A DNA stretch of 64,000 bases from Curtobacterium sp. MCBA15_001 (lineage in GTDB: Bacteria > Actinomycetota > Actinomycetes > Actinomycetales > Microbacteriaceae). The translations under genes and the position numbers were made by a program. Location of the stretch: contig NZ_MJGI01000027.1 in the NCBI RefSeq assembly GCF_001864835.1, forward strand, positions 1 to 64,000. Reading direction: 5' to 3'. Below, in pieces: positions 1 to 64,000 of the stretch (its first letter is position 1; each line of letters begins with the position of its first letter). Below the pieces are notes generated by a model. That model was not told the origin of the DNA and made no database searches. It saw nothing but the letters and a program-made list of their open reading frames with translations.

Positions 1-600
1 GCCGCGAACGCCGCGACCCCCACGGTCCACACCGTCGCATCGTCGTCGTCGAAGATCCCGGCACCGGTCGCGTCGGTTCCCGAGGTCAAGGGCGGCAACA
101 CCTCCGTCGCACTCGACTCCGGCTTCACCGACGCGCTGAAGACCCTGGGCCTGACCCCGGGTGTGTCGGGTTCGGCGAAGCTCGACGGTGGCGCGGTGTC
201 GTTCCCGATCACCGCCGGCTCGGTGACGTACTGGTCGCCGGACGGGTCGTACCGTCCCTACGTGCAGGGCCTGCTGAACCACAACGGTTCCGGCCTGACC
301 CTCGCCGCGGGTGGCACCACCGTGACGCTGGAGAACTTCGTGGTGAACCCGGGCTCCTCCAAGCTCTACGGTGACGTCCTCGTCAACGGCGAAGTCGCCG
401 CCAGCAACGCGTACCTGTTCTCCCTGCACGGTGGGACGCTCAAGCCGCTGCAGCTCGAGGGTGACAACGCGATCCTCACCGGCACCACCGTCCACGTCTC
501 CAACGACGCCGCGACGCTGCTGAACAGCACGTTCAAGACCGACGCCGTCAAGGGTGGCCTGCTCGTCGGCACCGCCACCATCACCGCCCAGATCAAGTAA
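1..600 (+). CDS. 3' end of a probable exported protein, family unknown
   Basis: The reading frame is open from base 1, so the true start and any signal peptide lie left of the window. About 199 residues are visible. The first 30 are rich in Ala, Ser, Thr and Pro, like a linker. The rest is Gly/Thr/Val-rich with alternating beta-type patterns, for example GGTTVTLENFVV and SNDAATLLNSTFKTDAV. It faintly resembles HtaA-type surface domains, but I cannot assign a family. The gene ends before a strong hairpin shared with the convergent neighbour. Extracellular location is an inference from composition. Confidence 0.7.
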   Translation, partial: AANAATPTVHTVASSSSKIPAPVASVPEVKGGNTSVALDSGFTDALKTLGLTPGVSGSAKLDGGAVSFPITAGSVTYWSPDGSYRPYVQGLLNHNGSGLTLAAGGTTVTLENFVVNPGSSKLYGDVLVNGEVAASNAYLFSLHGGTLKPLQLEGDNAILTGTTVHVSNDAATLLNSTFKTDAVKGGLLVGTATITAQIK

Positions 601-616
601 CACCCCCGCACGAACC

Positions 617-651
617 AGAACGGCCGGCCCCCACAAGGGACCGGCCGTTCT
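617..651. terminator. Bidirectional hairpin terminator
   Basis: An 11-base perfect stem, AGAACGGCCGG (617-627) with CCGGCCGTTCT (641-651), has a 13-base loop. It lies between convergent genes ending at 600 and 668 and can serve both strands. Confidence 0.75.
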
Positions 652-667
652 CGCGTTGCGCTGTGGA

Positions 668-1783
668 TCAGGCGTTGACGCCCTCGGCCAGGACCGCGGC
701 CGAGGGGTCGAAGTCCTCGGGGAGCGGTTCCGGCTTCGTGATGCGCGAGGTGACCTCGACGGCCTGGCCGGACTCGGCCGCGTCGCGGATGCCGAGCATG
801 ACGTCGAGCGCGTGCGAGGCGACGGCGCCGGAGGCACGCTCGGGGCGGCCCTCGGCGATCGCGCGGGCCAGCTCGACGACACCGGTGCCGCGGCCCCACG
901 TGGAGCCCTTGTGCGCCAGGGTGGTCGGCTCGTCCTTGCCGAGCGTCCACAGGGTGCTCTCGCCGTCGAAGACGTTCGGGTCCGGCAGCACGATGGTGCC
1001 CTCGGAGCCGTTGATCTCGACGAAGCCGTTGCGGGGGAGCGCGTGCTGGAACGACAGGGTGGTCTGTGCGGACTGCCCGTCGACGAACGAGATGAGTGCA
1101 GCGTGGTGCGTGGGCACCTCGACCGCGAACTCGGTGCCGGCGCGGGGACCCGAACCGATCACGCGGGTCTCGCGCGACTTCGACGACACGGCCTGCACGC
1201 GCGAGGCCGAACCGAACGCGTGGAGCAGCGTCGTGACGTAGTACGGGCCGATGTCGAACAGCGGACCGGCGCCCTGGGCGTACAGGAACTCGGGGTCCGG
1301 GTGCCACTGGTCCGGGCCGGGCACGTGGAACATGGTCGTCGCGGTGAGCGGCGTGCCGATGTCCCCGCGGGCGATGGCGCGGATCGCGGTCTGGATCCCG
1401 GCACCGAGCACGGTGTCCGGTGCGGTCGAGTAGCGGACCCCGGCTGCCTCGGCGGCGGCGAGGAGCGCCTGGGCGTCCTCGGCGTTCGTCGCGACGGGCT
1501 TCTCGCTCCAGGTGTGCTTGCCGGCGGCGATGATCTGCTGCCCGACCTTGGCGTGCTCGGCCGGGATCGTGATGTTCACGACGATCTGGATGTCGTCGCG
1601 GGCCAGGAGCTGCTCGACCGTGCCCGAGGCCGGGACGCCGTACTTCTCCGCCTGGGACGCGGCGCGCTCGAGGATGAGGTCGGCGACCATCAGGACCTCG
1701 ACGTCAGCGAACTGCGTGAGGTTGGTCAGGTACTGGTCTGAGATGTTCCCGGCACCGATGATGCCGACGCCGACGCGGCTCAC
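668..1783 (-). CDS. Gfo/Idh/MocA family NAD(P)-dependent oxidoreductase
   Basis: A 371-residue protein with an N-terminal Rossmann fold (VGIIGAGNIS near residue 6) and the EKPVA motif around residue 95, both typical of the Gfo/Idh/MocA sugar dehydrogenase family. Such enzymes oxidise sugars, inositols or related polyols in the cytoplasm using NAD(P). The start overlaps the stop of the upstream isomerase gene by 4 bases (ATGA), so the two are translationally coupled. The pairing and the divergent MFS transporter suggest uptake and catabolism of one sugar or polyol. The substrate cannot be told from sequence. Confidence 0.9.
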   Translation of the reverse strand: MSRVGVGIIGAGNISDQYLTNLTQFADVEVLMVADLILERAASQAEKYGVPASGTVEQLLARDDIQIVVNITIPAEHAKVGQQIIAAGKHTWSEKPVATNAEDAQALLAAAEAAGVRYSTAPDTVLGAGIQTAIRAIARGDIGTPLTATTMFHVPGPDQWHPDPEFLYAQGAGPLFDIGPYYVTTLLHAFGSASRVQAVSSKSRETRVIGSGPRAGTEFAVEVPTHHAALISFVDGQSAQTTLSFQHALPRNGFVEINGSEGTIVLPDPNVFDGESTLWTLGKDEPTTLAHKGSTWGRGTGVVELARAIAEGRPERASGAVASHALDVMLGIRDAAESGQAVEVTSRITKPEPLPEDFDPSAAVLAEGVNA

Positions 1784-2595
1784 GCGGCACTCCCCTCGGT
1801 GTCGTTCGCCTTGAGCCAGGTGAGGGACTCGGTGATGCCCTCGAAGACGTCGCCGGAGTACGCGTCGAACTCGACGACGCGGATGGCCTGCGGCGCCGCG
1901 GCGAGGATGCCCGCCACGTCGACGTCGCCCTGGCCGGCCGGCTTCTGGTTCTCGAACGCGCGCTGCAGTGCCTCGGGGACGATGAGGGCGCTCTCGGCGG
2001 AGGGCAGCGCGGTCAGGATGTCACCGTCGACCTTGCCGTCCTTGACGTGGATCGCGACGACGCGGTCACCCAGGGCCTTGAGCACGGCCGGGGCGTCGGC
2101 GCCACCGACGGTCGCCCAGAACGTGTCGACCTCGAGCACGGTCTCGGGCGAGATCTGCTCGACGAACAGGTCGTAGACCGTGCGGCCGTCGACCTTGTTC
2201 GTGAACTCCCACTGGTGGTTGTGGTACCCGAACTGCAGGCCGCGCGAGGCCGCCTCGGCGGTCAGGACGTTGACGCGCTCGGCGATCTTCGCGACGTCGT
2301 CGGCGGTCTGCCAGCGATCGGTCGGGATGAACGGGTCGATGACGGTGTGGATGCCGAGGCGCTGGGCGGCGTCCCAGATCGGCGCGGTGTCCTCGGCGTC
2401 GATCACGGCGACGTGGCCGGACGGGGCCTTCAGGCCAGTGGCAGCGAAGGCGCGCTCGAGGTCGGCGGCGCGCTCGACGAACGCGTACGGCTCGACGTTC
2501 TCGTAGCCGATCTCGGCGACACGGGCGATGGCCGCGTCGAGGTCTTCGGCGATCGCGTCGCGCAGTGAGTACAGCTGCACAGAGGTGGTGGGCAT
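1780..2595 (-). CDS. Sugar phosphate isomerase/epimerase (TIM barrel)
   Basis: A 271-residue protein of the xylose-isomerase-like TIM-barrel family (AP endonuclease 2 fold). Visible signatures are VQLYSLRDAI at the N-terminus, GYHNHQWEF near residue 140 and VLEVDTFWATVGG near 175, which carry the usual metal-binding His, Glu and Asp. It is the first gene of a leftward two-gene unit; its stop overlaps the start of the oxidoreductase. AAGGAGCC-like Shine-Dalgarno sequence precedes ATG at 2595. It probably isomerises an intermediate made or used by the neighbouring oxidoreductase. Confidence 0.9.
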   Translation of the reverse strand: MPTTSVQLYSLRDAIAEDLDAAIARVAEIGYENVEPYAFVERAADLERAFAATGLKAPSGHVAVIDAEDTAPIWDAAQRLGIHTVIDPFIPTDRWQTADDVAKIAERVNVLTAEAASRGLQFGYHNHQWEFTNKVDGRTVYDLFVEQISPETVLEVDTFWATVGGADAPAVLKALGDRVVAIHVKDGKVDGDILTALPSAESALIVPEALQRAFENQKPAGQGDVDVAGILAAAPQAIRVVEFDAYSGDVFEGITESLTWLKANDTEGSAA

Positions 2596-2681
2596 TGCAG
2601 AGGCTCCTTCGGTCCTGACTGGGTGTCGCGGCCCGTCGAGGAGCGATGCTCCGCGGCGAGATCGAGGACGACGCTACACGG

Positions 2682-2704
2682 AAAACCACCCGGTGTGCAG
2701 TTTT
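2682..2704. promoter_or_regulatory. Operator-like site 1 in divergent promoter region
   Basis: The pattern AAAACC-N12-GTTTT spans 23 bases. A second site with identical half-sites and spacing lies at 2768-2790. The pair sits between the divergent isomerase and MFS genes, so one regulator may control both. No regulator gene for it is identifiable in the window. Confidence 0.45.
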
Positions 2705-2767
2705 TGGCACGCCGAGTTCCACGACGTGTGTCGCGCTTCCCGCAATCGATGTAGGCTCTCGCTCGTA

Positions 2768-2790
2768 AAAACCTTGCAAGGCACGGTTTT
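2768..2790. promoter_or_regulatory. Operator-like site 2 (with inner CTTGCAAG palindrome)
   Basis: AAAACC-N12-GTTTT, the same arrangement as at 2682-2704, 86 bases away. It contains a CTTGCAAG palindrome (2773-2780), reminiscent of LacI-family operators. It lies just upstream of the strong Shine-Dalgarno AAGGAGG (2800-2806) of the MFS gene, where binding would block transcription or early elongation. Confidence 0.45.
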
Positions 2791-2810
2791 CATCGACTCA
2801 AGGAGGCGTC

Positions 2811-4112
2811 ATGAGCACACCCGAACCCGCGGAGACCCCGACCCTGGTGCACCCGGAGGCGGGCATCACCCAGCCGGTCAGCACGCTGAAGGTGGGTGTC
2901 GGCTACCAGGTCGCGCTGTTCCTGGGGCAGTTCGGGTTGTTCGTGGCGCTCATGGCACCGGTCTACGTCAGCATGCAGCTCAAGGCGCAGGCCCTCGTCG
3001 GGGACGATGCGGCGAACGTCATCGGCTCGGTGCTGCCGATCGGCGCCTTCGGTGCGCTCATCATGAACCCGCTCGCCGGCGCCCTGTCCGACCGCACCCG
3101 CACCCGCTGGGGCCGTCGACGCCCGTGGATGCTGACCGGCGTGGTCGTGTTCGCGATCGCCCTTGCCTGGATCGCGTACGCGCCGGACACCCTCAACCTG
3201 ACGCTGGGGTGGCTGCTGGCGCAGCTCGCCGCCAACACGGTGCTGGCGACGCTGACCGCGAGCTTCGCCGACAACGTGCCCGAGTTCCAGCGCGGCAAGT
3301 CGTCGAGCATCATCGCCCTCGCGCAGAACATCGCCGTGCTCGCCGGCACCTACCTGTCCGTGTTCTTCGTCGCGAACCTGCCGGTGCTGTTCATCGCGCC
3401 CGGCATCCTGGCGATCGTCCTGGTCGTCGTCTACGCCCTCGTCGCCCGTGACGACCTGCCGACCTACACGCTCAAGAAGTTCACGTTCCTGAACCTCGTC
3501 GCCTCGTTCTGGACGAACCCGATCAAGAACCCCGACTTCGCGTTCGCGTGGTGGTCGCGCTTCCTCATCATCTTCGCGACGTTCATGTTCACGACGTACC
3601 GGCTGCTCTACATGCAGGAGCACATCGGGATCGCCGACGCGGGCGCGGCCACCGCGGCCGTCGCGTTCGGCGTGCTGCTCTACACGATCGCACTCCTGGT
3701 GAGCGCCGCCGTCTCGGGGTGGCTGTCCGACCGCCTCGGTCGCCGCAAGGTCTTCGTGGCGGGATCGACCGCGCTCTTCGCCGTGGGCCTGGTGGTGCTC
3801 GCCCACGCGGAGACGGTGAACGGGTTCTACGTCGCCGAGGTCATCATGGGCTTCGCCTACGGCATCTACTCGGCGATCGACACCGCACTCGTCGTGGACG
3901 TGCTGCCGAACGCCGACCGGCCCGGCAAGGACCTCGGCGTCATCAACATCGCGAACGCGCTGCCCCAGTCCCTGGCACCGGCCGCCGCGCTGTTCTTCCT
4001 GAAGATCGGGTCGGACGGTTCGGCCGACAACTACCAGCTGATGTGCTGGGCAGCGGGGGTCGTGGCCATCGTCGGCGCCCTGGTGGTGCTGCCGATCAAG
4101 CGGGTCCGCTGA
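2811..4112 (+). CDS. MFS transporter, sugar-type
   Basis: A 433-residue polytopic protein with about 12 hydrophobic segments. The loop GALSDRTRTRWGRRRPW (about residues 89-105) matches the conserved MFS/GPH loop 2-3, and a second DRLGRRK loop follows segment 8. The ATG has a near-perfect AAGGAGG 5 bases upstream. It is divergent from the isomerase/oxidoreductase pair and shares the operator-like sites, so it likely imports the substrate for those enzymes. A 14-base stem terminator follows. Confidence 0.88.
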   Translation: MSTPEPAETPTLVHPEAGITQPVSTLKVGVGYQVALFLGQFGLFVALMAPVYVSMQLKAQALVGDDAANVIGSVLPIGAFGALIMNPLAGALSDRTRTRWGRRRPWMLTGVVVFAIALAWIAYAPDTLNLTLGWLLAQLAANTVLATLTASFADNVPEFQRGKSSSIIALAQNIAVLAGTYLSVFFVANLPVLFIAPGILAIVLVVVYALVARDDLPTYTLKKFTFLNLVASFWTNPIKNPDFAFAWWSRFLIIFATFMFTTYRLLYMQEHIGIADAGAATAAVAFGVLLYTIALLVSAAVSGWLSDRLGRRKVFVAGSTALFAVGLVVLAHAETVNGFYVAEVIMGFAYGIYSAIDTALVVDVLPNADRPGKDLGVINIANALPQSLAPAAALFFLKIGSDGSADNYQLMCWAAGVVAIVGALVVLPIKRVR

Positions 4113-4130
4113 CGCTGCTGGCGCCGCTGC

Positions 4131-4162
4131 CGGTGCGAGCCCGGTGCTCCGGGCTCGCACCG
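4131..4162 (+). terminator. Strong hairpin terminator after MFS gene
   Basis: A perfect 14-base stem, CGGTGCGAGCCCGG (4131-4144) with CCGGGCTCGCACCG (4149-4162), has a TGCT loop. There is no U tract, as is common at high GC. Confidence 0.75.
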
Positions 4163-4186
4163 AGCCTCCCGGACTAGCGTGGGCTG

Positions 4187-5506
4187 GTGCTCGACGACGT
4201 GACCCCGACCTTCGACAGCCCCGCAGGACGGATCCGCGGCACCCGCGACGGCGACGTCGTCCGCGTGCTCGGCGTGCCCTACGCCCGAGCCGAACGCTTC
4301 CGGCCACCGCAGCCGATGCCCGTCTTCGCGGACGTCTACGCCGCGACGACGCCGGCGCCCCTCGCACCCCAGACGACCTCACCCGCGATCGACCACCTGC
4401 TGCACCCGGTCGAGGCCGAGGTCGACGAGCACTGCCAGGCGCTCTCCATCACGATGCCGGCGGACTCCGACCCCGACGAGCGGTTGCCCGTCATGGTGTT
4501 CGTGCACGGCGGCTCGTACGTGATCGGCGGCGGCGACCTCGCGATGAACGACCCGTACGACCTGGTGACCGAGCAGCGGGTCGTCGTCGTGACGGTGACG
4601 TACCGCCTGGGGGTGCTCGGGTTCCTCGGTGACGGCGAGCACGTACCGGCCAACCTCGGCCTGCTCGACCTGATCGCGGCGCTGCGCTGGGTGCGCGAGA
4701 ACATCGCCGCGTTCGGCGGTGACCCGGACCTGGTCACCGCGTTCGGGCAGTCGGCCGGAGCGGACGCCATCGCGCACCTCATGGTCAGCGACGGCGCCGC
4801 GGGGCTGTTCCGTCGGGCGATCATCCAGAGTGCGCCCCTCGGGCTGTCGCACCGCCGTGCGCGGATGACCCGGGCGATGCTCCGCGCGGTGGGGTCCGTC
4901 GACGCCGACACCCCGGTCGAGGACCTGCTCGAGCGACAGGCCCGCGCCGAGTCGGTGGCGGCGCCGTACGGGCTGCGCGGCGGCATGCCGTTCGGCACGC
5001 AGTACGGGCAGGCGCCCCTGCCCGCCGAGCGCGACCTGGCCGACGCCTGGCGTCGTGCCGCCCCGAACCACGACGTGCTCATCGGATCGGGCTCCGACGA
5101 GGCCGGTCTGTACGTGCCGCTGACGCCCGTGCTGGGCCGCGCCGTCCGGAACCGGGTCGCCCGTGCGCTCGTGCGGTGGTGGGTCGTCCGGCCGCTGACC
5201 GAGGTGATCTACGGTCGTGAAGCCCGAGCCTTCGCGGCTCGGCATCGTGCGGCCGGAGGGAGCGCCGTCGTGTACCGGCTGCTGCGCGGTGCCACCTCGA
5301 CCCCGACCGGGGCGGTGCACATGAGCGACCTCCCGCTGCTGCTCGGCCGTCGGGACGCCTGGGCGGGCAGCCGCTTCGTGCCCGAGCGCGACTGGCCCGA
5401 GGTGGAGCGCCGCGGGCCGGGTGTCCGTGCGATCTGGGCCGAGTTCGCTCGGACCGGCCGGGTCACCGCGCCCGACGACGAGACGCTCGCGTTCGACCGC
5501 GGCTGA
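4187..5506 (+). CDS. Carboxylesterase, type B
   Basis: A 439-residue alpha/beta hydrolase of the carboxylesterase type B (cholinesterase-like) family. The oxyanion motif HGGSYVIGG is at about residue 106, the nucleophile elbow GQSAGA at about 186, an acidic GSDEAG at about 304 and the catalytic His in GAVHMSDLP near 377. It hydrolyses carboxylic esters in the cytoplasm; there is no signal peptide. GTG at 4187 is supported by a TAGCGT hexamer at 4175-4180, exactly six bases upstream, so the transcript is probably leaderless. The natural substrate is unknown. Confidence 0.9.
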   Translation: MLDDVTPTFDSPAGRIRGTRDGDVVRVLGVPYARAERFRPPQPMPVFADVYAATTPAPLAPQTTSPAIDHLLHPVEAEVDEHCQALSITMPADSDPDERLPVMVFVHGGSYVIGGGDLAMNDPYDLVTEQRVVVVTVTYRLGVLGFLGDGEHVPANLGLLDLIAALRWVRENIAAFGGDPDLVTAFGQSAGADAIAHLMVSDGAAGLFRRAIIQSAPLGLSHRRARMTRAMLRAVGSVDADTPVEDLLERQARAESVAAPYGLRGGMPFGTQYGQAPLPAERDLADAWRRAAPNHDVLIGSGSDEAGLYVPLTPVLGRAVRNRVARALVRWWVVRPLTEVIYGREARAFAARHRAAGGSAVVYRLLRGATSTPTGAVHMSDLPLLLGRRDAWAGSRFVPERDWPEVERRGPGVRAIWAEFARTGRVTAPDDETLAFDRG

Positions 5507-5605
5507 GCGGCGCGCCGGACCGCCACCGCGGCCGCCGTCCGGACCGCCGTCGATCCCCCGAACGGGGCGGTCGCGCCGCGGCGGTGCGCACAGGAGAATC
5601 GACGC

Positions 5606-6211
5606 ATGTCAGCGATCGAGGTGGACCTCCGCGACCGCATCGTGTCGGCGGGGATCTTCGCCTACCGCGCCGCTGACTTCCACACGGTCGGCGCCGAGGC
5701 CGTCGCCCAGCACGCCGACGTCACCGTCGACCAGTTCCGCCGCGCCTACCCGGTGTGGGAGCTCTTCATCATCGCCGTGATCGACCGCTGGTCCTCGGCG
5801 CAACATCCCGCCCTCCAGCAGATCGCCGAGGAGGAGGGCGCCGTCGCCCACGTCCGGGCACGGCTCGAGACCGGGCTCGCCGACCCGGCGCTCGTACGGC
5901 TCCGTCTGGCGCTGCTGAGTGCCGCGTCGAACCCGGGGCACGCGGCCGCCGGGTGGTTCCGCCGCCAGTACGAGCTCACCTACGAGGACCTCACCCTCGC
6001 CCTGGTCCGCGACGTCGTCCGCGGCCGCGAGAGCCGCGGCGTCGCGCCACGGCTCGCCGCCGAGCAGCTGCTCGCGCTGTACGAGGGCCTGCAGATGCAG
6101 TCCCTGCTGCGCGACGACGCCGACGTCCTGCCCGGCTACGACCGCGCCGTCGCCCGGATGCGGGTCGGATGGGGCTCAGCGCTCACCAACGAGCGCACCG
6201 CCCTGCGCTGA
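5606..6211 (+). CDS. TetR/AcrR-family transcriptional regulator
   Basis: A 201-residue protein with an N-terminal helix-turn-helix: residues 8-50 follow the TetR pattern (RIVSAGIFAYRAADFHTVGA, then VTVDQFRRAYP). An all-helical ligand domain follows. The HTH is atypical, which lowers certainty about DNA binding. GAGAAT at 5594-5599, six bases before ATG, indicates leaderless transcription. The likely targets are its own promoter and the adjacent carboxylesterase or acetyltransferase genes. Confidence 0.75.
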   Translation: MSAIEVDLRDRIVSAGIFAYRAADFHTVGAEAVAQHADVTVDQFRRAYPVWELFIIAVIDRWSSAQHPALQQIAEEEGAVAHVRARLETGLADPALVRLRLALLSAASNPGHAAAGWFRRQYELTYEDLTLALVRDVVRGRESRGVAPRLAAEQLLALYEGLQMQSLLRDDADVLPGYDRAVARMRVGWGSALTNERTALR

Positions 6212-6252
6212 CGCGACGGGTCCGCCACCGCGCGACCGCGACGACGGATCCG

Positions 6253-6876
6253 TCACGCCAGGTCGAGCCGCATCACGAACCGGCGCGGCGTCGGGTGCGT
6301 CACCTCGCGGAAGCCCGCCGCCACGAACGCCGACACCGGGCCGACGAAGAGCTCGCCCCACACGTCCTCCTTCCCCGGCGTGAACTGCATCGGGTAGCCC
6401 TCGACCGCCCGCGCACCGTTCCGTCGGGCATGCTCGACCGCGCCGACCACCAGCGCGTGACTGAGTCCCTGGCGCCGGAACCCCTTCCGCACCACGAAGC
6501 ACGCGATCGCCCAGACGCCCTCGTCCGTCCGGTCCTCGTCGCGCCCGGTCCACGGCACCCGCGTCTTCCGCAGCCGCACGAACGCCGGCCGTGGCTCGAC
6601 CGCGACCCACCCGACCGGCTCGTCGTCCCGGTACGCGACGACGCCGGTGGTCGTCCGCGCACCCGGGTCGTCGCAGCCGACCTCGGCGCGGAACCGGCCG
6701 GTGCGCTCGTCGACCGGCATGTCCGTGAAGGCGCGGTCGAAGGTCTTCAGCCACTGACAGTGGCACCGGGCGGGTTCGCCCCGCTCGCCGAACACCGCGT
6801 CGAGGTCCGCCCAGGCCACCTGGTTCCCGGGACGGAAGGTGACCGGTCCCACCTCGGTCGTCACCGTCGTCGTCAT
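6253..6876 (-). CDS. GNAT family N-acetyltransferase
   Basis: A 207-residue cytoplasmic protein. The acetyl-CoA pyrophosphate-binding motif reads VVRKGFRRQGLSHALV near residues 130-145, and the usual following helix carries AVEHARRNGARAVEGYP. The N-terminal CHCQWL stretch is typical of a subgroup found in Actinobacteria. The ATG at 6876 is chosen because AGGAGG lies 7 bases upstream; the frame stays open further upstream with no other support. Substrate unknown. Confidence 0.85.
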   Translation of the reverse strand: MTTTVTTEVGPVTFRPGNQVAWADLDAVFGERGEPARCHCQWLKTFDRAFTDMPVDERTGRFRAEVGCDDPGARTTTGVVAYRDDEPVGWVAVEPRPAFVRLRKTRVPWTGRDEDRTDEGVWAIACFVVRKGFRRQGLSHALVVGAVEHARRNGARAVEGYPMQFTPGKEDVWGELFVGPVSAFVAAGFREVTHPTPRRFVMRLDLA

Positions 6877-6910
6877 GGCCGCCTCCTGGTCCCGATGGCG
6901 GTCAGGGTAG

Positions 6911-6946
6911 TCCGGCACACGGCCTGGAGGCCCGGCGCGGCACGCC
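6911..6946. repeat. 36-base direct repeat, copy 1
   Basis: This 36-base sequence is identical to 8527-8562. Together the copies flank the M16-type peptidase gene. The core GGAGGCCCGG recurs at many other places in the window. Confidence 0.85.
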
Positions 6947-6974
6947 ACCGAACGCACCACGCGCGCGCTTCTGC

Positions 6975-8456
6975 TCAGGCCGAGAACTCGCGGACGAGGT
7001 GCGGCGGCGTGGCCGCGCGGACCTCGGCGACGAGTCGAGCGCCCCGCCACCAGTCCTCGGCCCGGACCTGGAACTGTTCGCCGGCCCCGTCGACGATGGT
7101 GATGCCGTGGTCCCCGCGCAGCCCGACCACGGCGACGTCGGACAGGTCGACCGCCCGTTCGCCACCATCGCGGATCCGGATGGTCAGCACCGGACCGCGC
7201 AGCTGTGCCCACGCGGTGGCCCAGGTCGGCACCATCGCGTCCCGGTGGGTCCTGCCGGTCGGACGGCCCAGCGGACCGGCCTCGTGCAGCGGGGTCCCGA
7301 TCGCCGGCGCCCGGTACGTCAGGCCGACCCGCTCCGCGACGGCAGCGTGGTCGACGTCCAGGTCCTCGTCGATGCACACGACCAGGTCGGGCATCGCCCG
7401 GCGGAGTACTGCCCGCAGGTCGGCGACCTCCTCGTCCGTCACCTCGGGAGGGAGTGTCCCGGGGTCGCGCCGACCGCGGAGTCGCTGCAGCGCCGCGAAC
7501 GACAGCTGGATGTCCGCACGGACGGTCGCGTCGAGGGTGTTGAGCACACGCGCGGCTCCGACACGGGCCAGCGTCGTGGCGGACGGACCGCGCTCCGCGA
7601 TGCGCCGCAGGGCGGACACGACGAGTTCGACGCTCGCCGCGACGTCGCCTTCGGCGGGCTCGACCACGACCGCGACGACGCTGGTCTCGAGGTCGATGTC
7701 GACGGTGTGTGCGTCGACCGCGTAGCTCAGTGCCGCACCGATGCGGACGTCGTCGAAGACCTCGTGCTCGATCACGGCCTCGAGCAGCTGCGCGGTGGCC
7801 TGCGGGACCACGACGGACGCGGCCACACCACCGAGGCCACTGGTCTGCAGGAACCCGCCTCCGCTCCGACCTGTCCAGGGTGCCAACGGCCCGGCAGGGG
7901 CCCCAGCGGGCAGCGCGACCGAGAGCCGCGAGGCCGGTGCCGTCCCGCCGGTGATCGTCACGACGGCGTTCTCGGCGACGTACCACCGCCGCACCCAGTC
8001 GCGGACCTCCGTCGCGGTCAGGCTGTGCGTCGCCGCGGCTCCCGCGCCTGCACGGCCCGGACCGGTCGGCCCGAACCGGACGGTGTGGATCGACGGGACC
8101 TGCTCGTGGTACCGGAGGCGGTCCTCGGCCGCCAGGACCCTGCGCTCTCGCTCGACGTCGGCGTCCGAGGCGTCAACGAGTGCGGCGATCGACTCCGTCA
8201 CGCGGACCAGCACGTCGAGCGCGTCCTGCGTCGTCGCCGAGGTGACCTCGAACGACGTTGCCCAGTCGCTGGTCACGGCGTTGTGCCACGTGACGACGGG
8301 CAGCGCACCCCGGACGGCGAGGTGCTCGACCAGGTGGCTGATCCCGGCGAGGAGCACCGGCTCGTCACACGTGCCCACCCCGATCACCAGGCGGGCGGTC
8401 GCCGGACCGGGGGCGGGTTCGTGGAGGACGGGGACGGTCGACTGCTGTTCGGGCAC
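6975..8456 (-). CDS. M16 (insulinase-like) metallopeptidase with C-terminal extension
   Basis: A 493-residue protein with the inverted zinc motif HLVEH in GISHLVEHLAVRG (about residue 40) and a downstream ERRVLAAE glutamate (about 105), the pattern of M16 zinc peptidases. The family normally has two such halves; here a single catalytic half is followed by a degenerate second half. The last 70 residues (from about 425) form a beta-rich segment unlike M16, possibly PH-like. There is no signal peptide, so it is cytoplasmic. It starts at GTG and is bracketed by exact 36-base direct repeats. Catalytic competence is likely but unproven. Confidence 0.75.
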   Translation of the reverse strand: MPEQQSTVPVLHEPAPGPATARLVIGVGTCDEPVLLAGISHLVEHLAVRGALPVVTWHNAVTSDWATSFEVTSATTQDALDVLVRVTESIAALVDASDADVERERRVLAAEDRLRYHEQVPSIHTVRFGPTGPGRAGAGAAATHSLTATEVRDWVRRWYVAENAVVTITGGTAPASRLSVALPAGAPAGPLAPWTGRSGGGFLQTSGLGGVAASVVVPQATAQLLEAVIEHEVFDDVRIGAALSYAVDAHTVDIDLETSVVAVVVEPAEGDVAASVELVVSALRRIAERGPSATTLARVGAARVLNTLDATVRADIQLSFAALQRLRGRRDPGTLPPEVTDEEVADLRAVLRRAMPDLVVCIDEDLDVDHAAVAERVGLTYRAPAIGTPLHEAGPLGRPTGRTHRDAMVPTWATAWAQLRGPVLTIRIRDGGERAVDLSDVAVVGLRGDHGITIVDGAGEQFQVRAEDWWRGARLVAEVRAATPPHLVREFSA

Positions 8457-8526
8457 ACCGCAGTGTCACCGACTGCGCCGGTGGGCGCAGCGTCCCAGTC
8501 CGGGGGCACCGGTGGACCGGAGGCGC

Positions 8527-8562
8527 TCCGGCACACGGCCTGGAGGCCCGGCGCGGCACGCC
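8527..8562. repeat. 36-base direct repeat, copy 2
   Basis: Identical over 36 bases to 6911-6946 and in the same orientation, about 1.6 kb away, just upstream of the Nudix gene. Confidence 0.85.
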
Positions 8563-8595
8563 GCCGATGTCTCCCGTTGCTGGGATGGTCACCCC

Positions 8596-9036
8596 ATGGA
8601 GTACACGGACTACGACACCCGGCTCGCCGCCTACGGCGTCGTCATCGACCAGGGTCGTGTGCTGCTCGCGATGCAGCGGTTCCCCGAGGCCGGCGTCTGG
8701 GCGCTGCCCGGCGGCGGGGTCGAGTACGACGAGAGCGTGGAGCAGGCCGTCGTCCGCGAGTTCATGGAGGAGACCGGCTACCGCGTGGCGGTCGACGGGC
8801 TGCTCGGTGTCCGACACCACCTGGTGCCCGCCGAGCGTCGCATGCACGAGAACGGCCGGCCGATGAAGGCCGTGCAGGTCGTGTTCCGGGTGTCCGTCAC
8901 GGGCGGCGAACTGCGTGACGAGGCCGACGGCTCGACCGAGCGCGCGGGCTGGATCCCGGTCGCCGACCTGCCGCACCACCGGCACGGCCTGGTCGTGCCG
9001 ATCGCGCTGGGATGGGCGGGCGCACTCAGCGCCTGA
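8596..9036 (+). CDS. Nudix hydrolase
   Basis: A 146-residue protein with a full Nudix box near residues 36-58: GGGVEYDE, then REFMEETGY, which binds the divalent metal and the diphosphate. These enzymes cleave nucleoside diphosphates linked to another moiety. The ATG at 8596 begins a typical Nudix N-terminal strand (AAYGVVIDQGRVLLAM). The frame is open further upstream but overlaps the repeat and the peptidase start. The substrate is unassigned. Confidence 0.9.
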   Translation: MEYTDYDTRLAAYGVVIDQGRVLLAMQRFPEAGVWALPGGGVEYDESVEQAVVREFMEETGYRVAVDGLLGVRHHLVPAERRMHENGRPMKAVQVVFRVSVTGGELRDEADGSTERAGWIPVADLPHHRHGLVVPIALGWAGALSA

Positions 9037-9063
9037 GGTCCGTCACCCTGTCGCCGGACGGGC

Positions 9064-9435
9064 TCACTCCGCGATGACGCTGAGGACGTTGCCGGACGGG
9101 TCGGTGAACCAGGCGATGAGCGGTCCGCCCTTGCGGTTCACGCCCTTGTCGTCGGTCATGCCCTCGTAGTGCAGGAACGTCACCCCGCGTGCGGTCAGCG
9201 CGTCCACGGCGACGTCGACGTCGGGCACCGGGAAGTTGAGGACCGTGAACGCGGCGGGTTCGTGCGCCGGGCCCTTCGGGTAGACCAGCACGTGGTGGCC
9301 GCCGCCGAGCTGCAGCCCGAGCATGCCGTGGTCCTCGGTCACCTCGAGCCCCAGCACGTCCGTGTAGAACGCCTTCGCCTCGGCGGTGTCGCGCACCGAG
9401 AACCCGCTGAACGCCTTCGTCGCATCGATGTCCAT
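9064..9435 (-). CDS. VOC family (glyoxalase/dioxygenase-fold) protein
   Basis: A 123-residue protein with the duplicated beta-alpha-beta-beta-beta VOC fold. The N-terminal half has [19 protein letters not shown] and the C-terminal half has [14 protein letters not shown], ending in the usual metal-ligand Glu. Its start codon at 9435 is within one base of an in-frame ATG (9434) of the divergent kinase gene. It could be a resistance or glyoxalase-like enzyme; the substrate is unknown. Confidence 0.85.
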
Positions 9436-9469
9436 GCCCGACAGTGAACTCCTCTGCGAGGATGACCGT

Positions 9470-10108
9470 GTGCGCGCGCAGGGAACCGTCGAGCAGGCCG
9501 TCGGACAGGCGGTCGAGCTGGCGACGACGGGGGAGCGTGTGGTGCTCGGCATCGCGGGCGCGCCCGGCGCGGGCAAGTCGACGCTCGCCCGGCGCATCGT
9601 GGCCGAGGTCGACGCGCGCCTGGGCAGCGGCACGGCCGTGCAGGTGCCCATGGACGGCTTCCACCTGGCGAACAGCGCCCTCGAAGCGCTCGGCCGGCAC
9701 GACCGCAAGGGCGCGGTCGACACCTTCGACGCCGACGGGTACGTGGCCCTGGTCAGGCGACTGGTGGCAGGGACCGAGCCCGTCGTCTGGGCGCCCGACT
9801 TCGACCGGCGCGTCGACGAGCCCGTCGCGGGCAGCATCGCCGTCCCGCGCGCAGCCCGGCTCGTGGTCTCCGAGGGCAACTACCTGCTGGACGAGGACGC
9901 ACCCTGGTCCGCGCTGCCGGAGCTCTTCACCGAGACCTGGTTCTGCGCGGTCGACGAGGGCGTCCGCTTCGACCGCCTGGTCGGGCGCCACATGCGACAC
10001 GGCCGCGACCACGCCGCGGCCCGGAGCTGGGCGGTGGAGGTCGACGGCGTGAACGCCGCACGTGTCGCGCCCACGGTGAGCCGGGCCTCCTGGACGATCA
10101 CGACCTGA
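9470..10108 (+). CDS. Nucleoside/nucleotide kinase family protein (uridine kinase-like P-loop)
   Basis: About 212 residues, with a Walker A motif GAPGAGKST near residue 26 and MDGFHL near 59, as in the uridine kinase/phosphoribulokinase/pantothenate kinase superfamily. It probably phosphorylates a small molecule such as a nucleoside or sugar. I choose GTG at 9470 because a GAGGAT hexamer (9458-9463) lies exactly six bases upstream, matching the local leaderless pattern. An in-frame ATG at 9434 would add 12 residues and overlap the divergent VOC start. Confidence 0.82.
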
Positions 10109-10130
10109 CCACCTGCGAGAGGAACCCGAC

Positions 10131-10964
10131 ATGACCATCGCCATCACCGGTGCCACCGGCAACATCGGCGGCGCCGTCGCCCGCGCGCTCGCGGCGGACG
10201 GCGTGCCGTTCCGCATGCTCGTCCGCGACCCTGCCCGCGCGCCGGAACTGCCCGGCACCGAGGTGCGGACCGCGTCGTTCTCGGACGGCGAGGCGGCGCG
10301 GTCGGCGCTGGAGGGCGTCGACACGCTGCTCATGGTGTCCGGTGCCGAGGCGCAGGACCGGCTGCAGCAGCACCGCACCTTCGTGGCCGCGGCGGCGACC
10401 GCCGGCGTCCGGCACGTCGTCTACACCTCGTTCGCCGGGGCCGCCGCGGACGCGACCTTCACGCTCGGGCGCGACCACTGGGCGACGGAGACAGCCATCC
10501 GCGAGACGGGCATGGCCCACACCTTCCTGCGCGACTGCTTCTACCTGGACTTCGTCGAGGACCTGGTCGGTGAGGACGGGGTGATCCGCGGACCGGGCGG
10601 CGACGGGGCGATGGCGGCGGTGGCGCGGGCCGACGTGGCGCGGGTCGCGACCGAGGTCCTGCGGCACCCGACCGCGCACCTGGACCGGACGTACGACCTG
10701 ACCGGACCGGTCGCGATCACCCTGGACCAGGCCGCGGCGATCGTGAGCGCCGAGCGGGGCACGACGGTGACGTACCACCGCGAGACCCTCGACGAGGCGT
10801 ACGCGTCGCGCGCGCAGTGGAACCCGGAGCCGTGGCAGGCGGACGCGTGGGTGAGCACCTACACGGCGATCGCCGAGGGGGCGCTGGCGACGGTGTCCGG
10901 GGACGTCGAGCGCGTCACGGGCCGGCAGCCGATGACGCTGCAGGACGTGTTGCGCGCGGGCTGA
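10131..10964 (+). CDS. NmrA-like NAD(P)-binding reductase (quinone oxidoreductase-like)
   Basis: A 277-residue protein with an atypical SDR Rossmann fold: ITGATGNIGG at residue 4, then YTSFAGA near 102. It resembles NmrA/QorB-type NAD(P)H:quinone reductases. The C-terminal domain has EPWQADAWVSTYTAIAEG, usual for this group. It lies 22 bases after the kinase with GAGAGGAAC as ribosome site, so the two may be co-transcribed. It convergently faces an MFS gene across a structured gap. Confidence 0.88.
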   Translation: MTIAITGATGNIGGAVARALAADGVPFRMLVRDPARAPELPGTEVRTASFSDGEAARSALEGVDTLLMVSGAEAQDRLQQHRTFVAAAATAGVRHVVYTSFAGAAADATFTLGRDHWATETAIRETGMAHTFLRDCFYLDFVEDLVGEDGVIRGPGGDGAMAAVARADVARVATEVLRHPTAHLDRTYDLTGPVAITLDQAAAIVSAERGTTVTYHRETLDEAYASRAQWNPEPWQADAWVSTYTAIAEGALATVSGDVERVTGRQPMTLQDVLRAG

Positions 10965-10971
10965 CCCCGCG

Positions 10972-11039
10972 CGTTCCTTCCCATGTCTGTCGCGATGGGA
11001 GGTCGAATCGCGCGTACGGGGTCGGAAGGAACGACCTCC
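10972..11039. other. Pseudoknot-like inverted repeats in convergent gap
   Basis: CGTTCCTTCC (10972-10981) is complementary to GGAAGGAACG (11024-11033), and GGAGGTCG (10998-11005) to CGACCTCC (11032-11039). The pairings cross, so the RNA could form a pseudoknot or two alternative hairpins. It probably works as a terminator for both flanking genes. Confidence 0.4.
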
Positions 11040-11096
11040 GACGCGCGTTTCGGCCCCCTCGCGCCTGACCAGGGGGAGCGGGCTGACCGCAGCGCG

Positions 11097-12338
11097 TCAG
11101 GGCACCCGGCGGGCGGCGATCGTGCCGACGACGCCGAGCACCAGGACCGCCACGAGCACGACGAGCAGCGGTGCCGTCCAGTCGCCGGTCGCCCCGTGCA
11201 GGGCCCCGGCGACGATCGGACCGGCAGCCCCGATGAGGTACCCGCCGCCCTGCACGAACGCGGACATCCGGCGGGCGTCGACGTCGTTCGACACCAGCCG
11301 CACGATGATGATGAAGATCACGGTGATGCCGCCACCCTGCGCCGCGCCGCCCAGGACGGACCACAGCAGCCAGAGCTGGGGCGCGAAGAGCAGCCCGAGC
11401 GGCATCGCCAGCCAGAGCGTGCCGACCAGGGACAGGATCGCGCGGGGACGCCAGCGTGCCGCGAGCACCGGGACGCCGAGCGCGCCGACCACGGCGAGGA
11501 TCTGGAACACCGACGAGCTCGCGCCCGACGACTCCTTCGAGAACCCGATCTCGTCGTGTAGCAGTGTCGGGATCCAGGCGGTCAGCGCGTAGTACGAGAA
11601 CGCCTGGCCGCCGAACGCCAGCGTCAGCCCGAGCGTCACCCAGCGCGTCGGGCGCACCGCGGTGGTCGTGGTCGTGGGGACCCGGATCGCCCCGGTGCCG
11701 AGCACCTGGTCGATCGGACCGGTCTCCGGCAGCGGTTCGGCGGACCGCACGCCGACGGGCCCGAGCCATGCGGCACGAGCGCCCACGGCGAACGTCCACG
11801 CCAGTGCCGCCACGACCGCGAGCAGGCCCCACACCGCGAGCGCGGCCGGCCACCCGAACTGGGCGGCGATCGGTGCCGTGCCGAGCGAGGTCGTCATCGA
11901 CCCGACGTTGAGCGCCGACGTGTAGACGCCGGTCACGATGCCGACGCGCTCGGGCGAGGTGTCCCGGCGGATGACGACGGGGATCACGACGTTGCCGATC
12001 GTGATGCCGATGCCGATCACGGCGGTGCCGATGAGCAGCGCGGCGGCACTCGGGAGCGACCGGACGACGGTGCCGACGAGCACGATCAGCAGCGACAGTG
12101 ACACCGCGCGTTCGGGTGTGGCCTTGGCGATGACCCAGCTGGCCAGGGGAGTGGCGAGCGCGAAGCACAGCACCGGGATCGTCGTCAGCAGGCCGGCGAC
12201 CGTGGTGGTCAGCCCGAGGTCGAGCCGGACGTCGCCGATCACCGGCGCGGGCGCGACGATCGGTCCGCGGAAGTTCAGGGCGACCAGGACGATCGCGACC
12301 GGCAGGACCCAGGCGGCGCGCCGGACGACCGAGCTCAC
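11097..12338 (-). CDS. MFS transporter, CynX/NimT family
   Basis: A 413-residue, 12-segment membrane protein. The N-terminus (ALNFRGPIVAPAPVIGDVR) matches the conserved start of CynX/NimT-type MFS proteins (cyanate or 2-nitroimidazole permease relatives). The GTG start at 12338 overlaps the stop of the upstream HAD gene (GTGA), so I prefer it to starts further upstream in the open frame. It is cotranscribed with the phosphatase. The substrate is not predictable; families of this kind export or import small anions and nitro-compounds. Confidence 0.85.
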   Translation of the reverse strand: MSSVVRRAAWVLPVAIVLVALNFRGPIVAPAPVIGDVRLDLGLTTTVAGLLTTIPVLCFALATPLASWVIAKATPERAVSLSLLIVLVGTVVRSLPSAAALLIGTAVIGIGITIGNVVIPVVIRRDTSPERVGIVTGVYTSALNVGSMTTSLGTAPIAAQFGWPAALAVWGLLAVVAALAWTFAVGARAAWLGPVGVRSAEPLPETGPIDQVLGTGAIRVPTTTTTAVRPTRWVTLGLTLAFGGQAFSYYALTAWIPTLLHDEIGFSKESSGASSSVFQILAVVGALGVPVLAARWRPRAILSLVGTLWLAMPLGLLFAPQLWLLWSVLGGAAQGGGITVIFIIIVRLVSNDVDARRMSAFVQGGGYLIGAAGPIVAGALHGATGDWTAPLLVVLVAVLVLGVVGTIAARRVP

Positions 12339-13021
12339 GACGCCGACGTCGTGGTCGGCGACACCCCGGGCAGCAGGATCGGCAGCAGGTCGAGCGGGGT
12401 GGCCGCGCGGGCGATGGTGCCCTCGGCCTCGGCGGGGGAGCCGTAGCCCCACTCGGCGAACACGGTCGGCACGCCGTGCACCGCTGCGCCCTGGACGTCG
12501 TGCAGCCGGTCCCCGACGAGCACGGGACGCGACACGTCGAAGCCGCGCGCAGCGAGTCGGCGCAGCGCCTCTTCCACGACGTCGGCCTTGCTCGACCGGA
12601 CCTCGTCGTCGCTCGCGCCGGTGATGATGTCGATGTCGCCGGTCAGGCCGTAGTGGTCGAGGATGTACGTCGCCGGGGTCTCGGGCTTGCTCGTCGCGGT
12701 CGAGATCGGGATGCCCGCCTGGTGCAGGGTGCGGAGCACGATGTCGATCCCCGGGAACATCGCGGAGTCGAGTGCGCCGTGCGACAGGTAGTGCTCGCGG
12801 TACACGGAGAGGGTGTGCTCGGCCATCGCCTCGTCCATGCCCATCGCGATGCGGAACGTGTCGAGGATCGGCGGGCCGACGAACGACAGCAGCGTCGCGT
12901 GGTCCGGCACGGGGACGCCGACCTGCTGGAACGTGTACGTCAGGCTGTCGAGGATGCCCGGCGCCGAGTCGCTGATGGTGCCGTCGAGGTCGAAGAGGAT
13001 GGCGCTGAACGGGCTTGTCAT
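12335..13021 (-). CDS. HAD-superfamily phosphatase, phosphoglycolate phosphatase-like
   Basis: A 228-residue protein with HAD motif I FDLDGTISDS (residues 10-19), motif II STATSKPE near 110 and motif III/IV LVGDRLHDVQGA near 167. The four-helix cap insert after motif I is like that of Gph-type phosphoglycolate phosphatases. It hydrolyses a small phosphate ester using Mg. It precedes and overlaps the CynX-type transporter gene by 4 bases. Confidence 0.88.
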   Translation of the reverse strand: MTSPFSAILFDLDGTISDSAPGILDSLTYTFQQVGVPVPDHATLLSFVGPPILDTFRIAMGMDEAMAEHTLSVYREHYLSHGALDSAMFPGIDIVLRTLHQAGIPISTATSKPETPATYILDHYGLTGDIDIITGASDDEVRSSKADVVEEALRRLAARGFDVSRPVLVGDRLHDVQGAAVHGVPTVFAEWGYGSPAEAEGTIARAATPLDLLPILLPGVSPTTTSAS

Positions 13022-13084
13022 GTCCTGTCCACCCTATCCGGGCCGTGGCGGTGACCATCCGCGCGACGTGACTGGCTACGCGGG

Positions 13085-13114
13085 GGCGCGCCGGGCCTCC
13101 CGGCTGGGTGCGCC
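13085..13114. repeat. GGAGGCCCGG-family repeat forming a hairpin
   Basis: GGGCCTCCCGG flanked by GGCGCG and GTGCGCC arms forms an imperfect hairpin just after the nucS stop on the minus strand. It belongs to the dispersed repeat family seen at 6911, 8527, 13876, 22878 and 54866, and may double as a terminator. Confidence 0.55.
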
Positions 13115-13116
13115 GC

Positions 13117-13812
13117 TCAGAACAGGCGGGTGTGCCCGCCCTCGATGCCGCGCATCGCGTCGTAGTCGAGCACCAGGACGCGGATGCCGCGGTCCTCGGC
13201 CAGGGTGCGGGCCTGCGGCGCGACGGTCTGCGCGGCGAGCACGCCCTGCACCGGACGGAGCATCGGGTCGCGGTTCATCAGCTCGAGGTAGCGCGTGAGC
13301 TGCTCGACCGCGTCGATGTTGGCGTTGCGCTTCATCTCGACCGCAACGCTTGCGCCGGCGTCGTCGCGCGCCAGGATGTCGACCGGGCCGATGGCCGTCA
13401 TGTACTCGCGGCGGACGAGCGTGTGCCCGTCGCCGAGCAGCTCGATCTGCTCGGAGAGCAGTTGCTGCAGGTGCGCCTCTACCCCGTCCTTGACCAGGCC
13501 CGGGTCGACGCCGAGGTCGTGGGACTCGTCGGCGATCACCTCGTACAGGCTGACGACGAGCTTGTCCTGCGTCTTCTTCTGCGTGACCGTCCAGACCTGC
13601 TGGATGCCGGCCTCGGTCTGCTCGTCGGTCGGCTCGCCGATCTCGATCGAGCACGGCGGGCTCATCCAGTTGAGTGGCTTGTAGCTGCCGCCGTCCGAGT
13701 GGACGAGCAGCGAGCCGTCGGCCTTCAGCATGAGCAGCCGGGTGGCGAGGGGCAGGTGGGCCGACAGGCGACCGGCGTAGTCGACGGAGCAGCGGGCGAT
13801 GACGAGACGCAC
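13117..13812 (-). CDS. nucS: Mismatch-specific endonuclease NucS (EndoMS)
   Basis: A 231-residue protein matching actinobacterial NucS along its length: [20 protein letters not shown] at the N-terminus, [12 protein letters not shown] near 62, and the RecB-like nuclease residues in [10 protein letters not shown] and VAVEMKRNA (about 145-165). Known members cut both strands at G-T, G-G and T-T mismatches and replace MutS/MutL repair in many Actinobacteria. TAGGCT at 13824-13819 lies exactly six bases upstream of GTG, indicating a leaderless transcript. Confidence 0.95.
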
Positions 13813-13821
13813 CCCGGAAGC

Positions 13822-15129
13822 CTAACGGGCGTCGGTCGCGTCGCTCGCGCTCGTCGGGTCCGTCGCGTCGCGTTCGGTCTGGAGGCCCGGCTCGGCTCCG
13901 CCGGGTCGGGTCGCCTCCGGTGTCCGCTCGCGGGCGGCCCCCGATGCCAGACCGGCCGCGATGATGAACACGAACACGATGAGCAGGCCGTGGAGCAGCC
14001 CGAAGTGCTCACCCGCGAAGCCGATGATCGGCGGGCCGGCGAGGAATGCCACGTAGCCGATCGTGGCCACGGCGCTCACCTTGGCGGCTGCGGTGCGAGG
14101 GTCGTCGGCCGCAGCGGACATGCCCATCGGGAACCCGAGGCTGGCACCGAGCCCCCACAGGACCACGCCGACGATCGCCAGTGGCACGTCCGGCACGAAG
14201 ATGAGCATGCCGAGGCCGACGACAGCGACGGCGGCGCTCGCGCGGAGGACCGGCACCCGGCCGAAGCGGTCGATCAGTGGACTGCCGGCCACCCGCCCGA
14301 CGGTCATCGCGGCGAGGAACACGGTCAGCACGGCCGAACCGCCGGCGTTGTCGAGCCCGTGGCCGTCGATCATGGCCAGCGGGAGCCAGTCGTTCGCGGA
14401 CCCCTCGGCCAGGGCCATGCCGAGCACGATCACGCCGATGAGCAGGGTGGACGGCGACTTCCAGACGGCCCAGCGCGAGACGGGGAGCTGCACGGGGCTG
14501 GTGTCCGTCGGCTCCGGGTCGGTGAAGCGCTCGTCGCCGAACCAGCGCACGGCGGTGCCCATCGAGACGCAGGTCAGCACGCCGATGACGATGAAGTGCA
14601 GCGCGACCGGGACCGCGAGCCGTTCGGCGAGGGCTCCGGGGCCGGCGCCGGCGAGGGTGCCGAGGCTGAAGGTGGCGTGGAACAGCGGCATGATCGTGCG
14701 GCCGCCCAGCCGTTCGGCGGTGGCACCGGTGACGTTCATCGAGACGTCGCACAGGCCGTTGCCGAACCCGAAGGCGATCAGGCAGACCCAGATCGCGGCG
14801 AAGCCCCACCCCGCGGTCACGGCGACGCCGGCCATGACCAGCCCGAGCGCCAGGCAGACGGCCGCGATCTGCACGCCCCGCTTCGCGCCGAGGCGCCCGA
14901 CGATGTGGCCGGCGAAGGTCAGACCCGCGATGGACCCGACGCTCATCCCGACGACGAGCAGACCCATCTCGAACGTGCTCGCGTCGAGCTCGTCCCGCAC
15001 GCTGGGGATCCGGCCGAGCCACGTGGCGATGGCCAGTCCGGACAGGGTGAACACGACGAACACCGCGTTGCGCCAGGCCGTGGTGCTCGGGGCGGACCGG
15101 GTGGTCCGGGTGGCGGACGCCGTCGTCAT
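13822..15129 (-). CDS. MFS transporter (YbjJ-like)
   Basis: A 435-residue, 12-segment transporter. SGLAIATWLGRIPSVRDEL near residue 32 matches the conserved first helix and loop of the YbjJ-type MFS group, whose substrates are largely unknown. The C-terminal tail (about 30 residues, Asp/Thr-rich) is encoded partly by a copy of the GGAGGCCCGG repeat (13876-13900), giving GGAEPGLQ. It is divergent from a LacI regulator with a perfect palindrome between them, so sugar-responsive control is likely. Confidence 0.85.
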   Translation of the reverse strand: MTTASATRTTRSAPSTTAWRNAVFVVFTLSGLAIATWLGRIPSVRDELDASTFEMGLLVVGMSVGSIAGLTFAGHIVGRLGAKRGVQIAAVCLALGLVMAGVAVTAGWGFAAIWVCLIAFGFGNGLCDVSMNVTGATAERLGGRTIMPLFHATFSLGTLAGAGPGALAERLAVPVALHFIVIGVLTCVSMGTAVRWFGDERFTDPEPTDTSPVQLPVSRWAVWKSPSTLLIGVIVLGMALAEGSANDWLPLAMIDGHGLDNAGGSAVLTVFLAAMTVGRVAGSPLIDRFGRVPVLRASAAVAVVGLGMLIFVPDVPLAIVGVVLWGLGASLGFPMGMSAAADDPRTAAAKVSAVATIGYVAFLAGPPIIGFAGEHFGLLHGLLIVFVFIIAAGLASGAARERTPEATRPGGAEPGLQTERDATDPTSASDATDAR

Positions 15130-15142
15130 GCTGTGTTCCCTG

Positions 15143-15156
15143 TCGAATCGATTCGA
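15143..15156. promoter_or_regulatory. Palindromic operator TCGAATCGATTCGA
   Basis: A perfect 14-base palindrome sits between the MFS start (15129) and the lacI-type start (15185). This is where a LacI-family repressor would autoregulate and control the transporter. GGATA-CGC-TATCC (15168-15180) is a second inverted repeat that overlaps the probable -10 (TACGCT) of the regulator gene. Confidence 0.65.
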
Positions 15157-15184
15157 GTGCTGGTGTCGGATACGCTATCCGGCG

Positions 15185-16300
15185 ATGGACGACACGGCAA
15201 CACCCCCCGGCGCGTCCGACACGCATGCTTCGCGGCGCCCGCGCCCCACGCTCGTCGCCGTCGCGCGGGCGGCCGGGGTCGCCCCCTCGACGGCCTCGCT
15301 GGCGTTCAGCGGGACCGGCCCGGTGTCCGAGGACACGCGAGCGAAGGTCCTGGCAGCGGCGGCCGCCCTCGGCTACGACGGACCCGACCCGCGCGCCCGG
15401 TCGCTCCGACGCGGTCGCTCCGGAGTGATCGGCGTCGTGATGGACGACCGCCTGAGCGACGCCTTCCGCGACCCGGTCAACGTCCTGACGCTCGACGGCA
15501 TCGCCGAGGTCGCCGGCGAGGCCGGACTCTCCCTCCTGCTGGTCCGCAGTCCTCTCGACGACGAACGCGGGGCCGGTCCGCTCGTCGACGCCCCGATGGA
15601 CGCCGTGGTGCTCGTCGGCTGCAACGTGCGGGTCGACCCCGCGGTCGCCGTGCTCCGACGTCGGGGCATCCCCGTCGTCGCGATCGAGGCGGACGACATC
15701 GAGGGAGCGGTGCCGATCCAGCTCGACAACCGCGAGGCCTCGCGGCGTGCGGCGGCGTTCCTGCGTGACCTCGGGCACAGCGCGGTCACGGTCGTCACGC
15801 TGCCGATCGACGCGGCGCGGCAGCGTGGACCGATCACCGACGCCCGGATCGACGCGGGGACGGCGCACACGACCCGGGAGCGCCTGCGTGGTGTGCGCGG
15901 GGTGTTCCCGGACGCCGCCGCGTTCGAGGCCGGCGGCAGCTCGGTGGAAGAGGGGCGCGCAGCCGGGGCAGCGCTGTTCGGCCCGGGCGGCACTCGTCCG
16001 ACCGCGGTCGTCGCGCAGAGCGACCTGCTCGCGGTGGGGGTGGTGTCGGCAGCGCTCGAGGCCGGGCTCCGCGTGCCCGAGGACGTCAGCGTCGTGGGCT
16101 TCGACGGCATCACGGTGGACGACAGCCTGTTCCACAGCTCGCCGATCCGGCACCTGACCACGCTCGTGCAGCCCTTCGTGCAGAAGGGGCAGGCAGCGGC
16201 CCGTGCGGCGATCGCGATGCTCGAGGGCGCCGAGCCGAGTCCGGCGTCCTTCCGCTCGGAGCTGCGCCTGGGCGACACGACGGGGCCGCCCCGCGCGTAG
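15185..16300 (+). CDS. LacI-family transcriptional regulator
   Basis: A 371-residue repressor. The N-terminal HTH reads LVAVARAAGVAPSTASLAFS (residues 24-43), followed by the hinge helix and a periplasmic-binding-type sugar domain ending in VVGFDGITVDDSLF. ATG at 15185 is chosen because it follows the promoter-like TACGCT by 8 bases; upstream residues in frame would run into the divergent gene. It likely binds the TCGAATCGATTCGA palindrome and controls the divergent MFS transporter. Confidence 0.9.
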   Translation: MDDTATPPGASDTHASRRPRPTLVAVARAAGVAPSTASLAFSGTGPVSEDTRAKVLAAAAALGYDGPDPRARSLRRGRSGVIGVVMDDRLSDAFRDPVNVLTLDGIAEVAGEAGLSLLLVRSPLDDERGAGPLVDAPMDAVVLVGCNVRVDPAVAVLRRRGIPVVAIEADDIEGAVPIQLDNREASRRAAAFLRDLGHSAVTVVTLPIDAARQRGPITDARIDAGTAHTTRERLRGVRGVFPDAAAFEAGGSSVEEGRAAGAALFGPGGTRPTAVVAQSDLLAVGVVSAALEAGLRVPEDVSVVGFDGITVDDSLFHSSPIRHLTTLVQPFVQKGQAAARAAIAMLEGAEPSPASFRSELRLGDTTGPPRA

Positions 16301-16322
16301 GGCGCTGCGCGCCGCGGCGGCG

Positions 16323-16451
16323 GCACGGTGCGAGGCCGCGCACGGTGCGGGGTTGCGCGCGCTGTGCGGCGTTGGACCCCCGCACCACCCGACGAACCTC
16401 GCACCGGCGGCAGACCTCGCACCGTGCGCGGGTACGGAACTCGCACCGTGC
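16323..16451. repeat. Cluster of GCACGGTGCGAG inverted repeats in convergent gap
   Basis: GCACGGTGCGAGG (16323-16335) is perfectly complementary to CCTCGCACCGTGC (16415-16427). A second forward copy (GCGCACGGTGCG, 16338-16349) and two further inverse copies (CCTCGCACC at 16397, CTCGCACCGTGC at 16440-16451) lie in the same gap. It probably terminates both the lacI-type gene and the MATE gene. The same CGGTGCGAG arm recurs in the terminator at 4131. Confidence 0.6.
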
Positions 16452-16481
16452 CAGGTCGCGCAGGATGCTCCACAGCGTCCG

Positions 16482-17792
16482 TCAGCGCGCCATGGCGACC
16501 GCGATCCACCCCGGTCGGTGCGCACGGAGCCCGAGCGTCACCGCGCGGATGCCGATGTACCCGAACGAGAACACCGCCCACAGGCTCGCCAGGCCGTCGC
16601 CGACCAGCCAGAGCAGGGGCAGGTACACGACGAGGTTCACGCCGCCCGCGATCGCCAGGTACCGTGCGTCCCCAGCGCCGATGAGCACCCCGTCGAGCAC
16701 GAACACGTACCCGGCGACCGGCATCCCCGCGGCGACGAGCACCAGCACGAGCGGCAGCGCCGACCGGACCGCCGCCGAGTCGGAGAAGACCGGACCGAGC
16801 ACCCCGCTGACGGCGAGGGTGAGCGCCCCGAGCAGCACGCCGCCCGCGATCCCGAGCACCACGAGCCGCGACGTCACCAGGCGGACCCGCTCCGCGTCCC
16901 GTGCACCGAGCGCGTGGCCGACGAGCGCCTGTCCCGCGATGGCCAGCGCGTCGAGGGCGAAGGCGAGCGTGCCGAACACCGTCAGCCCGACCTGGGTGGT
17001 CGCCAGTCCGGCCGTCCCGAGGCTCGCGGCGACCCCGACGGTCGCGAGCATCGCGACGCGGAGGGATGCCGTGCGCAGGAACAGCCACGCACCCGACCGC
17101 AGCGCGCCGGTCACCCCGGACGCACCCGGACGCAGCGGTGCTCCGACGCGTCGTGCGGCACGGACGGCGATCACGACGTACACGGCTGCCATCGCCCACT
17201 GCACGATGACGGTGCCGGCCGCCGATCCCTCGACGCCCCAGTCGAGCCCGTAGATCAGCAGGGCGTTCAGCAGCCCGTTCGCCACGAACCCGACCGTCGC
17301 GACGACGAGGGGCGTCCGGGTGTCCTGCAGCCCGCGCAGCAGTCCGGTCGAGGCCGTCACCACCAGGATGCCGGGCAGTCCCACGAGCGACACCGTCAGG
17401 TAGGCCGTGGCCGCGTCCGCCACCCCGGCATCGGCATCGAACAGGTCGACCAACGGCCCCGCGAGCGGCCACCCGACCAGGGCCAGGACGACGCCCAGCC
17501 CGAGGGCCAGCCACATGCCGTCGACCCCGGCGTGGACCGCTGCGCGTCGGTCACCGCCACCGAGGGCACGGGCGACCGCGGGCGTCGTCGAGTACGCGAG
17601 GAACACGAGCAGCCCGGTCGCGGTCTGCAGCACGGCACTCGCCAGGCCGACCGCTGCCAGGGACGTCGCGCCGAGGTGCCCCACCAGTGCGGTGTCCGTC
17701 ATGAGGAACAGGGGTTCGACCACCAACGCACCGAGCGCGGGCAGCGCCAGGCGCACGATGTCGCGGTCGACGGCGCGGCGGGTCGAGGGCAT
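16482..17792 (-). CDS. MATE family efflux transporter (DinF-like)
   Basis: A 436-residue, 12-segment protein. VDRDIVRLALPALGALVVEPLFLMTD at the N-terminus, VGHLGATSLAAVGLASAV, and the second-half GLLRGLQDTRTPL motif are typical of the DinF branch of MATE exporters, which use H+ or Na+ gradients to extrude organic cations or drugs. Start codons with the divergent GAP-family gene are 32 bases apart. A CATGAT hexamer lies six bases upstream of ATG, a weak match to the local leaderless pattern. Confidence 0.9.
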   Translation of the reverse strand: MPSTRRAVDRDIVRLALPALGALVVEPLFLMTDTALVGHLGATSLAAVGLASAVLQTATGLLVFLAYSTTPAVARALGGGDRRAAVHAGVDGMWLALGLGVVLALVGWPLAGPLVDLFDADAGVADAATAYLTVSLVGLPGILVVTASTGLLRGLQDTRTPLVVATVGFVANGLLNALLIYGLDWGVEGSAAGTVIVQWAMAAVYVVIAVRAARRVGAPLRPGASGVTGALRSGAWLFLRTASLRVAMLATVGVAASLGTAGLATTQVGLTVFGTLAFALDALAIAGQALVGHALGARDAERVRLVTSRLVVLGIAGGVLLGALTLAVSGVLGPVFSDSAAVRSALPLVLVLVAAGMPVAGYVFVLDGVLIGAGDARYLAIAGGVNLVVYLPLLWLVGDGLASLWAVFSFGYIGIRAVTLGLRAHRPGWIAVAMAR

Positions 17793-17824
17793 CAGGACAT
17801 CATGCCGCGGGCTAGCGTCGGCGC

Positions 17825-18493
17825 GTGGACACTGCCCTGCTCGTACCCGGTGCGCTCGGCATCGCCCTCAGCCCCGTGTCCGTCGCGTCGATCGTGTTCC
17901 TGCTCGGACACCGACGCGGCTACGCGTCGGCAGCGGCCTGCGCGGCCGGGTGGGTCCTGGCGATCGCGGTCGGGCTCGTCGTCGCCGTCGTGGTCGGCGA
18001 ACGCCTGCCTGCGGAGTCGGGGGACGGGCCTCCTGTCCGGGAGTTCGTGGCCGTCGCGGCCGGCGTGGTCCTGCTCGGGTTGGCCGTGTGGCAGTGGACC
18101 GTCCGCCGCCTGCCGGACGGATCCCCGTCGAGCTCGCGGTGGTCGGACGCGATGGAGGCGCTCGGCCCGCTGCGGGCGTTCGGCCTCGGCGTGCTCGGCT
18201 TCGTCTCCAACGCCAAGGCCCTCGTGCTCGTCCTGGCCGCCGGACTGTCGTTCGGGGACGCTGATCCCGGGCCGGTCGATGCCGTGACGGCCGGCGTCGT
18301 CTTCGTCCTGGTTGCCGGCTCGACGGCGGTCCTGCCGATCGTGCTGGCCGTCGTGCTCGGCTCGCACGCGCAACGGGCGCTCGCCGCGATGCGCGTGTGG
18401 ATCGGCCGGTGGGGGTCGCTGGTGCTGGTGGCGGTCCTCGTCGTGGTCGGCCTCGTGCAGCTCGTCACCGGGATCGCCGGCCTGCTGGACTGA
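17825..18493 (+). CDS. GAP family membrane protein (Sap/SfLAP-like, LysE fold)
   Basis: A 222-residue protein with six hydrophobic segments. GALGIALSPVSVASIVFLL at the N-terminus and GFVSNAKALVLVLAAGLSF in the middle match the GAP/sulfolipid-1-addressing protein family, which is distantly related to LysE exporters. It probably exports a lipid or small metabolite. GTG at 17825 has TAGCGT (17813-17818) six bases upstream and no Shine-Dalgarno, so it is a clear leaderless start. Confidence 0.82.
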   Translation: MDTALLVPGALGIALSPVSVASIVFLLGHRRGYASAAACAAGWVLAIAVGLVVAVVVGERLPAESGDGPPVREFVAVAAGVVLLGLAVWQWTVRRLPDGSPSSSRWSDAMEALGPLRAFGLGVLGFVSNAKALVLVLAAGLSFGDADPGPVDAVTAGVVFVLVAGSTAVLPIVLAVVLGSHAQRALAAMRVWIGRWGSLVLVAVLVVVGLVQLVTGIAGLLD

Positions 18494-18544
18494 GCGGCGA
18501 GCGGTGAGCTCGATCGGCCGCCGTCCGACCGACGGCCGTGCGGG

Positions 18545-19888
18545 TCAGCTCCGGTCGCTGCGTGGTTCCGCCGGCACGCCGCCCGTCGCAGCGTGTGCGG
18601 GCTCGGACGCCGGCTCCGGCGCCGGGTCCGTCCCGCGGGCACGCCCGATCAGGTCCATCACGTGGTAGACGACGATCGCCGCCACGGTCCCGACGATGAT
18701 GCCCCCGAAGCTGGCCTGCCCGAACGAGAACGTGAAGTCCGCGATGCCGATGATGAGCGCGATGCCCGCCGTGAGCTGGTTCTTCGGCTTGGCGAAGTCG
18801 ACGCGGTTCTCGACCCAGATGCGGATGCCGATGACGCCGATCAGCCCGTACAGCGCCGTGGTCGCACCGCCGAGCACGCCCGCCGGCACGCTGGAGATGA
18901 CCGCGCCGATCCTCGGGGACAGCCCGAGCAGGACGGCGGCGATGGCCGCGACCCAGTAGGCAGCGGTCGAGAAGACCCGCGTGGCCGCCATCACGCCGAT
19001 GTTCTCGCCGTACGTCGTGGTCGCCGAACCGCCGCCGGCGCCGGCCAGGACGGTGGAGATGCCGTCGGCCATCAGCGCCCGACCGGTCAGCGGGGTGAGG
19101 TCGCGACCGGTGAGCTGCCCGACGCCCTTGACGTGCCCGACGTTCTCGGCGACGAGCGCGAGCACCACGGGCACGAATGCCAGGTAGATCGGCAGCTGCG
19201 CCGGGTCGAACGCCGGAGCGGTGAACCGGGGCAGCCCGATCCAGGGGGCGTCCCCGACGGCGGAGAAGTCGACCTGGCCGCCGATGAGCGCTGCGACGTA
19301 CCCGATCACCACACCGATCACGATCGACAGTCGCCCGATGAGCCCCTTGAACAGGACCGTCACCAGGATGATCGACAGCAGGGTGATGACGGCGATCAGC
19401 GGGGACTTCGTGAAGTTGTCACGTGCGGCCGGAGCGAGGTTGAACCCGATGAGCGCCACGATCGCACCGGAGACGATCGGTGGCATCAGCCGGTCGATCC
19501 AGCCCGCACCGGCGAGGTGCACGACCAGGCCCACCAGTGCGAGCAGGGCGCCCACCACGATGATCCCGGACAGGGCGAGCGGGATCCCGCCGATCTTCGT
19601 CGCGGCGCCGATCGGCGCGATGAACGCGAACGACGACCCGAGGTAGCTGGGCAGCCGGTTGCCGGTGATCAGCAGGAACAGGATCGTCCCGATGCCGCTG
19701 AACAGCAGGGTGGTCGACGGCGGGAAGCCGGTCAACAGCGGGACGAGGAAGGTGGCGCCGAACATCGCGACGACGTGCTGCACGCCGAGGCCGATGGTCC
19801 GACCCCACGAGAGCCGTTCGTCCGGAGCGACGATCGTCGTCGCGGAGACGGTCGCGCCGTCCCCGTGCAGCTTCCACGGAAGTCCCAT
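18545..19888 (-). CDS. Uracil/xanthine permease (NCS2 family)
   Basis: A 447-residue transporter of the nucleobase:cation symporter 2 family. LGVQHVVAMFGATFLVPLLTG near residue 30, PLALVAENVGHVKGVG in the middle and GGGSATTTYGENIGVMA (about 275-290) carry the substrate-contacting Glu residues of UraA-type carriers. It imports uracil or related bases with protons. ATG at 19888 is preferred over GTG at 19894 because TACGGT (19901-19896) lies seven bases upstream. Confidence 0.93.
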   Translation of the reverse strand: MGLPWKLHGDGATVSATTIVAPDERLSWGRTIGLGVQHVVAMFGATFLVPLLTGFPPSTTLLFSGIGTILFLLITGNRLPSYLGSSFAFIAPIGAATKIGGIPLALSGIIVVGALLALVGLVVHLAGAGWIDRLMPPIVSGAIVALIGFNLAPAARDNFTKSPLIAVITLLSIILVTVLFKGLIGRLSIVIGVVIGYVAALIGGQVDFSAVGDAPWIGLPRFTAPAFDPAQLPIYLAFVPVVLALVAENVGHVKGVGQLTGRDLTPLTGRALMADGISTVLAGAGGGSATTTYGENIGVMAATRVFSTAAYWVAAIAAVLLGLSPRIGAVISSVPAGVLGGATTALYGLIGVIGIRIWVENRVDFAKPKNQLTAGIALIIGIADFTFSFGQASFGGIIVGTVAAIVVYHVMDLIGRARGTDPAPEPASEPAHAATGGVPAEPRSDRS

Positions 19889-19947
19889 GCCCACGACCGT
19901 ACCGGCACCAGGGTGCCCCGGTGGCTCGGGTGACTATCGTGGACCGC

Positions 19948-21912
19948 ATGACGGACGTCGCAGGCACCACAGGGATCCAGACCGACGAACTCGACGAGAC
20001 GGTGCAGCCGAAGGACGACCTGTACCGCCACGTCAACGGACGGTGGATCGCCGCCACGCCGATCCCCGACGACAAGGCCCGGTACGGCTCGTTCACCGTG
20101 CTCGCCGAGGCGGCCGAGGTCGCCGTCCGGCAGATCATCGAACGCTCGCAGCAGGCCGCCCCGGGCTCCGAGGAGCGCAAGGTCGGCGACCTGTACACCG
20201 CGTTCACGGACGAGACCGCGTTGGAGGCGCTGGGCACCGGCCCGATCGAGCCCCTGCTCGCCGAGGTCGCCGCGGTCGAGACCACGGCCGACGTCATCCG
20301 CCTGGTCGGCCGGTTCGAGCGCCTCGGACTGCCGAGCTTCCTGCAGCTCTTCGTCGACAACGACCCGGGCGACCCGGAGTCCTACGTCGTGTTCCTCGAG
20401 CAGTCCGGCCTCGGCCTGCCCGACGAGTCGTACTACCGCGAGGAGCGCTTCGCCGACATCCGCGACAAGTACCGCGAGTTCGTCGCCGCCATGTTCCCCC
20501 TCGCCGGCTACGACGAGAGTGCCGACCGCACGGAGCACGTCATCCGGCTCGAGACCGCCCTCGCCGGCAAGCACTGGGACAACGTCGCCACGCGCGACAG
20601 CCAGAAGACCTACAACGAGATGCCGTGGGCCGAGGTCGCTGCCCTGGCGCCCGGGATCGACCTGCAGCTGTGGTGGGAGGCCATCGACGCGCCGGCCGGC
20701 GCGTTCGAGACCGTGGTCGTGCGCGAGCCCTCGTTCCTCACCGGCCTGGCGGAACTGCTGCAGTCCGAGACCCTGAGCGCCTGGAAGGACTGGCTGGCGT
20801 GGCAGGTCGTCCGCGGCTCCGCTCCGTACCTGACCAGCGCCTTCTCGGCGACGAGCTTCTCCTTCTACGGCACGGCACTCACCGGTGCGCCCAAGCAGCG
20901 TGAGCGCTGGAAGCGTGGTGTCTCGCTGGTCGAGAGCGCGATGGGCGAGGCCGTCGGCCGGATCTACGTCGAGGAGCACTTCGACGAGACCTCGAAGGCG
21001 ACGATGGACGACCTCGTCGCGCACCTGGTCGAGGCCTACCGCCAGAGCATCACGGCGCTCGACTGGATGACGGACGAGACCCGGCAGCGGGCCCTCGAGA
21101 AGCTCGACAAGTTCACGCCGAAGATCGGGTACCCCGTCAAGTGGCGCGACTACTCGGCCCTGCCCGTGACCGCGGACGACCTGCTCGGGAACGTCCGGGC
21201 GGTGGCGAGCTTCCAGGTCGACCGCGAGCTCGGCAAGATCGGGAAGCCGATCGACCGCGACGAGTGGTTCATGACGCCGCAGACGATCAACGCCTACTAC
21301 AACCCCGGGTTCAACGAGATCGTGTTCCCGGCCGCCATCCTGCAGTTCCCGTTCTTCGACGCGGGACGTGACGCAGCGGCCAACTACGGCGCGATCGGCG
21401 CGGTGATCGGGCACGAGATCGGGCACGGCTTCGACGACCAGGGTTCGCAGTACGACGGCGACGGCCGCCTGCAGAACTGGTGGACCGAGGCGGACCGCAC
21501 GGCGTTCGAGGAGCGCACCAAGGCCCTCATCGCGCAGTACGACGCGCTCGTCCCGACCGAGGTGCCCGACGGCCACGTCAACGGTGCCCTGACGATCGGC
21601 GAGAACATCGGCGACCTCGGTGGCCTGTCGATCGCGTGGAAGGCGTACCTGCTCTCCCTCGACGGCCAGGAGCCCCCGGTGATCGACGGGCTGTCCGGCG
21701 CCGAGCGGTTCTTCCTCAGCTGGGCCCAGGCGTGGCAGATGGCGATCCGACCGGAAGAGGCGGAGCGCCTGCTGACGATCGACCCGCACTCGCCGAACGA
21801 GTTCCGGTGCAACCAGGTCGTCAAGAACATCGACGTCTTCTACGACACCTTCGGCGTGACGGAGCAGGACGCGATGTACCTCGACCCCGCCGAGCGCGTC
21901 GCGATCTGGTGA
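19948..21912 (+). CDS. pepO: M13 family metalloendopeptidase (PepO/neprilysin-like)
   Basis: A 654-residue zinc peptidase. It has the NAYYNPGFNEIVFPAAIL substrate motif, the zinc site VIGHEIGHGFDDQG (about residues 488-501), ENIGDLGGL with the third zinc ligand, and the C-terminal NEFRCNQVVKN block. There is no signal peptide or anchor, so it is cytoplasmic, like many actinobacterial M13 enzymes, and probably degrades oligopeptides. ATG at 19948 has TATCGT (19935-19940) seven bases upstream. Its stop overlaps the next start (TGATG). Confidence 0.95.
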   Translation: MTDVAGTTGIQTDELDETVQPKDDLYRHVNGRWIAATPIPDDKARYGSFTVLAEAAEVAVRQIIERSQQAAPGSEERKVGDLYTAFTDETALEALGTGPIEPLLAEVAAVETTADVIRLVGRFERLGLPSFLQLFVDNDPGDPESYVVFLEQSGLGLPDESYYREERFADIRDKYREFVAAMFPLAGYDESADRTEHVIRLETALAGKHWDNVATRDSQKTYNEMPWAEVAALAPGIDLQLWWEAIDAPAGAFETVVVREPSFLTGLAELLQSETLSAWKDWLAWQVVRGSAPYLTSAFSATSFSFYGTALTGAPKQRERWKRGVSLVESAMGEAVGRIYVEEHFDETSKATMDDLVAHLVEAYRQSITALDWMTDETRQRALEKLDKFTPKIGYPVKWRDYSALPVTADDLLGNVRAVASFQVDRELGKIGKPIDRDEWFMTPQTINAYYNPGFNEIVFPAAILQFPFFDAGRDAAANYGAIGAVIGHEIGHGFDDQGSQYDGDGRLQNWWTEADRTAFEERTKALIAQYDALVPTEVPDGHVNGALTIGENIGDLGGLSIAWKAYLLSLDGQEPPVIDGLSGAERFFLSWAQAWQMAIRPEEAERLLTIDPHSPNEFRCNQVVKNIDVFYDTFGVTEQDAMYLDPAERVAIW

Positions 21913-22856
21913 TGGTCGAGCCCGACGCGGCCCCGTCCTCGCGGCGGCGACGCCGCGACGACGTCGGCCGCCCGGGCTCGGGGTCCCGCGCCAGGGGTCG
22001 GCACCGTGGTGGTGGCGAGGACCGGTTCGCCGCCACGGTCGATGCCCTGGGGTCGCTGGCCCTGGACGGAGCGGGCGTCAGCGCGTCCGTGATCGACACG
22101 TCGAGCGGGAAGGCCCTGTTGGCGGTCGACGACCGGCTCGTGCAGTCCGTCGGCGGGCTCGGCCGGGTGCTCCTGCTCATCGAGGTGGCTGCCCGTCTCG
22201 AGGACGGTCGGCTGCACGGCGACCGGCTGCAACGCATGGCCCGGGACACCGCCACCGGCCCCGGGCTCTGGCAGTTCCTGCAGGAGCCGACCATGCAGGT
22301 GTCCGACCTGGCGACGCTGGTCGGCGCGACCGCGGACGCCTGGGCGACGAACGCCCTGCTGTCGACGGTCGGCATCGACGCCGTGCGCGAGCGGGCCGAG
22401 TCGCTCGGCGTCGAGCGGTCCGCCTTCATCGACCGGGTGCGCGACCGGCGCGGACCGGACGATGCCCCGGACGTCGCGGTGGCAGCAGCGGGCGAGCTCA
22501 GCTGGGTGATGCGCGGGCTGGCCCTCGGCGAGGTCGTCGACGAAGGGGTGTCGAACCGCGTCCTCGGCTGGCTGTCCCTGGCGAGCGACCTCAGCCTGGT
22601 CGCGGGGGCGTTCGGCCTCGACCCACTGGCGCACCGCGCGCTCGACCACGGCCTGCAGGCGGTCGCCGTCACGGGCAGCGGGCCAGGTGTCCGCTCCGAG
22701 GCGGGCGTGCTGCGCGGACCCGGTTCATCGGTGAGCTACGCCGTGACGGTGACGTTCGAGGACGACACGCTCGATCGACGACTCGCCGTCGTCGAGGCGC
22801 TCCGGACGATGGGCACCGAGGTCCTCGACGCGGTCCACGTCACCGTCACGCGCTGA
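21912..22856 (+). CDS. Beta-lactamase-fold protein with degenerate active site
   Basis: A 314-residue protein. After a basic, low-complexity first 40 residues comes a class A beta-lactamase/serine hydrolase-like fold. The expected Ser-x-x-Lys motif reads SVGG (about residue 74), the Ser-Asp-Asn loop reads ADA in ATADAWATNALL, and no Lys-Thr-Gly is visible, so all three catalytic motifs are altered. It is therefore probably a non-catalytic binding or regulatory protein. There is no signal peptide. It is translationally coupled to the M13 peptidase (TGATG), suggesting a shared peptide-related role. Confidence 0.7.
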   Translation: MVEPDAAPSSRRRRRDDVGRPGSGSRARGRHRGGGEDRFAATVDALGSLALDGAGVSASVIDTSSGKALLAVDDRLVQSVGGLGRVLLLIEVAARLEDGRLHGDRLQRMARDTATGPGLWQFLQEPTMQVSDLATLVGATADAWATNALLSTVGIDAVRERAESLGVERSAFIDRVRDRRGPDDAPDVAVAAAGELSWVMRGLALGEVVDEGVSNRVLGWLSLASDLSLVAGAFGLDPLAHRALDHGLQAVAVTGSGPGVRSEAGVLRGPGSSVSYAVTVTFEDDTLDRRLAVVEALRTMGTEVLDAVHVTVTR

Positions 22857-22877
22857 CCCGGACGCGCTGGCGGGCCG

Positions 22878-22902
22878 GACGGGAGGCCCGGTTCGGCCCC
22901 GC
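22878..22902. repeat. GGAGGCCCGG-family dispersed repeat
   Basis: GACGGGAGGCCCGG followed by TTCGGCCCCGC lies just downstream of the beta-lactamase-fold gene and matches copies at 6911, 8527, 13876 and 54866. Confidence 0.6.
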
Positions 22903-22937
22903 AGGGCCGCTTTGGACCCGCGCGTGGTGACCACATG

Positions 22938-22973
22938 ACGACGGCCCGACCGGAAGACCGGTCGGGCCGTCGT
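22938..22973. terminator. Very strong bidirectional terminator
   Basis: A 16-base perfect stem (22938-22953 with 22958-22973) closes an AAGA tetraloop. It lies between the convergent genes ending at 22856 and 23003. Confidence 0.85.
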
Positions 22974-23002
22974 GGCGGAGGCGGGTCACGCCTCCAGGCC
23001 GG

Positions 23003-23194
23003 TCAGCTGTGCTGCTTGGCGGCCTTCTCCAGCCTCTTGCGGAGCTTCTTGCGCGACTTGCGCGCGTGCGGGTCGTTCCACATCTTGCGGACGGTCTCGC
23101 CCTTCGACTGCTTGACGACGGTCCGGTTGGACCGCGAGCCGAACCAGAAGCCGATGAGCACGATGGCGGCGATGACGAGGAGGCGGTTGCGCAT
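23003..23194 (-). CDS. Small single-pass membrane protein, YtxH-like
   Basis: A 63-residue protein. One N-terminal membrane helix (residues 4-19, LLVIAAIVLIGFWFG) is followed by a strongly basic tail (RKSRKKLRKRLEKAA). The layout resembles YtxH-type general-stress proteins and the gene at 34095. AAGGGA precedes the ATG. It is probably part of the neighbouring envelope-stress block. Confidence 0.7.
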   Translation of the reverse strand: MRNRLLVIAAIVLIGFWFGSRSNRTVVKQSKGETVRKMWNDPHARKSRKKLRKRLEKAAKQHS

Positions 23195-23226
23195 GGAGTG
23201 TCCCTTCTGTGTCGGATCCCGGCCGG

Positions 23227-23649
23227 TCAGCCGGTGATCCGTCGTACGAGGTCGGTGATGATCGGCCAGACGTCGCCAGCGCGATCTGCAGAGCCGATCG
23301 CGACGGTGACGAGCGGGTAGGCCGTCACGGCCAGCGTGACGAGGACCGCCAGGACGACCGGCACCCACGCCGCCACGCTACGTCGCCGGGTCACGGCGAG
23401 TACCAGCAACGCCAGGACGACGATGCCGCCCAGGATCGTCACCAGCGTGACGCGGACGAACGGGAACGGCACCAGGCCGGCCGTGGTGGCGGTGACGCCG
23501 GCCAGGAACCCCGTCAGGGGCAGGAACGCCCCGACGAAGAGCAGCAGGACGACGACCAGGCCCACGACGGTCGCGATCCAGACGCCGCGGGCGCGCGGCG
23601 GACGTTCCCGGCCGAAGCGACGACCGCGACGGCCGGACCAGGTGGTCAT
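23227..23649 (-). CDS. Small multi-pass membrane protein in Asp23 block
   Basis: A 140-residue protein with a basic N-terminus (about 22 residues) and three hydrophobic segments (about 24-45, 60-85, 95-117). I do not recognise a family. Its ATG overlaps the stop of the upstream Asp23/repeat gene by 4 bases, so it is coupled to that gene. It probably helps anchor the stress proteins to the membrane, as AmaP does in related operons. Confidence 0.7.
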   Translation of the reverse strand: MTTWSGRRGRRFGRERPPRARGVWIATVVGLVVVLLLFVGAFLPLTGFLAGVTATTAGLVPFPFVRVTLVTILGGIVVLALLVLAVTRRRSVAAWVPVVLAVLVTLAVTAYPLVTVAIGSADRAGDVWPIITDLVRRITG

Positions 23650-24830
23650 GCGCGGGAGTCCGACTCGGTCGACGTCGACGTCGACGTCGCTGCGTCGTGC
23701 TCGTCGGCGGCCCGGGTGACCTCGGCTGCGTGTGCCGCGTCGTCGTCCAGGTGCTCCGCGGCACGGCGGGTGGCCTCGACGGCCTCCTGTGCGTGGTCGT
23801 CGACGGTCTCCGTGCTCGGTGCGGCGTCGTCGGCGGCGTCCGCGACGTCTGCTGCTGCGTCACGGGCGTGCGCGGCGGCGTCCTTCGCGGAGTCGGCAGC
23901 GTCCGCGGCCGCGTCGGCGGCATCGCTGGCGGCCTCGGCGGCCCGGTCGAGCGCGCTCGAGCCGGCCTCGCCTGCGCGGTCCGCGGTGTCACGAGCGCGG
24001 TCCGCGACGTCCGCACCGGCCTCGCGGGCACGGTCAGCAGTGTCGGTGGCAGCGTCTCGCACGTCCGCCGCGGCGTCGCGGGCGCCGTCCAGTGCGGCGG
24101 CACCGGCGTCGCGCGCCCGGTCCGCCGTGTCGGCGGCCGAGTCGCGGACCTCGGCAGCAGCCTCGCGTGCCTTGTCCGCAGTGTCGGACGCGGTGTCGCG
24201 CACCTGGTCGAGCGCCTCTGCGGCGGCCTCGCGAGTGTGGTCGGCAGCGTCACGGGTTCGGTCGGCGACGTCGGCGCCGACCTCCTGCGCCTTCGCGGCG
24301 ATGTCCGAGGCAGCGCTCTGCGTCGCAGCCGCAGCGTCCGACGCGACGTCCTTGACGCGGTCGGTCGCCTCGGCGGTCTTCTCGCGCACGGTGTCGACCG
24401 CCTCGGAGAGCTTCGAGGGCTCGTCGTCGAACGGGCCGTGCACGTCGGTGACACGCACGTCGACGGTGGCGGGCTGCCCGACGACCTGGGCGACGGCGTG
24501 GGCGACCTGTGCGCGGACCTCCTCGGCGACCTTCGTCACCGGCTCCGGGTAGGTGACCACGAGGGACACCTGCACGTCCAGGGTGCCGTCAGCGTCGTCG
24601 ACCTTGACGCCCAGGGCGCTGGCGGTCCGGCCGAGGCGGGAGCGGACCTGGTCGGCCGCGCGTTCGAGCACGCCGCCCAGGTGGTGCACGCCGTCGACGC
24701 CGATCGCGGTCACCGCGGCGGTGCGCGCAGCGACCGTCAGGGCGCTGGCGTCCTCGGGCAGGGGTTCGGTCAGCGATGCGGGCAGTGCCACGTCGACGAC
24801 GTGGGTGCGGGCGTGGGTTTCGTTCTCCAT
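23646..24830 (-). CDS. Asp23-domain protein fused to long Ala/Asp-rich helical repeat
   Basis: A 394-residue protein. Residues 1-125 are Asp23/Gls24-like (GVDGVHHLGG, LGVKVDDADG, VVTYPEPVTKVAEEVRAQVA). From about 135 to 375 the chain is an uninterrupted Ala-rich amphipathic helix built from repeats such as DTADRAREAGADVADRA with 11-residue periodicity, resembling LEA group 3 or apolipoprotein-like sequences. GAGGAGG precedes the ATG. It is the second transcription unit of the block, downstream of a terminator. It likely coats or stabilises membranes or proteins under stress. Confidence 0.8.
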   Translation of the reverse strand: MENETHARTHVVDVALPASLTEPLPEDASALTVAARTAAVTAIGVDGVHHLGGVLERAADQVRSRLGRTASALGVKVDDADGTLDVQVSLVVTYPEPVTKVAEEVRAQVAHAVAQVVGQPATVDVRVTDVHGPFDDEPSKLSEAVDTVREKTAEATDRVKDVASDAAAATQSAASDIAAKAQEVGADVADRTRDAADHTREAAAEALDQVRDTASDTADKAREAAAEVRDSAADTADRARDAGAAALDGARDAAADVRDAATDTADRAREAGADVADRARDTADRAGEAGSSALDRAAEAASDAADAAADAADSAKDAAAHARDAAADVADAADDAAPSTETVDDHAQEAVEATRRAAEHLDDDAAHAAEVTRAADEHDAATSTSTSTESDSRA

Positions 24831-24855
24831 GATGTCCTCCTCGGTCCGGACAGGA

Positions 24856-24891
24856 GACGACGGGGCACCCGATCCCGGATGCCCCGTCGTC
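24856..24891 (-). terminator. Terminator after csbD-like gene
   Basis: A 12-base stem, GACGACGGGGCA (24856-24867) with TGCCCCGTCGTC (24880-24891), separates the upstream Asp23 operon from the Asp23-repeat gene. Confidence 0.75.
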
Positions 24892-24905
24892 GTCACTGCA
24901 GCTGC

Positions 24906-25079
24906 CTAGTTCTTGAAGACGTCCTTGACGTCCTCGCCCGTCTGCTTCGCGCTGGCGGCGGCCTGGTCCTTCTTGCCCTCGGCGACCTTGGAGTCGTCGT
25001 GGGTCGCGTTGCCCACGGCCTCCTTCGCCTTGCCGGCGAGGTCCTGTGCGGCGTTCTTGATCTTGTCGTCGAGACCCAT
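24906..25079 (-). CDS. CsbD family stress protein
   Basis: A 57-residue hydrophilic protein, MGLDDKIKNAAQDLAGKAKE..., with the CsbD pattern of K-x-x-D-L-x-G-K-A-K-E followed by a second charged repeat. CsbD proteins are abundant general-stress proteins of unknown mechanism in Gram-positive bacteria. GAAGGAA lies upstream of the ATG. It sits directly before a terminator at the end of the Asp23/AmaP operon. Confidence 0.9.
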   Translation of the reverse strand: MGLDDKIKNAAQDLAGKAKEAVGNATHDDSKVAEGKKDQAAASAKQTGEDVKDVFKN

Positions 25080-25174
25080 GATGGGTTCCTTCCGTCGGTC
25101 GGGCCGGAGCCCGGTGGTGTTGATGGCTGGTTGGTGGTGGGCCGGGAGGCCCGTGGTGCTTCCGCAGACGGGTG

Positions 25175-25738
25175 TCAGTGGACGCGGACCGACTTCGCGA
25201 GCGCGGAGCGGGTCCCGCCGGTCAGGTGCACGAGCACCGGGACCGGCCGACCGAGGGTGCGGTCGAGGACGGCGAGTGCACGGTCCACGGCGTCGAGCAC
25301 CGCGACGGCGTCGCCGCCACGGCGGACCGCGACGCGGATGCGGGCGGCGCGCTGCTTGCGGACCTGGTAGACGTCGACCTTGGCGTTGACGACGTCACCG
25401 ACGCCGCTGAGCTCGTGGTCCACGACGTCCCGGACGAGCGCGACGTTGACCGTCACGGCGTCGTCACCCGAGCGTTCGCGGACGGCCACCGAGGTCCCGC
25501 CGCCGCCCCGGGTGAAGACCCAGATGAGCGAGAGGACGATGACGACCGCGCAGACCACGGCGACGATCCACAGCGAAGCTGCGGGCACGTCGACCGCATT
25601 CGGGAACGTGACGGTCGGCTTGAGTGCGTCGCGGACGGCCGGCAGGACGCCGGCGCCCATGGCGAGTCCGACGAGCACGGCCACCAGGCCGAGGACGAAC
25701 AGGATGATGCGGTTCATGGTGCGGTTGCTCTTCGTCAT
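25175..25738 (-). CDS. AmaP-like Asp23 membrane anchor protein
   Basis: A 187-residue protein with two membrane helices (about residues 9-28 and 55-76) and a C-terminal cytoplasmic domain of the alkaline-shock type. In Firmicutes and Actinobacteria, AmaP anchors Asp23 at the membrane. Its start overlaps the stop of the upstream gene (ATGA). An internal ATG at residue 8 is possible but less favoured. Confidence 0.8.
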   Translation of the reverse strand: MTKSNRTMNRIILFVLGLVAVLVGLAMGAGVLPAVRDALKPTVTFPNAVDVPAASLWIVAVVCAVVIVLSLIWVFTRGGGGTSVAVRERSGDDAVTVNVALVRDVVDHELSGVGDVVNAKVDVYQVRKQRAARIRVAVRRGGDAVAVLDAVDRALAVLDRTLGRPVPVLVHLTGGTRSALAKSVRVH

Positions 25739-26310
25739 GACAGCGACCCCTGTTCTGCGACCCGGACCTTGACGCGACGGCCGAAGCGCTCGTCGAGCCG
25801 ACCGAGGCGTTCCTCGACGGCGGAGCGGACTGCCGCCTCGTCGACGGCCACACCGGAGACCGGGACGACCCGGACCTCGGTGCTGGAGCCGCGCGAGGTG
25901 GCGGAGGTGTTGTCCTCGGGCACACCGGCTGCGGAGCTCGCGGCGTTGGCCGCGGTCGCCGCGATGATGCGGGTGTCGATGACGACGGCACCGCGGTCGT
26001 GCGGCACCGCGGAACGGTGCTGTCGACCGGGCTTGAGGGCCAGGACGACCAGGACCACGCCGAGGACGACGAGCACGACGGCGATCACCTCGGCGATCGT
26101 GACGAACGCGGCGTCCGGGCGGAGGGCCGTGTCCACGGCGGTCTGCGGGTCCGCCAGCAGTGGCGGGGAGCCGACGGCGCGCAGGACGGACTCGGTGCCG
26201 ATCCAGGCCGCGACCAGGACGAGGACCACGAGCGCGATCGACACCGCGGTCGACCGGGAGCGGTGGACGCTCCGGCGCCGGATGCGACGCTCGACGCTGT
26301 TGCTGCTCAT
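25735..26310 (-). CDS. DUF6286-type membrane protein of Asp23 operon
   Basis: A 191-residue protein. A basic N-terminus (RRIRRRSVHRSRS) is followed by two membrane helices (about 24-42 and 74-92) and a C-terminal soluble domain that includes DRGAVVIDTRIIAATAAN and RVKVRVAE. This layout matches small membrane proteins that accompany Asp23 genes in Actinobacteria. The family name is given from memory of the arrangement; the membrane topology is directly visible. Confidence 0.72.
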   Translation of the reverse strand: MSSNSVERRIRRRSVHRSRSTAVSIALVVLVLVAAWIGTESVLRAVGSPPLLADPQTAVDTALRPDAAFVTIAEVIAVVLVVLGVVLVVLALKPGRQHRSAVPHDRGAVVIDTRIIAATAANAASSAAGVPEDNTSATSRGSSTEVRVVPVSGVAVDEAAVRSAVEERLGRLDERFGRRVKVRVAEQGSLS

Positions 26311-26318
26311 GATGTCTC

Positions 26319-26633
26319 CTACCGGACTCGGGTGTCGCGCTCGCGCACGATCCCGGTCAGCTCGATGTGGGCACTGCCGACCTGACGGCCGGTGAGGGCG
26401 CCCACGCGGTCCTTCACCTCGGACGCGGCGGCCGTCGCGCGGCCGACGATGTCGTCGACCGCCGCGATCGGACCCGTGATGTCGAGGGCGAGGAGGCCAC
26501 GGTGGTCGCCGAGGGCGACGCGGACCTGCTTGGCCGGAGCGCCGAGGCGCTCAGCGGCGACGGCGCGGGCGCACGAGGTCAAGGCCCGCGCCGTGATCTC
26601 GACGCGGCCCGGGACGTCCGGGCCGCCGGTCAC
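26319..26633 (-). CDS. Short Asp23-like protein
   Basis: A 104-residue protein with an Asp23-type core: GRVEITARALTSCARAVAAERLGAP, then VALGDHRGLLALDITGPI and a helical segment. It starts at GTG 26633, whose bases overlap the DUF2273 gene stop (GTGA), which fixes the start. It probably joins the membrane-anchored stress complex. Confidence 0.75.
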   Translation of the reverse strand: MTGGPDVPGRVEITARALTSCARAVAAERLGAPAKQVRVALGDHRGLLALDITGPIAAVDDIVGRATAAASEVKDRVGALTGRQVGSAHIELTGIVRERDTRVR

Positions 26634-26821
26634 CGGGAGCTCCGGCGTCCGGTCAGCACGTCGGTGAGGGCACCGCGGTCGATCTTGCCCGAGACGAGCG
26701 CTGCGACGAGCGCACCGATCGCCCCGAAGACGATGACCAGGACGAAGCCCCAGAACCCGAACTGCAGTGCGACGACTGCCAGGATGGCGCCGATCAGGGC
26801 GCCGATGAATGTGCTGCTCAT
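26630..26821 (-). CDS. DUF2273 small membrane protein
   Basis: A 63-residue protein made almost entirely of two membrane helices (residues 6-24 and 26-43) with a basic tail GRRSSR. Length and layout match DUF2273 proteins found in Asp23 operons. The start overlaps the stop of the Asp23 gene and the stop overlaps the next gene, so the three are tightly coupled. Confidence 0.82.
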   Translation of the reverse strand: MSSTFIGALIGAILAVVALQFGFWGFVLVIVFGAIGALVAALVSGKIDRGALTDVLTGRRSSR

Positions 26822-27267
26822 GCGACTCGCGACTCCTTCTTGTCGTCCTCGTCGTCGTCGTCACCCGGGATGAAGACGTCCTGGACGGTGACGTTGACCT
26901 CGGCGACCTCCATGCCGACGATCGTCTCGAGGGCACGCGCGACCGAGGAACGGACGCCGTCGGCGACCTGCTGCAGCGGCACCGGGTACTCGGCGACGAT
27001 GACGATGTCGGCGGCGACCTGCTTCTCGCCGACCTCGACCTTGACGCCCTGGCCCAGGTCACGCTGGCCGATGGCGTCGCGGATCGCGCCGATGGCACGG
27101 GCCGCGCCGCCGCCGAGGCCGTGCACGCCGTTGACCTCACGGGCGGCGATGCCGGCGACCTTCGAGACGACGGTGTCGTCGATGACGGTCTTGCCGGCGG
27201 TGGGGCCGGTGTTCTGGCTGCGGGCCGCCGTGGTGGCGGTGGTGGGGGTGTTCGTGGTGTCGGCCAT
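26818..27267 (-). CDS. Asp23/Gls24 family envelope stress response protein
   Basis: A 149-residue protein with the complete Asp23 core: KTVIDDTVVSKVAGIAAREVNGVHGLGGG, then KVEVGEKQVAADIVIVAEYPVPL and VNVTVQDVFIP. It probably forms a layer on the inner face of the membrane under envelope stress. GGAAGGAGA precedes ATG at 27267, chosen over an upstream ATG at 27318 because of this site. It is the first gene of the operon. Confidence 0.93.
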   Translation of the reverse strand: MADTTNTPTTATTAARSQNTGPTAGKTVIDDTVVSKVAGIAAREVNGVHGLGGGAARAIGAIRDAIGQRDLGQGVKVEVGEKQVAADIVIVAEYPVPLQQVADGVRSSVARALETIVGMEVAEVNVTVQDVFIPGDDDDEDDKKESRVA

Positions 27268-27386
27268 GGGGTCTCCTTCCGATGTGCCCGCCGGGTGTTC
27301 CCAGCGGTTGCTGTTCACGGATGAGACGGGCTGACTCAGAGAGAAGTCACGCGGCCGTCATGCTTCCCAGGGACCTGCCAGACTCG

Positions 27387-27421
27387 GGCCCGATTGCGGG
27401 GGACTTGTCCCCCATCGGGCC
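27387..27421. terminator. Terminator between AraC and Asp23 units
   Basis: Nested stem GGCCCGA/TCGGGCC and GGGGGA/TCCCCC (27387-27421) lies 3' of the AraC-type gene on the minus strand, upstream of the Asp23 promoter region. Confidence 0.7.
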
Positions 27422-27427
27422 GACGGG

Positions 27428-28624
27428 TCAGGATTCCGCGCGCTTTTCGTCCACGCCATTGCGCTCTGCACGTTCCGCACGGGCACGGCGGACACAGGCC
27501 ATCGGGCTGCTGCCGCACTCGGCCTGGAACAGCTGCTGCAGCCGCCGCGGACGTACCCCGGCGACGTCGGCGATGCGCTCGACCGTCAGGGGTTCGTCCG
27601 CGTGGTCCTCGATGAACGCCAGGGCCGTGCGGACCCGGTTCGACAGGGCGCCGGTGTCGGGCCGGGGACCCCGTGCCGCTCGGACCGTGGCGCCTGGGCT
27701 CTCGGCGTAGCGCTCCCGGTACGCCGTGGCGAAGCGCCCCGGGTTCGAGAACCCCCACGTCCGCGCCACGTCGGCCACGCCGCCCTCGCCGGCGCCGTGC
27801 AACAGGGCCCGACGCGCCTCGTCCAGACGGTGGTCGCGCAGGAACCGGCTCGGGGTGACACCGAGTGTGCGGACGAACACGTCCTGCAGGCTCCGTTCGG
27901 ACAGCCCCGCGGCGTCGGCGATGGCCCGGACCGGTGGACGCTCGCGGGCGTGCACCTCGATGAAGCGGATCGCGTCGCGCAGGCGGTTGGCGACCGGGAC
28001 GTCGTCGCCGCGGTCGCGCAGCGGGAACGTGTCGAGGACCACCACGGCGAGGCGCCGGTTCAGCGCCGTCCGCATGGCCCCTCGCACGCGGTCGTCGAGG
28101 AGGGCCGGGCTGAGCTCGCGGATGAGCCGGCGGAGCGGTTCCCGGCGGGCGATGACCTCGTCCTGCTGCTCGAACAGCAGGGGCCCGTCGGGCTGGTGGT
28201 AGCCCAGCTCGCGGCCGACCCGGCGGAGGAACCGGTCGGCGACGTGCACGCCGTTGTAGACGGTGTCCTCGGACTCGAACCGGTAGGCCTCCGACGCGGA
28301 CGCGATGTAGGGGGAACCCGGCTGGACGACCCGCACACGGTCCGCGAAGTGCATCTCGAGGTGCCCCTGTGCCAACCAGAAGACCACGTGGTCCTCGCGC
28401 GGGCCGATCACGCCGGTCCGTCGACCACCGGTGGCACGCATGGTGCGCAGGGACAGGTCGTCGTCGCCGATGACCAGGTACTCGTAGCGGGTCCCCGGCG
28501 TCACGAAGGTGTCCGACGCGAAGTCCGACCCGTGGTACTCCGACCGGTAGATCGCGCCGTAGTCCGAGCCGTCGTCGTCCGAGAACCGCTCCTTGCGGAA
28601 ACCGTTGTCGGGCGAGGTGCTCAC
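27428..28624 (-). CDS. AraC-family regulator with an extra C-terminal half-HTH
   Basis: A 398-residue protein. The N-terminal cupin-like domain (about 1-190) is followed by a full AraC HTH pair (about 215-315: RFIEVHARERPPVRAIADAAGLSERSLQDVF, then GVADVARTWGFSNPGRFATAYRERY). Unusually, residues 340-385 carry a further AraC first helix pair (FIEDHADEPLTVERIADVAGVRPRRLQQLF) without its partner. This may allow a third DNA contact. It lies upstream of the Asp23 operon and could regulate it; this is inferred from position only. Confidence 0.88.
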   Translation of the reverse strand: MSTSPDNGFRKERFSDDDGSDYGAIYRSEYHGSDFASDTFVTPGTRYEYLVIGDDDLSLRTMRATGGRRTGVIGPREDHVVFWLAQGHLEMHFADRVRVVQPGSPYIASASEAYRFESEDTVYNGVHVADRFLRRVGRELGYHQPDGPLLFEQQDEVIARREPLRRLIRELSPALLDDRVRGAMRTALNRRLAVVVLDTFPLRDRGDDVPVANRLRDAIRFIEVHARERPPVRAIADAAGLSERSLQDVFVRTLGVTPSRFLRDHRLDEARRALLHGAGEGGVADVARTWGFSNPGRFATAYRERYAESPGATVRAARGPRPDTGALSNRVRTALAFIEDHADEPLTVERIADVAGVRPRRLQQLFQAECGSSPMACVRRARAERAERNGVDEKRAES

Positions 28625-28672
28625 GAGGACATCTTCACATCCCCACGCCGGACGAGGTCAGCCCGGCCGGTG

Positions 28673-29344
28673 TCAGGAGGTCGCCTGCCCCGAGGGGACG
28701 AGGGCCTCGACGGACAGCAGTGTGGCTGAGCTGTCCGCGCACGCCTGGTACGAGGTGTCCCGCACGAACAACGACTGCTTCGACCCGGGTGGGTACACGC
28801 GGAACCCGTCCGGTGTCCGCGGGCCGCAGTCGGCGGAGCTGTAGTTGCCCGCCTGCCCGATCTTCAGGGGTGCGACCGCGGCCTGCCCGGGGGCGAGCGT
28901 GACGGTCGGGTGCGCGGAGGCCTGGTCCTGGGTCGCGGCCGCGCCGATCTGGGCGCCGTCGCCACCACCCACGAACGAGACGCCGGGCCAGCCCTGCAGC
29001 GTGCAGCTCGTCGCGCCGGTGTTGGTCAGCACGAGGTGCACGACCACGCTCCCCGCCGCGCCGCCGCTGCCCGGCTCGATCGACCCGGTCATGTCGGAGG
29101 TCGCACACCGGCCGCCCGTTGCGCCACTGCCCGCGTCACCGCCGGAGGCCGACGATCCCGCCGACGTGGACGGCGCGGGCAAGGACGGCGCCGACGACGG
29201 TGCCGACGGCGTCGCGGTCACGGTCCTCGTGGCGGTGGCCGTCGGTGTGCTGTCCGTCGTCCCGCCGGCGGAGCACCCGGACAGGACCCCCACCGCCACG
29301 AGGGCGACGGCTCCGACGGCGAACGGTCTGCTGCTCAGCTGCAT
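28673..29344 (-). CDS. DUF4232 domain lipoprotein
   Basis: A 223-residue protein with a lipoprotein signal (AVGALVAVGVLSGCS, lipobox cysteine near residue 24), a Ser/Thr/Pro/Ala-rich linker to about residue 80, and a C-terminal DUF4232 domain (LTNTGATSCTLQGWPGVSFV ... PGSKQSLFV). Such proteins are attached to the outer leaflet of the membrane; function unknown. The start ATG at 29344 is the best fit to the signal peptide. Confidence 0.85.
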   Translation of the reverse strand: MQLSSRPFAVGAVALVAVGVLSGCSAGGTTDSTPTATATRTVTATPSAPSSAPSLPAPSTSAGSSASGGDAGSGATGGRCATSDMTGSIEPGSGGAAGSVVVHLVLTNTGATSCTLQGWPGVSFVGGGDGAQIGAAATQDQASAHPTVTLAPGQAAVAPLKIGQAGNYSSADCGPRTPDGFRVYPPGSKQSLFVRDTSYQACADSSATLLSVEALVPSGQATS

Positions 29345-29456
29345 GCCGACAGGAAACCACTTCCACTGCGGTACGTCCGAGGGGGTACACAGGGACCGCG
29401 AGCACACTCGCGATCGGACGGCGCAGTGGCCGTCCCACCGACCGGGAGGACCCACC

Positions 29457-29753
29457 ATGGCAGGGAAGCACGAGCAGATCCGCGGCGAGTCGGACCGGTC
29501 CGACGGCGTCGAGCCGCGCGCGGGGGCGTTCACGGACAGCGACATCCCGGGCGAACCGACGGTGCAGTCGGACGAGCCGGTCGGCGAGTTCGTCGGCAGC
29601 GACATCCCCGGGGAAGCCGTCCCGACGAGCACCGGCACGGACGGCGAGTACGTCGAGTCGGACATCCCGGGTGAGGACGAACCGCGTCCCTCGGGCGAGG
29701 TCGGCCACTACGTCGACTCCGGCGCCGGCACCGACGACACCGAGAACGGCTAG
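29457..29753 (+). CDS. Small acidic protein with three SDIPGE repeats
   Basis: A 98-residue, highly acidic, soluble protein. The motif SDIPGE occurs three times (about residues 28, 48 and 70), each preceded by G-x-F/Y-x-x-S, and a fourth degenerate copy (GHYVDSG) ends the chain. No known family is recognised. GGGAGGAC precedes the ATG. The stop overlaps the stop of the convergent Nudix gene in a shared CTAG. Confidence 0.75.
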   Translation: MAGKHEQIRGESDRSDGVEPRAGAFTDSDIPGEPTVQSDEPVGEFVGSDIPGEAVPTSTGTDGEYVESDIPGEDEPRPSGEVGHYVDSGAGTDDTENG

Positions 29754-30184
29754 CCGGGCGGCACGGGGCCGGACGGGTCGTCGAGCAGTCCGGCCCGCAC
29801 CAGCAGCCGCAGGGTCTCGACGCCGGCGGGTGGGCACCGGTCGGCGTCGTCCGCGGTGACCCACTCGATCTCGTCGACCTCGGCCGACGCGACGGGCTGG
29901 GCGGCGTCGAGGGCGCCCGGTGCGCGCGCCAGGAAGAGCGTCATCCTGACGATCGTGCCCGGCGCCTGTCCGTGCGCCGGCTCGGTGACCACGGCGAACT
30001 CATCGAGGTCCGCGGCGGTGAGCGTCAGCCCGGTCTCCTCGTGGGCCTCGCGGACCGCAGCCTGCACCGCGCTCTCGCCGGGTTCGACCTTGCCGCCGGG
30101 CAGGTAGAGGACGTCGCGTCCGCGGGCACGCACCATGAGCACGCGCCGGTCCCGCACGAGCAGCAGCGCGCTGACCTGCAGCAA
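29750..30184 (-). CDS. Nudix hydrolase
   Basis: About 144 residues. The Nudix box reads GGKVEPGES ... REAHEETGL (about residues 31-53). The first strand LLQVSALLLVRDRRVLMV makes TTG at 30184 the likely start; ATG and GTG further upstream would run into hemA. It begins 21 bases after the hemA stop, so it may be co-transcribed, although its role with hemA is unclear. It probably hydrolyses a nucleotide diphosphate derivative. Confidence 0.85.
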   Translation of the reverse strand: MLQVSALLLVRDRRVLMVRARGRDVLYLPGGKVEPGESAVQAAVREAHEETGLTLTAADLDEFAVVTEPAHGQAPGTIVRMTLFLARAPGALDAAQPVASAEVDEIEWVTADDADRCPPAGVETLRLLVRAGLLDDPSGPVPPG

Positions 30185-30204
30185 CGGCAGGTCGGCCGGG
30201 AGGC

Positions 30205-31521
30205 TCAGCTGGCGTCCGCAGCGGTGTCGTCGCGCGGGCAGGCGGTCCGGTCCGACAACGGGACGACCGGGGCGGCGACGTCCGCCACCGACTCCGCTTC
30301 CGGCCGGACGCCGTACAGCGCGTCGAGGGCGCCGACGAACTCCTCGCCACGACCGGCGCGGCCGAGCTCCCGCGCGCGCACCGACGGCCGGTGCAGCAGC
30401 ACCCCGACGAGGTGCCGCAGGGCCCGCTCGGTCTGCTCGGCGGCCTCGGGGGAGACGTCGCCGCGCCGCGTCGAGCGCTCGATCTCGTCGTCGAGGATGC
30501 CGAACACGTGCTTGCGGAACGCGACGAGCGCCGGGGTGGTCGACTGCTCCAGCGCTTGGGCCCGGAAGCGCGACACCGCGTCGTCGACCATCGCGCGGGC
30601 CTCGGACTCGGCGTTGAGCTCGGCCACCGGTGCGTGGATGCTGATCGTCTCGAGGTCGAGCAGTTCGACCCCGTTCACCTGCGCGGCATCGGGGTCGACG
30701 TTCCGCGGCAGGCCGAGGTCGATGACGATGCGCCGTGCGCCGTCGTCCAGGTCGTCGGCGCCGATGACGGGAAGCTCGCTCGACGTGCAGGTGATCACGA
30801 CGTCGCTCGAGGCGATCGCCTGGCGCAGGTCGTGCGCGGCGACCAGGTCGTGCTTCGTGGCGAACCACGCCGCGCGACCCGAGGGCGAGAAGACCTGGAT
30901 GCGCTGGGCGCCGCGGTCGCGCAGTGCGGCGATCGTGGTGGCGGCGTAGCTGCCCGTCCCGACCAGCAGCACGTGCGCCCGACCCCAGTCGGTCACACGG
31001 GACGACGCGAGTTCGAGCCCGAGGCGCACGAGCGAGCGCCCCGCGGCGCCGATGCGGGTGCGGGTCTTCACGCCGCGCGACGTGTGTGCGGCTTCCTGGA
31101 AGAGCCGTTCGAGGTCCGAGGTGGTGGTGCCGTTGGCGCGGGCGTCCTCGAGCGACCGACGGACCTGCCCGGAGATCTCGGTCTCGCCGATCACCACGGA
31201 CTCGAGCCCGCTGGACACGGCGAACAGGTGCTGGACGACGTCCTTGCCGTCGAGCACGGTGACCGAGTCGAGCACGTCCGTGCCGCTCAGGCCGCTGGCG
31301 GTGGCGACGGCCTCGACCGTGGTGGCCACGGCGGCGTCGCTGTCGTCGCCCGCGATGTCGAGGTAGGCCTCGAACCGGTTGCAGGTGGCCAGGACGACGG
31401 CGCCGTCGAGGACGTCCGAGTCGGTGACCAGGTGGGAGGCGGCCGCGGGGGCGCCGATGCTCAGTCGCTCCAGGAGGTCGAAGCTGGCGTTGCGATGCGA
31501 CGCCGTGAGACAGATGAGCAC
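30205..31521 (-). CDS. hemA: Glutamyl-tRNA reductase
   Basis: A 438-residue enzyme that converts glutamyl-tRNA to glutamate-1-semialdehyde, the first committed step of heme synthesis. The catalytic Cys is in LATCNRFEAY (about residue 45); SVVIGETEISGQVRR and the NADPH-binding VLLVGTGSYAATT are visible. GTG at 31521 is preferred over ATG at 31542 since TACCAT (31534-31529) lies seven bases upstream, matching a leaderless start, and alignable HemA sequences begin VLICLTASH. It is divergent from hemE. Confidence 0.93.
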   Translation of the reverse strand: MLICLTASHRNASFDLLERLSIGAPAAASHLVTDSDVLDGAVVLATCNRFEAYLDIAGDDSDAAVATTVEAVATASGLSGTDVLDSVTVLDGKDVVQHLFAVSSGLESVVIGETEISGQVRRSLEDARANGTTTSDLERLFQEAAHTSRGVKTRTRIGAAGRSLVRLGLELASSRVTDWGRAHVLLVGTGSYAATTIAALRDRGAQRIQVFSPSGRAAWFATKHDLVAAHDLRQAIASSDVVITCTSSELPVIGADDLDDGARRIVIDLGLPRNVDPDAAQVNGVELLDLETISIHAPVAELNAESEARAMVDDAVSRFRAQALEQSTTPALVAFRKHVFGILDDEIERSTRRGDVSPEAAEQTERALRHLVGVLLHRPSVRARELGRAGRGEEFVGALDALYGVRPEAESVADVAAPVVPLSDRTACPRDDTAADAS

Positions 31522-31573
31522 GTACTCGATGGTACCGCGCATGTCCGACAGTCGCTGCTGCGAGAATCAACGG
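31522..31573. promoter_or_regulatory. Back-to-back hemA/hemE leaderless promoters
   Basis: The 52 bases between the two start codons hold two -10-like hexamers: TACCAT (31534-31529, minus strand) for hemA and GAGAAT (31562-31567, plus strand) for hemE, each 6-7 bases from its start. The small gap means any regulator bound here affects both genes. Confidence 0.65.
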
Positions 31574-32686
31574 GTGACCGATGCACCCACCTCCGCCCTC
31601 CCGCCCACGCACCCGCTGGCCGACGGGCGCACCGCCGGATCCGCGCTGGTCCGGGCGCTGCGGGGTGACCGCCCCGAGACCCTGCCGGTCTGGTTCATGC
31701 GACAGGCCGGGCGTTCGCTCCCCGAGTACCGCGACCTGCGCGTCGGCACCGCGATGCTCGACGCGTGCCTGGACCCGGCGATGGCGTCGGAGATCACGCT
31801 GCAGCCGGTCCGGCGACACGGGGTCGACGCGGGCATCTTCTTCAGCGACATCGTCGTGCCGATCAGGCTCGCCGGGGTCGACGTCGAGATCGTGCCCGGC
31901 CGCGGTCCGGTGCTCGCGTCGCCGATCCGCACGCCCGCCGACGTCGACGCCCTGCACGAGCTCGACCCCGCGGCCCTGGCCCCCATCCACGAAGCCGTCG
32001 CCCGGACCGTCGCGGAACTCGGGTCGACGCCGCTGATCGGGTTCGCCGGAGCCCCCTTCACCCTGGCCGCCTACCTGGTCGAGGGCGGCCCGTCCAAGGA
32101 CCACATCCGGGCCCGGACCCTCATGCACAGCGACCCCGAGACCTGGTCGCGTCTGCTGGCCTGGGCAGCGTCGGTGTCGGGGGCGTTCCTGCGCGCACAG
32201 GTCGTCGCCGGCGCCTCGGCCGCGCAGCTCTTCGACTCGTGGGTCGGGTCGCTCTCGCGTGCGGACTACCTGCAGCACGTGGCACCGCACTCGGCCGAGG
32301 CGCTGTCCCACGTGGCCGACCTCGGCGTCCCGCGCATCCACTTCGGCGTCGGCAGCGGCGAGGTCCTGCGCGACATGACGACCCTCGGCGACGCGTCCGG
32401 GCAGCCCCACGTCGACGCGGTCGGGGTCGACTGGCGCCTGCCGCTCGACGTGGCCGTCGAGCGGGTCGGCCACGGCGTCACCGTGCAGGGCAACATCGAC
32501 CCGGCGATGCTGTCGGCGCCGTGGGACGTGCTCGAGGCCCACGTGCGCGACGTCGTCCGGCGCGGCGGTGCGGCCCGTGCCCACGTGGTGAACCTCGGCC
32601 ACGGCGTCCCGCCCGAGACCGACCCGAGCGTCCTGACCCGGGTCGTCGAGCTCGTCCACGGGCTCGGCAGCGGAGCCGCGGCGTGA
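31574..32686 (+). CDS. hemE: Uroporphyrinogen decarboxylase
   Basis: A 370-residue enzyme that decarboxylates the four acetate side chains of uroporphyrinogen III to coproporphyrinogen III. Visible: PVWFMRQAGRSLPEYR (about residue 39) and GFAGAPFTLAAYLVEGG (about 158), which hold the conserved Arg/Asp active-site residues. Start GTG at 31574 follows GAGAAT by six bases. It overlaps the next gene (GTGA) as the head of the rightward heme operon. Confidence 0.96.
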   Translation: MTDAPTSALPPTHPLADGRTAGSALVRALRGDRPETLPVWFMRQAGRSLPEYRDLRVGTAMLDACLDPAMASEITLQPVRRHGVDAGIFFSDIVVPIRLAGVDVEIVPGRGPVLASPIRTPADVDALHELDPAALAPIHEAVARTVAELGSTPLIGFAGAPFTLAAYLVEGGPSKDHIRARTLMHSDPETWSRLLAWAASVSGAFLRAQVVAGASAAQLFDSWVGSLSRADYLQHVAPHSAEALSHVADLGVPRIHFGVGSGEVLRDMTTLGDASGQPHVDAVGVDWRLPLDVAVERVGHGVTVQGNIDPAMLSAPWDVLEAHVRDVVRRGGAARAHVVNLGHGVPPETDPSVLTRVVELVHGLGSGAAA

Positions 32687-33999
32687 CGGACGCGGTCGTC
32701 GTCGGTGGCGGGTTCGCCGGCCTCCTCGCGGCACGGGACCTGGCGAAGGCCGGGGTGCACGTCGTCCTGGTCGAGGCCTCGGGCGCGCTCGGGGGCATGG
32801 TCAGGCGGCACACCGTCGCCGGGATCGACCTCGACATGGCGGCCGACTCGTTCGCGACCCGCACCGACGCCGTGGCGACCCTGGCGATCGAGCTCGGGCT
32901 CGGCAACGACCTGGTCGACCCGGACCCCCGCGGTGCCTGGCTGATGACGCGCGACGGCCGCACGGCGAAGATGCCCGCGACCGGGCTCCTCGGCATCCCG
33001 GGTACCCCGATGGCCGCCGACGTGATCGCCGTCGTCGGCCAGCGCGCGGCCTTCCGGGCGCAGATGGACTCGCTGCTGCCGTCGCCGATCGGTGCGCGGG
33101 CGCAGTCCCTCGGCGCGCTCGTCCGGACCAGGATGGGCGCGACGGTCCTCGACGACCTGGTCACACCGGTCGTCGCAGGGGTGCACTCCACGCACCCGGA
33201 CGACCTCGACCCGGACCGCGTGGCACCCGGGCTCCGCGCCGCGCTGCAGCGCGAGGGGTCGTTGGCCCGGGCGGTCATCGCGCTGCGGGAACGGGCCACC
33301 GCCGGATCCGCCGTCCAGGGCATCCGCGGCGGCATCGTCCGGCTCGTGGACGAACTCGTGGCGGACCTCGCCACGTGGGGCGTCGACGTCCGGCTGCACA
33401 CCCGCGCCACCGCGATCGAGCGTGCCGCGGTGACGGTGACCGGGCCGGACGGGGCATCCGAGCGGCTGGTGGCTGACCACGTGGTCGCGGCGGTCCCGGA
33501 CCCCGAACGCCAGCGGGTGACCACCCCGGCCGGCATCGAGCTCGTCACCCTGGTCGTCGACCAACCGGCCCTGGACTCAGGCCCCCGTGGGACGGGCGTG
33601 CTCGTCCACCCGGACGCCACCGGGGTGCGGGCGAAGGCGATCACCCACGCGACCGCGAAGTGGCCGTGGCTGGCCGCGACGGCCGAGGGGCGCCACGTCC
33701 TGCGGCTCAGCTACCGCACCCCCGCAGCCGACGTGGCGGACCTGGGCACGAGCCTCCCGGTCGACCCGACGGACGCGACCGGCGTGCGCGCCGCGACCGA
33801 CGCGGCGGCACTCCTCGGCGTGCCGATCCCGCCTGCCCAGGTCATGGGTGCCGCCGTCGTGCGGTGGCACGGGCCGGACACGGTCGGAGCCGGTCTCGCG
33901 GAGGGCGTGGTCGGCATCGGTGAGGCGGCGAACGGGCGGGGGCTCGCCGGCATCGTCGGCACCACCCGTTCGCGCATCCAGGACCTGCTGGGTTCCTGA
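32683..33999 (+). CDS. cgoX: Coproporphyrinogen III oxidase (CgoX/HemY)
   Basis: A 438-residue FAD enzyme. The N-terminal dinucleotide fold reads VVVGGGFAGLLAARDLAKAG (residues 4-23), and the C-terminal VGIGEAANGRGLAGIVGTTRS is typical of protoporphyrinogen/coproporphyrinogen oxidases. In Actinobacteria it oxidises coproporphyrinogen III to coproporphyrin III in the coproporphyrin-dependent route. GTG overlaps the hemE stop by 4 bases. Neighbourhood with ChdC and CpfC supports the assignment. Confidence 0.93.
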   Translation: MTDAVVVGGGFAGLLAARDLAKAGVHVVLVEASGALGGMVRRHTVAGIDLDMAADSFATRTDAVATLAIELGLGNDLVDPDPRGAWLMTRDGRTAKMPATGLLGIPGTPMAADVIAVVGQRAAFRAQMDSLLPSPIGARAQSLGALVRTRMGATVLDDLVTPVVAGVHSTHPDDLDPDRVAPGLRAALQREGSLARAVIALRERATAGSAVQGIRGGIVRLVDELVADLATWGVDVRLHTRATAIERAAVTVTGPDGASERLVADHVVAAVPDPERQRVTTPAGIELVTLVVDQPALDSGPRGTGVLVHPDATGVRAKAITHATAKWPWLAATAEGRHVLRLSYRTPAADVADLGTSLPVDPTDATGVRAATDAAALLGVPIPPAQVMGAAVVRWHGPDTVGAGLAEGVVGIGEAANGRGLAGIVGTTRSRIQDLLGS

Positions 34000-34094
34000 G
34001 CGGACCGCGCACCCCCCGAGGGCTACTGTTGGTCTTCACGTCGAGACATTCCGCTCGGCGTATGACCACCGCACACTGAACTCACGGAGGAACC

Positions 34095-34349
34095 ATGCGA
34101 GGCAGGCTCCTGTTCGTCGCCGGCGCAGCACTCGGGTACGTCCTGGGATCGCGAGCCGGACGGGCGCGGTACGAGCAGATCAAGACCGTCAGCGGCAAGA
34201 TCTGGAACAGCAACGGCGTCCAGAAGGGCGTCCACAACGTCGAGGAGTTCGTCGCCGACAAGACGCCGGACGTCGCCGAGTTCGTCGGTGAGCAGACGAA
34301 GAAGGTCGTCCGCAAGGTCGGCCAGAAGAAGGACGCCGCGACCTCATGA
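34095..34349 (+). CDS. YtxH-like small membrane-associated protein
   Basis: An 84-residue protein. A short N-terminal hydrophobic segment (LLFVAGAALGYVLGSRAG) precedes a charged helical tail. It is similar in layout to the product of 23003-23194. GGAGGAAC precedes the ATG. It overlaps the holin-like gene by 4 bases and interrupts the heme operon between cgoX and chdC. Confidence 0.75.
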   Translation: MRGRLLFVAGAALGYVLGSRAGRARYEQIKTVSGKIWNSNGVQKGVHNVEEFVADKTPDVAEFVGEQTKKVVRKVGQKKDAATS

Positions 34350-34804
34350 CCGACACCCGTGACCGGAAGCCGCGATCGCTCTTCGGTCTCGTCGGTGACG
34401 TCCCCCAGCTCGTCAAGAACCTGGTCAAGGGCGAGATCGCCCTGCTCAAGGCCGAGCTGACGGGGAAGGCGAAGGTCTTCGCGATCGCCGCGGCGCTCCT
34501 CGTGGTCGCCCTCGTCATCGTGCTCTACGCGATCGGCGTCCTGCTGACCGCTGCGGTGATGGGGCTGGCGACCGTGATGCCGGCGTGGCTGGCGGCCCTG
34601 CTGCTCGCCGTCGTGATGCTGATCGTCGCGGGCATCCTCGGGCTCGTCGGCTGGAAGCGGTTCAAGAAGGGACTGCCGATCACGCCGAAGCGAACGATCG
34701 ACAGCGTCAAGAACGACATCAACGCGGTCAAGGGCCTCGGCAAGAAGCCCACGCCCGAGAACCAGTACGCGTCCCGCAAGCCGGACGTCGGCGGTCGGTT
34801 CTGA
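34346..34804 (+). CDS. Phage holin family protein (Holin-X, actinobacterial)
   Basis: A 152-residue protein with an amphipathic N-terminal helix (LVKNLVKGEIALLKAELTGKAK) and two central membrane helices (about 50-75 and 80-105). The layout matches the putative actinobacterial Holin-X family, which is found near YtxH and DUF3618 genes and is not prophage-related here. It probably modulates membrane permeability or curvature. The ATGA start overlaps the upstream stop. Confidence 0.85.
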   Translation: MTDTRDRKPRSLFGLVGDVPQLVKNLVKGEIALLKAELTGKAKVFAIAAALLVVALVIVLYAIGVLLTAAVMGLATVMPAWLAALLLAVVMLIVAGILGLVGWKRFKKGLPITPKRTIDSVKNDINAVKGLGKKPTPENQYASRKPDVGGRF

Positions 34805-34845
34805 CGCTCTCGCGTCACGCCGACAGCACCACCCACGGAGGACCA

Positions 34846-35082
34846 GTGACCGACCAGCACCCGCACGACCGGCTCGCCGACGACGTCGCGACGACCCGCG
34901 CGCAGTTGTTCGACACCCTCGACGCGATCGAGGACAAGCTCAACGTGCCCAAGCAGCTCGGGATCGCCGCCTCGAAGGTCAAGCGTGGCGTGCTCGAGAA
35001 GCGTCCCCCGTACCTGGCCGGTCTCGCAGCGGGCGTGGTGGTCGTCGGGGGTATCGTCGTGACGGTGCTCCGACGGCGGTAG
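34846..35082 (+). CDS. DUF3618 domain protein
   Basis: A 78-residue protein. The N-terminal helix (LADDVATTRAQLFDTLDAIEDKLN) is the DUF3618 signature and a C-terminal membrane helix follows (LAAGVVVVGGIVVTVL). It accompanies the holin-like and YtxH-like genes as a three-gene unit seen in many Actinobacteria. Start GTG at 34846 is preceded by CGGAGGA. Confidence 0.85.
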   Translation: MTDQHPHDRLADDVATTRAQLFDTLDAIEDKLNVPKQLGIAASKVKRGVLEKRPPYLAGLAAGVVVVGGIVVTVLRRR

Positions 35083-35185
35083 GTCCGGGTCACCGGACGC
35101 GCGGTCAGGGCGCTCGCCGGTCAGGTGCCCATCGGACGCGGAACCGGCGAATCCGTTCTGCGCAACCGATAGGACAATGGACCCC

Positions 35186-35917
35186 ATGAGCTCCACCGAG
35201 CCCACGACGCACGACGCTCACGAGACCACACCCGACGCCGGCATCGACCCGAACCTGCTCACGGCCTACGCGCTGTGGGCGGTGTTCCGTCGGCCGCTCG
35301 GAGCCGTCCACCCCGTCGGCGACGACGCGGTGGCCGAGCTGGACGCCGTCGTCGCCGCCGCTGCCGAGCGGGGCGTGACGATCCGCGGCTTCTACGACGT
35401 CTCCGGCTTCCGCGCCGACGCCGACGTGATGATCTGGCTGCACGGCGACGACGCCCAGGCGATCCAGTCCGTCCTGCGCGCGATCCGTCGGACCGGGCTG
35501 TTCCAGGACGCCGAGCCGGTGTGGCACGCCATGGCCATGCACCGCGAAGCCGAGTTCAACAAGCGCCACACGCCCGCGTTCCTGCGCGGCAAGGACCCCG
35601 AGGCCTGGATCACGGTGTACCCGTTCGTCCGGTCGTACGAGTGGTACCTGCTGCCCGAGGACGAGCGCTCGAAGATGCTGCGCGACCACGGTGTCGCCGG
35701 TGCCAAGTACCGTCGGGTCCTGACGAACACGATCGCGTCGTTCGCCCTCGGTGACTACGAGTGGATCCTGCCGCTCGAGAGCCCCGACCTGGTCGACCTC
35801 GTCGACCTGATGCGCGACCTCCGCTACACCGAGGCCCGCATGCACGTGCGCGAAGAAGTGCCCTTCTACACCGGTCGTCGTGTGACGACCACCGAGCTCC
35901 CGGAGATCCTGTCGTGA
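35186..35917 (+). CDS. chdC: Coproheme decarboxylase (ChdC/HemQ)
   Basis: A 243-residue protein of the chlorite dismutase fold. It converts iron-coproporphyrin III to protoheme IX in two H2O2-driven decarboxylations. LLTAYALWAVFRR, WITVYPFVRSYEWYLLPEDERSKML and a conserved Tyr/Lys-rich region are visible. The ATG at 35186 (MSSTEP) is chosen over 35177 because GACAAT (35173-35178) lies exactly seven bases upstream. It is coupled to cpfC (GTGA). Confidence 0.95.
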   Translation: MSSTEPTTHDAHETTPDAGIDPNLLTAYALWAVFRRPLGAVHPVGDDAVAELDAVVAAAAERGVTIRGFYDVSGFRADADVMIWLHGDDAQAIQSVLRAIRRTGLFQDAEPVWHAMAMHREAEFNKRHTPAFLRGKDPEAWITVYPFVRSYEWYLLPEDERSKMLRDHGVAGAKYRRVLTNTIASFALGDYEWILPLESPDLVDLVDLMRDLRYTEARMHVREEVPFYTGRRVTTTELPEILS

Positions 35918-37149
35918 CCGACACCAGCCTGATCACCAACGGCCAGCCCGTCCTCGCCGCCACCCCGGCGGCGGCGAGCGGACCCGAGCACGTCGAGACC
36001 CCGACCGCGTACGACGCGATCCTGCTCGCCGGCTTCGGTGGACCCGAGGGCCAGGACGACGTCATCCCCTTCCTGCGCAACGTCACGCGCGGCCGTGGCA
36101 TCCCGGACGAGCGCCTCGAAGAAGTCGCCCACCACTACCGGCACTTCGGCGGCGTCAGCCCGATCAACGCGCAGAACCGGGCACTCAAGGCAGCGCTCGA
36201 AGCCGAACTCGCCAGCCGCGGGATCGACCTGCCGGTGCTGTGGGGCAACCGGAACTGGGCGCCGTACCTCGAGGACGCCTTCACGGACGCCGCCGACAAG
36301 GGCTACACGAAGCTCATCGCCATCGCGACCAGCGCCTACTCGTCGTTCTCCAGCTGCCGCCAGTACCGCGAGGACTACGCCCGCGTGCTCGACGCCACGG
36401 GGCTGATCGACACGATCCAGATCGACAAGGTCCGGCAGTTCTTCGACCACCCGGGGTTCGTGCGGCCGTTCGTCGACGGTGTCCGCGACGGCATGGCCCG
36501 CGCGATCGCCGAGAACGACGGGCTCGACGTGGCCACCGAGCTGCACGTCCTCTTCTCCACGCACTCGATCCCGTCCTCGGACGCCGCCAAGTCCGGGCCG
36601 GACTTCCGCGGGTTCGGCGACGGTGGTGCGTACGCCGCCCAGCACGAAGCCGTGGCGCAGGTCGTCCTCGACCAGGCCTGGTCCGAGCTGCTCGAGCAGC
36701 CCGAGCACGCCCACCTGCAGGGCACGAGCAAGCCGGCGTGGAAGCTCGTCTACCAGTCGCGCTCCGGCCCTCCGTCGCAGCCGTGGCTCGAGCCCGACAT
36801 CAACGACTTCCTGAACGACGAGCTCAAGGGCGGTCCGACCCGCGCCGTGCTCATCGTGCCGCTCGGCTTCGTGAGCGACCACATGGAGGTCATGTGGGAC
36901 CTCGACGAGGAAGCCACCGAGACCGCGGGGGAGCTCGGCTTCTGGTCGCTCCGCACCCAGACGCCGGGCGTCGACCCCGCGTACGTCTCCGGGCTCGTCG
37001 ACCTGGTGCTCGAGCGGGTGAACGGCCTGTCCAAGGCCGAGCGTCCGCACCTGACCGACATCGGTCCCTGGTACGACGTCTGCCGTCCGGGGTGCTGCGA
37101 GAACGAGCGCGCCGGGTTCAAGCCGGCCGCGGCCGGCGTCGCCCCGTGA
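35914..37149 (+). CDS. cpfC: Coproporphyrin III ferrochelatase (CpfC/HemH)
   Basis: A 411-residue protein that inserts iron into coproporphyrin III. LLAGFGGPEG (residue 39) and LFSTHSIPSSD (catalytic His, about 213) are visible. Four cysteines, one in SFSSCRQY and three in VCRPGCCENE, match the [2Fe-2S] cluster ligands known in actinobacterial ferrochelatases. GTG overlaps the chdC stop; the stop overlaps hemC. Confidence 0.95.
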   Translation: MTDTSLITNGQPVLAATPAAASGPEHVETPTAYDAILLAGFGGPEGQDDVIPFLRNVTRGRGIPDERLEEVAHHYRHFGGVSPINAQNRALKAALEAELASRGIDLPVLWGNRNWAPYLEDAFTDAADKGYTKLIAIATSAYSSFSSCRQYREDYARVLDATGLIDTIQIDKVRQFFDHPGFVRPFVDGVRDGMARAIAENDGLDVATELHVLFSTHSIPSSDAAKSGPDFRGFGDGGAYAAQHEAVAQVVLDQAWSELLEQPEHAHLQGTSKPAWKLVYQSRSGPPSQPWLEPDINDFLNDELKGGPTRAVLIVPLGFVSDHMEVMWDLDEEATETAGELGFWSLRTQTPGVDPAYVSGLVDLVLERVNGLSKAERPHLTDIGPWYDVCRPGCCENERAGFKPAAAGVAP

Positions 37150-38153
37150 CCGCCCCCGACCCGGCCGCCGCCCCCGACCCGGCTGCCGCCGCCGACCGCG
37201 ACGCCGTCCGCCCGATCCGGCTCGGCACCCGCGCCAGCCGCCTGGCGGTCGCCCAGTCCCAGGACGTGGCCGACCGCCTGGCGAAGGCGTCCGGCCGTCC
37301 GGTGGAACTGGTCACGGTGACCAGCGAGGGCGACACGAACCGGGCGTCGCTGGCCAGCCTCGGCGGGACCGGCGTCTTCGCCAGCGCCCTGCGCGAGGCC
37401 CTGGTCGCGGGCGAGGTCGATGTGCTCGTCCACTCGCTCAAGGACCTGCCGACCGCGCCGTACGCGGGCCTGACCATCGCGGCGGTCCCCAAGCGCGCTG
37501 ACGCCCGCGACGTCCTGGTCGCCCGCAACGCCGCCACGATCGACACCCTGCCCGAGCACGCCAAGGTCGGCACGGGATCACCCCGCCGCGTCGCGCAGCT
37601 CAAGGCGAAGCGTCCCGACCTCGACGTCGTGGACATCCGCGGCAACATCGACACCCGGCTCGGCCGGGTGCAGGACGACCTGGACGCCGTCGTGCTCGCC
37701 GCCGCCGGGCTCGGCCGCATCGACCGGCTGGCCGAGGCGACGGAGCTGCTCGACCTCGGCTTCTGGCCGAGCGCGCCGGGTCAGGGCACCCTGGCCATCG
37801 AGATCCGGGCCGATGAGACTGATCGGAACCTGCTCGCCGCGCTCCGCAAGATCGAGCACGCCCCGACCCGCCTGACGGTCTCCGCCGAGCGCGAGGTCCT
37901 GGCGAAGCTCGAGGCTGGCTGCTCGGCGCCGATCGGTGCGACGGCCATCGTCGACGCCGAGATGCTGCTGGTGTCCGCCACGGTCTACCGCCCGGACGGC
38001 TCCGAGTACCGCACGGCGTCGCACGCCGCGGTGCTCGACGGCTCGCCGCAGGACCGCCTGGCCGAGGCGCTCGAGGTCGGCGGTCGCGTCGCCGCGGAAC
38101 TGCTCGAGAACGGTGCGGGTGACCTCGCCGACCTCGCCGACAGCGTGAAGTAG
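37146..38153 (+). CDS. hemC: Hydroxymethylbilane synthase
   Basis: A 335-residue enzyme that joins four porphobilinogen units into hydroxymethylbilane. It carries RLGTRASRLAVAQSQ, VHSLKDLPT and the dipyrromethane-cofactor Cys in LEAGCSAPIGA (about residue 260). The N-terminal 20 residues are a Pro/Ala/Asp-rich extension. GTG overlaps the cpfC stop (GTGA). Confidence 0.96.
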   Translation: MTAPDPAAAPDPAAAADRDAVRPIRLGTRASRLAVAQSQDVADRLAKASGRPVELVTVTSEGDTNRASLASLGGTGVFASALREALVAGEVDVLVHSLKDLPTAPYAGLTIAAVPKRADARDVLVARNAATIDTLPEHAKVGTGSPRRVAQLKAKRPDLDVVDIRGNIDTRLGRVQDDLDAVVLAAAGLGRIDRLAEATELLDLGFWPSAPGQGTLAIEIRADETDRNLLAALRKIEHAPTRLTVSAEREVLAKLEAGCSAPIGATAIVDAEMLLVSATVYRPDGSEYRTASHAAVLDGSPQDRLAEALEVGGRVAAELLENGAGDLADLADSVK

Positions 38154-38218
38154 GTCCCGTCACGGACACGCGCCCGCCCGTCGTCGTCATCCCCCGTGGT
38201 GGCGACTGGGGCGAGCGC

Positions 38219-38965
38219 GTGGCCGCGGCGGCCCGGGCGCGCGGACTCGACCCACGGATCGTGCCGCTCATCGCCACCGAGCCGCCGCTCGACCCGGGTC
38301 CCCTGGACCGCGCGCTGGACCGACTGACGGCCGGTGTGACGGACGGGAGTCCCGGTGCGGCCCCGGCAGGAGCCGGCCCGCGGTCAGGTGGGTACGCCTG
38401 GCTCGTGGTGACCAGTGCGACCACCGTGACGGTGCTCGCCGGGCAGGTGCCGAGCCTCCCGTCCGGACTGCGGGTGGCGGCGGTCGGCGAGCCGACCGCC
38501 CGCGCCGCGCGCGCCGCTGGCTGGAGCGTGGACCTGGTGCCGGACGACGCCTCGGCGGCCGGACTCGTCGCCGCGCTGCCGGACACGGCCGCAACCGTCC
38601 TGTTCCCCCGCTCCGAGATCGCGCCCGCCACCCTGGTCGACGGACTCCGCGCCCGCGGGATCGACGTCGAGGACCCGGTCGCGTACCGTACCGTGGGGAC
38701 CGGCGACGGCCCCGTGCTGCCGGACGTCGTCCCGGACGCGGTGCTCGTGACGAGCGGCAGCGTCGCACGACAGGTCGCCCGTCGGATGGCCCCGCTCGAC
38801 CCTGGCACCGTCGTGGCCTGCATCGGCCCCGGGACCGCCGCGGACGCCCGTGCCGTCGGACTCCCCGTCCACGTGATCGGGTCCGCCCGTTCCGCTGAAG
38901 CCCTCCTCGACGCCGTCGTCGTGGCCCTCGACCCATCCACTCCCGAACAGGAAGGCCTCCCGTGA
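38219..38965 (+). CDS. hemD: Uroporphyrinogen-III synthase (start uncertain)
   Basis: At least 248 residues. It cyclises hydroxymethylbilane with D-ring inversion to uroporphyrinogen III. WLVVTSATTVTVL, VAAVGEPTARAARAAG, VTSGSVARQVA and CIGPGTAADARAVGLPV are typical. GTG at 38219 is the first canonical start in frame, but it would remove a conserved-looking segment (PPVVVIPRGGDWGERV) encoded at 38171-38218. The open frame begins after a stop at 38120, so a non-canonical start near 38159 (GTC) may be used. It is coupled to hemB (GTGA). Confidence 0.85.
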   Translation: MAAAARARGLDPRIVPLIATEPPLDPGPLDRALDRLTAGVTDGSPGAAPAGAGPRSGGYAWLVVTSATTVTVLAGQVPSLPSGLRVAAVGEPTARAARAAGWSVDLVPDDASAAGLVAALPDTAATVLFPRSEIAPATLVDGLRARGIDVEDPVAYRTVGTGDGPVLPDVVPDAVLVTSGSVARQVARRMAPLDPGTVVACIGPGTAADARAVGLPVHVIGSARSAEALLDAVVVALDPSTPEQEGLP

Positions 38966-40017
38966 CCGGACGCTTCCCCCAGGTCCGCCCGCGACGACTG
39001 CGCGCGACCCCCGCCATGCGACGTCTGGTGGCCGAGACCCGGCTGCACCCCGCCGAGCTCGTCCTGCCGATGTTCATCCGCGAGGGCGCGAAGGAGGCCG
39101 TCGACATCTCGAGCATGCCGGGCGTGCAGCAGCACTCGCTCGACTCGTTCCGACGTGCCCTGGTGCAGGCGGCCGAGCAGGGCATCGGCGGCGTGAACCT
39201 GTTCGGCGTCCCCTCGACCAAGGACGCGACCGGCTCCGGTGCGACCGACCCGGACGGCATCCTCAACGTCGCGATCCGGGTGGCGCAGGCCGAGGTCGGC
39301 GACGCGCTCGTCGTGCAGTCCGACCTGTGCCTGGACGAGTTCACCGACCACGGGCACTGCGGTGTGCTGGCCGCCGACGGGTCGGTCGACAACGACGCCA
39401 CGCTGCTGCGCTACCGGGACATGGCCGTCGCCCAGGCCGAGGCCGGCGCCGAGCTGGTCTGCCTGAGCGGCATGATGGACGGCCAGATCGCTGCCGCTCG
39501 TGACGCCCTCGACACCGCCGGGCACAGTGGCACGGCGCTGCTGGCCTACGCGGCCAAGTACGCGAGCGCGTTCTACGGTCCCTTCCGCGAGGCCGTGTCG
39601 TCATCGCTCGTCGGGGACCGTCGGACGTACCAGATCGACGCAGCGAACGGTCGACAGGGGCTGCGCGAGGTCGCGCTCGACGTCGACGAGGGTGCGGACA
39701 TCGTGATGGTGAAGCCCGCGATGAGCTACCTCGACGTCCTCGCCGAGACCGCCGCGACCTCGCCGGTCCCGGTGTGGGCGTACCAGATCTCCGGCGAGTA
39801 CGCGATGATCACCGCGGCGGCCCAGAACGGATGGATCGACCGGGACGCCGCCGCGATGGAGTCGCTCGTCGGCATCAAGCGTGCCGGCGCCGACGCGATC
39901 CTGACCTACTTCGCGGTCGACATCGCCCGGAAGCTCAACGACGAGGCCGGGCTCCGGACCTCCGGCACCACTGCGGACGTCGCCGGCATCGCATCGACCG
40001 GGAAGGCCCCCGAATGA
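38962..40017 (+). CDS. hemB: Delta-aminolevulinic acid dehydratase (porphobilinogen synthase)
   Basis: A 351-residue enzyme that condenses two 5-aminolevulinates to porphobilinogen. [17 protein letters not shown] at the N-terminus, [19 protein letters not shown] with a Schiff-base Lys, and [11 protein letters not shown] with the second Lys are visible. The metal loop reads [15 protein letters not shown]: two of the three zinc-site cysteines are kept and the middle one is Asp, a mixed form. GTG overlaps hemD; the stop overlaps hemL. Confidence 0.96.
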
Positions 40018-41366
40018 CCACCACCGCCCCGTCCTCCACCACGAACGACCAGCTGTTCGGGCGTGCGAAGAACAGCATCCCCGGCGGGGTGAACTCGCCC
40101 GTCCGCGCCTACGGCTCCGTCGGCGGCACACCCCGGTTCCTGGTGTCGGCGACGGGTCCGTACGTCACGGACGCCGAGGGCCGCGAGTACGTCGACCTGG
40201 TGGCGTCGTGGGGTCCCGCGATCCTCGGGCACGCGCACCCGGGCACCGTCGAGGCCGTCCAGCAGGCCGCTGCGCGCGGGCTGTCGTTCGGGGCGTCGAC
40301 CCCGGGCGAGACCGAGCTCGCCGAACTCGTCAAGCAGCGGGTGTCGGTCGACGGGGACGGTCCGATCGAGAAGATCCGCATGGTCTCCACCGGGACCGAG
40401 GCCACGATGACGGCGATCCGTCTCGCGCGCGGCTACACCGGTCGTGACCTGCTCGTGAAGTTCGCCGGTCACTACCACGGCCACTCGGACTCCCTGCTGG
40501 CCGAGGCCGGTTCGGGCGTCGCGACCCTGGCGATGCCCGGCAGCGCCGGCATCACGGCCGAGACCGCGGCGCAGACCCTCGTGCTGCCCTACAACGACCT
40601 CGACGCCGTCCGTGCGGCGTTCGACACCCACTCCGAGCGGATCGCGGCCGTGATCGTCGAGGCCGCCGCGGCGAACATGGGCGTGCTGGCACCCGACCGT
40701 GGGTTCAACCGCGCCCTGGCGCAGATCACGAAGGCGCAGGGCGCGCTGCTCATCGTCGACGAGGTCCTGACCGGGTTCCGTGTCGGGTCGGCCGGGTGGT
40801 GGGGTCTCGAGGCCTCGCGCACGGTGCCCGACGGTGCCGGGTGGAAGCCCGACCTGGTGACCTTCGGCAAGGTCATCGGCGGCGGCATGCCCCTGGCAGC
40901 GCTCGGCGGCCGTCGCGAGGTGATGGACTTCCTCGCCCCGCTCGGCCCCGTCTACCAGGCCGGCACCCTGTCCGGGAACCCGCTCGCCGTGGCCGCCGGC
41001 ATCGCCACGCTCCGGCACGCGACCCCGGCCGTGTACGAGTCGTTGGACCGCACGGCCTCGGTGATCTCGACCGCGACGAGCGAGGCGCTGAGCGCAGCGG
41101 GCGTGGAGCACACGGTGCAGCGTGCGGGCAACCTGTTCTCGTTCGCGTTCACCGACACGGCGCCGCGCAACTACGACGACGTCCGCGCGCAGGAGACCTG
41201 GCGGTACGCGCCGTTCTTCCACGCGATGCTCGACGCCGGCGTCACGCTGCCGCCCAGCGTGTTCGAGGCCTGGTTCGTCACCGCGGCGCACGACGACCGC
41301 GCCGTCGACCGGGTGCTGCAGGCGCTGCCCGCTGCCGCGCGCGCAGCCGCGGCCGCGACGCCGTAG
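40014..41366 (+). CDS. hemL: Glutamate-1-semialdehyde 2,1-aminomutase
   Basis: A 450-residue PLP enzyme that makes 5-aminolevulinate, the product used by Hem[34 protein letters not shown], and the PLP Lys in [13 protein letters not shown] (about residue 285) are all present. ATG overlaps the hemB stop (ATGA). It is the last gene of the heme operon, followed by a hairpin. Confidence 0.96.
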
Positions 41367-41380
41367 GCCCGCGCTGACGA

Positions 41381-41424
41381 CGGACGGGAGATCGGCGCCG
41401 GAGCCGAGCCGATCCTCCCGTCCG
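41381..41424 (+). terminator. Terminator after hemL
   Basis: The stem CGGACGGGAGATCGGC (41381-41396) pairs with GCCGATC-C-TCCCGTCCG (41408-41424) with one bulged base. It closes the heme operon. Confidence 0.7.
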
Positions 41425-41440
41425 CTGGTTCGATGGGGGC

Positions 41441-41902
41441 ATGCAACTCGCCGAAGCGCTCATCGAACGCGCCGACCTGCAGAAGCGGGTCGAGCAGCTG
41501 CGCGGCCGGATCGCCAGCAACGCTCGTTACCAGGAGGGCGAGGAACCGCAGGAGGACGCGGCGGCGCTGCTGACCGACGCCGAGCGGACCATCGACGCCC
41601 TCGAGGTCCTGGTCGCCCGGATCAACGCGACGAACTCTGCGACCCTGCTACCGGACGGCACCACGGTGACGGCCCTGCTCGCACGCCGTGACGCGCTGCG
41701 CCTGCGGCACATCGTCGTGACCGGTGCGGCGGACGCGGCATCGGGGCAGGGCGGCTGGCGACAGATGCGCAGCGAGCTCCGGACGTTCGCCGCGCTGCCC
41801 ACCGCCGAGCTGCGTGCACGCGCGGACCGCCTGGCGAAGGAGCTGCGTGACCTGGACGCCGTCATCCAGCGGACGAACTGGGCGGTGACGCTGGTGCAGT
41901 GA
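41441..41902 (+). CDS. DIP1984 family protein
   Basis: A 153-residue helical protein: MQLAEALIERADLQKRVEQLRGRI and ALLARRDALRLRHIVV match the DIP1984 family of unknown function found in corynebacteria and other bacteria. Coiled-coil heptads are visible in both halves. TTCGAT (41429-41434) lies six bases upstream of ATG, indicating a leaderless transcript. Confidence 0.85.
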   Translation: MQLAEALIERADLQKRVEQLRGRIASNARYQEGEEPQEDAAALLTDAERTIDALEVLVARINATNSATLLPDGTTVTALLARRDALRLRHIVVTGAADAASGQGGWRQMRSELRTFAALPTAELRARADRLAKELRDLDAVIQRTNWAVTLVQ

Positions 41903-42182
41903 GAACGGGAGCGCGGTGCGTCGGTAGGCGGACCGGGGCGGGTACGGACCCGACGGACCGGCGGGCAACCCGGTCCTCTGGAGGCGCCGTGGGCGGCGTC
42001 GTGGTGCAGGCCGTGCACATTGCATGCCCAGCACCGCGCACCGGTGACGGTGCACAGAGCACGTCGCATCACCACGTACCGACCGCGCCGCCGAGGGCGG
42101 GACAGGGGACAGCACCGCGCCTCCGGGGCCTGGCAGCGCCGCGGCCGTCAGCGCCGCGCTGGGGGCTGTCAGCCCGGGGGCG
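41903..42182. other. 280-base convergent gap, no gene recognised
   Basis: It contains short hairpins, such as GGACCGG/CCGGTCC (near 41955-41980), and GC-rich repeats. No open frame with a credible start, no tRNA and no riboswitch consensus was recognised. It probably only holds terminators for the two convergent genes. Confidence 0.4.
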
Positions 42183-42983
42183 TCAGCGTGCGGTCGCTGC
42201 CGCTCGTCGGGCGTGCCAGCGGCCGTCGGTCCGCGCGATCGTCAGCGGGAAGTCGAACGCGTGCGACACCGCCTCCGAGGTGATCACCGTCGCCGCGGGC
42301 CCCTGGGCGACGACCGCGCCGTCGCGCAGGAGCATGGCGTGGGTGGTCGAGGTCGGCAGGTCCTCGAGGTGGTGGGTCACCATCACGCTCCCGAGGTCCG
42401 GGTGTCGCCGGCGCAGGGCGTCGACGGTGTCGAGCAGGTGCTCGCGGGCCGCGACGTCCAGGCCGGTCGCCGGCTCGTCCAGCAGGAGGAGCTCCGGGTC
42501 GGGCATCAGGGCGCGGGCGATGAGCGTCCGGCCGCGTTCGCCTTGGGACAGCACCGGCCACCGGGCGTCCCGGCGGGCGGAGAGCCCCACGTCGGCGACC
42601 AGCTCGGCGGCGCGGGCCAGGTCCGCGGCGGACGGCTCCCACCGCAGCATCAGGTCGGTCGTGCCGGTGAGTCCGGTCAGCACGGTTTCGGTGACGCTCA
42701 GCGGGGACTGCATCCGGTGGCGGGGGTCGACGTGCCCGATGTGCTCGCGGAGCGCGCGGACGTCGACGCGGCCCAGGCGGTGCCCGAGCACGTCGACCGT
42801 CCCCGCTGACGGGTGCCCGGTCGCGCCGAGCACCGTCAGCAGGGTGGACTTGCCGGCGCCGTTCGGCCCGAGCAACGCCCAGTGTTCGCCGCGCCGGATC
42901 GTCAGGTCGACGTCGTGCACGAGGTCGCGGCCGGACCGGGTGACCCGGACGCCGGCCGCTCGGACGAGGACGTCGCCCGGCAT
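42183..42983 (-). CDS. ABC transporter ATP-binding protein
   Basis: A 266-residue ATPase: Walker A GPNGAGKST (about residue 39), Q-loop region, signature LSQGERGR (about 145) and Walker B LLLLDEPATGLD. It is related to YlmA-type stand-alone ABC ATPases; no permease gene is adjacent. ATG directly follows the GntR gene stop (TAGATG), so it is probably regulated by that regulator. Confidence 0.88.
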   Translation of the reverse strand: MPGDVLVRAAGVRVTRSGRDLVHDVDLTIRRGEHWALLGPNGAGKSTLLTVLGATGHPSAGTVDVLGHRLGRVDVRALREHIGHVDPRHRMQSPLSVTETVLTGLTGTTDLMLRWEPSAADLARAAELVADVGLSARRDARWPVLSQGERGRTLIARALMPDPELLLLDEPATGLDVAAREHLLDTVDALRRRHPDLGSVMVTHHLEDLPTSTTHAMLLRDGAVVAQGPAATVITSEAVSHAFDFPLTIARTDGRWHARRAAATAR

Positions 42984-43649
42984 CTAGGCCTTCGCGCGCA
43001 GCTCGGCCATGTGTGCCGCGAGGGCGCCACCCATGCCACGCAGGACCGCGGCGGCTGCTTCGCCGTCACCGTTCCGCACCGTCGCGGCGAACGTGTCGAG
43101 TCCGGCGCCGGCGTCCCAGTACATCTGTTCCGGGGCGGCCAGCATGACGAACTGGGTGCGAGTGATCAGCGATTCGCTGACCTTCTTCAGCAGCTCGTTC
43201 TCGGTCTGCTCGACCATGAAGAGCAGCAGGCTGTCGAGGGTGCGGAAGGCCGCGTGGTCCTCGGCGGCGACCTGGGCGCCGAGGGTCTCGATGATGGCCA
43301 GCGCGCGCTTGCGACCGGCGTCGTCGAGCTTCGGCACCGCCAGGCGCACGGCCAGTTCGCCGATGCCGTAGTAGACCTCGAGGACCTCGTCGAACTGCTT
43401 GGGGTCGGGGGTGGCGACCCGCGTGTAGCGGTTGGCCTCCATCTCGACCAGGCCGTAGTCGACCAGCTTGGCGATCGCCTCGCGGATCGGCGTGCGTGAG
43501 ACCCCGAGCCACTGCACCAGCTCGTCGTCGTTCAGGCGCTCGCCGGCCTGCAGCGTGCCGTCCTGGATCGCGGCGAGCATCTTCTCGAGGACGACGTCAC
43601 GCAGGAGCTTGCGCGGCGAGGTCTCGACGGAGGACTTGGGAACGGGCAT
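42984..43649 (-). CDS. GntR-family transcriptional regulator (FadR-type)
   Basis: A 221-residue regulator with a winged HTH (GTLQAGERLNDDELVQWLGVSRTPIREAIAKL, about residues 27-58) followed by a helical FCD domain (FLLFMVEQTENELLKKV region). ATG at 43649 is preferred over GTG at 43661 because GTGGAG lies 7 bases upstream. The region upstream (43650-43733) is unusually AT-rich. It likely controls itself and the ABC ATPase gene in response to an organic acid. Confidence 0.88.
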   Translation of the reverse strand: MPVPKSSVETSPRKLLRDVVLEKMLAAIQDGTLQAGERLNDDELVQWLGVSRTPIREAIAKLVDYGLVEMEANRYTRVATPDPKQFDEVLEVYYGIGELAVRLAVPKLDDAGRKRALAIIETLGAQVAAEDHAAFRTLDSLLLFMVEQTENELLKKVSESLITRTQFVMLAAPEQMYWDAGAGLDTFAATVRNGDGEAAAAVLRGMGGALAAHMAELRAKA

Positions 43650-43733
43650 CACGAACTCCACTCAGCAGTGTGTGTTTGACATGCCGATCCTAACGTGTTG
43701 ATGTGCAACCGTTTGTGAAATACAGTACGCGGC
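43650..43733 (-). promoter_or_regulatory. AT-rich promoter region of the GntR gene
   Basis: About 84 bases are notably richer in A/T than the surroundings. On the minus strand a TAGGAT -10-like hexamer sits about 35 bases before ATG. TTTCACAAACGGTTGCAC upstream contains partial inverted halves that could be an operator. I give this low certainty. Confidence 0.4.
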
Positions 43734-44711
43734 TCACCGGCGCACGTCGACGATCGTCCGGCCGTGCACGCGCCCGGCGACGACCTCGGGCCCGACGGCG
43801 ATCGCCTCGCTCAGGCTCACCGTGCGGGTGACCCCGGCGAGCAGTGCCGGGTCGAGCTCCTCGGCCAGCAGGTCCCAGGCGCGACGGCGCAGGTCGAGCG
43901 GTGCGTCCACGGAGTTGATCCCGAGCAGGGACACCCCGCGCAGGATGAACGGCAGGACCGTCGTGTGGAGCTCGACGTCCTGCGCCAGCCCGCACGCCGT
44001 CACGGCTCCGCCCCAGCGCGTGCTCGCGAGCAGGTTCGCCAGGGTCGCGCCGCCGACGCTGTCCACCGCGCCGGCCCAGGTGGCCTTCTGCATCGGACGT
44101 CCGCGGTCGGCCAGGGCTGCCCGGTCGACGACGTCGGACGCGCCGAGCGTCCGGAGCGCGTCCGCGTTCGCCGGTCGGCCCGTCGACGCGGTGACCCGGT
44201 ACCCGCGTCCGGCCAGCAGCGGGATCGCGACCGAGCCGACGCCGCCGGACGAGCCGGTGACCAGGACCGGGCCGTCTGTGGGGTCGACGAAGCGCGCCAG
44301 GGCGAGGACGCTGAGCGCCGCGGTGAAGCCCGCGGTGCCGATGGCCGCGGCGAAGTCCTCCGAGACGCCGTCCGGCAGCACGACGAGGGACCCCGACGGC
44401 GCGACGGCCCGCTCCGCCCAGCCGCCGTGGCGGGACTCGCCCGCGCCGGCGCCGTTCAGCACGACCCGGTCGCCGATCCGGACGTCGTGCACGCCGGGGC
44501 CCAGCGCGGCGACCGTCCCGACGACGTCGATGCCCGGGACGAGCGGGTCGGTCCGGGCGACGCCGGGATCGCGCGCGAGGGCGAGCCCGTCCTTGTAGTT
44601 GACGCTGGAGTACGCGACGTCGACGAGGGCTTCGCCCTCGCCGGGGTCCGGCACGTCGATCGACGCGACGGCGGGGGCGGTGGAACTGGAGACGAGGACG
44701 GCGCGGGTCAC
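43734..44711 (-). CDS. Zinc-independent MDR oxidoreductase (YhdH/AcuI-like)
   Basis: A 325-residue quinone-oxidoreductase-like medium-chain dehydrogenase. YSSVNYKDGLALARDPGV near residue 35 and VLVTGSSGGVGSVAIPLLA (NADPH fold, about 148) match acrylyl-CoA reductase (AcuI) and YhdH proteins. No zinc-binding cysteines are visible. The GTG start at 44711 has TAGCGT (44724-44719) exactly seven bases upstream. Confidence 0.88.
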   Translation of the reverse strand: MTRAVLVSSSTAPAVASIDVPDPGEGEALVDVAYSSVNYKDGLALARDPGVARTDPLVPGIDVVGTVAALGPGVHDVRIGDRVVLNGAGAGESRHGGWAERAVAPSGSLVVLPDGVSEDFAAAIGTAGFTAALSVLALARFVDPTDGPVLVTGSSGGVGSVAIPLLAGRGYRVTASTGRPANADALRTLGASDVVDRAALADRGRPMQKATWAGAVDSVGGATLANLLASTRWGGAVTACGLAQDVELHTTVLPFILRGVSLLGINSVDAPLDLRRRAWDLLAEELDPALLAGVTRTVSLSEAIAVGPEVVAGRVHGRTIVDVRR

Positions 44712-44737
44712 GCGCCGAACGCTACCCGCGCCTGGCG

Positions 44738-45766
44738 TTAGCCGAACAGGATGGCGGCCTCGTCGAACCGCGACTGCGGCACCGTCTTCAGCTCGCCCAG
44801 CGCATCCTCGAACGAGACGTGCACGATCTCCGTTCCCCGGAGCGCGACCATGCGCCCCCAGCGTTCCTCGACCACCGAGTCGACGGCGGCCAGCCCGAGC
44901 CGGGTCGACAGCACCCGGTCGTAGGCCGTCGGCGTGCCGCCGCGCTGGATGTGACCGAGTGTGGTCGCACGGGTCTCGATGCCCGTCATCTCCTCGATCA
45001 GCGGTGCCAGGCGCTCGCCGATCCCGCCGAGCCGCGGCCGGCCGAACGCGTCGAGCCCGCGCTCGGAGTGCGCGTTGTCCTCGTGGTCGGGGACGAAGCC
45101 CTCGGCGACGACGACGAGCGGCGCCCGCCCACGGTCGTAGGCCGACCGCACCCACGACGCGATCTGCTCGAGCGACGTCTTCTGCTCCGGGATCAGGATC
45201 GCGTGCGCGCCCGCGGCCATGCCGGACTGCAGCGCGATCCACCCCACGTGCCGGCCCATCACCTCGGCCACCATGCAGCGGGAGTGCGACTCACCGGTGG
45301 TGCGCAGGCGGTCCATCGCCTCGGTCGCGATCTCGACGGCGGTGTCGAAGCCGAACGTGTAGTCGGTGGCGCCGAGGTCGTTGTCGACGGTCTTCGGCAC
45401 GCCGACGATCTTCAGGCCCGCGTCCGTCAGGCGCTTGGCGGCGGCCAGGGTGCCCTCGCCACCGATCGCGATCACGGCGTCGATGCCGTGACGCTCGAGC
45501 ACGCGCTGGATGTTCTCCACGCCGCCCTTCTCGCCCTCGAACGGGTTCGTGCGGCTGGTGCCGAGGATGGTGCCGCCCTGCTTGGCGATGCCCTGGATGT
45601 CCTTGCGGCCGAGCGGGACGATGTCGCCCTCCACCACGCCGCGCCAGCCGTCCCGGAACCCGACGAACTCGTACCCGTGGATCGCGATGCCCTTGAGGAC
45701 CGCGGCCCGGATGACTGCGTTGAGGCCGGGGCAGTCGCCGCCGGAGGTGAGGATGCCGATGCGCAT
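44738..45766 (-). CDS. pfkA: 6-phosphofructokinase
   Basis: A 342-residue phosphofructokinase that phosphorylates fructose-6-phosphate in glycolysis. ILTSGGDCPGLNAVIR, GGEGTLAAAKRL (Gly in the position that distinguishes ATP from PPi enzymes) and VPKTVDNDL place it in the group III, ATP-dependent type found in Actinobacteria. CAAGAT lies six bases before ATG, suggesting a leaderless transcript. Confidence 0.95.
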   Translation of the reverse strand: MRIGILTSGGDCPGLNAVIRAAVLKGIAIHGYEFVGFRDGWRGVVEGDIVPLGRKDIQGIAKQGGTILGTSRTNPFEGEKGGVENIQRVLERHGIDAVIAIGGEGTLAAAKRLTDAGLKIVGVPKTVDNDLGATDYTFGFDTAVEIATEAMDRLRTTGESHSRCMVAEVMGRHVGWIALQSGMAAGAHAILIPEQKTSLEQIASWVRSAYDRGRAPLVVVAEGFVPDHEDNAHSERGLDAFGRPRLGGIGERLAPLIEEMTGIETRATTLGHIQRGGTPTAYDRVLSTRLGLAAVDSVVEERWGRMVALRGTEIVHVSFEDALGELKTVPQSRFDEAAILFG

Positions 45767-45809
45767 GCCCCCATCTTGTCGGACGGTGGTTTCGCTTACC
45801 ATCCCTGTC

Positions 45810-46760
45810 ATGCCCCAGGTCCGTCTCGCCCCGCGTCCGTCAGGGGACGTCCGGCACGACACCGTGTGGCGTCCTGGAGGCCCGGTGGACGTCCGCGCGA
45901 CGCTCCGGCCCCTGCAGCGCGGCTCCGGCGACCCCGCCTTCCGCGTGGTCGGGTCGGACGTGTGGCTCGCGCTGCGGACGCCGGAGGGCCCGGCGTCGGT
46001 GGCGGTCCGGCAGGCGGGCGACACGATCGCGATCTCGGCGTGGGGGGACGGCGCCGCGTGGGCCGTCCAGCACGGACCGGACCTGGTCGGCCGCGGCGAC
46101 GACTGGTCCGACCTCGACGTCTCCGCGGACGCCTTCCTGCGGGACGCCCTGCACCGACAGCCCGGGCTCCGGCTGTGCCGCACGAACACGGTCGTGGCGA
46201 TGCTCGTGCCGGCGATCCTCGAGCAGAAGGTCACCTCGCGCCAGGCGTGGGGGGCGTGGCGGTACCTGCTCCGCCGCTACGGCACCCCGGCCCCGGGCCC
46301 CGCGCCCGAGGGCATGATCGTCCCGCCGACCCCGGCGGAGTGGGCCCGCGTGCCGAGCTGGGAGTGGCACCGCGCCGGCATCGAACCGGGGCGGTCGGCC
46401 ACCGTGATGCGGGCCGTCAAGGTCGCGCCGGCACTCGAACGGACCCTCACGCTCGGTCGTGGTGGCGCGGTGGTGTCCGCGCGACTGCAGTCCGTGCCCG
46501 GCATCGGGAAGTGGACAGCGGCCGAGACCGCACAGCGGGCGCACGGCGACCCGGACGCGCCGAGCGTCGGGGACTACCACGTCCCGGCACTGGTCGGGTG
46601 GGCGCTGACGGGTGGCCCGGTGGACGACGACGGCATGCTCGAGCTGCTCGAACCCTGGCGGGGGCACCGGGAGCGGATCGTCCGGTTGATCGGCGGCAGC
46701 GGGTTCCGCAAGCCGGCGTTCGGTCCCCGCATGACGATCCAGGACCACCGCGGGCACTGA
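45810..46760 (+). CDS. DNA-3-methyladenine glycosylase family protein (HhH-GPD)
   Basis: A 316-residue protein with a helix-hairpin-helix GPD glycosylase core: AILEQKVTSRQAWGAWRYLLRRYG (about residue 135) and LQSVPGIGKWTAAETAQRA with the HhH motif, then the catalytic Asp region VGDYHVPALVGWAL. It resembles AlkA-type base excision repair enzymes. TACCAT (45797-45802) lies seven bases upstream of ATG. A GGAGGCCCGG repeat copy is embedded in codons near residue 14-25 (VRHDTVWRPGG). Confidence 0.85.
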   Translation: MPQVRLAPRPSGDVRHDTVWRPGGPVDVRATLRPLQRGSGDPAFRVVGSDVWLALRTPEGPASVAVRQAGDTIAISAWGDGAAWAVQHGPDLVGRGDDWSDLDVSADAFLRDALHRQPGLRLCRTNTVVAMLVPAILEQKVTSRQAWGAWRYLLRRYGTPAPGPAPEGMIVPPTPAEWARVPSWEWHRAGIEPGRSATVMRAVKVAPALERTLTLGRGGAVVSARLQSVPGIGKWTAAETAQRAHGDPDAPSVGDYHVPALVGWALTGGPVDDDGMLELLEPWRGHRERIVRLIGGSGFRKPAFGPRMTIQDHRGH

Positions 46761-46776
46761 CACCCGTGCCGCAGCG

Positions 46777-46792
46777 CGGGCCTACAGGCCCG
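46777..46792. terminator. Short hairpin between glycosylase and MarR genes
   Basis: CGGGCCT-AC-AGGCCCG (46777-46792) overlaps the MarR stop at 46782 in a convergent gap of 21 bases. Confidence 0.45.
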
Positions 46793-47246
46793 GGTCGGTC
46801 GGGCCGAGCGCGACCTGGACCCGGGCGCTGACGGACCGCAGCGTGTCTGCGTCGTCGGCCACGGGCCTCCAGAACAGCTGCTCGAGTGCCGCGGTGTGCG
46901 CGCGGATGCCGGCGAGCACCGCACGCCGACCGTCGGTGGTCATCACGACCCAGCTGCCGCGGCCGTCGGTCGGGCAGTCAGCCCGCGCGACGAGTCCCCG
47001 CGACACCATCCGGGTGACCTGGTGGCTGACGCGGGACTTCTCCCAGCCGATGCCCGCCGCGACGTCGCGGACGCGCAGCCGGTGGTCGGGCTGCCGGTGC
47101 AGGCCGATCAGGATCTCGAACTCCGGGATCGAGATGCCCGCCCCCTGCTGCACGGCGTGGTCGAGGGCGCGGTCGAGGCGCCGCCAGACGTCGTGGTAGG
47201 CGTCCCACGTCGCCCAGTCGTGACGGTCAGCCCCCTGGTTCGGCAT
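46782..47246 (-). CDS. MarR-family transcriptional regulator
   Basis: A 154-residue winged-helix regulator: IPEFEILIGLHRQPDHRLRVRDVAAGIGWEKSRVSHQVTRMVSRGLVAR (about residues 38-86) spans the DNA-binding domain and recognition helix. ATG at 47246 is chosen since TACGCT (47258-47253) lies six bases upstream. It is divergent from the PutA-type gene and may regulate it. Confidence 0.88.
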   Translation of the reverse strand: MPNQGADRHDWATWDAYHDVWRRLDRALDHAVQQGAGISIPEFEILIGLHRQPDHRLRVRDVAAGIGWEKSRVSHQVTRMVSRGLVARADCPTDGRGSWVVMTTDGRRAVLAGIRAHTAALEQLFWRPVADDADTLRSVSARVQVALGPTDPGL

Positions 47247-47349
47247 CCCCACAGCGTATCCATGCAGGACCCGGCGGGCGCGACGCTGACACCGCGCTGT
47301 CTCTTGGCGCACACTCGGCGCGCTCCGAGGTCGCGTCGGCGGCGCCGCC

Positions 47350-47361
47350 TACGATCAGAGC
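47350..47361 (+). promoter_or_regulatory. Leaderless promoter of the putA-type gene
   Basis: TACGAT (47350-47355) followed by CAGAGC and the ATG at 47362: a -10 hexamer six bases from the start codon with no Shine-Dalgarno. Confidence 0.7.
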
Positions 47362-50300
47362 ATGCCGAGCGCCCGCCTGAAGGACTGCACCGACGACGCC
47401 ACCGCCCTCGTGCGCCGGTGGATCGCGGCGTCCGCGGGCGTCAAGCCCGACCCCGGTGCGGCACGCCTGGCCGAGGTCCTGCAGGACGACGCGGGGCTCG
47501 ACTTCACGCTCGGGTTCATCGACCGCGTGATCCGGCCCGAGGACCCGCGTGTCGCTGCCCGGCACCTCGAACAGCTCAGCCAGGGCGTGCCGGACGCGCT
47601 CGCCTGGTACCTGCGCGGCGCCGTGTCCCTGGGCGGCGGCTTCGCCACGATGGCGCCGTGGGCCGTCATCCCCACCGCGCGGCGGATCCTGCGTCGGATG
47701 ACCGGCCACCTGGTCGTCGACGCCGCGCCCACCAAGCTCGGGCCCGCACTCACGAAGCTCCGCGCCGACGGCACCCGGCTCGACGTCAGCCTGCTCGGCG
47801 GCCCCGTGCTCGGCAGCGCGGAGAGCGACCGGCGGCTGCAGGCGACGACCGAGCTGCTGGCACGCGACGACGTCGACCGCGTCTCGATCGCCGTCGGCAC
47901 GGTCCTGCCACAGCCCGCGCCGTGGGCGTTCGACGCCACCGTCGCCCGCGCCGTCGACCGGCTGGTCCCGCTGTTCCGCCTGGCCGCCTCCGGACCGGAG
48001 CCCAAGACGATCACGCTCGACGTCGACGAGCACGGCGACCTCGACGTCAGCGTCGCCGTGTTCCGCACCCTGCTCGAACGCCCCGAGTTCCACGGCCTGC
48101 ACGCCGGGATCGTCCTGCAGGCGTACCTGCCCGACAGCGCCGGGGCGCTCGAGTCCCTGACCCGGTGGGCACTGCAGCGCCGTGCGGCTGGCGGGGCACC
48201 GATCACCGTGCGCCTGGTGAAGGGCGCGCACCTCCCCGCCGAACGGGTCGACGCGGTCCTGCACGACTGGCCGCTCGCGACCTGGGGCAGCAAGCGCGAG
48301 ACCGACACGGCGTACCTGCGCATGCTCGACGCCGCGCTCACGCCGGAGCGCACCGACGCGGTCCGGGTCGAGGTCGCCGGGCACAACCTGTTCGACCTGG
48401 CGACCGCGTGGGTGCTCGCGCAGCGCCGCGGGGTCACCGACGCGGTCCAGGTCGCGATGCTGCTCGGCATGACGGCGAAGCACCTCGATGCCGTCCGCAC
48501 CGACGTCGGGCCCGTCGTGCTCGCCACCCCCGTCGTGCACCCGGACGACTTCCGCTCCGCCATCGGGTACCTGGTACGCCGCCTGCAGGAGCACGCCAGC
48601 ACCGAGGGCTCCATGGCCGCCGCGTTCGCGATCGACGACGACCCGGCCGTCTTCGACCTGCAGCACGCCCGCTGGCTCGCCGCCGTCGACGCGCTCGACA
48701 CACCGGTCCCGGCGACCAACCGCACGCAGGACCGTCGGCTGTCCCCGGGAGACCCGATCCCGCGCGACGCGTTCCGGAACGCCCCGGTCACCGATCCCAC
48801 GACCCCGGCCAACCGCGAGTGGGCGGCGGACGTGCTCCGGCGTGTGCCCCGCTCGCAGCTCGGCGCACAGACCGTGCGCGGGTCGCGGGTCCTCGACCGG
48901 ACCAAGCTCGAGCGGATCGTCCGCAGCACCGCCCAGGCCGGACTCAACTGGGGACGCCAGGACCCGGTCGACCGGGCCGAGCTCCTCGAGCTCATCGGCC
49001 ACGAGCTCGAGGCGCGCCGTGCCGACCTGGTCGAGGTCGCCGTCGCCGAGACGGGCACCACCCTCGCCGAGGCCGATGCCGACGTCAGCCGCGCCGTCGA
49101 CCTCGCGCACCATGCCGCCGACCGTGCGCGGCACCTCGTCGACGTCACCGGTGCGACCTTCGTGCCGCCGCGGCTGACCGTCGTCGTGCCGCCGTGGACC
49201 GAGCCCGTGTCCGGTCCGGCGAGCGGCGTCCTGGCGGCGCTCGCCGCGGGCAGCGGGGTGCTCCTCAAGCCCGCACCCCAGGCCAGGCGGTCGGCCGCCG
49301 TGGTCGCGGACGTGCTCCGGGACGCCGGGGTCCCGCACTCCCTGCTCCAGCTCGTCGACCTGGACGAGGACGTCCTCGGCCGGCAGCTCATCGCCCACGC
49401 CGCCGTCGACCGGATCCTGTTCGCAGGCGCTGCCGACACCGCACGCTCCTTCACGTGGTGGCGTGCGGGCCTGCCCCTGACCGCCGCGACCGGCGGCACG
49501 AACGCCATCGTCGTGACGCCCTCGGCCGACGTCGACCTGGCCGTCCACGACGTCGTGCGCTCGGCGTTCGCGCAGGCCGGGCAACGCCCCGACGCGACCT
49601 CGCTCGTGGTGCTCGTCGGGTCCCTGGCCGACAGCGAGCGCTTCCGGCAGCAGTTGGTCGACGCGACCCGGACGATCCGTGTGGCGTGGCCGGACGACCC
49701 GACCGCGCAGATGGGCCCGCTCGTCGCCGAACCGACGGGTCCGCTCCTCGCCGCGCTCACCGAGCTCGCCCCGGGGGAGTCCTGGCTCGTGCAGCCCGTC
49801 CCGCTCGACGACTCCGGACGCCTGTGGTCCCCGGGGATCCGCGACGGTGTCCGTCCGGGCAGCGAGCACCACCGGACCGACCGCGCCGTGCCGGTGCTCG
49901 GCATCATGCACGCCGAGACCCTGGACGACGCGATCGCGATCCAGAACGGCACCGACCACGGCCTGGTGGCGGGCATCCACTCGCTCGACACGGACGAGGT
50001 CGGCGAGTGGCTCCAGCGCGTCCGCGCCGGCAGCCTCGTCGTCAACCGCGGTACGACCGGCGCGGTCGTCGGACGCAGCCCCGTCGGCGGGTGGAAGCGG
50101 TCCGCGGTCGGGACCGGCACGAAGCCCGACGGGTCCATGTCCGTCGCGACCCTCGGCCGGTGGGAGCCGGTGACCCGCAAGGTCCACCGCAGCATCCAGC
50201 TGCACGGGTTGTCCCAGCGCGTGACCGCGGTGATCGAGGCTGCCCGCAGTGGTCTGTCCTTCGAGGAGTTCGACCAGGTCCGCGCCGGGGCCACCAGCGA

Positions 50301-50919
50301 CGTGCAGGCCCGGGCGGACGAGTTCGGGCGCTCGCGCGACCCCGCCGGGCTGGTCCTCGAGCGGAACGTGCTGCGCTGGCGGCCGCAGTCGGTCATCCTG
50401 CGGCAGGCCCAGGACGCATCGAGCGGCGACCTCGTCCGCGCGCTCGTCGCCGCCACGGCCAGTCGTGCGCACCTGCTGCTCAGCACCTCGCGCCCGCTGC
50501 CCGGTCCCCTGACGCAGCTGCTCGCCGCAGGGCGGTCCCCGCTCGACGTCGTCGACCACCTGGTCGAGTCGGACGACGAGTTCCTGCGTCGAGCAGCGTC
50601 GGGGGCGCTCTTCCAGGAGAACTGGTCGAACCCGACCGACGAGCCCGAGGACGCCCTCGATGCCGTGCTGTCCCAGGGGCAGGACCGGCCGCGGCACACG
50701 GTGTTCGGCGGACCCGGGGCCCGGATCCGGCTCCTCGGGGGCGACCCCCTGGCGCTCGAGGAAGCGCTCGGCGCGAGCATCGACGTCGCGGTCTTCGCGG
50801 CACCGGTGGTCGAGGCCGGGCTGATCGAGATGCTGCCCTACCTGCGCGAGCAGACGGTGTCGATCACCGCGCACCGGTTCGGCGAACCCGACGCCGACTT
50901 CACCGACCTGCGCGTCTGA
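47362..50919 (+). CDS. putA: PutA-type proline dehydrogenase fused to a degenerate aldehyde dehydrogenase
   Basis: A 1185-residue protein. The N-terminal half (about 1-450) is a FAD proline dehydrogenase with IVLQAYLPDS, VRLVKGAHL and GYLVRRLQEHAS. The second half (about 480-990) has the P5C/aldehyde dehydrogenase fold with NAD site-like VPPWTEPVSG, but the catalytic Glu is Ala (AATGGTN) and the catalytic Cys is Pro (AGQRPDA). The last 190 residues are an extra domain. Proline oxidation is plausible; aldehyde oxidation is probably lost. Start by the -10 at 47350. Its 3' end overlaps the convergent gene by 20 bases. Confidence 0.88.
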   Translation: MPSARLKDCTDDATALVRRWIAASAGVKPDPGAARLAEVLQDDAGLDFTLGFIDRVIRPEDPRVAARHLEQLSQGVPDALAWYLRGAVSLGGGFATMAPWAVIPTARRILRRMTGHLVVDAAPTKLGPALTKLRADGTRLDVSLLGGPVLGSAESDRRLQATTELLARDDVDRVSIAVGTVLPQPAPWAFDATVARAVDRLVPLFRLAASGPEPKTITLDVDEHGDLDVSVAVFRTLLERPEFHGLHAGIVLQAYLPDSAGALESLTRWALQRRAAGGAPITVRLVKGAHLPAERVDAVLHDWPLATWGSKRETDTAYLRMLDAALTPERTDAVRVEVAGHNLFDLATAWVLAQRRGVTDAVQVAMLLGMTAKHLDAVRTDVGPVVLATPVVHPDDFRSAIGYLVRRLQEHASTEGSMAAAFAIDDDPAVFDLQHARWLAAVDALDTPVPATNRTQDRRLSPGDPIPRDAFRNAPVTDPTTPANREWAADVLRRVPRSQLGAQTVRGSRVLDRTKLERIVRSTAQAGLNWGRQDPVDRAELLELIGHELEARRADLVEVAVAETGTTLAEADADVSRAVDLAHHAADRARHLVDVTGATFVPPRLTVVVPPWTEPVSGPASGVLAALAAGSGVLLKPAPQARRSAAVVADVLRDAGVPHSLLQLVDLDEDVLGRQLIAHAAVDRILFAGAADTARSFTWWRAGLPLTAATGGTNAIVVTPSADVDLAVHDVVRSAFAQAGQRPDATSLVVLVGSLADSERFRQQLVDATRTIRVAWPDDPTAQMGPLVAEPTGPLLAALTELAPGESWLVQPVPLDDSGRLWSPGIRDGVRPGSEHHRTDRAVPVLGIMHAETLDDAIAIQNGTDHGLVAGIHSLDTDEVGEWLQRVRAGSLVVNRGTTGAVVGRSPVGGWKRSAVGTGTKPDGSMSVATLGRWEPVTRKVHRSIQLHGLSQRVTAVIEAARSGLSFEEFDQVRAGATSDVQARADEFGRSRDPAGLVLERNVLRWRPQSVILRQAQDASSGDLVRALVAATASRAHLLLSTSRPLPGPLTQLLAAGRSPLDVVDHLVESDDEFLRRAASGALFQENWSNPTDEPEDALDAVLSQGQDRPRHTVFGGPGARIRLLGGDPLALEEALGASIDVAVFAAPVVEAGLIEMLPYLREQTVSITAHRFGEPDADFTDLRV

Positions 50920-51508
50920 GGAGTGCTCGCAGCCCGTCGGCCTCGGCGGGCCGGCCGTCCCAGCGCGCGGCCAGTTCGTAGGCGGCCAGTGCCGTCTCCG
51001 GGCCGAGGGGGCCGGCGCACAGGGCGGCGACCTCGTCGGCGCGCGCGTCCCAGGCGGTGGGGAGCCGGTGGTGGACGGTGCCCGTGGCGGCGTCGGCCGT
51101 GCGCATGGAGGTGACCAGGGCCTCCCGTGCGACCCCCAGGACCAGGTGGAGGCCGACCAGCCGATTGCCCCGCCCGAGCCGGAGCATCGCGAGCGCCGCG
51201 TCGAACCGCACCGCCAGGTCCACCGGGGCCGGTGGGAGCACCATCGGGGCACCGTCGAGCGCCAGGTCCACGAAGAGGCCGTCGTCGGTCAGCAGTCGGA
51301 GCTGCGCGCCGTCGTCGGCCTGCTGCCACGCCCAGAGCCGCGTACCCAGCAGCTCCTCGACGTCGAGCGGACCGCGGGCGACCACGCGGACGTCGAGGTC
51401 ACTCCAGACGTCGACCTCGCCCGTGACGACGGACCCGTACGGCTCCGCCGCGAGCACCGTCGGCCAGTCGCGGATGCGGTCGAGCAGTGTGGTCCGCCAG
51501 TCGGTCAT
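50900..51508 (-). CDS. Nucleotidyltransferase domain protein
   Basis: A 202-residue protein. EPYGSVVTGEVDVWSDLDVRVV (about residues 22-43) is the GS...D-x-D nucleotidyltransferase motif, followed by a helical domain. It resembles aminoglycoside nucleotidyltransferase-like or other transfer enzymes, but no drug class can be inferred. The stop lies 20 bases inside the 3' end of the convergent putA-type gene. Confidence 0.8.
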   Translation of the reverse strand: MTDWRTTLLDRIRDWPTVLAAEPYGSVVTGEVDVWSDLDVRVVARGPLDVEELLGTRLWAWQQADDGAQLRLLTDDGLFVDLALDGAPMVLPPAPVDLAVRFDAALAMLRLGRGNRLVGLHLVLGVAREALVTSMRTADAATGTVHHRLPTAWDARADEVAALCAGPLGPETALAAYELAARWDGRPAEADGLRALLRRAGR

Positions 51509-51556
51509 GCCCCACCCTCTCAGCCGTCCGTGAGGATCGTGCAGTTCGGTGACGGG

Positions 51557-52258
51557 ATGCACGCAGACCGTACCCTCGTCGCCGACGGCCTCCGCAACGC
51601 CCGTGACCTCGGCGGGCTGCCGCGCCGTGGCGGCGGGACGACCCCACGGGGACGCTTCTTCCGCTCCGAGTCCGTCGACCGCCTCACCGAGCGGGGATGG
51701 GAGACGATCCGCGGAGCCGGCATCCGGACCGTCGTCGACCTGCGGACCCCGTCCGAGCGTGCCGAGGACACGCATCCGCGGCCGGCGTGGGTCACGACGG
51801 TGGCGGTCGACCACGACGACCTGGCGGACACGGCGTTCTGGGACGACTTCTGGGCGAACGGCCTGGTCGGGACGCCGTTGTACTACGGGCCGCACCTGGA
51901 ACGGAAGGCCGAGCGCACCGGTGCGGCGCTCCGGGCGCTGGCCCGGGCCGAGCCCGGCGGGGTGCTGTTCCACTGCGCGGCCGGGCGGGACCGGACGGGC
52001 ATCGTCGCCCTCGCGGTGCTGACCCTGGCCGACGTCGAGCCCCAGGCCGTGGTCGCGGACTACCTGGTCACCATGGCCGCAGACCCGCTCGGTCAGGACC
52101 CCCGCACCGAGGCGCTCTGCGCGGACCACGGCACCACGGTCGCCGACGCGTTCCGCGCCGTCGTCGCCGGCTTCGACGTGGACCGGTTCGTCGCCGGGTC
52201 TGGTCTCAGCTCGGCCGACCTGGAGGCCCTCCGCACCTTCCGCAGTCCGCCCGCGTGA
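51557..52258 (+). CDS. Tyrosine phosphatase (Y_phosphatase3 family)
   Basis: A 233-residue phosphatase. The catalytic loop HCAAGRDRTG lies near residue 137, with the N-terminal GLRNARDLGGLPRRGG and FRSESVDRLTE typical of the family. It dephosphorylates tyrosine or phosphoinositides. ATG at 51557 is preferred because TTCGGT (51545-51550) is six bases upstream. Confidence 0.9.
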   Translation: MHADRTLVADGLRNARDLGGLPRRGGGTTPRGRFFRSESVDRLTERGWETIRGAGIRTVVDLRTPSERAEDTHPRPAWVTTVAVDHDDLADTAFWDDFWANGLVGTPLYYGPHLERKAERTGAALRALARAEPGGVLFHCAAGRDRTGIVALAVLTLADVEPQAVVADYLVTMAADPLGQDPRTEALCADHGTTVADAFRAVVAGFDVDRFVAGSGLSSADLEALRTFRSPPA

Positions 52259-52267
52259 TCCGCGGCG

Positions 52268-52468
52268 TCAGTCCTCGGTGTCGCCGCCTTCTTCGTCCTC
52301 GACGCCGGTCTCGTCCATCCGGTCGCGCAGGTGGTCCGCCATCGACGCTGCGCCTTCGTGCCCGTGGTCGTGGTTGACCTGCTCGATCAGGCCCGAGAGC
52401 TTCTCGTGGTTCGTGGCCTCGGTGGCGCCGTCCATGACGGGCTCGGTCTGCTGTTCGTCGTTGCTCAT
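52268..52468 (-). CDS. Small acidic protein, unknown
   Basis: A 66-residue, very acidic soluble protein with His-rich NHDHGHEG. No family is recognised. TAGCGT (52481-52476) lies seven bases upstream of the ATG, so it is a credible leaderless gene. It convergently faces the phosphatase gene with a 9-base gap. Confidence 0.65.
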   Translation of the reverse strand: MSNDEQQTEPVMDGATEATNHEKLSGLIEQVNHDHGHEGAASMADHLRDRMDETGVEDEEGGDTED

Positions 52469-52570
52469 GTCCCGGACGCTACGCGGCGACCTGGGAAGCG
52501 GGTGGAGCGCTGGCCGTTTGGCGCCCGAAGTGGGGTACCGACCTGTCTGTCCCCCTAAGTGCGGACCGAC

Positions 52571-52678
52571 TAGAGTCGACATCAGCGAGCCACCCCGATC
52601 GGTGGGACCCCTGCCCACCGAGGCTCGCCAGAGCGTCGACGCTCCGGCTCTTGAGCGTCCCTGTGCTCGAGCCGGAGC
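52571..52678 (+). ncRNA. Candidate small RNA with two stem-loops
   Basis: A TAGAGT -10-like hexamer (52571-52576) is followed by hairpin 52585-52628 (GCGAGCC/GGCTCGC with inner CGGTGGG/CCCACCG) and hairpin 52641-52678 (GCTCCGGCTC/GAGCCGGAGC). Upstream are two direct repeats CC(G/T)AAGTG(G/C)G at 52525 and 52554. No reading frame of credible length covers this block. A read-through terminator is an alternative. Confidence 0.35.
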
Positions 52679-52702
52679 GCGACCGCCACCCCGAGGTACC
52701 GC

Positions 52703-53056
52703 TCAGCGTCGTCCCGCTCGCCGTCCGGTCCCCACCGCGACGATCTCCGCCACGGCCAGCACGACGGCGATCACGAGCTGTCGCCCGGCCACGCGACGCC
52801 ACGGCGCCGGCGCGAGCAGCAGCGGCAGCATCGTCGCCCCGTGCAGCACGTCCACGGCGGCCCCGACGGTGTGCGCGTTGCCCGACCCGACCCGAGCGGT
52901 GATGCCGGCCTGCGCGACCTGGCGCAGTCCGACCACGCGGTGGAACGTGGCCGTCGACCGGTCCGATCCCGCACGGATGACGTGCACGGCACCGATCACA
53001 GCACGCACACCCTCCACCACGGTGGTCGCGCCGTGAGCGTCGCTGCGGCGGCTCAT
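52703..53056 (-). CDS. Small membrane protein, unknown
   Basis: A 117-residue protein, mostly hydrophobic in two or three segments (about 37-60, 75-105). No family recognised. The ATG overlaps the stop of the upstream SDR gene by 4 bases, so the two are co-expressed. Confidence 0.65.
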   Translation of the reverse strand: MSRRSDAHGATTVVEGVRAVIGAVHVIRAGSDRSTATFHRVVGLRQVAQAGITARVGSGNAHTVGAAVDVLHGATMLPLLLAPAPWRRVAGRQLVIAVVLAVAEIVAVGTGRRAGRR

Positions 53057-54048
53057 CGCTTCCGCACCCCGGTCAGGACCGCTGCGCCGACGATGCCGAG
53101 CGTCGCGCCGATGATCCCGTTGCCCAACCGACGGTGCTCCACCCACCAGGTCTGCGGTGACCAGGCGTGCGCCGAGTCGTCGAAGATGCCGTGCGCGCCG
53201 TGGTCGCCCTCGACCGGCTCGTACAGGTTGGTCGGCAGCATCTGACCGTCCTTGTCGGCTGCCTGCTGCCCGGACACCAGGGTCTTCGCCGCGTACCAGT
53301 CCGCGAACCTGGCGCTGATCCGGTTGCCCAGGATCGTGTACACCGTCGACTCGCCGACCCACGTCCGACGTCGGGGGTGCTCGGCGGTGGCGGCGATCGC
53401 CCGGGCACCGACCTCCGGCTGGTAGATCGGCGCGACGGGCTGCGGGTGGTGCGGCAGCTTCGACTTCACCCAGTTGAACTGGATCGTGTTGAGCGCAGGC
53501 ATGTCCACGCGGGACACCTGCACCTTGCTGCCCTGGTCGATCAGCTCGGAGACGATCGACTCGGTGAACCCGACGATCGCGTGCTTCGCGCCGCAGTAGG
53601 CCGACTGCAACGGGATGCCGCGGAAGCCGAGGGCCGATCCCACCTGGATCACGTGGCCCCGGTCGCGTGGGACCATCCGCGACAGCGCCGCCCGGGTGCC
53701 GTTGACGCAGCCGAGGTAGGTCACGTGCAGGGCCCGCTCGAAGTCGTCGGGGTCGGTGTCGAGGAAGCGGCTGAACACCCCGACCATCACGTCGTTCACC
53801 CACAGGTCGATCGGTCCGAGTTCCGCCTCGACCCGGTCTGCGGCGGCCTCGACGGCGTGCCGGTCCGCGACGTCGACCGACACCGCGAGGCTCCGCCGTC
53901 CCGCTGCGACGACCTCGGCGGCTGCGGCGTCGATGCCCTGCTGCCCACGGGCGAGCACGGCGACGTCCCAGCCCCGCGCGGCGAGTTCGCGCACCGTCGC
54001 CCGTCCGAGTCCCGCTGAACCACCGGTCACCACTGCCACACGTGTCAT
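53053..54048 (-). CDS. SDR family oxidoreductase
   Basis: A 331-residue short-chain dehydrogenase: VVTGGSAGLGRATVRELAARGWDVA (cofactor fold, residue 5), NDVMVGVF, and the catalytic SAYCGAKHA (Tyr/Lys, about 150). A C-terminal extension of about 100 residues contains a membrane-like terminal helix (GIIGATLGIVGAAVLTG), which suggests membrane association. Confidence 0.9.
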   Translation of the reverse strand: MTRVAVVTGGSAGLGRATVRELAARGWDVAVLARGQQGIDAAAAEVVAAGRRSLAVSVDVADRHAVEAAADRVEAELGPIDLWVNDVMVGVFSRFLDTDPDDFERALHVTYLGCVNGTRAALSRMVPRDRGHVIQVGSALGFRGIPLQSAYCGAKHAIVGFTESIVSELIDQGSKVQVSRVDMPALNTIQFNWVKSKLPHHPQPVAPIYQPEVGARAIAATAEHPRRRTWVGESTVYTILGNRISARFADWYAAKTLVSGQQAADKDGQMLPTNLYEPVEGDHGAHGIFDDSAHAWSPQTWWVEHRRLGNGIIGATLGIVGAAVLTGVRKR

Positions 54049-54123
54049 GGTCCCCTTGTACTGGTCGTGCCCCGGAGCCGACCCAGCCGCAGCGCCCGGC
54101 GGACGCTGCGCCGACCCACCGCG

Positions 54124-54864
54124 TCAGCGCCGACCGGCCCCGAACCGGGTCGTCACACCGGGGGAGTACAGCACCGAGTCCGGCTCCAGGTCCGTGAGCG
54201 CGAACGGCAGCCCCGCCGCACCGATCAGGTCGTCCCGCAGCGACACGAGCGACCCGCGGTGCAGTGCCCACGGCTCGTGCTCGTTCGGCCAGAACCGCGT
54301 CGCGCCGAACGTGTGCACGTGCATGCCCCACCGCGCGGTCAGGAACGTCTCGAGCGCGGTGGGCTCCGTGACCTCGGGCCCGATCCGCACGTCGAAGGCC
54401 GACCGCAGGTGCGTCCCGTGCCGTCGCATGGCGTAGCCGACCCGACCGTCGCCCGTGCGTGTCGCAGCGTCTGCCCACCAGTACGGCAGCCCGGTCGCCG
54501 CGCGCGCCCCGAGGGTCGGCAGCAGCTTGCCCGCGTCGAGGGACAGGAACACGACCCCGCGGCGCCCCTGGTCGTCGCGTGTGTAGACCCGCACGTTCAC
54601 CTCGACGAAGTCGCCGATGCGTCCGGTCCGGCCGAGCGGCCCGAGCGGTGGGAAGCGCGTGTCGGTGAACCGGAAGCCGATGAGTCCGACCCACGTGGTC
54701 ACCCCGTCGTCGGAGCCGTCGAGCGCCATGGTGTCCGGCCGGGTCCCGACCGGCAGCAGCGGCGCGACCGCGGACAGGTCGACCCGCCAGTGCACGAAGA
54801 CCACGTCGAGCCAGTCCTGGGAGATCCACGGCCGGCCGGGCAGGTCCGGTGCCGTCGACGACAC
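54124..54864 (-). CDS. DUF2071 (YqjF-like) domain protein
   Basis: A 246-residue protein with WISQDWLDVVFVHWRVDLSAVAPLLP at the start and VRIGPEVTEPTALETFLTARWGM in the C-terminal half; both mark the DUF2071 family. Function unknown. I use GTG at 54864; an alternative GTG at 54909 overlaps the nitroreductase stop (GTGA) and would add 15 residues partly encoded by a GGAGGCCCGG repeat. Confidence 0.85.
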   Translation of the reverse strand: MSSTAPDLPGRPWISQDWLDVVFVHWRVDLSAVAPLLPVGTRPDTMALDGSDDGVTTWVGLIGFRFTDTRFPPLGPLGRTGRIGDFVEVNVRVYTRDDQGRRGVVFLSLDAGKLLPTLGARAATGLPYWWADAATRTGDGRVGYAMRRHGTHLRSAFDVRIGPEVTEPTALETFLTARWGMHVHTFGATRFWPNEHEPWALHRGSLVSLRDDLIGAAGLPFALTDLEPDSVLYSPGVTTRFGAGRR

Positions 54865-54865
54865 A

Positions 54866-54891
54866 GCCGGGAGGCCCGGCTCGGCCCCGCC
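54866..54891. repeat. GGAGGCCCGG-family dispersed repeat
   Basis: GCCGGGAGGCCCGG followed by CTCGGCCCCGC lies between the DUF2071 and nitroreductase genes, or inside an N-terminal extension of the former. Confidence 0.6.
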
Positions 54892-54905
54892 GACCCGTCC
54901 GGCGG

Positions 54906-55736
54906 TCACGAGTCGGTCCGGTCGTCGATGTGGCCGGCGACGGGTGCGTCGTCCCACCCTTGCTGCGGGGTGTCGCAGGTCCCGCGGAAGACGTACTGCG
55001 ACGGGCGCTTCCGTTCGCTCGAGGTCCAGTCGATCGCCGGACGTCGGCGTTCGGGCGGCAGGTACCCGAGCCGGTAGACGGCCATCAGCTCGAGCTCCGG
55101 GGGCACGCGCAGCAGCTCCTGGATCTCCTCCCACGCGCCGGGCGTCTCCATCGGGAAGGACACGAACTGGATGCCGAGGCCGAGCTCGGTCGTCGCGAGC
55201 CAGATGTTCTCCATCGCCGCGCCCATGCTGAACACCGAGTAGAAGCCCGACAGCTGCTCCTTCCGGTACTCGTGCCGGTCGAGCATCACCCCGAGCAGCA
55301 GCGGCGACCCCGCGACCAGCTTCCGGTTCTCCTCGCCGAGGGTCTGCGGCACCCGGAGCGTGTTCATCAGCAGCTGCCCGCGCTTGGTGAAGACCTGCTT
55401 CGTGAAGGGCTTCAGCGGTCCGGGGAGCTTGTCGAACAGCATGCCGTCGCGCCGCTCGTCCATCTCGGCCTGACTGAAGCGGAAGTACGGCTTGTAGCGC
55501 TGGAAGAACGTGCCCTCGGCCATCGTGCGGGTCATCGAGCGGCCGCTGATCTCGGCGACCCGGTCGATCGTCGGCCGTTCCTCGACCAGGACGAAGCGCC
55601 ACGGTTGGCTGTTGAGCTGCGACGGTGCGCGGCCGGCCAGTTCGACGAGCAGCCGCTGGTGCTCCTGGGACACGGGGTCGGGCAGGAAGGCGCCGTTCGT
55701 CGTCCGTCGCCGTCGGATGGCCTCGAAGAGCTCCAC
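54906..55736 (-). CDS. Nitroreductase family protein
   Basis: A 276-residue FMN-binding nitroreductase-fold protein: [17 protein letters not shown] at the N-terminus and [17 protein letters not shown] (about 40-56) are typical. It likely reduces nitroaromatics or quinones. GTG at 55736 follows GGGAGGAA, so I prefer it to an upstream ATG. Confidence 0.88.
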
Positions 55737-55753
55737 GCAGTTCCTCCCTGACG

Positions 55754-56122
55754 TCAGCGCCGCGCGAGCAGCGCCCCCAGGTAGGACGGTGCGGCGGCGA
55801 CCGCGACCTTCCAGTGTGCTCTCGCTCGGGGGTCGGTGCGCGGGGCGACCGCGAGCGGCACGAGAGCCGGCAGCAGGAACAACGCCGACCGGTCTCGTGT
55901 CCACAGCGGGGTCGTGGCCGCGACGCCGGTCAAGGTGGCCGTCACGACGAACAGTCCGTGGTGGACGACCCGGAGCTTCCTCGTCCGGATCAGCCGGACG
56001 GCGACGGCCGTGCCCCAGAGGCAGTTCGCGACGTAGGCGACGCTCGCAGCCGTGACCAGACGCCGGGCGGGACGCGATCCCGTGGGAGCCGCACCGGGCC
56101 TCCTGGCCGTCCTGGGTCCCAT
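55754..56122 (-). CDS. Small membrane protein, unknown
   Basis: A 122-residue protein with three hydrophobic segments (about 27-43, 53-72, 82-95). No family is recognised. Its first codons include a repeat-derived ARRPGAA stretch. It lies between the nitroreductase gene and the M50 protease gene and reads in the same direction. Confidence 0.6.
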
Positions 56123-56131
56123 GGACTCAGC

Positions 56132-56893
56132 CTAGGCGGAGTGCTTTCCGGACGGCAGAGTCGTCGTCGAGCCGTGGAGCAGCACCTTGCCATCGGTCGA
56201 GAGTGGGATCAGCCCGAAGAGGTTGACGACCAGCAGCACCGAAGCGGTGTACTGGGAGACGACATCTCCAGGGCGAAGCGTCCAGTACGCAACGGCGAAG
56301 ACCGCCCCTGCGACGGGACCAGCGGAGGCGATCAGTCGAGCGCGATACCCGCAGACCGCGGGATGGAGCACCGCGACGACGCGAGACGAACAGATGACCG
56401 CACCACGTCCAGGTCCGACGAGCACTCGGACCGCCACCAGGTGTGCTGTCTCGTGCACGCCGACACAGAAGAGCATCGCAACAGGAGCAGCGACCGCCGC
56501 CCAGGTCGTCTCTGCCGATGCGCCGACCGCCAAGAAAGAAACACCGAGTGCCCCGGACATGACTGCGGTCGCTAGGCCCCACACCGATGCGAGTGCTCGG
56601 AACGCCGCAGTGGCAACGGCTAGCCGTCTGTCGCTGGGGACGACTCGACGGCGAGCGCTGCCGAGTACGTGGATGGCGCGTGCCGCTGCGACATCTTCGA
56701 CACCGGACTCTGCGATGGTGTTCCTCCGGTGCCGCGCTGGGGCATGTGCGAGCCCGTTCTGGAGGAGGACTGCGCTGATCTCGTACACGCTGCCTTGGAC
56801 GACCGCATCGAAACCGGTGGGAAGGTCAACGAGCTGATGTCCCGCGGCGACCTGACGTATGACGACACCTTCGTGGGGGCGGAGCGGCCTCAA
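56132..56893 (-). CDS. M50 (site-2-type) metalloprotease of peptide cassette
   Basis: A 253-residue protein with at least four hydrophobic segments after about residue 90. The zinc motif HETAH (in CVGVHETAHLVAV, about 147) and the second-site NLFGLIPLSTDGK (about 227-239) match M50 intramembrane proteases. The N-terminal 60 residues (QLVDLPTGFDAVV region) weakly resemble PqqD/RRE-like peptide-binding domains. The start is TTG at 56893, overlapping the permease stop (TTGA). It probably cleaves the cassette peptide inside the membrane. Confidence 0.8.
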   Translation of the reverse strand: MRPLRPHEGVVIRQVAAGHQLVDLPTGFDAVVQGSVYEISAVLLQNGLAHAPARHRRNTIAESGVEDVAAARAIHVLGSARRRVVPSDRRLAVATAAFRALASVWGLATAVMSGALGVSFLAVGASAETTWAAVAAPVAMLFCVGVHETAHLVAVRVLVGPGRGAVICSSRVVAVLHPAVCGYRARLIASAGPVAGAVFAVAYWTLRPGDVVSQYTASVLLVVNLFGLIPLSTDGKVLLHGSTTTLPSGKHSA

Positions 56894-58314
56894 GAGAGAA
56901 CGGATGTCATCCTCCGATGCCGAACAGCGAACGGCGAGACTGTCATCAGGAGCAGACCAAGCAACACAGAGACAGCCGCTCCCAGTGGAGGCGGAGCGGA
57001 GTCGTCCACGAGCACGCTCGGGAATGCAGTGAGCGCAGCCGTCAGGATCGCCGCGAGCACACCTGCACCGGGGAGGTCGAGATCGCTCGGGAAGGCAACT
57101 CCAGCGAGGACGGCGGAGCAGAGGCACAGCCACACCGCTGGCAGGATCAGCAACCAGGTCGGAGAATCGAAGATCGGCGTCCCGATGAAGACGGACGCAG
57201 CCGCGATGGCCACGACGACGCCGGCGGCGACCATTGCGACGACGCTTGTCGTGTTCCACGGGTCGGAGCGGATCGAGATCACGAGCGATCGACGCCACAG
57301 AGTCCTCCTGTCGGTGGAGTAGAGGGGAAGGAGGAGGGCTGCTGGTGTTCCGATGACAGCAATCTGGAACAGCAGGCCCTGGATGTCGGGCTCAGCGATG
57401 ATCGCCACGCCGACGCGGGTCCCGATCAACAGCGCTGCGACGATCACGAGCGACGAGGTCATCATCGGGTCCCTGAGAGCAAGCAACGCCGCCGTGCTCC
57501 CACGGTGTGAGCTGACGAACCGCGGGAGCCGGCGCGCGAAGCCTGCCGTTTCGGGGGGTCCTGAGGCGCGCGTGGTCTTCACGACTGCCAGAAGCAGCCC
57601 GACAGCAACGAGTGTGACGACGAGCGCCGCAACAGTCGCGGTGACGAAGCGGAGCGGTCCAGCCCCAGACAGCGACGCTACCCACGTCGAGGTCGTGAGA
57701 GTTCGGTAGGCGACGACTGCACCGCAGATCGTTGCGACGGCAGCGACGCTCGTGGCAGTCGCGTCACCCCGTCCCAGGGTGCTGGCGACTCGCCGGATGC
57801 CGTGGATCGACGCGGAGGCACCGCAGGAGGAGCCCACTCCGAGGATGATCGCGGCAGCCGTTGTGAACGCCGCGTCAGCACCACCGATCAGCGCTGTGCC
57901 AGAAGCGAGCAGGGGGGCAAGGACGACTGGGGCGAGAGTGCTCGAGACGATGACGGTCGGTGCGGCCATGGCGAAGGAACGTGCTCCTCGGCTGATCGGT
58001 GCACTCGCGAGCATCGTGTCCAACGACCGGATGCTCGGAGCAAGAACGGTCAGCACGCTGGTGATGCACGCACTGGCCAGCCCCGTCCCGAGGGCACTCT
58101 CGACGAGGACCTGCGTCCGGAGCGCCGACGGTATCCGGTCATCTCCCACTCCGGAGAACGCCGTCACCACCGCGAACACCAGCCAAGCGAGGACGAGTAC
58201 GACGACACCGGACAGCACGGCATGTGTGCGCCAGCGTCTGCCCGTCACGCTTCGAGTCACGTCCCCCATCCAGACGGCCCCGACGAGCCGGCTGACCCGC
58301 ACGACGTCACGCAC
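56890..58314 (-). CDS. Large multi-pass membrane protein (ABC permease-like) of peptide cassette
   Basis: A 474-residue protein with about 12 hydrophobic segments, no identified family, and a soluble loop around residues 265-290. It sits between the ABC ATPase/small membrane gene and the M50 gene, so it is best explained as the permease of the exporter. GTG at 58314 overlaps the upstream stop by 8 bases; ATG at 58266 is an alternative start. Codon use is less GC-rich than in neighbouring genes. Confidence 0.72.
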   Translation of the reverse strand: MRDVVRVSRLVGAVWMGDVTRSVTGRRWRTHAVLSGVVVLVLAWLVFAVVTAFSGVGDDRIPSALRTQVLVESALGTGLASACITSVLTVLAPSIRSLDTMLASAPISRGARSFAMAAPTVIVSSTLAPVVLAPLLASGTALIGGADAAFTTAAAIILGVGSSCGASASIHGIRRVASTLGRGDATATSVAAVATICGAVVAYRTLTTSTWVASLSGAGPLRFVTATVAALVVTLVAVGLLLAVVKTTRASGPPETAGFARRLPRFVSSHRGSTAALLALRDPMMTSSLVIVAALLIGTRVGVAIIAEPDIQGLLFQIAVIGTPAALLLPLYSTDRRTLWRRSLVISIRSDPWNTTSVVAMVAAGVVVAIAAASVFIGTPIFDSPTWLLILPAVWLCLCSAVLAGVAFPSDLDLPGAGVLAAILTAALTAFPSVLVDDSAPPPLGAAVSVLLGLLLMTVSPFAVRHRRMTSVLS

Positions 58315-58597
58315 GACGCCGAAGGCGGCGCGCACCTCGGAGGTGGTCGCCGACCAGCAAGACGACGAACAGCGATGCTGAAGCGCCAAGCCACCACACG
58401 ATGATCCCGGCGCCGTCGAGACTCACGCTGGCGAGTTCTGATCCGGCTCCGGACACGACGCGGACGAGTCCTGGCAGCGCGATGTCCACGCCCCGGGACG
58501 TCGACGCGATCAACGCCACAGCAGCGGCGACGAACAGCAGGACGGGTGCAACCACCATCGCGGACGAAGCCGTGATCAGGAGCTTGACGATGGACAT
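58307..58597 (-). CDS. Small two-pass membrane protein of peptide cassette
   Basis: A 96-residue protein: helices at about 5-31 and 62-83, and a basic C-terminus (RGARRLRRRA). AAAGGAA precedes the ATG. It overlaps the following permease start. It may be an immunity or exporter subunit; no family is recognised. Confidence 0.7.
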   Translation of the reverse strand: MSIVKLLITASSAMVVAPVLLFVAAAVALIASTSRGVDIALPGLVRVVSGAGSELASVSLDGAGIIVWWLGASASLFVVLLVGDHLRGARRLRRRA

Positions 58598-58608
58598 GGT
58601 TGTTCCTT

Positions 58609-59376
58609 TCAGGTGGAGAGTGCGGCAGTGAGGTCGGCGTGGATCGAAGCTGTGTCCGAGACGCCGGTGAGACGGAGCATGACGTCTTCGAGGGAGGCAG
58701 CATCGGTTTCAGCGATGAGCTGCGCGGGTCGACCGTCGGCGACGATTCGCCCGTGATCGAGCAGGACGATTCGCTCGAACCAGTGTTCAGCAGCGAGGAC
58801 GTCATGGGTGGCGACGAGCACGGCAGACCCGGTCTCACGCATTGCATCGACGAGCGCGCGGATGACGACCACAGCGTGTGGATCGAGCCCCCGGAATGGT
58901 TCGTCCATCACGATCATCGACGGTCGGTGTGCGACGGCCCCGACGATCTGGAGCTTCTTCTTCGTTCCGTGAGACATCTCACCGATGAACTTGTCGAGGT
59001 GCGTTGTCAGCGCGAGCCGCTCGACGATCGCGTTCCTCCACGGACGATGATCGCGACGACCGCGAAGTCGATCCAGGTGCTCGAGGTACTCGACGCCCGT
59101 CAGGGAAGACGGAATCGGAAGTTCGTCGGGGACGAATCCGATCTGCTGTTTCGCCTGGATTGACGAGTGCGTCAGGCCGTCTACCTCGAGGAGATCGGCG
59201 TCGATCTCATGGATCCCGACCAGGCCGTGAACCAGGGTCGACTTTCCACTTCCGTTGGGACCGAGGAGTGCGACGAGCTCTCCGGGCCCGACCTCGAGGT
59301 CAACCCCGGAGAGACCGCGCGTGCCGCTTCGGTACCTCTTCGAACAGTCCAGCGCGAGAAGGCGGGGATGCGTCAC
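58609..59376 (-). CDS. ABC transporter ATP-binding protein of peptide cassette
   Basis: A 255-residue ATPase: Walker A GPNGSGKST (about 40), signature MSHGTKKKL (about 134), Walker B MIVMDEPFRGLD. The type is typical of bacteriocin/antibiotic efflux and immunity ABC systems. It starts 10 bases after the peptide gene. With the two membrane proteins it likely forms an exporter. Confidence 0.88.
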   Translation of the reverse strand: MTHPRLLALDCSKRYRSGTRGLSGVDLEVGPGELVALLGPNGSGKSTLVHGLVGIHEIDADLLEVDGLTHSSIQAKQQIGFVPDELPIPSSLTGVEYLEHLDRLRGRRDHRPWRNAIVERLALTTHLDKFIGEMSHGTKKKLQIVGAVAHRPSMIVMDEPFRGLDPHAVVVIRALVDAMRETGSAVLVATHDVLAAEHWFERIVLLDHGRIVADGRPAQLIAETDAASLEDVMLRLTGVSDTASIHADLTAALST

Positions 59377-59386
59377 GGCCGTCGTG

Positions 59387-59650
59387 TCACTTGAAGCAGC
59401 TGAACTTGACGTTCGCGTTCAGAGGATTGTTCCAGCTGATGTTCACGATGGCACTGAATCCGCGGTAGCCATGGGAGATGCACGATGCCGTGAGGTAGGC
59501 AACGAGACCAAGCCCCAGAACGATCGCCGCGGCGACCACGATGATGAGGACCGGATTGTGACTGGACGCGACCCGATCGAGGACTCGATCACGTGCGCTC
59601 AAGGCCAGGATGTTCGCTTGGACCGGGATGGTCGAGACTGCAAGAGACAT
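59387..59650 (-). CDS. Putative peptide precursor, single-pass, two cysteines
   Basis: An 87-residue protein. Residues 1-32 are a hydrophilic leader with Arg20/22/26; residues 33-55 (PVLIIVVAAAIVLGLGLVAY) are one membrane helix; residues 57-87 (CISHGYRGFSAIV ... KFSCFK) carry Cys57 and Cys85. Arg-rich leader and hydrophobic core imply N-in/C-out topology, the substrate type of M50 proteases. GGAAGGAAG precedes ATG at 59650. No family is recognised; a bacteriocin or signal precursor is my inference. The C-terminal codons (59401-59460) are about 48% GC. Confidence 0.75.
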   Translation of the reverse strand: MSLAVSTIPVQANILALSARDRVLDRVASSHNPVLIIVVAAAIVLGLGLVAYLTASCISHGYRGFSAIVNISWNNPLNANVKFSCFK

Positions 59651-59667
59651 CAGCACTTCCTTCCGTA

Positions 59668-59733
59668 TGCCGGGCAACGCCTCGGCACCGCCGATCCGAG
59701 GTGACCTCGGATGCCGGACCTCGTTGCCCGGCA
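59668..59733. promoter_or_regulatory. Nested inverted repeat in leader of the peptide operon
   Basis: Outer arms TGCCGGGCAACG (59668-59679) and CGTTGCCCGGCA (59722-59733) are perfect complements over 12 bases. An inner perfect 19-base palindrome, ATCCGAGGT-G-ACCTCGGAT (59694-59712), lies at the centre. It starts about where the transcript should begin, so it may be a folded 5' UTR or the operator of a regulator. Confidence 0.6.
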
Positions 59734-59739
59734 CGACCG

Positions 59740-59768
59740 AACGTAGCACCTGAGATTTCAGGTGTCAC
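59740..59768 (-). promoter_or_regulatory. Promoter of the peptide cassette with overlapping operator
   Basis: On the minus strand GTGACA (-35, 59768-59763) and TACGTT (-10, 59745-59740) are separated by 17 bases, close to the consensus. The spacer holds the inverted repeat ACCTGA-N4-TCAGGT (59748-59763 on the plus strand), placed to block RNA polymerase. TCAGGT also occurs just before the start of the neighbouring Lrp-type gene. Confidence 0.6.
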
Positions 59769-59828
59769 GCACCATCATCGATGTCGAATGAGCGTGGACG
59801 ATCCGGAATGTCAGCCCCGTGGCTGGAG

Positions 59829-60266
59829 TCAGACGGACTCGCGCGAGACCAGGCGGGACAGCACGATCGCGGACCGGGTGTGGTCCACCTGCGGGGCCAA
59901 CCGGACGCGGTCGAGGGCTTCTTCGAGCGCCGGCAGGTCCCGCGAGCGCATGTGCACGACGGCGTCGGCGCTGCCGGTGACGGTGCCGGCGTCGACCACC
60001 TCGGGCACGGCGTCGAGCAGCGACCGGAGTTCGTCGGGCGAGACCGTGCCGCGGCAGTACAGCTCGACCCATGCCTCGGTGCCCCGGTCCTCGACCGCGG
60101 GGTCGACCTTGATCGTGAAGCCGCGGATGACGCCGTCGGCCACCAGCCGGTCGACGCGACGCTTGACGGCCGAGGCCGAGAGTCCGACCACCGACCCGAT
60201 GTCGCCGTAGCCGGCGCGGGCGTTGTCCCGGAGTCGATCCAGGATGCGGTGGTCGAGCGAATCCAT
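59829..60266 (-). CDS. Lrp/AsnC-family transcriptional regulator
   Basis: A 145-residue regulator: LDHRILDRLRDNARAGYGDIGSVVGLSASAVKRRVDRLVADGVI (residues 4-47) spans the HTH, followed by a RAM ligand domain (TVTGSADAVVHMRSRDLPALEEAL). Start ATG at 60266 is preceded by TAGAGT eight bases upstream. It is divergent from the dimethylargininase/ornithine aminotransferase genes and likely regulates them in response to an amino acid. Confidence 0.92.
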   Translation of the reverse strand: MDSLDHRILDRLRDNARAGYGDIGSVVGLSASAVKRRVDRLVADGVIRGFTIKVDPAVEDRGTEAWVELYCRGTVSPDELRSLLDAVPEVVDAGTVTGSADAVVHMRSRDLPALEEALDRVRLAPQVDHTRSAIVLSRLVSRESV

Positions 60267-60359
60267 TGCACCTGACTCTACGCGGAGTTCTTGCGAGGAC
60301 GCCGCACCCGACGCACGAAACGTGCGCGCGTTCGCAGCCTGTCGGAGCGTCCTGCTCCC

Positions 60360-60458
60360 TAGACTGATCGCAGGCGTCGACCTGGTCCGCCTGACGAACA
60401 CGGTGAGTGAGCCTGCATCTCACCGAGATCGCTCCGAGCGGTGGTTCCTGGCAGGCTC
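60360..60458 (+). promoter_or_regulatory. Promoter and structured 5' leader of ddaH-like gene
   Basis: TAGACT (60360-60365) is a plausible -10. The leader to GTG at 60486 holds CGGTGAG/CTCACCG, a stem GAGCCTGC (60409-60416) with GCAGGCTC (60451-60458) and an inner CGCTCCGAGCG (60430-60440). It could be a leader attenuator or an operator region for the Lrp-type regulator; no known riboswitch consensus is recognised. Confidence 0.4.
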
Positions 60459-60485
60459 GGGCCCGAAGTCCCCAGGAGGACTCCA

Positions 60486-61388
60486 GTGTCGAACACGACC
60501 ACAGCGCCCAGCGCAGCGACCCACGCGGCTCCCGTCCGCACCGCCACCAAGCGCACGATCCTGATGTGCAAGCCGGACTTCTACACGGTGAGCTACCGGA
60601 TCAACCCGTGGATGCACCCCGAGGACCCGACCGACACGTCGAAGGCCGTCCGCCAGTGGCAGGACCTGTACGACGTGTACCAGGGCCTCGGCTACGAGAT
60701 CCACCTCATCGACCCGATCGACGGCCTGCCCGACATGGTCTACGCGGCGAACGGCGGCTTCGTGCTCGACGGCATCGCGTACGGGGCGAAGTTCCAGTAC
60801 CCGGAGCGCCAGCCCGAGGGCCCCGCGTACATGGACTGGTTCCGCCAGGCGGGCCTGCGGGTCGCCGAGCCCGTCGAGACGAACGAGGGCGAGGGTGACT
60901 TCCTGCTCGTCGGCGACGTCATCCTGGCCGGCACCGGGTTCCGGTCCGACAGCACCTCGCACGAGGAGATCGCGAAGGTCTACGGCCGCGACGTCATCAC
61001 GCTCAAGCTCATCAACCCGAGCTTCTACCACCTCGACACCGCGATCGCCGTGCTCGACCCCGAGCCCGACGCCGAGGGCACGTCGAACATCGCGTACCTC
61101 GAGAGCGCGTTCGACGAGCCCTCGCTCGCGATCCTGCGCGAGCGCTTCCCCGACGCGATCATCGCGACCGAGGAGGACGCCGCGATCCTCGGGCTGAACT
61201 CGTACTCCGACGGCTACAACATCGTGATCGCCGCGCGGGCGACGACGTTCGCCTCGCAGCTGCGGGCGAAGGGCTACAACCCGATCGGCGTCGACCTGTC
61301 CGAGCTGCTGCTCGGCGGCGGCGGCGTGAAGTGCTGCACGCTCGACCTGCACCCCGTCGGCACCGGCACCTCCGTGGCACGGTCCTGA
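60486..61388 (+). CDS. ddaH: Dimethylargininase (DDAH)-like amidinotransferase-fold hydrolase
   Basis: A 300-residue member of the guanidino-group modifying superfamily. LMCKPDFYTVSYRINPWM at the start, NPSFYHLDTAIAVLD (catalytic His) and GGGVKCCTLDLHP (catalytic Cys) are all visible. It probably hydrolyses dimethylarginine or a related guanidino compound. CAGGAGGA precedes GTG at 60486. It is coupled to rocD (TGATG overlap), suggesting products go to ornithine catabolism. Confidence 0.88.
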   Translation: MSNTTTAPSAATHAAPVRTATKRTILMCKPDFYTVSYRINPWMHPEDPTDTSKAVRQWQDLYDVYQGLGYEIHLIDPIDGLPDMVYAANGGFVLDGIAYGAKFQYPERQPEGPAYMDWFRQAGLRVAEPVETNEGEGDFLLVGDVILAGTGFRSDSTSHEEIAKVYGRDVITLKLINPSFYHLDTAIAVLDPEPDAEGTSNIAYLESAFDEPSLAILRERFPDAIIATEEDAAILGLNSYSDGYNIVIAARATTFASQLRAKGYNPIGVDLSELLLGGGGVKCCTLDLHPVGTGTSVARS

Positions 61389-62614
61389 TGCCCACCGTCG
61401 ACACCGGCACCGCGACCGCGGCGGCGCTCGCCGTCGAGGACCGCTCCCTCGCCCACAACTACAGCCCGCTGCCCGTCGTCATCGCCTCGGGCTCCGGCGC
61501 CACCGTGACGGACGTGGACGGCAAGGAGTACCTCGACGGCCTCGCCGCGTACTCGGCCGTCAACTTCGGCCACGGCAACCCCCGGCTGCTCGACGCGGCC
61601 CGGGCGCAGCTCGACCGCGTCACGCTGACCAGCCGTGCGTTCGTGAACGACCGCCTCGGCCCGTTCGCGTCCGCGCTCGCCGAGCTCACCGGCACCGACA
61701 TGGTCCTGCCGATGAACACCGGGGCGGAGGCGGTCGAGTCCGCGATCAAGGTCTCGCGCGCCTGGGGCTACCGCGTCAAGGGCGTGCCGGCCGAGCACGC
61801 GACGATCATCGTGGCGAGCGGCAACTTCCACGGTCGGACCACGACGATCATCTCCTTCTCGGACGACCCCTCCGCGCGTGATGACTTCGGTCCGTACACG
61901 CCGGGCTTCCGCACGGTGCCGTACGGCGACGCCGAGGCCCTGCGCGCGGCGATGGACGAAACCGTCGTCGCGGTGCTGCTCGAGCCGATCCAGGGCGAGG
62001 GCGGCGTGGTCATCCCGCCCGAGTCCTACCTGCCGTCCGTGCGGGCGATCTGCGACGAGTTCGGCGCGCTGTTCGTCGCCGACGAGATCCAGTCCGGGCT
62101 CGGTCGCACCGGGCACACCCTCGCGGTGTCGCGCGTCGGCGTCCGCCCGGACCTGATCACGCTCGGCAAGGCCCTCGGCGGCGGCATCGTGCCGGTGTCC
62201 GCGGTCGTCGGCTCCCGCGAGGTCCTCGGCGTCCTGCGTCCGGGCGAGCACGGCTCGACGTTCGGCGGCAACCCGCTCGCCGCAGCCGTCGGGTCCGAGG
62301 TCGTCGCGATGCTCGCCGAGGGCACGTTCCAGCAGCGGGCCCTCGACGGCGAACCGCTCCTGCGCGGGCTGCTCGAGGACCTGGTCGGGCACGGTGTCGT
62401 GGCGCACCGCGTCGCCGGACTGTGGGCCGGCATCGACATCGACCCCGCGATCGGGACCGGCAAGGAGATCGCGAAGGCGATGGCGGCACGCGGAGTCCTG
62501 GTCAAGGACACCCACGGGTCGACGATCCGCTTCGCGCCACCACTCGTCGTGACCGACGACGAGATCGCCATGGCGATCGGCGTGCTCGGCGAGGTCCTGC
62601 GCGACCGCAGCTGA
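61388..62614 (+). CDS. rocD: Ornithine aminotransferase
   Basis: A 408-residue PLP enzyme that moves the delta-amino group of ornithine to 2-oxoglutarate. LVLPMNTGAEAVESAIKV, LLEPIQGEGGVVIPP, VADEIQSGLGRTG and the PLP Lys in LITLGKALGGGIVP (about residue 258) are typical. ATG overlaps the ddaH stop by one base. It is controlled, presumably, by the divergent Lrp-type regulator. Confidence 0.94.
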   Translation: MPTVDTGTATAAALAVEDRSLAHNYSPLPVVIASGSGATVTDVDGKEYLDGLAAYSAVNFGHGNPRLLDAARAQLDRVTLTSRAFVNDRLGPFASALAELTGTDMVLPMNTGAEAVESAIKVSRAWGYRVKGVPAEHATIIVASGNFHGRTTTIISFSDDPSARDDFGPYTPGFRTVPYGDAEALRAAMDETVVAVLLEPIQGEGGVVIPPESYLPSVRAICDEFGALFVADEIQSGLGRTGHTLAVSRVGVRPDLITLGKALGGGIVPVSAVVGSREVLGVLRPGEHGSTFGGNPLAAAVGSEVVAMLAEGTFQQRALDGEPLLRGLLEDLVGHGVVAHRVAGLWAGIDIDPAIGTGKEIAKAMAARGVLVKDTHGSTIRFAPPLVVTDDEIAMAIGVLGEVLRDRS

Positions 62615-62623
62615 CGCAGCGGA

Positions 62624-62660
62624 CCCGCACCGGGCCTCCCGGCCGGAGGCGCGGTGCGGG
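62624..62660. terminator. Terminator between rocD and epimerase genes
   Basis: CCCGCACCG (62624-62632) pairs with CGGTGCGGG (62652-62660); the loop contains GGGCCTCCCGG, a member of the dispersed repeat. The gap is convergent, so it serves both genes. Confidence 0.75.
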
Positions 62661-62675
62661 CCCACGCAGACGCCG

Positions 62676-63674
62676 CTAGACCGCCCAGCGCTCCGCGAGC
62701 TGGTCCATCAGCGCGTCGAGCCGCTCGTCGACGACCTGCTCCTCCGGGTGCGCCTCGTACCACGCGATGACCTCGCGGACACCCTGCCGGTACGGAGTAC
62801 GCGGGCGGTACCACGGCACCAGCGACCGGATCTTGCTGTTGTCGAACACCGAGCTGTTCGCCTTGTCGCCGAGCAGCGCAGCACCCCAGTCCGCGTCCAC
62901 CGCGGCGATGGCATCGGCGGGCACGTGCACGATCCGCAGGTCCTCGACGCCCGCCGCAGCCGCGATCTCGTGGGCGATCGCGTTCCAGGTCGGGGCCTCG
63001 TCGCTCGTGATGGTGAACGCTTCTCCGATGCTCGAAGCGTTGTCGAGCAGCCCGGTGAACCCGACTGCGAAGTCACGGCTGTGCGTCAACGTCCACAGCG
63101 AACTGCCGTCGCCCGTGATGATGACCGGCTTGCCCGCCCGCATCCGTGCGATCGCCGTCCACCCGCCGGTCAGGGGCAGCTTCGTCTCGTCGTAGGTGTG
63201 CGACGGCCGGACGATCGTGACCGGGAAGTCCTGCTCGCGGTACGCCTGCATGAGCAGGTCCTCGCACGCGATCTTGTCCCGCGAGTACTGCCAGAACGGG
63301 TTCTTCAGCGGCGTCGACTCCGTGATCGGCAGGTGCGTCGCGGGGGTCTGGTACGCCGAGGCCGAGCTGATGAACACGTACTGGTTCGTCCGGCCGGCGA
63401 AGAAGTCGATGTCCGCCTGCACCTGGTCGGGCGTGAAGGCGATCCAGTTCACGACGGTGTCGAAGTGACGGTCGCCGAGGACGTCCGCCAGTGCGGCGCG
63501 GTCCGACACGTCGGCCTGGAGGCGCTCCACACTGTCCGGGATCGGCCTGCCTCCGGTGGTCCCGCGGTTCAGGACGGTGACGTCGATCCCCTGTCGGGTC
63601 GCCTCCGTCACACACGCGGCGCTGATGACGCCGCTCCCACCGATGAACAGGACACGCGCTCCGTTACTGGTCAT
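62676..63674 (-). CDS. NAD-dependent epimerase/dehydratase family protein
   Basis: A 332-residue extended SDR: VLFIGGSGVISAACVTEATRQG cofactor fold (residues 8-29), FISSASAYQ and the catalytic YSRDK (about 135) are visible. It probably acts on a nucleotide sugar or related metabolite. GGAAGGTGG precedes ATG at 63674. The first bases of the gene overlap the 3' end of the neighbouring Abi-like gene by 11 bases. Confidence 0.9.
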   Translation of the reverse strand: MTSNGARVLFIGGSGVISAACVTEATRQGIDVTVLNRGTTGGRPIPDSVERLQADVSDRAALADVLGDRHFDTVVNWIAFTPDQVQADIDFFAGRTNQYVFISSASAYQTPATHLPITESTPLKNPFWQYSRDKIACEDLLMQAYREQDFPVTIVRPSHTYDETKLPLTGGWTAIARMRAGKPVIITGDGSSLWTLTHSRDFAVGFTGLLDNASSIGEAFTITSDEAPTWNAIAHEIAAAAGVEDLRIVHVPADAIAAVDADWGAALLGDKANSSVFDNSKIRSLVPWYRPRTPYRQGVREVIAWYEAHPEEQVVDERLDALMDQLAERWAV

Positions 63675-64000
63675 GCGTCCACGAAACCACCTTCCGGGCG
63701 CGATGCCGCGCAGTTTCGGGGTGCGGGGTCGCTCGGGTGCATCGGAGGTGCGGTGATCGCGGCCGCGCGGCGATGACGGCGGGCAGGTCGGAGACCCGCT
63801 CGGCCCAGGCGCCGGCGACCGGGGACACCCACGAGAGCAGTTCGACGGCGAGCCGCTGGTCGCGGCCGAGGTCACGCTCGTGGATCGGTTCGTAGTGCGC
63901 GGCGCGGTTGCGGACGAAGTGCAGTTGCTGCAGGCGTTGCGCGACCTCTGCGCGACGGACGCGCAGATTCGGGGCTCCGTCCGGGAACGCCCGGTGCACG
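63664..64000 (-). CDS. 3' part of an Abi/HEPN-like protein (partial)
   Basis: The frame is open at base 64000, so the 5' end lies right of the window; 112 residues are visible. The HEPN signature VRNRAAHYEPIHERDLG (near the middle) and a following WVSP segment match Abi_2/AbiF-like abortive-infection proteins, whose Arg-x4-6-His motif is a ribonuclease active site. It ends with TAA at 63666-63664. Without the N-terminal part a DUF4145-type HEPN protein cannot be excluded. Confidence 0.6.
   Translation of the reverse strand, partial: VHRAFPDGAPNLRVRRAEVAQRLQQLHFVRNRAAHYEPIHERDLGRDQRLAVELLSWVSPVAGAWAERVSDLPAVIAARPRSPHLRCTRATPHPETARHRARKVVSWTHDQ

Follow-up and report, generated by a model that had tools for sequence, protein, structure and literature searches.

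The window, a stretch of 64,000 nucleotides from Curtobacterium sp. MCBA15_001, contains five genes at positions 56132–59650 of the minus strand that very probably form a TMcin-type bacteriocin operon acquired by horizontal transfer. The assignment is a part-by-part match of genes and predictions to published descriptions of TMcins. TMcins are a recently described class of antimicrobials, and standard genome mining had overlooked their clusters (PMC12328743). The cluster of tmcA, B, E, C and P was reported in S. aureus G1905 (Dickey et al. Nat Commun 2025; Nur et al. bioRxiv 2026; PMC12328743, PMC13252029), where an intramembrane protease removes the leader, a Cys-pinned beta-hairpin follows a retained helix, a two-helix protein acts as escort, ABC proteins export the product and killing occurs by pore formation. 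The sequence-only reading had proposed a new peptide maturation system. Its grouping of a precursor, a membrane metalloprotease and an ABC pair into one peptide-maturation unit holds, but these parts are already known from the TMcin cluster described in the two papers cited. The operon therefore appears to be a rare and mobile TMcin relative rather than a wholly new system.

The putative tmcA-like precursor gene (59387–59650, 87 aa) is followed by a tmcB-like ABC ATPase (58609–59376, 255 aa, Pfam ABC_tran E-value = 1.8e-20), a tmcE-like small protein (58307–58597, 96 aa), a tmcC-like permease (56890–58314, approximately 474 aa, with a presumed GTG start at 58314) and a tmcP-like S2P-type metalloprotease predicted to be intramembrane (56132–56893, approximately 253 aa, with a presumed TTG start at 56893). 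All are on the minus strand. These putative roles are assigned by type and place, that of tmcE by size and topology alone. The tight leftward packing described earlier is present, with gaps of 10 bp between precursor and ATPase and 11 bp between ATPase and the 96 aa gene, and overlaps of 8 bp between the latter and the permease and 4 bp between permease and protease. A listed 388 aa open reading frame (start 57298) overlaps the permease gene and is unlikely to mark the true extent of the protease. Among eight open reading frames scanned there is no radical SAM gene, as had been stated, and no oxidative decarboxylase, aminotransferase or methyltransferase gene. A tmcD gene or a regulator operon was not found among the open reading frames scanned, and the five genes include no receptor or regulator gene.

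The precursor displays one hydropathy peak (residues 34–52) and exactly two Cys residues, C57 and C85, as the sequence-only reading had it. Its parts would be a leader at approximately positions 1–32, a transmembrane helix at approximately 33–56 and a Cys57–Cys85 hairpin. One transmembrane helix followed by two conserved Cys residues is found in all four precursor copies. The AF2 model shows a helix at 33–59 and strands at 64–72 and 78–86, i.e. a helix plus a two-stranded hairpin lying between the two Cys residues, at a modest confidence (mean pLDDT 63.5, block means of 60–69 over residues 61–87). The Cys57–Cys85 disulfide postulated earlier is likely. A Foldseek search with the AF2 precursor model gave no significant match. 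In an alignment of the three closer copies (window, L018 and L019), 40 of 87 columns are invariant, with 17/24 in the helix, 16/31 in the tail and 7/32 in the leader. The helix is thus the most conserved part, which fits its staying in the product. The S. aureus TMcin is cut 24 residues before its first Cys, implying a product of 53 residues, reported as 5.8 kDa (PMC12328743, PMC13252029). The same cut here gives a computed product of 55 residues and 5.81 kDa. By this analogy the product is probably a peptide of approximately 55 residues that keeps the helix, rather than the freed C-terminal peptide of approximately 30 residues that had been suggested.

The ATPase is 62 and 59% identical to two of the other copies and 40% identical over 211 aligned positions to the copy in the divergent operon of G105. 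The permeases of the four operons show 12, 12, 12 and 11 hydropathy peaks, the window copy having 12. A small protein of 86–99 aa with two hydropathy peaks (13–31 and 65–83 in the window) is encoded at the corresponding position of each of the four operons. The 96 aa protein, which the earlier reading left unexplained, gives no family match over cut-off, but its size and its two predicted helices agree with those of the TmcE escort. TmcE-like copies of the two operon types share no significant similarity (prob 1.4).

The protease carries HETAH at positions 147–151 and NLFGLIPLSTDG at 224–235, placing the distal Asp (D234) 87 residues from the HExxH motif; the corresponding distance in S. aureus TmcP is 90 (68 to 158), and that protein belongs to Pfam family DUF3267 / PF11667 (PMC12328743, PMC13252029). 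The four copies read HETAH, HEAGH, HEAAH and HEAGH, each with a DG. Motif and AF2 model together display the S2P / M50 hallmark of HExxH and a distal Asp in predicted membrane helices. The model, of modest confidence (mean pLDDT 57.2), contains four long helices. Hydropathy peaks over threshold number 2 in the window protease, whereas the other copies have 4, 5 and 4. A Pfam search with the proteases of the three closer copies showed no family over cut-off, M50 lying below it, and DUF3267 / PF11667 is absent over cut-off both from these proteases and from the whole Curtobacterium genome. The G105 protease also matches DUF3267 below cut-off (E-value = 0.61). Comparison of the DUF3267 profile with the protease profile was weak (79 columns, prob 63.6); since the G105 protease gave only prob 3.0 and the permease profile used as a control prob 0.3, this value is weak support for clan kinship alone. 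Structure searches (Foldseek/VIA) with the AF2 protease model gave nothing significant, and the matches listed included no solved S2P. The protease profile against solved chains returned SpoIVFB as its sole row (E-value = 1.7).

Residues 1–81 of the protease form an extra N-terminal domain. Its predicted order of elements fits an RRE, but the block-mean pLDDT is 41–47 over residues 51–80, which hold the second and third helices, and a Pfam search gave no match for this domain. Among the best 50 of 191 fold-search matches to the protease model are five chains that we take to be RRE or lasso B1 proteins, none significant. The approximately 80 extra residues perhaps adopt a leader-binding RRE fold. 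It is conceivable, though rather doubtful, that the Curtobacterium protease joins an RRE-like domain gripping the precursor leader to an S2P-type membrane core outside DUF3267. If so, a membrane-embedded RiPP pathway would rely on an RRE to recognise the leader, which would join the logics of TMcins and daptides, and TMcin clusters would have recruited different S2P-clan proteases. The daptide genus Microbacterium belongs to the same bacterial family as Curtobacterium. In daptide clusters leader removal by an intramembrane peptidase (MpaP) is described as RRE-dependent (PMC10036551), a feature the extra domain may resemble. Unlike daptide clusters, however, the open reading frames scanned here include no decarboxylase, aminotransferase or methyltransferase, and the precursor is a different one with a Cys hairpin.

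Three other Microbacteriaceae genomes carry these five genes in an identical order, so that the order is common to all four operons found. One of the three, G105, has a very divergent precursor. Within Curtobacterium just 3 of 66 genomes carry this rare set. This ordered recurrence, together with the 40/87 invariant precursor columns, makes the operon more than a chance arrangement. Homologues of the precursor standing apart from the protease and ABC genes were not seen, all four copies lying in a full operon. A contig search with the single-sequence query P0001 found no relatives, and a two-row alignment gave two loci. In 398 family genomes P0001 gave 14 weak matches besides itself (E-values 2.3e-4 to 9.8e-3). 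No two-Cys precursor was seen at the three examined (L009, L015 and L005); of the remaining 11, ten lie in frames of at least 361 aa and L006 resembles L005, with an internal stop. Only the window's own copy was returned by the protease query in 398 family genomes (E 1e-4), by the precursor profile in 396 phylum genomes (E 1e-3) and by the permease profile in 366 order genomes (E 1e-6), scans which can miss copies as divergent as that of G105. The latter was picked up in a single scan, that of the genus with the precursor profile (E-value = 5e-4), and escaped the protease query. No relative was found in plasmids, phages or viral contigs, plasmid searches being empty or giving one chance row. 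DUF3267 was tried as a handle on actinobacterial TMcins and rejected: it matches in 19 of 198 phylum genomes, and 3.3-kb stretches at 6 of 21 loci showed no TMcin-like operon.

The GC content is 58.2% in the tmcA-like gene and 72.1% in the window as a whole. GC3 lies at 0.72–0.78 in the five operon genes, compared with 0.88–0.98 in six neighbours. An empty site is found in the near relatives G418, G419 and G449, seen in the DNA and its alignment, and places the inserted segment at approximately 56120–59830 (no strand assigned), with an lrp/AsnC gene on one side and a DUF3817-like gene on the other. Low GC3 and the empty site support DNA transfer, at which the low GC noted earlier had hinted. 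Two very unlike precursor types are found at this one site, a pattern more in keeping with rapidly changing toxins than with housekeeping genes.

The operon shares with the S. aureus TMcin cluster a precursor with leader, one transmembrane helix, two conserved Cys residues and, by AF2, a two-stranded C-terminal hairpin, along with an ATPase, a 12-helix permease, a two-helix escort and an HExxH protease with a distal Asp. The predicted product is likewise approximately 5.8 kDa, and the core operon has no modification enzyme besides the protease. There are also differences. The Curtobacterium operon lies on a 366-kb contig and that of S. aureus on a small plasmid; the order is A-B-E-C-P here, whereas there the core operon runs from tmcB to tmcA with tmcP fourth; and neither tmcD nor a regulator operon is among the open reading frames scanned here. 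The Curtobacterium protease, unlike TmcP, is not DUF3267 by Pfam and has approximately 80 more N-terminal residues. Trp residues flanking the helix are highly conserved in TMcins but not universal, and the S. aureus Cys–Cys spacing is 25 (PMC12328743, PMC13252029). The window, L018 and L019 precursors have no flanking Trp, which we regard as a typical rather than a defining feature, and the window spacing is 28. The G105 precursor has a spacing of 24 (58 to 82), close to that of S. aureus, and a Trp-Trp at the C-terminal end of the helix.

By analogy with the S. aureus work, the precursor would be inserted in the membrane with its leader inside and its C-terminal 31 residues outside as a predicted beta-hairpin closed by Cys57–Cys85. 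The disulfide would perhaps be made by general DsbA/VKOR-type enzymes of the host, because the operon's five genes include no tmcD; DsbA-like and VKOR matches are present in the host genome. The 96 aa protein would escort the precursor, the S2P-type protease would cut near residue 32 to remove the leader, and the ATPase and permease would together pull the mature helix-containing peptide from the membrane. The earlier suggestion that the ABC proteins export the peptide or protect the cell thus gives way, on the TMcin precedent, to extraction from the membrane. Once secreted, the peptide would insert into Gram-positive competitors and oligomerise into pores.

One alternative, which takes up the release of a disulfide-linked tail proposed in the sequence-only reading, is pheromone-like signalling, in which an intramembrane cut would free this tail to be exported or sensed by the ABC proteins. 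Topology and protease type fit such a release, and 16/31 columns of the tail do not vary among the three closer copies. But conservation is higher in the helix than in the tail, as expected if the helix is part of the product, and the helix is kept in the published TMcin match. Moreover, no receptor or regulator is present among the five genes, and the adjoining lrp/AsnC gene occurs in 66 of 66 genus genomes. Signalling is therefore quite unlikely. ABC proteins and S2P proteases have many housekeeping roles, and the helix protein could be a substrate of regulated proteolysis in a stress or housekeeping membrane module whose ABC proteins move lipids or drugs. The rarity of the set, its insertion as a block and the two divergent types at one site make this very improbable. 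An epipeptide-like (YydF/EpeX) system, with the ABC pair for self-protection, is extremely unlikely. Epipeptide clusters do combine ABC proteins with an M50-type intramembrane protease, described as EpeP, as found here, but there is no radical SAM epimerase among the open reading frames scanned, and the precursor instead has a transmembrane helix, two conserved Cys residues and a predicted beta-hairpin.

As TMcin relatives, these operons would bring four Microbacteriaceae genomes into the class, along with two very unlike precursors and a protease unlike that of S. aureus. The four operons would provide a natural comparison set for the recognition, cutting and export of a membrane-embedded peptide, as well as new candidate antibacterials against Gram-positives. 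Actinomycetota homologues have been reported (PMC12328743, PMC13252029), and the chromosome NC_006270.3 is given as the carrier of a homologous system (PMC12328743). Curtobacterium and Microbacteriaceae have 0 occurrences in the main texts of these papers, and the present operons may already be included in the supplement.

A consensus promoter scan found none. The 5′ leaders of two other operons show fold z values of only −1.3 and −1.1, and the 5′ hairpins were rejected as a shared regulatory element. The leader in the window (59660–59770, minus strand) has a fold z of −4.75 and displays two strong hairpins, one with 12-bp perfect arms (59668–59679/59722–59733) and a second at 59741–59770.

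The five leftward, tightly packed genes proposed by the sequence-only reading are real open reading frames, all on the minus strand, separated in order by gaps of 10 and 11 bp and then overlapping by 8 and 4 bp. They encode the 87 aa precursor (59387–59650) with one hydropathy peak at residues 34–52, an ABC transporter ATPase (58609–59376), a 96 aa protein with two peaks (58307–58597), a permease of about 474 aa with twelve peaks (56890–58314, start taken as GTG 58314), and a protease of about 253 aa with two peaks over threshold (56132–56893, start taken as TTG 56893). The protease displays HETAH (147) followed, 87 residues on, by Asp234 in NLFGLIPLSTDG. Only the ATPase among the five gives a Pfam match over cut-off; none gives an NCBIfam match over cut-off among those listed (for the ATPase, the best 25 of 196), and no transposase is found among the five open reading frames by Pfam.

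The expected recurrence of the five genes together was borne out, with identical gene order in Curtobacterium G434, Microbacteriaceae bacterium PS02332 and Curtobacterium G105 (L057/L058). A precursor apart from the protease and ABC genes, the case named earlier as speaking against such a system, was not seen; 4 of 4 precursors found lie within a full operon, and each contains exactly two Cys residues and a single hydropathy peak. Identities to the window in G434 and PS02332, respectively, are 52% and 58% for the precursor, 62% and 59% for the ATPase, 38% and 30% for the 96 aa protein, 34% and 36% for the permease, and 31% and 30% for the protease; thus the precursor is better conserved than the three membrane proteins. 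The copy in G105 is far more divergent. Its precursor is 27% identical with the helix aligned (hhalign probability 68 over 40 columns), its ATPase 40% identical, and its permease aligns to the other copies over 395 columns (probability 71, E-value = 3.8e-5). The G105 small protein shows no significant similarity to the other copies (probability 1.4) and has the same two hydropathy peaks. The precursor is present in 3 of 66 genus genomes, the protease as sole query in 2 of 66. Wider scans gave only the window's own genome, i.e. 1 of 398 family genomes (protease), 1 of 396 phylum genomes (precursor profile) and 1 of 366 order genomes (permease profile).

The antimicrobial TMcin of S. aureus is described in passages of PMC13252029 and PMC12328743 as the product of a 297 bp gene (98 aa) with a 45-residue leader, a 5.8 kDa peptide (53 residues implied) built from a membrane helix plus a two-stranded sheet that Cys25–Cys50 pins. 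The same passages describe a TmcB/TmcC transporter whose permease has 12 transmembrane helices, an escort TmcE with two, an S2P-type HExxH protease TmcP with Asp158 ninety residues beyond His68, and a DsbA-like TmcD, absent from non-staphylococcal clusters. Every core part has a counterpart in the window operon, with TmcA compared by its published description. An AF2 model from three sequences places a helix at precursor residues 33–59 and strands at 64–72 and 78–86 (mean pLDDT 63.5); invariant columns among the three closer copies number 17 of 24 in the helix, 16 of 31 in the tail and 7 of 32 in the leader. By analogy with S. aureus, leader removal would take place 24 residues ahead of the first Cys, leaving a 55-residue peptide of 5807 Da prior to disulfide formation. 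Gene order differs from that of TMcin, and TMcin has Trp at its helix ends whereas the window precursor has none. The G105 precursor (L058:5680–5931, minus strand) ends its helix with TAWWIAC, including Trp-Trp, has a Cys-Cys spacing of 24, and is nearer to S. aureus TMcin as described than is the window's own.

The operon resembles TMcin in the structural and operon features compared and most likely works like it, with all biochemical steps carried over from S. aureus by analogy of parts. The precursor would insert into the membrane and form its disulfide, the tmcE-like protein would escort it, the protease would remove the leader, and the product would be extracted, secreted and form pores in competitors. 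Disulfide formation without tmcD is plausible because the host genome has three PF13462 (DsbA-like) matches and one VKOR match over cut-off. One strand of G000 C6 (106175–108122) carries a PF13462 match and, some 1 kb away, a VKOR match, which together are probably a disulfide-forming pair of the host. TMcin homologues are reported in Bacillota and Actinomycetota in three gene arrangements (passages of PMC13252029 and PMC12328743), and the Actinomycetota homologues may include these operons; the main texts of both papers name neither Curtobacterium nor Microbacteriaceae.

The protease also differs from its counterpart. HExxH of TmcP lies 79 residues nearer the N-terminus, and DUF3267, the TmcP family, gives no Pfam match over cut-off in the window protease and one below cut-off (E-value = 0.61) in that of G105. 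The extra N-terminal residues are modelled as strand-strand-strand-helix-helix-helix, the order required for RREs, the leader-binding fold, according to part of PMC12710340. The 50 Foldseek matches listed include five RRE or lasso-B1 chains, the best being 6jx3_B (probability 0.60, E-value = 0.66). Since none is significant, and block-mean pLDDT is 41–47 at residues 51–80, the modelled RRE-like domain is a lead. A precedent is daptide MpaP, termed an RRE-dependent intramembrane peptidase in a passage of PMC10036551. Most of the extra domain seems to be missing from the G105 protease, whose start codon is uncertain. A distant actinobacterium carries a longer DUF3267 protein (L035:1120–2025, minus strand, 301 aa) with a hydrophobic C-terminal part added, perhaps resembling the six-helix DUF3267 proteins that part of PMC13252029 relates to TmcE.

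GC3 is 0.72–0.78 in the operon genes versus 0.88–0.98 in six neighbours, a difference that fits acquisition by transfer. Nine relative regions were taken for the lrp site and six aligned (L030, L032 and L034 left out). G418 and G419 carry lrp/AsnC proteins with 99% identity to that of the window and have no operon; read from the DNA, DUF3817-like sequence lies no more than about 100 bp beyond the lrp stop, with a nitroreductase gene after it, an order shared by G449. L028, L029 and L033 have different sequence downstream of lrp.

The G434 and G105 operons sit elsewhere than the window's. The same RecB/TM0106-like nuclease gene lies upstream of the operon in G434 and PS02332, and by eye, in other-frame translations, in G105 also. 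G434 and G105 further share, by eye, a neighbouring protein of about 158 aa (L018 11587–12066, L058 565–1041). Therefore one chromosomal site in two Curtobacterium genomes holds very divergent TMcin-type operons (L018 ~1960–9120, L058 ~2450–6300), as if cassettes had been swapped beside the nuclease gene.

The tmcA leader (59660–59770, minus strand) shows two strong hairpins, one with 12 bp perfect arms enclosing a nested stem. Its RNA fold has z = −4.75, with 0 of 200 shuffles equally stable; in two other operons the leader has no comparable excess. The hairpins could be regulatory or a mark of insertion.
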